DNA of 21,241 nt, from positions 1 to 21,241 of the IMG/VR virus record IMGVR_UViG_3300032088_000111; one strand, 5' to 3'. The notes beneath the pieces are model-generated. The model was not told where the DNA came from, ran no database searches, and worked only from the letters and a program-made list of their open reading frames with translations. This document shows positions 1 through 21,241 of the stretch, piece after piece (position 1 is the first letter of the stretch; the number at the start of each line of letters is the position of its first letter). The DNA is from a virus. A program made the translations under genes and the position numbers.

Positions 1-5
1 AATAA

Positions 6-2792
6 ATGGCAATAACAAAAGTAACAAATAGCTTAGTAGCTACAAACGCAATCCAAGGTACGCTTATAGCGGACAACGCTATCACGTCTGTACATATTGC
101 GCAGAACCAAGTTACTTCTGTACAAATACCAGATGGAAGTATAACTTCTACACAACTAGCAGCAAACTCTGTAGATACTGCGGAACTTATATCAGGAAGC
201 ATAGATGCAATACATTTAGCTTCTGATTCTGTAACTACAGCAAAGATACTAGACGCAAACATAACAACAGCAAAAATAGCAAATAATGCTATAACATCTG
301 CACTTATACCAGACGGCTCAATAACAGACACACAATTAGGTAGTGGTGCCTTTACAATGGGCAACATTACAACAACAGGTTCTATAAGAGGGCCTGCATC
401 ATTAACAATCGACCCCGCTACAGTGGGCGATAACACAGGAACAGTAGTCATTGCAGGAAATCTCCAAGTCGATGGAACTACAACAACAGTAAATTCTACT
501 ACTTTAGATGTAGTAGATAAGAATATTACTTTAGGAAAAGGAGGAAGCGCGTCAGCAAACAATGGTGGTGGAATAACTATTGATGGAGCTGATGCAACTA
601 TACTATATACTCATTCTGGTACTAAATGGTCATTTAATAAAGATATAGAAGTTAGTAAAGTAAATACAAATACAGTAAATAATGTGGGTAATACTGCAAA
701 TATAATTTATAGAACTTCAACACATACAATTGTAGGTAATAATGCTAGTGCTTTAGTAGTACAAGATGGTGGAAATATTGGTATGGGAACTACTTCACCA
801 AAAGTTTTAAGTGGTCAAAGAAGTTTAACTATTAATGCTACTGTTCCAAGAATTGATTTTAAAGTAGGAGATGCATTTAAACATGCAGTAATAGCTGAAG
901 CTGAATACATATCAATTTCAGCAGACCCTGATAACAACCAAGCTAACTCTAGAATTCTATTTGCAGTGGATAGTGCTACAAGAATGACATTAGATTCTTC
1001 AGGAGATGTGACTATAGCAGATGGAGACTTATATTTAGGGGGTGGTACAGGTCAAACTTTTATGCAAATAGCGTCAGGTACTTCAGGTGCAAAAACATGG
1101 AGAATATATAATGGTATCTCATGGAATCCAGACGCACTACTAATTTATAATCATACCAATGATTCTACAGCACTTACTATAGAACCTGAAAAACTAGGTG
1201 TTAATAGAGGTGCATCTAGTCTTACTCAAAGTTTTGAAGTAGGTGGAACAGGATTATTTACAGGTATTGTAGCTATTAACAAAGGAATAAATGCTTCAGT
1301 AGGTTTAAGTGTTGGTTCAGATGCAAATAGCGCAACTTCTTATGGATTAGAAGTATGTGACTCAAGTAGTCAAACAAGATTTTTAATAGATGGAGCTGGA
1401 AGTCAAAGATTTTATGGCAGTGATAACTCTGAAACAGCAAGATTTACAAACGGTAAACTTGGTATAAATAGAGACCCTGGAGTTGAGTTAGATATAAAAA
1501 GAAAAACAAATGCAACTCCTTTGAGAGTTGGTTCAGAAGGTGGCCAAGGTAGAGCAATGGTATTTGCTGATGTGGCTTCTACCCCAACCAAATACAATTG
1601 GATAGCAGGCTCACAATATACTTTAGACAACGCATTTGAAATTACTCCATCAACAGCAGTTGGTGGTTATACATTTAGTAACCCAGCCATAGTAGTTAAA
1701 AATAATGGTCACGTAGGTATTGGCGGTATAAGTGCATTAAACTCTAAGTTTAATGTTTTTGGTGATGGTGAGGTGCTTAGAGTCGATGGAACTGGTAATA
1801 CATCAAGAACAATAAGATTTAGAAACGTAGGAGTAAATGGTTCATCAAATGGTATTATAATGTCAGATGGAACATTACAGTTAAAGAATGAAGATGCAAA
1901 TGCTGCGATATACCTTAACTCTGTAAGAGATATTGAATTCCAAACAACATCTGGAAACGGCACTGCAGGACATATGAGATTCTACTCATACAATACACAA
2001 ATTATGCATATTGATGGTGCTAATAATCGAGTTGGTATTAGAACAGATGATCCAAGCGCACATTTAACTGTATTTGATACTACGTCACCGCAACTTTCTT
2101 TAGATTATGGTGGTGGCAGTAATAATGGCGGAAGTATAAATTTTAACTTGATAAATGCAGGTGTGCCCGATGCTTTAACTACGCAAATAAAAGTAATAGA
2201 TGATGGTGCTTACAGACAACATTTAACATTTTTAACAAAAACATCAGGTGCAGCAAGCTCTGGTATGAGTGAAAGAATGCGTATTACTTCATCAGGAGAA
2301 GTTGGAATTGGTCTTGGAAGTAGTAATCCTCAAGGAAGATTAGAAATTCGTGTTCAAGAAGGTGAAGGCGGAGTCATGATAGGCAGTAGTAGTTCAACTG
2401 CTAACCAAAATAAAACACAAATGTTACAGTGCGCAAGCACATTAGGTGGGAGTAATGTATGGAAAGATGTTGCTTATATAGGACATTCAGGTACTTTTAG
2501 AATTCTTGGAAAATCTATACAAAGCGGAAGCTCTGCTTATGGTGGTGCCTCAACAGATGCAACTGTTTCAGTTCAATATGGCTCAGCTTCAGTGACTCAT
2601 CATCACCAACAATATATAGGTATGAATGGTGGAGATGTAACAGGTAATATGGAATATCGTTATTTAAATAGTGGAGCAACAAACGGTAACTATCGACTAC
2701 AAGTTCGTGTGCCTTATAGCGGTGGAACACATATAGTTTACACTTCAATAACAGGAATAAGTCACGATGAAATATACGAAGACGATGCATAA
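6..2792 (+). CDS. Tail fibre protein 1 (928 aa), decapeptide-repeat N-terminus
   Basis: A long fibrous virion protein, most likely a host-recognition tail fibre. Residues 1-10 are a short head, then ten ten-residue repeats run in exact register from residue 11 to 110 (consensus near I-A-D-x-x-I/V-T-T-A-K), as expected for a beta-solenoid shaft. The remainder is Gly/Ser/Thr/Asn-rich with recurring GIGT-x-x-P-x-x-x-L-x-V style units (for example GNIGMGTTSPKV, RVGIRTDDPSAHLTV), common in fibres of marine phages. The C-terminal tip, roughly residues 850-928, contains a His cluster (VTHHHQQY) and an acidic end. No SDxRLK-type S74 self-cleaving chaperone motif is seen. The start is preceded by AATAA, matching the leader of the two paralogues downstream, so the ribosome-binding site probably lies just left of the window. 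The first ~500 nt look richer in G+C than the rest. The fibre call is solid; the receptor is unknown. Confidence 0.85.
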   Translation: MAITKVTNSLVATNAIQGTLIADNAITSVHIAQNQVTSVQIPDGSITSTQLAANSVDTAELISGSIDAIHLASDSVTTAKILDANITTAKIANNAITSALIPDGSITDTQLGSGAFTMGNITTTGSIRGPASLTIDPATVGDNTGTVVIAGNLQVDGTTTTVNSTTLDVVDKNITLGKGGSASANNGGGITIDGADATILYTHSGTKWSFNKDIEVSKVNTNTVNNVGNTANIIYRTSTHTIVGNNASALVVQDGGNIGMGTTSPKVLSGQRSLTINATVPRIDFKVGDAFKHAVIAEAEYISISADPDNNQANSRILFAVDSATRMTLDSSGDVTIADGDLYLGGGTGQTFMQIASGTSGAKTWRIYNGISWNPDALLIYNHTNDSTALTIEPEKLGVNRGASSLTQSFEVGGTGLFTGIVAINKGINASVGLSVGSDANSATSYGLEVCDSSSQTRFLIDGAGSQRFYGSDNSETARFTNGKLGINRDPGVELDIKRKTNATPLRVGSEGGQGRAMVFADVASTPTKYNWIAGSQYTLDNAFEITPSTAVGGYTFSNPAIVVKNNGHVGIGGISALNSKFNVFGDGEVLRVDGTGNTSRTIRFRNVGVNGSSNGIIMSDGTLQLKNEDANAAIYLNSVRDIEFQTTSGNGTAGHMRFYSYNTQIMHIDGANNRVGIRTDDPSAHLTVFDTTSPQLSLDYGGGSNNGGSINFNLINAGVPDALTTQIKVIDDGAYRQHLTFLTKTSGAASSGMSERMRITSSGEVGIGLGSSNPQGRLEIRVQEGEGGVMIGSSSSTANQNKTQMLQCASTLGGSNVWKDVAYIGHSGTFRILGKSIQSGSSAYGGASTDATVSVQYGSASVTHHHQQYIGMNGGDVTGNMEYRYLNSGATNGNYRLQVRVPYSGGTHIVYTSITGISHDEIYEDDA
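36..335 (+). repeat. Ten in-register 30-bp coding repeats of fibre 1
   Basis: Codons 11-110 encode ten consecutive ten-residue units, each starting with a hydrophobic residue (V, I or L) and carrying a second hydrophobic residue at position 6. The DNA is diverged between units, so the repeat is clear at protein level rather than as a perfect DNA repeat. The homologous arrays in the other two fibres have 12 and 8 units. Confidence 0.8.
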
Positions 2793-2797
2793 AAGGA
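2793..2797 (+). promoter_or_regulatory. Ribosome-binding site of fibre 2
   Basis: AAGGA lies 7 nt before the ATG at 2805 and directly follows the stop codon of fibre 1. Nearly the same string, including the first codons, recurs before fibre 3 (6501 onward), so the whole initiation region was duplicated along with the gene. Confidence 0.75.
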
Positions 2798-2804
2798 ATA
2801 AATA

Positions 2805-5800
2805 ATGGCAAACACAAAAATACCATCAGAACTAGTAGCGATTAACGCTATACAAGGCACTTTAATTGCTGATAATGCGATTACTGCCGTACACGTAGCG
2901 CAGAATCAAATTCACTCAGTTCAACTAGCAATTAACTCAGTAACAGCTACTCAGATAGCTGACGGCACAATCACATCAGCAAAAATAGCAGACGGAACAA
3001 TAGTTACCGCAGATATAGCTGATGGTCAGATTACAACTGGTAAAATTGCAGATAGTTCTGTAACTACAGGTAAGATAGCAGCAGGTACAATACTCGGTGG
3101 AGACATAGCAAACAATGCCATTCTTACACAGCACATAGACGACAATCAAATAACAGCAGACCAGATAGCAGATAACGCAGTTGGTTTAGGTCAACTTGCA
3201 AGTTTATCTAGAGGAAGTATAATATATGGTGACTCAGCAGGAAACCCTGCATATTTAGCTGCCGGGTCAAGTGGTCATGTACTTACATCAGATGGAACAG
3301 ATATATCATGGACAGCAGATACTGACCTTTTCTTAGCTTCGAGCGGTGGAACAATAACTGGTGATTTAACAATATCAGAAGCGACTCCTACTTTAAAATT
3401 TACAGATACTGATAATAATTATGATGCAACTATTGCAGGTCTCAGTGGCTCATTAGTATTAACAGCTGATTCAGGTGCTGAATTTGGAACAGAAACAATA
3501 CAATTTCATACGGGTGGCTCATCAACACTAACTCTAGATGCTTCACAAAATGCTACTTTTGCAGGAACAGTAACAGTAGCTCAAAATATACTTTCTACCT
3601 CAGGGGCTCCTTTGGTTCTATCTGCAGCAGGTGGTGGGTCAAACATAGAACTTTATGCAAATGGTACAGCATTTATTGATGCAACATCAACTTCTTTTAG
3701 AGGAACAAATGGTTCAGGTACTGGAAATATATCAGCAGGAACTATATCTGGAACTTTATCTTATGTAGGGTCTGGAAGTTTTCCAGTAACACCTAATACT
3801 AATGCAAATGACTTAGTGGTTTTTGGTACTGGTAGTCATGGTATATCAATTCTTTCAGGAACAAGTAGCGATGGAAATATATTCTTTGGAGATTCAGGTG
3901 GTGATGTAAGAGCAAAAATACAATATTCACACAACGGTGATTATATGACCATAATGAGCCCGGGTCTTTTTCAATTATTAGCGAGCGGAGATATGACTAT
4001 AGATGCGGCAGGAGATATTAATCTTGACGCTGATGGTGGAGATATACAATTAAAAGATGGAGGTGTAGCTACAGGTAGATTAGGTCTTGAAAACGGCGAT
4101 TTAAATATCGCTAGTATGAGGTCAAACTATGATATAGTATTTAAAGGAAATGACTCCGATACAGGCATAATGACTGCTATGAAGCTTGACATGTCAGATG
4201 CTGGTACAGCTCACTTTGAAAATAATGTATATGTAAACTCAAGTATTTATGTGGGAGATGACGTTCGATTAAGTTCAGATAGTAATGGAGAACTTGGAGT
4301 AGGCTATGGTCAAACAGCTACTAATAATAGATTTACAGTATATAATAATACTGCAGCTGCATTTAGAGTTTTACCTAATGGTAACGTTGGTATCGGACCA
4401 ACGGCTCCATTAGGAAAATTACACGTAAGAGATGGCTCTGCCCAATCTGGCATATCTCATACTTATATTTATGATGCTTCTGCTATTAGTATAGAAGCAA
4501 CTGAACCTTCTTTACAACTAATGGCTGAAGATTCTGGTACTCATGGTGGTAGTCTTTTATGGAGATACGGAAATAACGCGTTTGCCGCAATAGCAAACCC
4601 TACAACTGACGCAATAGATTTTACTTATGGTGTATCTACAGCGAATGATTTTCAGGTACATTCTGGCACTAATATGTCGAGTTATAAGAAGATAATGTCT
4701 ATAGGGGGCGATGGCAACGTTGGAATCGGAACGGATGACCCTAAAAATATTCTTGATTTAGGAGTTGCTACTACCGGAAGAGGAATAACTTGGACTAACT
4801 ACTCTAATGTTTTTTCTGAATACAGTAATGCTTCTGCATGGATTAGTAGTAATTTTTATGGAAATTCAGGTGCTTCAGGGTATAAAGTAGGTTCAACAGG
4901 CACTTTTGGTGCTGCAGCAATACGTGTACATGGAACAGGAGGAGGCAGCAATGGCGGAATAATACAATTCTTTACAGATGCTAGTGCCAGTAAAACAGCA
5001 GATAATGCTTTCACTCCTACAGAAAGAATGAAAATTAATGAACACGGTAAAGTGTTTATTGGTACAAATAGTACTGTTGACGATTGTTTAGATATAGGTA
5101 ACACTAATAGAGATAGTGCTGTAAATATGTCAAAAGCAAGTGGTGGAGCAGTTACTAGAGAAGTATTGAGATTTAATGGGCCTTTTCGAGCAGGAGTTGC
5201 AACAGGAGGACATCATACATATATCCATGGGGGTGGTACTACTTATTTAGAAGTAGAAGATTCAGGCAGAGTTTTAGCAACGAATACAACAACAGCAGCA
5301 GGTCCAGTATACACATTCCAGGGAGATGATAATACTGGATTATATAGTCCTGCAGCAGATACTGTAGAACTAGCAACAGCGGGTGTTAGAGGCTTATCAG
5401 TTCAACCAGACTCATCTATTTTAGTAGGTGCTACTATGGGTAGTGTTCAAGCTACTCAAAAGTCAGGAAAGATAGCAGGTAAAGCTACACCAAATGTAAT
5501 GGAATGGGACTTACCAAGAAGTAATACATCTTATCAACATGGAGACAGTGTTTCAGGATTTAGTAGTGCTTATGGCCTAAGTTATGGATTAAATGGGGAC
5601 TCAAATGCCAATAAATGGAAACTAGGTGAGGGTCCAAGTGGATGTACTGAATGGCTATGGGCTGGTATCTCCGCAGGAAGCACAGGCGCTTCTGGTGGTT
5701 GGGGAACAGGTACTATATCTATTGATAATAATTACTCATACCTATTTGTGTTATGGGTAAAAAGAGTAAGCTCAGCTAATACAGGTACATATTATCATGG

Positions 5801-6215
5801 AACTGGTGGTGTTGTTGATGCAAGTGGAAACAGTCTTGGTAATCCATACATGACAATTTGCGGTACAGGAACTCTACCACTAAATGTTTGGTGTGTGGAT
5901 ATACAACCAATTCACGCATGGCATATGACAGCAAATGTGCAAATGGGAAATCAGGGATTATTTAGAACAGATACAGGAGCAAGACTACAGCAACACTCAG
6001 GGCAATTTAGTGGTGTAAATATATTCAGAGCTGGAAGTTCTTCAAATCAGAGTCATAATATCAGTCACAGAACATACTTATATTATCCAACTGCAAGTGA
6101 TGGAACAGAATTACATTGGGCCTGTCCTAGATTATATAGAATTGATGGTTCTCAACCATCGGCAGCAGAATTAATTAGTGGCGAAATGAATGCTGCAGTA
6201 GCGGGGATGAGTTAA
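2805..6215 (+). CDS. Tail fibre protein 2 (1136 aa), decapeptide-repeat N-terminus
   Basis: Second and longest fibre paralogue. Residues 11-130 form twelve ten-residue solenoid repeats; the first three (from NAIQGTLIADNAIT) are nearly identical to those of fibre 1, while the first ten residues (MANTKIPSEL) match fibre 3. The middle contains a block around GDINLDADGG and LDMSDAG that is also found in fibre 3, plus GNVGIGPTAPLGKLHV and GNVGIGTDDP units. The C-terminal ~250 residues differ from the other fibres and are rich in Trp, Tyr and His (for example SYLFVLWVKR, WCVDIQPIHAWHM), suggesting a compact receptor- or carbohydrate-binding tip. No S74 chaperone motif is seen. Its stop overlaps the start of the next gene by one base (TAATG), so the chaperone is probably translated by coupling. 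Confidence 0.85.
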   Translation: MANTKIPSELVAINAIQGTLIADNAITAVHVAQNQIHSVQLAINSVTATQIADGTITSAKIADGTIVTADIADGQITTGKIADSSVTTGKIAAGTILGGDIANNAILTQHIDDNQITADQIADNAVGLGQLASLSRGSIIYGDSAGNPAYLAAGSSGHVLTSDGTDISWTADTDLFLASSGGTITGDLTISEATPTLKFTDTDNNYDATIAGLSGSLVLTADSGAEFGTETIQFHTGGSSTLTLDASQNATFAGTVTVAQNILSTSGAPLVLSAAGGGSNIELYANGTAFIDATSTSFRGTNGSGTGNISAGTISGTLSYVGSGSFPVTPNTNANDLVVFGTGSHGISILSGTSSDGNIFFGDSGGDVRAKIQYSHNGDYMTIMSPGLFQLLASGDMTIDAAGDINLDADGGDIQLKDGGVATGRLGLENGDLNIASMRSNYDIVFKGNDSDTGIMTAMKLDMSDAGTAHFENNVYVNSSIYVGDDVRLSSDSNGELGVGYGQTATNNRFTVYNNTAAAFRVLPNGNVGIGPTAPLGKLHVRDGSAQSGISHTYIYDASAISIEATEPSLQLMAEDSGTHGGSLLWRYGNNAFAAIANPTTDAIDFTYGVSTANDFQVHSGTNMSSYKKIMSIGGDGNVGIGTDDPKNILDLGVATTGRGITWTNYSNVFSEYSNASAWISSNFYGNSGASGYKVGSTGTFGAAAIRVHGTGGGSNGGIIQFFTDASASKTADNAFTPTERMKINEHGKVFIGTNSTVDDCLDIGNTNRDSAVNMSKASGGAVTREVLRFNGPFRAGVATGGHHTYIHGGGTTYLEVEDSGRVLATNTTTAAGPVYTFQGDDNTGLYSPAADTVELATAGVRGLSVQPDSSILVGATMGSVQATQKSGKIAGKATPNVMEWDLPRSNTSYQHGDSVSGFSSAYGLSYGLNGDSNANKWKLGEGPSGCTEWLWAGISAGSTGASGGWGTGTISIDNNYSYLFVLWVKRVSSANTGTYYHGTGGVVDASGNSLGNPYMTICGTGTLPLNVWCVDIQPIHAWHMTANVQMGNQGLFRTDTGARLQQHSGQFSGVNIFRAGSSSNQSHNISHRTYLYYPTASDGTELHWACPRLYRIDGSQPSAAELISGEMNAAVAGMS
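2835..3194 (+). repeat. Twelve in-register 30-bp coding repeats of fibre 2
   Basis: Codons 11-130 encode twelve ten-residue units, among them IADGTITSAK, IADGTIVTAD, IADGQITTGK and IADSSVTTGK in a row. This is two units longer than fibre 1 and four longer than fibre 3, with the same register relative to the start codon. Confidence 0.8.
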
Positions 6216-6502
6216 TGGCAACACATAAATTAGATAAAGGACAAAAATTATTTCCAAACCCAGGCGGAACTGACACAGATTTATCTGGAGACGATAGATA
6301 TGCTTTCTTCGAGTTAAGAGCAGCAGAAGATTTGGCTCAATTGAGAGATGAAAGAAATAGAAAATTAGCAGAAACAGATTTTATGGCAAATTCAGATTAC
6401 GCAATAACAGATGCTTGGAAAACATACAGACAAGCACTAAGAGATATAACAAGCTCATACAAAAACTTATCAGAAGTAGTATGGCCTACAAAACCGAGTT
6501 AA
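6215..6502 (+). CDS. Tail fibre assembly chaperone-like protein (95 aa)
   Basis: Resembles the small phage tail assembly chaperone family (Phage_tail_APC type). The diagnostic region is in the second half: LRDERNRKLAETD, then DAWKTYRQALRDI, and a C-terminal VVWPTKPS. The family pattern is R-N-x-L-L-A-x-T-D, then W-x-x-Y-R-Q-A-L-R-D, then W-P-x-x-P. Members usually sit directly beside a fibre gene and are thought to help fibres fold or assemble; they are not expected to be in the mature virion. The start codon shares one base with the stop of fibre 2, implying translational coupling, and fibre 3 follows 9 nt after the stop. The call rests on motif memory; no search was possible. Confidence 0.75.
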   Translation: MATHKLDKGQKLFPNPGGTDTDLSGDDRYAFFELRAAEDLAQLRDERNRKLAETDFMANSDYAITDAWKTYRQALRDITSSYKNLSEVVWPTKPS

Positions 6503-6505
6503 GGA
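6501..6505 (+). promoter_or_regulatory. Ribosome-binding site of fibre 3
   Basis: AAGGA overlaps the stop codon of the chaperone gene and lies 6 nt before the ATG at 6512. It repeats the initiation region of fibre 2 almost base for base. Confidence 0.7.
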
Positions 6506-6511
6506 TAAATA

Positions 6512-9340
6512 ATGGCAAACACAAAGATACCAAGTGAACTAATCGCAGACAGTTCGATAACAGCCGCAAAATTAGCGGACGGAACAATCACGACTGCTGA
6601 TATTGCAGACAGTAATGTTACTACTGCAAAAATTGCAGATAGTAATGTAACTACTGCAAAGATAGGTGATGCCCAAGTAACGACAGCTAAGATTACAGAC
6701 GCAAATGTGACAACTGTAAAGATAGCTGACGACGCAGTAACAACTGCTAAAATGGCAAGTAATTCTGTTACTTCAGATACTATTGCCTCGGGCATAACTT
6801 TAGCTGGTAACACTACTTTTAGTGGAAATATACTAAAAGATTCAGGAGATTTAACACTCGATGTGCCAGGAGCAATTACTTTAGATGCTGGTACTGGAGG
6901 AACTGGAATAGTTTTTGCAGATGATGGAACAAGTTTTGGTAGTTTAAAAGGATTACCTGCAGCACCTACAAGACTTATAGTAAATTCTGCAGCTACAGCA
7001 GGTTATCTATCTGTTGCAGGAACGGAATATTTTGCATGGAATACTACTGATATTCGTCCAGCTCAATCCAATATGAACTTAGGCGTAGATGGTGCATCTT
7101 GGAATGATTTATATATAACAGGAGATATAAAAACTACTTCAGGAGACCTTACACTCGATGTAGCAGGAGATATTAATCTAGATGCGGATGGTGGTAGTGT
7201 ATTTTTTAAAGATGCAGGAACTGAATTTTTTAAAGTTCGCAAAGTTGGTACTACTCATGTACAATTATATTCTGCTCAAAACAATGTTGATATAAAATTT
7301 GAAGGTGTTGATGATGGTGTAGGTTTTGCAGCCTTGACTCTTGATATGTCAGAGGCAGGTGCGGCTACTTTTAATTCGACTGTTACCTTAACAAACACAC
7401 TATCAATAAATGGCTCCACTGCTCAAGCATTTCTACAAACTAGTAGTAATGTTTTTCAGATTGGTACATCTTCAAATGACCCAGTAGATTTCTACGCAAA
7501 TAATACTCGCCATATGAGTTTAAGGTCTGATGGTGAGTTCATCGTTAATGAGCAGGGAAATGCAGAAGGAGATTTTAGAGTTGAGTCAGATACTAATACT
7601 CATGCACTATTTGTTGATGCCAGCGAAAATACAGTTGGAATTGGAACAGATAGTCCAACAAAGTTACTCCATGTAAATGGTCAAGCACAATTTGAAAACA
7701 ATATTATTTTAAATGAAAATACTCCAGCTTTGGTTATCCCAAATGGAGATTTTAGGCTATTTACTGGTGGCTCAGAAACATTAAGAGTAACTTCAGGAAG
7801 AAATTTACAATTTATTGCTAAAACAACAAACTTTGAAAGTCCAGGATTTACTTATCATACAAATAATTATCTATACCTAAGAGGAGGAACTTCAGGATTA
7901 ATTTTATCTGACGATTCTGGGATTAATACTATACAAATTATTGATGGCTCAAGTGGGTATATTAATTTTGAAACTAGTGATGGCTCATCAAAAATGCATC
8001 TTGCTAGTGATGGCGCCCTAACTTTAAAACCTAATGGTATAACTACAGGATTACGATTACAAGGTCGTTCATCAGATAATAATTTCTATATTCAATTTAA
8101 AAGTAATGATGGAAATACTACTTATTCATCAATAGGTACAGATAGCGCAAATACTGCTCTTTTCTATCAATCAAATACTCACAAATTCCAAAATAGTGCT
8201 AGTAATATTACTTATATGACTATTGATTCTTCAGGCAATGTTGGAATTGCTGCTATTCCTTCAGGAGAAGCTGCTGCTGCTCATGTTGTAAGACTAGGTG
8301 ATAAAGTATGTATTGCTGAATATGACGATGGCTCTAATCCTGAACAGTTTAATCTTTTCCATAATTCAGATTCTTCTGAAACATATATAGAAACAGGTTA
8401 TGCAACAAATATTCAACAAAGAAATGGTGAAATAACTTTTAAAACTGCTGCATCAGGAAGTGCAGGAGCTGCTATTACCTTTAGTGACAAACTAAAAATA
8501 CTTAATAATGGCAATGTTGGTATCGGTACAACGACGGCTCCATTAGGAAAATTATCTGTTGGTGCAGGTTCAATAAATGACGCAGGACTACCAATACAAA
8601 TAAGTACAGGTGCAGATGGAACACAAGCTTGGTATGCAGTCAATAGAAATGGTGCTTATGGAGCTTTATTTGGTTACTCAGCTAGTTCAACTTATAAAGG
8701 GCTAGTACTTAGAAATGTTGTTTCAAGTGGAACAGCTAATGCGGACGGCATTTCTTTCATGACGAACAATAGTTCTATGCGTATGCATATTACAGGCGAT
8801 GGCAAAGTTGGTATTGGAACAGATGACCCATACAGCAAGTTACAGGTATCAGGTACAGTCTCATCAGGTACAAATACAAAACCCACTCACGCTGTTTATG
8901 ATAATAGCGGTAATATGAAATCTTTTGAGCATGTGTTTAGTGCTACTAAAGGCACAGCATCAGGAGCATTAAATAAAACGTTAGTAGATGTGAGCGGTCT
9001 TAGTAATTTTCATCAAGCTATTTTTATAGTAGAATATGCCACTAGATTACAGGCTGTGAGTGATTCTACAACAGGATTTGTGCATAGAGTGTATGCACTT
9101 AATAGATTTAATGGGGGCAATTTAAATGTCACAGAAACAACCGCAATAGCAGGAAGCAGTAATTCTTTAGCTCACGCATTAGTTAATGTCGAGATAGTAA
9201 GTAATACACAATATAGAATAAGAGTAGAGTTTAGTAACTCTATCACTTCTTCAAGCTTTGCGTCTGGCACAATTAGAGCATATGGAGCTTCGGATTACTT
9301 TCCGACTATATCCTTTGCAGAAGGAATGGGGAATACATAA
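6512..9340 (+). CDS. Tail fibre protein 3 (942 aa), decapeptide-repeat N-terminus
   Basis: Third fibre paralogue. It begins MANTKIPSEL like fibre 2, then has eight very regular ten-residue repeats from residue 11 to 90 (consensus I-A-D-x-x-V-T-T-A-K). Next come stretches shared with fibre 2 (SGDLTLDVAGDINLDADGG, LDMSEAG) and VGIGT units (TVGIGTDSPTKLLHV, GNVGIGTTTAPLGKLSV, KVGIGTDDPYSKLQV). The last ~150 residues, beginning near FEHVFSATKGTASG, form a tip unlike those of fibres 1 and 2, ending FPTISFAEGMGNT. No S74 motif is seen. It is the last gene of the rightward block; a strong hairpin terminator starts 20 nt after the stop. As in the other two, the N-terminus presumably docks on the virion and the C-terminus binds the host; that is inference from fibre architecture. 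Confidence 0.85.
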   Translation: MANTKIPSELIADSSITAAKLADGTITTADIADSNVTTAKIADSNVTTAKIGDAQVTTAKITDANVTTVKIADDAVTTAKMASNSVTSDTIASGITLAGNTTFSGNILKDSGDLTLDVPGAITLDAGTGGTGIVFADDGTSFGSLKGLPAAPTRLIVNSAATAGYLSVAGTEYFAWNTTDIRPAQSNMNLGVDGASWNDLYITGDIKTTSGDLTLDVAGDINLDADGGSVFFKDAGTEFFKVRKVGTTHVQLYSAQNNVDIKFEGVDDGVGFAALTLDMSEAGAATFNSTVTLTNTLSINGSTAQAFLQTSSNVFQIGTSSNDPVDFYANNTRHMSLRSDGEFIVNEQGNAEGDFRVESDTNTHALFVDASENTVGIGTDSPTKLLHVNGQAQFENNIILNENTPALVIPNGDFRLFTGGSETLRVTSGRNLQFIAKTTNFESPGFTYHTNNYLYLRGGTSGLILSDDSGINTIQIIDGSSGYINFETSDGSSKMHLASDGALTLKPNGITTGLRLQGRSSDNNFYIQFKSNDGNTTYSSIGTDSANTALFYQSNTHKFQNSASNITYMTIDSSGNVGIAAIPSGEAAAAHVVRLGDKVCIAEYDDGSNPEQFNLFHNSDSSETYIETGYATNIQQRNGEITFKTAASGSAGAAITFSDKLKILNNGNVGIGTTTAPLGKLSVGAGSINDAGLPIQISTGADGTQAWYAVNRNGAYGALFGYSASSTYKGLVLRNVVSSGTANADGISFMTNNSSMRMHITGDGKVGIGTDDPYSKLQVSGTVSSGTNTKPTHAVYDNSGNMKSFEHVFSATKGTASGALNKTLVDVSGLSNFHQAIFIVEYATRLQAVSDSTTGFVHRVYALNRFNGGNLNVTETTAIAGSSNSLAHALVNVEIVSNTQYRIRVEFSNSITSSSFASGTIRAYGASDYFPTISFAEGMGNT
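6542..6781 (+). repeat. Eight in-register 30-bp coding repeats of fibre 3
   Basis: Codons 11-90 encode eight ten-residue units. Two neighbours, 6602-6631 and 6632-6661, are identical at protein level (IADSNVTTAK) and differ at only three of 30 bases, so this is the least diverged part of any of the three arrays and could expand or contract by slippage or recombination without shifting frame. Confidence 0.85.
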
Positions 9341-9360
9341 TTTCCGACAAGGAAGTAATA

Positions 9361-9385
9361 AAAAACCCGCACTAGGCGGGTTTTT
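9361..9385. terminator. Bidirectional intrinsic terminator between convergent blocks
   Basis: A perfect 10-bp inverted repeat (AAAAACCCGC, loop ACTAG, then GCGGGTTTTT) lies between the stop of fibre 3 (9340) and the stop of the 82-aa gene read from the other strand (9390). The GC core is followed by a T tract on both strands, so it should terminate transcription from either direction. Confidence 0.9.
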
Positions 9386-9389
9386 CGTT

Positions 9390-9638
9390 TTATGAACCTT
9401 CGTCTACTGGTTCTGCTTCGACCTCATTAGGGTCTTTATCAATGACTTGCTCGAGTCTACTTGTGTAGCCTTCTTTAGCTAATAGTAATCTGTCATGTTG
9501 AATTTTAGCTGAAACTAAGTCCTGCTCTAATCCCTGTAACATTTGTACTATAACTTTTGCATCGTCATGCAGTTCCGAGATGATGTATTTTTTGTCGTTA
9601 AACATTAATACTGGCTCGCTGTTGGTTACTTCTGTCAT
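9390..9638 (-). CDS. Small protein of unknown function (82 aa)
   Basis: Last gene of the leftward block. The reading frame stays open to 9740, but the ATG at 9638 is preferred: AAGGAG lies 7 nt before it, and the longer version would run through the end of nrdB in another frame. The protein begins MTEVTNSEP and has a short hydrophobic strand-like part (VLMFNDKKYIISEL). Residues ~25-65 are predominantly helix-forming and may be a coiled coil. The tail is acidic (EVEAEPVDEGS). No catalytic motif or membrane segment is seen. Small acidic proteins with an N-terminal beta hairpin and a C-terminal helix are frequent in marine phages, but I do not recognise a named family with confidence. Co-transcription with nrdB is likely from the 10-nt gap; this does not establish a role in nucleotide metabolism. 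Confidence 0.7.
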   Translation of the reverse strand: MTEVTNSEPVLMFNDKKYIISELHDDAKVIVQMLQGLEQDLVSAKIQHDRLLLAKEGYTSRLEQVIDKDPNEVEAEPVDEGS

Positions 9639-9644
9639 TTTTTT

Positions 9645-9650
9645 CTCCTT
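9645..9650 (-). promoter_or_regulatory. Ribosome-binding site that fixes the start of the 82-aa gene
   Basis: On the minus strand AAGGAG lies 6-7 nt upstream of the ATG at 9638 and overlaps the TAA of nrdB. It is the main reason to prefer this start over the one 34 codons further upstream. Confidence 0.8.
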
Positions 9651-10608
9651 ATCCAAAAATGTCTTGCCAATTTCCTTGAGTTGTACTTTTAGCGTACTCT
9701 GTCGCGCGATTCTCAAAGAAGTTTGTGTGTTCCACTGCATTAATCTGTTGGTCCAACCATGGTAATGGATTTTCAGTACTGTGGAAGATTGCTTTCATAC
9801 CGAGACCTAAGAGTCTTCTGTCTGCGATATACCTTATATACTCTTTCACTTCACTAGCTGTTAAGCCCTCGATGTCTGCGTTTTCAAAACAAACATCAAT
9901 AAAACTATCTTCTAGTTCTACTACTCGTTCTGCTGCACAGTATACTTCGTACTTTAACTTGTCTGTCCAGAGTTCTGGATTTTCAGCTATAAAAGTTCTG
10001 AATAGTTTGGACATTCCCTCTACATGTAAAGTTTCGTCCCTTATAGACCATGTTACAATTTGTCCCATGCCCTTCATCAAATTGTGCCTAGGCAGATTTA
10101 AAAGTATAGCAAAACTACTAAATAGTTGTACTCCTTCTGTAAATCCACTATAGACAGCCATTGTTTTTGCCATTTCATGCTTATCTCTCATATTAAAATC
10201 TGTTAGATACTCATGTTTATCTGACATTGCTTGAATCTCAGTAAATTTTTGATATTCATCTTCCGATTTACCAAGAGTTTCCAGTAATAATGAATAAGCT
10301 TCTTGATGCACTGCCTCCATAGCGGCAAAGCTAACAAGCATCATTCTTATTTCTGGCTGCTTGAATGTTGGTAGATAATGCTTAGCATATCCACAACACA
10401 CATCTACATCAGCTTGTGTAAAAAACCTAAATATATTATCTACTAAGGCTCTATTAGCTGGTGTTAGTTTTTCTTTATAATCCTTTATATCGTCTTGCAA
10501 CGGTACTTCTTCAGGCATCCAATGCATTTGTTGTTGTTTTTTATACATTTCAAATGCCCAAGGGTAGTTAAAGGGTTTATAATAGTCTCTTTCTTCTAAT
10601 AAATTCAT
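9649..10608 (-). CDS. nrdB: Ribonucleotide reductase class I, small (radical) subunit, 319 aa
   Basis: Beta subunit of aerobic class I ribonucleotide reductase, which houses the metal centre and radical needed by NrdA to make deoxynucleotides. With the ATG at 10608 the expected ligands are all visible: D67 (QADVDV), E98 and H101 (MEAVHQEAY), E158 (FTEGVQLF), E192 and H195 (RDETLH). The radical tyrosine Y105 sits seven residues after E98, as in E. coli NrdB. The C-terminus (NWQDIFG) is of the type that docks into NrdA. The frame is open to 10632, but the ATG at 10608 has GAGGGG 5 nt upstream, inside the last codons of nrdA, and removes a 22-nt overlap. Length is a little below the usual ~340-375 aa. 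Retention of the tyrosine argues for an ordinary Fe-O-Tyr (or Mn) cofactor. Confidence 0.95.
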   Translation of the reverse strand: MNLLEERDYYKPFNYPWAFEMYKKQQQMHWMPEEVPLQDDIKDYKEKLTPANRALVDNIFRFFTQADVDVCCGYAKHYLPTFKQPEIRMMLVSFAAMEAVHQEAYSLLLETLGKSEDEYQKFTEIQAMSDKHEYLTDFNMRDKHEMAKTMAVYSGFTEGVQLFSSFAILLNLPRHNLMKGMGQIVTWSIRDETLHVEGMSKLFRTFIAENPELWTDKLKYEVYCAAERVVELEDSFIDVCFENADIEGLTASEVKEYIRYIADRRLLGLGMKAIFHSTENPLPWLDQQINAVEHTNFFENRATEYAKSTTQGNWQDIFG

Positions 10609-10610
10609 TA

Positions 10611-12377
10611 TTACCCCTCGCAACTTAGACAATCTGATTGTTCAAAGATTATCTCTCGTTTTGCTTGGCTTGCTACATTATCTGCTCTACCAATAGCTTC
10701 GCTACGTAGGTAGTACAAAGTTTTCATATTTTTAGCCCATGCTAACATATGTACATTGTGCAAGTCCCCTTTATTTACATCAGGCGGGAAAAATAGATTT
10801 ACACTTTGAGACTGACAAATAAATTCTTGTCTCATACTTGCATGTTCTACTACCCACGATTGATTAATTTCTACTGCTGTTTTAAATATTTCTCTTTCTT
10901 CTTCTGATAAAATATCAAGGTGTTGGCAGCTACCTTTATTTGCAATAATGCTAGACCAAGTCTTATCATCATTACTTTCATACTTATCTAATATTTTTTC
11001 TAAAAATTTATTTTTCATTAAATAAGAACCAGATTTGGTTTTCTGTGTAAAAGCATTAGCTCTGTAAGGTTCTATACTAGGACTTGTGTTTCCACAAATA
11101 ATACTAGAACTTGCATTAGGAGCAATAGCTAATAAATGTGCATTCCTTACTGAAGCAGTATCATCATCAGGACACGCCCCTCTTTCTACTGCGAGTTTAT
11201 GGGTTTCTGACATTGCTGCTGCTTTTATATGGTTAAACATTCTCATATTACTGCTTGTTGCCCACATACCTTCAAAAGGAATATTATTTTTCTGAAGGTA
11301 TGCATGGAATCCCATTGCACCTAAACCAATACTTCTTTCTCTAGATGCACTATACTTTGCTCTTTCTAGCTCATCAGGTGCGTTCTCTATAAAATATGTT
11401 AAAACATTATCTAGAAAACGTACTAAGTCAGGTATAAATGCAGGAACTTCTCTCCATTCGTCAAAATATTCCAGATTCACACTTGATAAACAACATACTG
11501 CTGTTCTTTCTTCATTTGTCGCAAGAGTAATTTCTGAACAAAGATTAGAATGATTCACTTTTAATCCTTTTCTTTTTTGAAAATCTGGCAAATCTGATTG
11601 CACAGCGTCTTCAAACATAAGATAAGGCTCTCCTGTTTCCATTCTATTTTGTAATAGTTTTACCCACAAAGTTCTAGCACTTACTACTTTTTTCACTTGA
11701 CCACTGTGTGGGTCTATAAGTTCCCAACTGTCATCAAATCCTTCTATTTTTGTTGCTTTATGGATTATTTCCATAAATTCATCAGGTATAACTACCCCAT
11801 GATGTAAGTTTGTACACTTACGATTTACATCGCCGCCTGTAGGCTTTCTAACATCTAAAAACTCTTCTATTTCAGGGTGTCTCATATGTAGATAAGAAGC
11901 ATAGCTACCTCTACGAGTTACACCTTGTGAAAATGCCAACATTTCTGCGTCTACTACTTTCATAAAAGGTATAACGCCTGTTGACTCTGAGCCCTTAGAT
12001 GTTTTTGTACCTTGCGCACGAACATCACTCCAGCCTCCGCCTATACCACCACCCATTGATGATAGGTAAGCATTCTCTGTATAATGTCCAGTAATTCCTT
12101 CTCTACTGTCTTCTATATAGTTAAGAAAACAACTGATAGGTAAGCCTCGTCTAGTTCCACCATTCGATAACACAGGAGTTGCAAACATAAACCACAGTTT
12201 ACTAGCATAATCATATATTCTCTGAGCGTGAGCTTCATCGTCAGCAAAGGCTTCAGCAGCTCTTGCAAAGGCTTCTTGTGGGCTTCTTTCATCACCAACA
12301 AGGTATCTATCTTGTAGAGTCATTTTACTGAATTCTGTTAGTAGACTATCTCTACTGTAATCAATCTGTATCTTCAT
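10611..12377 (-). CDS. nrdA: Ribonucleotide reductase class I, large (catalytic) subunit, 588 aa, without ATP cone
   Basis: Alpha subunit, reducing ribonucleotides to deoxyribonucleotides in the cytoplasm of the infected cell. Visible catalytic elements: C83 (ISCFLN) and C295 (AVCCLS) as the redox pair, N278-C280-E282 (NLCSE) in the active site, the radical-transfer pair Y555-Y556 (KTLYYLR) and a C-terminal CxxC (C583, C586) that would re-reduce the active site. It is much shorter than E. coli NrdA (761 aa). The N-terminal ATP-cone domain that senses dATP is absent, since the barrel region begins within the first ~65 residues (FMFATPVLSNGG). The enzyme should therefore escape dATP shut-off, an expected benefit for a phage; this is inference. 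The ATG lies inside the end of the exonuclease gene (17-nt overlap). Confidence 0.95.
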   Translation of the reverse strand: MKIQIDYSRDSLLTEFSKMTLQDRYLVGDERSPQEAFARAAEAFADDEAHAQRIYDYASKLWFMFATPVLSNGGTRRGLPISCFLNYIEDSREGITGHYTENAYLSSMGGGIGGGWSDVRAQGTKTSKGSESTGVIPFMKVVDAEMLAFSQGVTRRGSYASYLHMRHPEIEEFLDVRKPTGGDVNRKCTNLHHGVVIPDEFMEIIHKATKIEGFDDSWELIDPHSGQVKKVVSARTLWVKLLQNRMETGEPYLMFEDAVQSDLPDFQKRKGLKVNHSNLCSEITLATNEERTAVCCLSSVNLEYFDEWREVPAFIPDLVRFLDNVLTYFIENAPDELERAKYSASRERSIGLGAMGFHAYLQKNNIPFEGMWATSSNMRMFNHIKAAAMSETHKLAVERGACPDDDTASVRNAHLLAIAPNASSSIICGNTSPSIEPYRANAFTQKTKSGSYLMKNKFLEKILDKYESNDDKTWSSIIANKGSCQHLDILSEEEREIFKTAVEINQSWVVEHASMRQEFICQSQSVNLFFPPDVNKGDLHNVHMLAWAKNMKTLYYLRSEAIGRADNVASQAKREIIFEQSDCLSCEG

Positions 12378-13224
12378 TCAAATACTCCAATATTTCTGAG
12401 GACAAGTCCTCTAAGTTTATGTCTGCTTCGATTAATGCTTGTTCTGAATAACTCTCCAAATCCATGAGTTCAGCGTTCAGTAATAATCTGTCTGCGTTTT
12501 CGTTAAGAGACTGTATAAATTTATACTTGCTGTCAATAGGACAAGCATTGTAAATATCAAATAAGTCTCCATACTGTTCGATAAGAGAAACAGCCCGTTT
12601 AGGACCAATCCCTGCTATACCTGGAATGTTATCTCCAGTATCCCCAGCTAGACATTTGAGGGTCAGATACTTATCTGGCTCAACATCATAGTGGTCTTCC
12701 CAATTATCTACAGTTATTTCTTTTCTAGTTACTGTGGAGAATCTAGAAACTCCGTCTTGAATAAGTAAGTCCCAGTCTCTATCAGATGATATTAACCAAA
12801 TCTCTCCTATTCCAAATTCTTCTTTTTTGCCACAAATCCATGCAGCCAAGTCATCAGCCTCTAAGCCGTCTTGTCTAATTGTTAAATGTCCTTTTTTCTT
12901 TAATTGAGTAAAGGCATTTGAGAACTCACCCATAAACTGGGCAAACTCTGCTTTTTCTTGCGGTGTTTGTTCCGCATACTTATCCTTCCGATTCATTTTA
13001 TAATCGGGATAGATATTTTTTCTATAGGTACTTCCACCATCGGCAAGGATTACTATGTTTCCACAGTTGTAAGATTTTGCCAAACTCTCTACTGTTCTTA
13101 CATAGTCGTGTTTAAACTCGAGCTGTTTAGAGTGCTTCCACCTAAAGGCTACGTTTAGACCATCAACTATTAGTAAGTTCCCATTCTGGATCGGGTTCCC
13201 AAGGCTTGAGAAGTTTATCGCCAT
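12361..13224 (-). CDS. 5'-3' exonuclease / flap endonuclease (287 aa)
   Basis: PIN-like flap nuclease related to the 5'-3' exonuclease domain of DNA polymerase I, T5 D15 and T4 RNase H. It would remove RNA primers and 5' flaps during phage replication, complementing the family-A polymerase encoded in the same block. Acidic metal ligands are in the expected order: D21 (LLIVDGLN), D62 (ILADGG, followed by YRKNIYPDYKMNRK), E122, D124 and D125 (LEADDLA), D148 and D150 (SSDRDWD), D195 and D198 (GDTGDNIPG). A helix-three-turn-helix follows (GIAGIGPKRA, ~203-211). The start at 13224 is the only ATG, GTG or TTG start that keeps the LLIVDG motif, yet it overlaps the upstream nuclease gene by 62 nt and gives an unusual 16-residue N-terminal leader. 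It overlaps nrdA by 17 nt at the other end. Confidence 0.92.
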   Translation of the reverse strand: MAINFSSLGNPIQNGNLLIVDGLNVAFRWKHSKQLEFKHDYVRTVESLAKSYNCGNIVILADGGSTYRKNIYPDYKMNRKDKYAEQTPQEKAEFAQFMGEFSNAFTQLKKKGHLTIRQDGLEADDLAAWICGKKEEFGIGEIWLISSDRDWDLLIQDGVSRFSTVTRKEITVDNWEDHYDVEPDKYLTLKCLAGDTGDNIPGIAGIGPKRAVSLIEQYGDLFDIYNACPIDSKYKFIQSLNENADRLLLNAELMDLESYSEQALIEADINLEDLSSEILEYLNEDTD

Positions 13225-13654
13225 TTGTAAATTCCAATTTTTCGTTTTCTAGCCACTTTTCTGCATTCATTATATATGCACCGAGCCAGTTTATGTACAT
13301 ATATCGTTTTTCTACTATTGGTTTGCGTGTTGTTACTACAAACCAATTTGAATAATTCTGTTTCATTAATATAATTGGCTCTTGTTCCATTTGCTGAGCC
13401 TGTAATATTGCTTTGTTCCACCATGTTACAAGATTATTACTTTTCTGAGTAAATATCTTGTGAGTGAAACCCATATCCTTATAGTGTTTTACTTCTATAA
13501 GGAATAGGTTATGTTTATTTTCGACATACAAATCCCCCTTAATTTTACCACTTCCACTTCCAGGTGTCTGTATAAAATCTAGGTTTGTATGTCTTTTGAG
13601 CATTGCTGCTACTTCTTTTTCTGCTTTAGTTCCTTTCTGTCTTGCATTTACCAT
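13163..13654 (-). CDS. PD-(D/E)XK nuclease, Holliday-junction-resolvase-like (163 aa)
   Basis: The N-terminal two thirds have the layout of an Hjc-like resolvase: a basic start (MVNARQKGTKAEKEV), a Gly/Ser loop (TPGSGSGKIKGDLYV) that brings in the first catalytic acid D41, and LIEVKHYKD with E54-x-K56. The conserved E11 or E14 would complete the metal site. This matches the fold of small phage and archaeal Holliday junction resolvases, and it sits among recombination and replication genes (sbcC, sbcD, exonuclease). Branched-DNA cleavage during replication or packaging is therefore a sensible role, but another structure-specific or nicking function is possible. The ATG at 13654 overlaps the preceding 63-aa gene by 29 nt and has only a weak upstream AAGA, so coupled translation is likely. 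The C-terminal ~70 residues (YMYINWLGAYIMNAEKWLEN) are not recognised. Confidence 0.72.
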   Translation of the reverse strand: MVNARQKGTKAEKEVAAMLKRHTNLDFIQTPGSGSGKIKGDLYVENKHNLFLIEVKHYKDMGFTHKIFTQKSNNLVTWWNKAILQAQQMEQEPIILMKQNYSNWFVVTTRKPIVEKRYMYINWLGAYIMNAEKWLENEKLEFTNGDKLLKPWEPDPEWELTNS

Positions 13655-13817
13655 TTTTAATCTTTTTAAATATTAAGTTATTATTTTTTTGTACTAATTT
13701 AAAGGTTGTTCCTACTTCAACAAACTTTAAGCTGTCTATATCTTTATCTAAAAAGATATTTCCGTTCTTAGAAATCACAAAGTGATATCCTACATAACGA
13801 ATTTCCTTCTGTTCCAT
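13626..13817 (-). CDS. Small protein of unknown function (63 aa)
   Basis: Short protein, mostly alternating hydrophobic and polar residues that suggest beta strands (YVGYHFVISKNGNIFL, then GTTFKLVQKNNNLIF), with a Lys-rich end. It could form a small beta barrel or hairpin, but no family is recognised. The start ATG shares one base with the stop of the 58-aa gene upstream (TGATG), and AAGGA lies 8 nt before it. Its stop lies 29 nt inside the resolvase-like gene. The tight coupling on both sides argues that the frame is translated. Confidence 0.6.
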   Translation of the reverse strand: MEQKEIRYVGYHFVISKNGNIFLDKDIDSLKFVEVGTTFKLVQKNNNLIFKKIKNGKCKTERN

Positions 13818-13993
13818 CAGTCTTTTCCTTCGATGTTATTTAGATACTCTGCTTGTTCTAGCTTAGCCTTTTGTATACTATCCATTTCTTCTAGTACACA
13901 GTCAGGACACTTCATGCCTATTGGCAAGTACACTTTTTTGTTTGAGTGCTGACACTCATGATACCAAAAGGTATCACCTTCTTTATGAACCAT
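13817..13993 (-). CDS. Zinc-ribbon-like microprotein (58 aa)
   Basis: Short frame found by reading the minus strand between sbcC and the 63-aa gene. It reads MVHKEGDTFWYHECQHSN, later GMKCPDCVLEEM, and ends NNIEGKD. His/Cys residues in WYHECQH and the CPDC pair 15 residues on make a plausible single zinc-binding knuckle, followed by a charged helix of ~25 residues. The ATG at 13993 lies one base after the sbcC stop codon, with GGAG of the sbcC end as ribosome-binding site. Its TGA overlaps the next ATG (TGATG). The continuous overlapping arrangement and sensible composition support translation. The function is unknown; a DNA- or protein-binding accessory to the neighbouring recombination proteins is a guess from position. 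Confidence 0.65.
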   Translation of the reverse strand: MVHKEGDTFWYHECQHSNKKVYLPIGMKCPDCVLEEMDSIQKAKLEQAEYLNNIEGKD

Positions 13994-13994
13994 A

Positions 13995-15785
13995 TTACTC
14001 CAAACGACTAATATTTTCTTCCTTGATTACCTCAATCTTTGCTAGAAGTGGGTGAGTCCAACCATGCGATACTAAGTACGTATTTAGTTCTTCTCCAAGT
14101 AGTATTTCTACTAATTTCTCTTTACCCTCATCATCTAGTACACTTATTATTTCATCAAGAAATAATGTATTAATCCTTGAACTAGAAATACTACTCATAA
14201 GTTTTCGTATTGCTAGTAATGTTGCGGTGTTAACTCTTGCAAGTTCACCTGAAGACAGCGCAAGTATATCAACTATCTTTGCATTGTCAGTTATTTCTAC
14301 ATTGAGTTTATCATTTGTAACAACAAACTCAAGACTGAATCTACCATCAGATAGTTCAGATAAGTACTCATTTGTCAAATCTTCTAAGTCTTTTACTAGA
14401 TTTTCAATCTTATATGCAAGTAGTCCGTTTGTACTAAATGCTTTTTTGAGTATTTCGAGATGAGCAGATTTTTCTTCTACCTTACCCAAAGCTGCGACGA
14501 GTTCTTCCAGTTGAGATTCCATACCATCAGATTGTTCCTGAATAATAGAGATACGAGTATTATGGCGTTCCGCCTTCATATTCTCCTCACTTATTCTATT
14601 TATCTCACTATGTATATTTCTCAATTTAGAAGAAAGTTCGTCAATCGAGGCAGAAATTTCGTCACCATCTAAAATTGTAGAGGGAAGACTACCGTCCAAA
14701 TCACGAATATAATCTTCCTTCTGCCTTTGCTGGTTTTTCTGAATTACCACCAGTTTATTATGTTCTTTTGCTTCCGCAATTTTTCCTTTCAGTAATTCTG
14801 TTTCGTTTTCCGCAATCGTTTTCTGATTGAAGTAAACTTGATTGAGTTCCTCCACTTTTTCATCATCTACTTCCTGCTCACAAGTTGGGCATTGTCCATG
14901 TAATTCCGAGAGTTTATCCAAATGCGCTTGGGCTTCAGCTATCTTGGAACCGAAGGTTCCTTGTTGCTGCAGCATAGCGGTCAAGGATATCTCCTCTCCT
15001 ACAGGTTCCAAATGACCCTGCTTCTCTAGGTCTGCCAGTTGCTCTTTTATAAAATTATTATCTATAATTTTTTTATTTTTTTCCGAAATTTTTTCAAAAT
15101 CGCTTTGTAATTGCCTTAAAGTCTTCTCATCTTCTTCCGATGGTTTTGGTAAATCTAAGATAGGAAGTATGTCTATACTCTCTAATTTATTTTCTTCTAA
15201 CCATTTCACTATTGTATCAGACTTAGAGTTCAAAGCATTGACTTCAAAAGAAACTTCTCTAGCTGCGTCCTTAAATATTTCAAAGAACTCTACATATTCT
15301 TCTAGCTTTAACAAATCAATGAGAAACTTTTTTCTATTTGTATCTGTTGCAGTTAGGAACTGTAATGATGTATTTGTATTCTGATAAACAAGTTGCGTAA
15401 AAGTCTTAAAATCAAGCCCAAGTAGTTCTTGAACTGTCTTGTAAGTATTCGTAGCAGTATGAGAGGAAATATCATCTCCATTTTTATACAGTTTACATTT
15501 TATAGATGCCTTACGAGATACATCAATCTCATAGTCATCTTCATCTACCTGAAAGGTAAGATTAATAGAATAGCCATTGTTGACAAATCTATTTTGTATT
15601 TCTTGCTTTTTTATCCCCTTACTATTCTTATTGAATAGGACTTCCTCGATAATAAGCGGAATGGAAGACTTACCCATTCCGTTTGTCCCAACAAGTTGGG
15701 TGAGGTTGCTGTCATTAAGGTCAAGAGTATTATTTTGGCCATAGCTGAAACAGTTATCCCAGCGTAGCTTCTTTAGAATAATCAT
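13995..15785 (-). CDS. SbcC/Rad50-like recombination ATPase (T4 gp46-like), 596 aa
   Basis: ATPase subunit of an SbcCD/Mre11-Rad50 type complex that processes DNA ends and drives recombination-dependent replication in phages. Walker A is at residues 33-41 (GTNGMGKSS). A long coiled-coil region follows, broken by a zinc hook C299-P-T-C302 that would dimerise two complexes. The C-terminal ATPase lobe has the ABC signature (LALSSGELARV, S511-G513-E514), Walker B (LFLDE, D544-E545) with D-loop, and H574 (VSHGW). Length is close to T4 gp46 (560 aa) and well under E. coli SbcC (~1050 aa), so the coiled coil is short. The start overlaps the end of the SbcD-like gene by 32 nt, as is usual for a co-translated pair. 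Confidence 0.93.
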   Translation of the reverse strand: MIILKKLRWDNCFSYGQNNTLDLNDSNLTQLVGTNGMGKSSIPLIIEEVLFNKNSKGIKKQEIQNRFVNNGYSINLTFQVDEDDYEIDVSRKASIKCKLYKNGDDISSHTATNTYKTVQELLGLDFKTFTQLVYQNTNTSLQFLTATDTNRKKFLIDLLKLEEYVEFFEIFKDAAREVSFEVNALNSKSDTIVKWLEENKLESIDILPILDLPKPSEEDEKTLRQLQSDFEKISEKNKKIIDNNFIKEQLADLEKQGHLEPVGEEISLTAMLQQQGTFGSKIAEAQAHLDKLSELHGQCPTCEQEVDDEKVEELNQVYFNQKTIAENETELLKGKIAEAKEHNKLVVIQKNQQRQKEDYIRDLDGSLPSTILDGDEISASIDELSSKLRNIHSEINRISEENMKAERHNTRISIIQEQSDGMESQLEELVAALGKVEEKSAHLEILKKAFSTNGLLAYKIENLVKDLEDLTNEYLSELSDGRFSLEFVVTNDKLNVEITDNAKIVDILALSSGELARVNTATLLAIRKLMSSISSSRINTLFLDEIISVLDDEGKEKLVEILLGEELNTYLVSHGWTHPLLAKIEVIKEENISRLE

Positions 15786-16710
15786 TAAACACTCCCATTA
15801 TTGATTTAATTTTTTCATCATTTAAATTTAGTATAGCACTTAAGTACTCTACCAGTTCTTCTTCCATTGACATCTCTTTAAGATTAAGTGTAGCTTCTGT
15901 ACTTCGTTTTACTACTTTCTTATCCAAGAGTTCTGAGTTCTTGATGTTAGCCAAATCAGCTACATCACCCTCTATCTCGTAGATAGTATGGTGAAAATCT
16001 GTTGCAATCATTTCATCTTCACTTTCTACTGTTCTTCTCAATAATTGAGGTAAATTAAATTCTTCCCAATGCCAAGAGTCATCAGCTTCGTCAATTAAAA
16101 GATAGCCCGTCTTGACTACATCTCTGTGAAAAGATGTAGTCATAGGACTACCTGGATATACAATATTTCTCTGCGTATTGGAGTGGCTATGTAGGTCACC
16201 CGCGTATACTACAGGAAAGTCATTGAATCTATCCAAGTCAACCTCTGGAGTTACATGAGGGGGTATTTCACCCCTTACATGTGTGTACAAAGGTTTGTTG
16301 GTATTGCAGAACTCTATACCACCTTTTCTATGCAAGTCTGCATAAGGTAGTATAGTTCCCCATATATATTCTGTGGTTGTATCTACAATTTCAACTAAAG
16401 GATTTACATCAGATGTCGCTCTCTTTAGATTACTAAAGAATGTCTTGTGCTTTTTTGTTGCTTCATGGTTACCATCATAAATAATGGTAGGTATAGTTAC
16501 ATCTTTGATAAAATCAAAGTAAAGTGTAATTTCGTCCATTGAAGGAACACGGTCAAATAAATCTCCACCAATAATGTGCATACTGATATCTTCGTCTTTC
16601 TCTAGCTCATGAATAGCTTCGAAAAACAACTTGTATCTAGTACATGCCCATGCCATAGGGACATTCTTTTGTCCGAGTTTAATGTGCCAATCTGCTGTAA
16701 ATAAAATCAC
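15754..16710 (-). CDS. SbcD/Mre11-like nuclease (T4 gp47-like), 318 aa, GTG start
   Basis: Calcineurin-like metallophosphoesterase partner of the SbcC-like ATPase; together they would degrade or resect DNA ends and process hairpins. Phosphoesterase motifs appear in order: D7-W-H9, G49-D50-x-x-D53 (IIGGDLFDR), G80-N81-H82-E83, H144 (YTHVRGE), and G171-D172-L-H174-S-H176, then YPGSP. The start must be the GTG at 16710, because the next ATG (encoding MAWACTRY) would remove the essential D7/H9 motif. The GTG overlaps the peroxiredoxin stop as GTGA, with AGGAG about 13 nt upstream, so expression depends on read-through translation from the peroxiredoxin gene. The C-terminal ~70 residues are the helical part that would contact the ATPase coiled coil. 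Confidence 0.92.
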   Translation of the reverse strand: MILFTADWHIKLGQKNVPMAWACTRYKLFFEAIHELEKDEDISMHIIGGDLFDRVPSMDEITLYFDFIKDVTIPTIIYDGNHEATKKHKTFFSNLKRATSDVNPLVEIVDTTTEYIWGTILPYADLHRKGGIEFCNTNKPLYTHVRGEIPPHVTPEVDLDRFNDFPVVYAGDLHSHSNTQRNIVYPGSPMTTSFHRDVVKTGYLLIDEADDSWHWEEFNLPQLLRRTVESEDEMIATDFHHTIYEIEGDVADLANIKNSELLDKKVVKRSTEATLNLKEMSMEEELVEYLSAILNLNDEKIKSIMGVFNDYSKEATLG

Positions 16711-17219
16711 CCTACGAAGTCATCTCCTGGCTGCCATGAGCAACCTGTAAGTCCACCACTTTGCAAAGCATTTAGTGTCCTTAGTATTTCTTCTGCATTT
16801 CTTCCTGTGTCAAGTGCATTGACTGAGTAGTGTTGAATTACTCCTTCAGGGTCAATAATGTAAGTAGCTCTGTAAGGAACTCCTTCTTTATCATTATAAA
16901 CACCTAAGTCTTTTGCAAGTTCACTACCTGCGTCGCAGCATAAAGGGTGTTGGATATTTCTTATAATATCATTACTTTCTTTCCAAGCTAATTTACAATA
17001 CTCATTATCAGGACTAAATCCTAATACATCAGCATCAAGTAACAATCTATCCATATCAGCTATTTCTGTTGGGCAAATAAATGTAAAATCTTTTGGGTAG
17101 AAATAAACTACACTCCACATATTTTCTTGAAGCACATCAATATCAATAAGTGTATTATCAATATCAACAGCTACTGCTGAAAAGTCTGGGAATTTGTCTC
17201 CTATCGTATAATCAAACAT
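16707..17219 (-). CDS. 2-Cys peroxiredoxin, AhpC/Prx1 type (170 aa)
   Basis: Thiol peroxidase that reduces hydrogen peroxide and organic peroxides; a host-derived metabolic gene in a phage operon. The active site is intact: P42-x-x-x-T46-x-x-C49 (YPKDFTFICPTE) with peroxidatic C49, and R117 (GVPYRATYIID). C160 (TGCSWQPGDDF) sits where the resolving cysteine of typical 2-Cys enzymes lies, although the usual V-C-P motif is changed to G-C-S. Unusual extra cysteines are C75, C94 and C95 (PLCCDAG), where most relatives have Ser, Ala or Asp. The frame is open to 17279, but the ATG at 17219 has AGGAG 7 nt upstream and gives the standard family N-terminus (IGDKFPDF). It sits 10 nt after ssb and its stop overlaps the start of the SbcD-like gene. 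The reductant is not encoded in this window. Confidence 0.94.
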   Translation of the reverse strand: MFDYTIGDKFPDFSAVAVDIDNTLIDIDVLQENMWSVVYFYPKDFTFICPTEIADMDRLLLDADVLGFSPDNEYCKLAWKESNDIIRNIQHPLCCDAGSELAKDLGVYNDKEGVPYRATYIIDPEGVIQHYSVNALDTGRNAEEILRTLNALQSGGLTGCSWQPGDDFVG

Positions 17220-17226
17220 AATTTTT

Positions 17227-17231
17227 CTCCT
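17227..17231 (-). promoter_or_regulatory. Ribosome-binding site that fixes the peroxiredoxin start
   Basis: AGGAG on the minus strand, 7 nt before the ATG at 17219 and overlapping the TAG of the ssb-like gene. It supports the 170-aa product over the version 20 residues longer. Confidence 0.8.
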
Positions 17232-17865
17232 AGCTAATGCTGAACTCTGAATCAACATCTGAAGGAGCTTCAGCACCATCAGAAGGTTGTGTTACTCTTT
17301 GCAAAAGCTCAAGCTGAGCATCTGCTGTTGGTCTTGGCAAGACATCGTCCATAGAACGAATATCAGCAATTTTTGCTACTTCTTCTTCTGTAAGAGGTCT
17401 TGGTTTGCACTTAAGTGCTTGTAGTCTGTACTCGACATTAAATGCCATAGGTCCAGTTTTAACTCTTTGGAAGCAAACGTCCCACCCATTCTCAGGGTCG
17501 GTTGGGTCGCCTAAATCTTCGGCAGCTACCATAATTTGTTCCATTAGTTTTTTCTTTAGATTAACAACTTTTACATTGCCATCAGTCGGGTCAATAGCTT
17601 GAATAGCATATGCCCAACCACATTTTAAGTCAGGAAAGAAAGACCTTACGTGGTCTGTTTCCTTGTTATTGAATGTTTCTGTATTTCTGTCAAAAGCTAA
17701 GCACTCCATAGGAATGTTTTTACCATTTTCACCTTTAATCCAGTAAACATATCTCGGCAGTATATCTCCTACTAGACGAAACTTGTTGTCTCCTTCTTTG
17801 TAAGTGTACTGGTCGATTTTATCTTTCTTTGCAGACCCTTGAGCCTGATTAAATTTTATTGCCAT
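17230..17865 (-). CDS. Single-stranded DNA-binding protein, phage type (211 aa)
   Basis: Probably the phage ssDNA-binding protein. It would coat single strands at the replication fork and recruit the polymerase and recombination proteins around it. The N-terminus is basic (MAIKFNQAQGSAKKDK). Residues ~25-155 look like an OB-type core rich in aromatic residues (DNKFRLVGDILPRYVYW, FFPDLKCGWAYAI, and GWDVCFQRVKTGPMAFNVEY). The C-terminus is an acidic, flexible tail (DGAEAPSDVDSEFSIS) like those of gp32, gp2.5 and bacterial SSBs that bind partner proteins. No zinc ligands like those of T4 gp32 are evident. The ATG directly abuts the TAA of the gene upstream, with GGAGAA nearby, so translation is probably coupled. 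It is one of two genes close behind the strong promoter at 18267-18295, which fits the high demand for SSB. Confidence 0.72.
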   Translation of the reverse strand: MAIKFNQAQGSAKKDKIDQYTYKEGDNKFRLVGDILPRYVYWIKGENGKNIPMECLAFDRNTETFNNKETDHVRSFFPDLKCGWAYAIQAIDPTDGNVKVVNLKKKLMEQIMVAAEDLGDPTDPENGWDVCFQRVKTGPMAFNVEYRLQALKCKPRPLTEEEVAKIADIRSMDDVLPRPTADAQLELLQRVTQPSDGAEAPSDVDSEFSIS

Positions 17866-18264
17866 TTATGTTCTCCATTTAGCGTTATCTTCAAATAGAA
17901 AGTGTACTAGACCATTCTCTATCCGAAGCAATCTGTTGCGATTTACTATCGTTGTCGTTACAGGCAAATGTATCAACTCTAGTGTTGTTTGTCCTGTTTG
18001 TTTATAATTAAAATAATTTCGGTACGAAGCTACTGCGATATACTCCGCAGCTTCTTTATTGCTATAATTTCTTCGCTCTGCTAGTAATTGTCGAGGGTTT
18101 AGCAAAAAACTATCACCGACGAACGACTTCCCAAAATATTTATAGGTGTTGTCTTTTCTACTAGCAGGGATTCTCTTATAAGTTAATAAATGAATGATAG
18201 TAAGTATAGAAGTTGAATCTCCTTTGGTCTCACTATTTATCTTTTCCCAATTATATTTTATCAT
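17866..18264 (-). CDS. Conserved-looking phage protein of unknown function (132 aa)
   Basis: I do not recognise a named family. The protein starts MIKYNWEKINSETKGD and has a helical N-terminal half (TIIHLLTYKRIPASRK). The segment GKSFVGDSFLLNPRQLL is followed by YSNKEAAEYIAVASYRNYF and a beta-type end (ENGLVHFLFEDNAKW). It is basic and soluble, with no membrane segment. The ATG at 18264 has no Shine-Dalgarno sequence and lies only two bases after the -10 box of a strong promoter, and there is no in-frame ATG, GTG or TTG for the next ~50 codons. Translation would have to be leaderless or come from read-through RNA. Its TAA abuts the ssb ATG, pointing to a replication-linked role by position only. 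Confidence 0.68.
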   Translation of the reverse strand: MIKYNWEKINSETKGDSTSILTIIHLLTYKRIPASRKDNTYKYFGKSFVGDSFLLNPRQLLAERRNYSNKEAAEYIAVASYRNYFNYKQTGQTTLELIHLPVTTTIVNRNRLLRIENGLVHFLFEDNAKWRT

Positions 18265-18266
18265 AT

Positions 18267-18295
18267 ATTATAACAATTTTTTAAACCCATGTCAA
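18267..18295 (-). promoter_or_regulatory. Consensus sigma-70 promoter with extended -10, driving the ssb/recombination operon
   Basis: On the minus strand: -35 TTGACA (18295-18290), a 17-bp spacer, and -10 TATAAT (18272-18267) preceded by TGT, which makes an extended -10. All twelve hexamer bases match the bacterial housekeeping consensus. It lies in the only intergenic gap (18265-18315) of the leftward block, starting 20 bp after the helicase stop. The expected start point, 6-7 nt past the -10, is at about 18261-18260, just inside the first codons of the 132-aa gene. Confidence 0.88.
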
Positions 18296-18315
18296 GTAAT
18301 ATTTTTCGGAGGTCC

Positions 18316-19596
18316 TTATAAGGTTGATATTTCATAACCCTGCTTGAGGTAGTAGCCTAGTCGTAAACTAGCCTGCCTCTTTGCGGTCTTTCCAATTAAA
18401 TTAATATCTACTACTACGGGTTGTTGTTTTCCTTCGTAATCTCTAATTATTCTTCCAATGAGCTGTGTAAGTAACGGCTCGTTATTTACTGGTGTTGCTA
18501 ATATTAAACAGCTAAGAATATTTAAAGAAATACCCTCAGAGAAGATAGACTGTGTCCCATACAGAACATTTTTATCCTCAAAAATCTGATTAATTATATC
18601 GGCTCTATCCTCGTGATGGATTTTGCCCGTTACACAAACTGCGCTATCACCAGTGAGTTCCGCGCAGTTCCTGAGGAAGTCTACTCTATCAGATACTACT
18701 AACACTTTATGACCTTTGGCCGCATACGATGATGCAGTCATAGCCACAGAATGTTGATACTCTGGGTTGTAGGCTAACTCATTTATTCGATTGGCCCAAG
18801 GTATTCCATTTCCGTCCATGAACCTTATAGCCATGGGTAGGATATGAACTTTAGGCATCATAAAGTTTTCCTTTGGTGGTTTTAAAACATTATCTCCAAA
18901 GTAATCACGAAACACTACATGTCTACCATCTTTTCTTTGTAATGTTCCTGTAAGTCCTATTTTATACCTTGCACAATTTTTATCTATAATTCTAGAAAAA
19001 GTAGGAGCACTACAATGGTGCATTTCGTCAAGAATAAGAGTACCGAACTCTTGTCTAATTTTTGGAATCTTTCTATACAAACTCTGTATATTCCCAATAA
19101 CGATTTGCTTATCAAGTTCAAATTTTCCACTACCTATAATTCCTGCTTTAAATCCAAATACTTTTTCTACTTCATCCTCCCACTGCTTTCTTAGAGCTAA
19201 AGTGTGGGTAACTACTAATGTTTTTTGTCCTAGTTTGCCAGCTATTGCAAGACCTGTAAATGTCTTACCCCAACTTACCCAAGCGTTAATAATGCCGCCA
19301 TCTCCAATCTCATCATATACTGATTGTTGGCTTGGTCTTAATGTCAAATTAAACTTGGGGAAGTCTACTGGTTTTACTACTCTCTTATCTACTACTTCGT
19401 GGTCTGCAGGGATTAGGTCTATTCTGCCCACCGGTATAGCTACCAATCCCTGTCTTATAAGTGCCATATTTTTTATAATGAGTGGTGGGTCACCGAACTT
19501 AAACGAAGGTATGGCATACGTAAGTTCGTCATCAATCTTTTTCTGTTGTGCAGGCAGTACTTCTATATAAATTCTGTCGCTTATAACTGCCTTCAT
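18316..19596 (-). CDS. SF2 DEXH helicase, UvsW-like (426 aa)
   Basis: Superfamily 2 DNA helicase/translocase similar in layout to T4 UvsW and bacterial RadD/XPB-like enzymes. In phages these remodel stalled forks and recombination intermediates. Motifs in order (426-aa numbering): LRPSQQSVYD (Q-motif-like, ~86), Walker A A105-WVSWGKT (~105-112), VVTHTLALRKQW (Ia, ~128-139), DEXH box D190-E-M-H193 (LILDEMHH), motif III GLTGTLQRKDG (~214), and motif VI QLIGRIIRD near the C-terminus. An N-terminal ~80-residue domain (DRIYIEVLP, GRIDLIPADH) precedes the helicase core. The ATG at 19596 forms an ATGA overlap with the gene upstream and has GGAG 6 nt before it; a TTG four codons further up is less likely. 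No terminator is seen after the stop. Confidence 0.9.
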   Translation of the reverse strand: MKAVISDRIYIEVLPAQQKKIDDELTYAIPSFKFGDPPLIIKNMALIRQGLVAIPVGRIDLIPADHEVVDKRVVKPVDFPKFNLTLRPSQQSVYDEIGDGGIINAWVSWGKTFTGLAIAGKLGQKTLVVTHTLALRKQWEDEVEKVFGFKAGIIGSGKFELDKQIVIGNIQSLYRKIPKIRQEFGTLILDEMHHCSAPTFSRIIDKNCARYKIGLTGTLQRKDGRHVVFRDYFGDNVLKPPKENFMMPKVHILPMAIRFMDGNGIPWANRINELAYNPEYQHSVAMTASSYAAKGHKVLVVSDRVDFLRNCAELTGDSAVCVTGKIHHEDRADIINQIFEDKNVLYGTQSIFSEGISLNILSCLILATPVNNEPLLTQLIGRIIRDYEGKQQPVVVDINLIGKTAKRQASLRLGYYLKQGYEISTL

Positions 19597-20072
19597 ATCT
19601 TTCTCCAAGAATCCTTTTTCTTTGTAGGACTTGTATCATAAACTAACCAAGGAGCTCCATCTCTGTATAGCATGCCTGCCCATGCTTCGCTACCCGCCAA
19701 GGGTCTGTCTATATCAAAAGGGTATGGGCAGCCTTTTATCCACAACACGCTTGTAACAATTCTTTGGTCTACTCGTTTTATTTTGTGATATTTTAGCGGA
19801 GCTTTAGTATTTTTATTTTTGACAAACCATTTTCCAGTACTATCTATATAATACTTACCTTGATGTTCAAGATAACCTCTAATACTTTTAATCATAGATT
19901 TTAAAGGATATATACTTTTCATTGGCGTTTGTATTCTTCTCATGCCTAAAGTTTCTCCTTTCATGTTAGTATCATCTAACACTTGGTTTTCTATCCATAA
20001 TATACCATCTATGAGCATTATATCGTCTGTGTGTAGTACAAAGATGGGGAATTTTATTTTATCATATATCAT
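19593..20072 (-). CDS. Protein of unknown function between polA and the helicase (159 aa)
   Basis: No family is recognised. It begins MIYDKIKFPIFVLHTDD and contains a Met/Lys-rich stretch (MRRIQTPMKSIYPLKSMIKS). A small strand-rich part follows (GKYYIDSTGKWFVKNK), then SVLWIKGCPYPFDIDRP and PWLVYDTSPTKKKDSWRKI. The many aromatic residues and basic C-terminus could suit a nucleic-acid contact surface, but that is only compositional. The ATG at 20072 lies within the last codons of polA (11-nt overlap); a TTG at 20084 is possible but less likely. Its stop overlaps the helicase start as ATGA. The position locked between polymerase and helicase suggests a replication accessory. Confidence 0.7.
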   Translation of the reverse strand: MIYDKIKFPIFVLHTDDIMLIDGILWIENQVLDDTNMKGETLGMRRIQTPMKSIYPLKSMIKSIRGYLEHQGKYYIDSTGKWFVKNKNTKAPLKYHKIKRVDQRIVTSVLWIKGCPYPFDIDRPLAGSEAWAGMLYRDGAPWLVYDTSPTKKKDSWRKI

Positions 20073-21241
20073 ATTTAGCTTCAAACTTACCTAGAGAGTA
20101 GTCATCATGTACATCAAAATCACAGCCTACTGGTGTGCCTGGTATACTAAACCCTCTATCCTGTTGTATGAAACCTTGTAATTTTTCTGAGTAATGTTCT
20201 ATTTCATCTTCTGGTACTTCCGCTAGAATTGAGTCATGAACTAAAGCAAAAATTTTAGACTTCATGCCTGTACTTTTTATATACGCGTTCATATCTATAG
20301 CACCTAGTAAGTTGATATCAGAAGCCACCGACTGAACTAAAAAGTTCATACCTGACCTGACTTCATGACTTTGTATTCCTTGATTGTCAGATTTAACATT
20401 TGGTAATCTTCTCTTTCTGCCAGTAGCACCATAAATAAATCCATTATCCATAATAAACTTACTAGATAAATCTATCCACTTCTTGAGTTTAAAGAACTGT
20501 TTGAAGTAATCATCAATAACTTCTTGAGCCTGTGTTTTACTAAAGAAAGTACCTGAATCTGTACTAACTTGCTGAGATATCTTGTTAGCTCCAGCACCAT
20601 ACATAATACCGAAAGTAACAGCTTTTGCAGCTTGTCTGTCTGTAGGATAAAGCTCTGCAACTTCATCTGCCTCACAAGGTAAGTTAAATACTAACTTAGC
20701 AATGTTACTGTGAAAATTACCACCATCTTGAAATACTTTCATAAGGTTTTTATCATCAGCCAATACAGCAGCCACATATACTTCTGCAGTTGTTAAGTCC
20801 ATTGCAACAATCTTATGTCCTGGAGCAGCTTTGATACAGCCTTTCACAATAGGATTATCTCTAGGAATTTGTTGCATATTCATTTTGCCACTAGAAGATA
20901 AACGACCTGAGGTTGTGCCATGCAAATTAAAGCCTGTACGCAATCTACTATCTTTATCTAACTGTGGATAGATTTTATCTAAATAAGTATTCTTAATCTT
21001 AGACTTTTGCCTAATAGAAAGAATGTGTCTAGGAATTTCGTGTTGCTCTCCTAGTTCTTTTAGCACTTCTGCATCTGTTGAATCTGCACCTGTGCCAGTC
21101 TTTTTGCCTGTGGGCTTTAGCCCGACAAAATCAAACAGTAGTGACCTAAGCTGTACTGTACTGTTTGGATTAAATTCTTTGTCTTTTGCTTTTTCAAATT
21201 GTTTAACAGCAGGAAACTCGTATAGTTTTGCTACTGCTTCA
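20062..21241 (-). CDS. polA: DNA polymerase family A, C-terminal part (partial; continues past right edge)
   Basis: Replicative DNA polymerase of the Pol I/T7 family, open at the right end of the window; 392 residues are visible. The frame continues beyond the GTG at 21066 with no stop (FNPNSTVQLRSLLFDFVGL, then GTGADSTDAEVLKEL), a typical family-A stretch, so that GTG is not the start. Further motifs are LHGTTSGRLSSSGKMNMQQI, motif A D148-L-T-T-A-E153, motif B R202-x-x-x-K206-x-x-x-F210-GIMYG, and motif C L-V-H335-D336-S-I. The catalytic aspartates D148 and D336 and the nucleotide-binding R and K are present. Motif C has Ser where Pol I and T7 have Glu (HDS instead of HDE). F210, rather than Tyr, predicts poor dideoxynucleotide use. 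The exonuclease domain, if present, lies outside the window. Confidence 0.95.
   Translation of the reverse strand, partial: EAVAKLYEFPAVKQFEKAKDKEFNPNSTVQLRSLLFDFVGLKPTGKKTGTGADSTDAEVLKELGEQHEIPRHILSIRQKSKIKNTYLDKIYPQLDKDSRLRTGFNLHGTTSGRLSSSGKMNMQQIPRDNPIVKGCIKAAPGHKIVAMDLTTAEVYVAAVLADDKNLMKVFQDGGNFHSNIAKLVFNLPCEADEVAELYPTDRQAAKAVTFGIMYGAGANKISQQVSTDSGTFFSKTQAQEVIDDYFKQFFKLKKWIDLSSKFIMDNGFIYGATGRKRRLPNVKSDNQGIQSHEVRSGMNFLVQSVASDINLLGAIDMNAYIKSTGMKSKIFALVHDSILAEVPEDEIEHYSEKLQGFIQQDRGFSIPGTPVGCDFDVHDDYSLGKFEAKYDI

Follow-up and report, generated by a model that had tools for sequence, protein, structure and literature searches.

Genes and promoter at the locus

The window, by which we mean the whole 21,241-nt stretch of DNA analysed here, is part of the genome of a marine T5-like phage (a 21.2 kb virus record). 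Its leftward gene block encodes DNA polymerase, a D10-like helicase, a 132-aa frame, a single-stranded DNA-binding protein (ssb), peroxiredoxin, SbcD/SbcC-like nucleases and a 5'-3' exonuclease, together with what we take from its sequence to be a ribonucleotide reductase. This content is that of the replication and recombination genes of T5-like phages. The D10-like helicase gene (18316-19608, minus strand) carries the Pfam domains ResIII and Helicase_C, has T5-like D10 matches (43% identity) and overlaps its own upstream gene. The T5 D11-like ssb gene (17230-17865, minus strand) matches phrog_1607, single strand DNA binding protein (E 4e-29), and has a GGAG Shine-Dalgarno sequence at 17873-17876 (minus strand). 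The order D10 - T5.125 - ssb is T5-like. Inside the replication block, a peroxiredoxin (AhpC/TSA) gene at 16707-17222 (minus strand) separates ssb from the SbcD-like nuclease gene. As originally predicted, the leftward block has only one sizeable gap, the 51 nt at 18315-18265 between the helicase gene and the 132-aa frame; the next largest measures 7 nt. No minus-strand terminator was called between these two genes.

The 132-aa frame (17866-18264, minus strand) belongs to the T5.125 family (phrog_4258) by a full-length profile match (PHROG E 3e-21, residues 1-127 on profile positions 1-118) and by its T5-like gene order. We looked for homologues that start clearly downstream, which the original prediction had named as evidence against itself, and found that they instead begin at the same residue as the 132-aa protein (Salmonella phage GSW6, MIFFDYEKI; window, MIKYNWEKI), and thus the ATG at 18264-18262 is the true start. 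An AlphaFold model of the protein (pLDDT 92.7) includes the N-terminal strand as part of the fold, which makes an N-terminally truncated product unlikely. A comparison of this model with the PDB gave no match below E 2.7, and a viral structure library returned uncharacterised proteins only, apparently relatives. No Shine-Dalgarno sequence was found upstream of 18264, and the first later in-frame start-type codon is a TTG at codon 54, for which reason we rejected a downstream alternative start; both absences had been claimed beforehand.

The gap holds a promoter on the minus strand that consists of a TTGACA -35 element (18290-18295), a 17-bp spacer (18289-18273) and an extended -10, TGTTATAAT (18267-18275), in which TG at 18275-18274 lies inside the spacer and the hexamer TATAAT occupies 18272-18267. 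With TG before the -10 and a 17-bp spacer, it matches the sigma-70 consensus at 12/12 positions. The scanned part of the window contains no other 12/12 promoter, and the window as a whole no other exact -35/N17/-10 match; about 0.04-0.06 such matches per window are expected by chance. The ATG of the 132-aa frame (18262-18264, minus strand) follows the -10 after 2 nt (AT) and lies upstream of the predicted +1. The same geometry occurs in close and distant relatives, in agreement with the near-perfect sigma-70 promoter abutting an ATG that had been predicted, and we conclude that the promoter, like its overlap with the start codon, is genuine and conserved. Upstream of the -35, a ACCTCCGAAAAAT block (18301-18313, minus strand) is near-invariant in the window clade; its A-tract is the counterpart of AAAAATAGTTC, found ahead of most other promoters of these phages, and its function would appear to be UP-element-like. 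Ahead of the A-tract, the ACCTCC at 18308-18313 (minus strand) hardly varies within the window clade, although it falls outside known promoter elements; it reads GGAGGT on the other strand.

Spacing between the -10 and the start codon

Aligning the promoter-ATG spacing in related phages had been proposed as a check on the original prediction. All of the loci from our first search keep the -10, two nucleotides and ATG (80/80), as do those checked from a later search (13/13). Anchoring a search on the helicase brought in environmental phages of much greater diversity. An HMM census placed the start codon 0-3 nt after TATAAT in 148 distinct T5-like junctions (offset 0 in 31, 1 in 30, 2 in 85 and 3 in 2). 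Leadered relatives in the same census have it 19-42 nt after TATAAT. The census contained no start codon at offsets 4-18, and none was found at 5-18 in any junction examined; one cultured Klebsiella phage has offset 4, showing that the edge at 3 is not absolute. Other cultured phages fall within the range, Serratia phage Slocum at offset 2 and Enterobacter KKP_3711 at offset 1 with a TTG start. A stricter set of 140 distinct near-type junctions has TATAAT throughout (140/140), a 17-bp spacer in all except one (139/140) and either TTGACA (130/140) or TTGACT (10/140) as the -35.

Predicted start of the promoter RNA

Escherichia coli RNA polymerase initiates 6, 7, 8 and 9 bp after the -10 with probabilities of 3, 70, 23 and 4%, respectively (PMC5730371). 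The corresponding bases in the window are 18261 A, 18260 T, 18259 A and 18258 A, and by this rule the transcription start region is predicted at 18258-18261 (minus strand) with a modal start at 18260, the seventh base. The ATG occupies positions 3-5 after the -10, ahead of the expected +1 at 6-9. A second line of evidence comes from 88 other distinct promoters of these phages, 25 of which have an ATG 6 nt after the -10 and 12 at 7-8 nt; the rest have leaders mostly of 22-33 nt, many with a Shine-Dalgarno sequence. We infer that the 6-nt genes are of leaderless type, which puts +1 at the seventh base after the -10. The polymerase position rule and the 6-nt class each imply that RNA from the window promoter begins at about 18260 and should lack the start codon of the 132-aa frame, in line with the predicted start at 18261 or 18260, past the ATG. 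Its basis is the behaviour of the E. coli enzyme and the presumed leaderless class, which makes this +1 a predicted one.

Several T5-like environmental phages (L230:12303-12839 and L230:16058-17017, both plus strand; L316; L083-L090) have genes that lack a Shine-Dalgarno sequence and whose ATG follows a perfect -10 by exactly 6 nt. They encode an NAD-dependent ligase subunit, a phrog_624 DNA-binding protein, a PPK2-like kinase and small ORFs, and look like a class of leaderless mRNAs. L230, a related 91-kb phage contig, also encodes a small protein (7199-7456, minus strand) with a weak GcrA match below the Pfam cutoff, a possible sign of an alphaproteobacterial host.

Start codon type and Shine-Dalgarno sequences

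The near-type junctions use ATG (122), GTG (15) or TTG (3) as start codon. In all 18 of the distinct GTG or TTG starts the promoter spacer has, at its 3' end, AAGGA, AAGGAG, AAGGAGG, AGGAG or GAGAG, with Shine-Dalgarno duplexes of -4.4 to -12.9 kcal/mol; ATG-start homologues mostly have no Shine-Dalgarno sequence (average -0.9, best -5.3 kcal/mol). Because the spacer lies upstream of the -10, a Shine-Dalgarno sequence there is usable only in RNA begun further upstream. When 44 related phages were placed on a DNA tree, the start type agreed with the Shine-Dalgarno sequence in 44/44, with at least four supported changes that always occur together (sign test on the four supported change pairs, p 0.125). 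We prefer this tree-based count to a Mann-Whitney test of Shine-Dalgarno against start codon (p 3.6e-12), which ignores relatedness. As a pattern the match is strong; the independent events behind it are few.

Constraint and structure ahead of ssb

Two parts of the T5.125-like frame are constrained in the window clade. Codons 2-9 (18238-18261, minus strand) have a relative codon heterozygosity of 0.03 against an ORF mean of 0.57, the lowest of all codon windows, and synonymous variation nearly disappears again at 17869-17982 (minus strand; codons about 95-132), just before ssb. A hairpin is predicted within this second zone at 17928-17889 (minus strand), upstream of the ssb Shine-Dalgarno sequence (hairpin fold z -2.6, region z -3.5). 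The matching segment of a sister clade folds at -12.7 kcal/mol compared with -9.2 for codon-permuted sequences (z -4.6, 15 dissimilar representatives), though control segments of that clade also have negative z, codons 91-107 even -6.3. RNAalifold gave weak covariation for the ssb leader, with 1/25 pairs changed on both sides, and an Rfam search returned nothing credible. The constraint and the predicted folding suggest a candidate RNA operator before ssb, and the constrained hairpin stretch is possibly a translational operator. In phage T4, gene 32 offers a phage ssb with a structured leader RNA that partly overlaps the upstream reading frame (PMC535899).

An internal promoter that probably serves ssb

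In our interpretation the gap between the helicase and T5.125-like genes would be filled by an internal early promoter of sigma-70 type that corresponds in position to T5 P31B. Initiating roughly 7 nt past TATAAT, within codon 2, its RNA would miss the T5.125 start codon and act as mRNA for ssb and the genes that follow; what is left of the 132-aa frame would form a leader of some 390 nt. Translation of the 132-aa protein would use RNA begun further upstream that reads through the helicase gene. We consider it probable that ssb is served by the internal promoter RNA and the 132-aa protein by read-through RNA; the main product of the promoter is likely ssb. The original prediction had offered this arrangement, the frame as ssb leader and the 132-aa protein by read-through, as one of two readings, and the promoter geometry, the pairing of Shine-Dalgarno sequences with start codons and the constrained 3' zone before ssb now support it at the level of sequence. 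Counted against read-through is that the ATG-type members, the window included, mostly have no Shine-Dalgarno sequence on the read-through RNA either. The purpose would be to raise SSB without raising the T5.125 protein, which, like the RNA 5' end and the relative protein levels, we infer. A switch between two protein sets from one locus, also part of the original prediction, would be plausible.

Exclusion of the start codon may itself have been selected, such that read-through RNA gives T5.125 and SSB and the internal promoter gives SSB alone, and we hold this tentatively, at somewhat under even odds. Pure genome compaction makes the same RNA prediction and differs in purpose only: the promoter would serve ssb, and the nearness of the ATG would be a by-product of a gap shrunk to a minimal promoter. 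In most members the helicase stop lies directly before the A-tract, leaving a gap that is little more than the promoter, and we regard compaction as a serious candidate to which we would give around one chance in three. It leaves the empty census offsets of 4-18 unexplained, although 6-8 are common for other genes of these phages, a counterpoint tempered by the Klebsiella phage at offset 4.

The other reading in the original prediction was a leaderless mRNA with an unusually short discriminator, in which transcription starts at the A of the ATG after 2 nt and the promoter makes the 132-aa protein directly. The lack of a Shine-Dalgarno sequence before the ATG would fit, and the 6-nt leaderless-type genes common in these phages make the ribosome's side of it plausible. 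However, the offset of the T5.125-like gene drifts over 0-3 and is never 6, the offset of the leaderless-type class in the same phages, and E. coli RNA polymerase essentially never starts 4-6 nt ahead of its modal site (PMC5730371). The GTG and TTG members have their Shine-Dalgarno sequence upstream of the -10; furthermore, leaderless translation from GUG or UUG is poor in E. coli and Caulobacter (PMC9031893), so these non-ATG members speak against a leaderless mRNA. Judged by its sequence, the junction does not have the leaderless arrangement of a start codon at or just downstream of +1, and we consider this reading very improbable. Translational coupling from a mini-ORF (ATG at 18290, MGLKNCYNI), whose TGA overlaps the window ATG when read by eye, or reinitiation after the helicase is hardly credible, as 51 nt separate the helicase stop from the ATG and the mini-ORF has no Shine-Dalgarno sequence before it at normal spacing. 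We rejected the coupling since the mini-ORF is not conserved; many close relatives no longer have its ATG (e.g., ACACGAG in L010-L016).

Under the preferred reading, an internal promoter serving ssb, the promoter in a large group of ocean T5-related viruses probably makes the downstream DNA-binding protein and omits the first protein. This small, recurrent arrangement, in which the start codon falls between the -10 and +1, may be enough for one operon to yield its proteins in unequal amounts, with no regulator involved. The geometry is invisible to gene callers, may apply to other compact phage genomes and gives a sharp RNA prediction for cultured T5-like phages. The same survey points to leaderless-type genes in T5-like phages and to a probable AUU start in phage T5.

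Comparison with phage T5 and other systems

T5 records annotate two promoters, P31A and P31B, in the D10-T5.125 gap. The two loci share the neighbourhood of D10 helicase, T5.125 and D11 ssb, a sigma-70-type promoter and an A-rich stretch before the -35. T5 differs in having TTGCTA, an 18-bp spacer and a second, upstream promoter; the window has one promoter with a consensus -35 and 17 bp. The window promoter thus shares the position of P31B between the D10 helicase and T5.125/D11 but not its Shine-Dalgarno leader, since T5 has a 29-nt T5.125 leader with GAGGAG and the window has its ATG 2 nt after the -10.

The homologous first codon of T5.125 is ATT, not ATG, in 7/7 Tequintavirus-type loci examined. 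T5.125 of T5 (L446:1596-1958, plus strand; also L443, L445, L447 and L237-L239) appears to start at this ATT (IKFFDYEK) behind GAGGAG, and the T5 annotation places the CDS start 78 nt further downstream, where there is an internal ATG. The T5.125 start in T5 is therefore also handicapped, by a different route. T5 may reach the same end through its AUU start, and both arrangements would keep T5.125 low relative to SSB.

Leaderless promoter-start fusions such as lambda cI likewise have no Shine-Dalgarno leader and a start codon next to the promoter, but their AUG is at +1, about 6 nt after the -10, and here the start codon lies upstream of +1. As in T4 gene 32 with its translational operator, a phage SSB mRNA would stand behind a leader in an upstream frame; in contrast to gene 32, the operator here would be a candidate, drawn from a predicted hairpin and synonymous constraint. 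Finally, like other internal promoters of phage operons, the promoter lies within a co-directional block and would boost the downstream genes, and unlike the usual ones its -10 abuts the start codon of the gene it would skip, in 148 distinct junctions.
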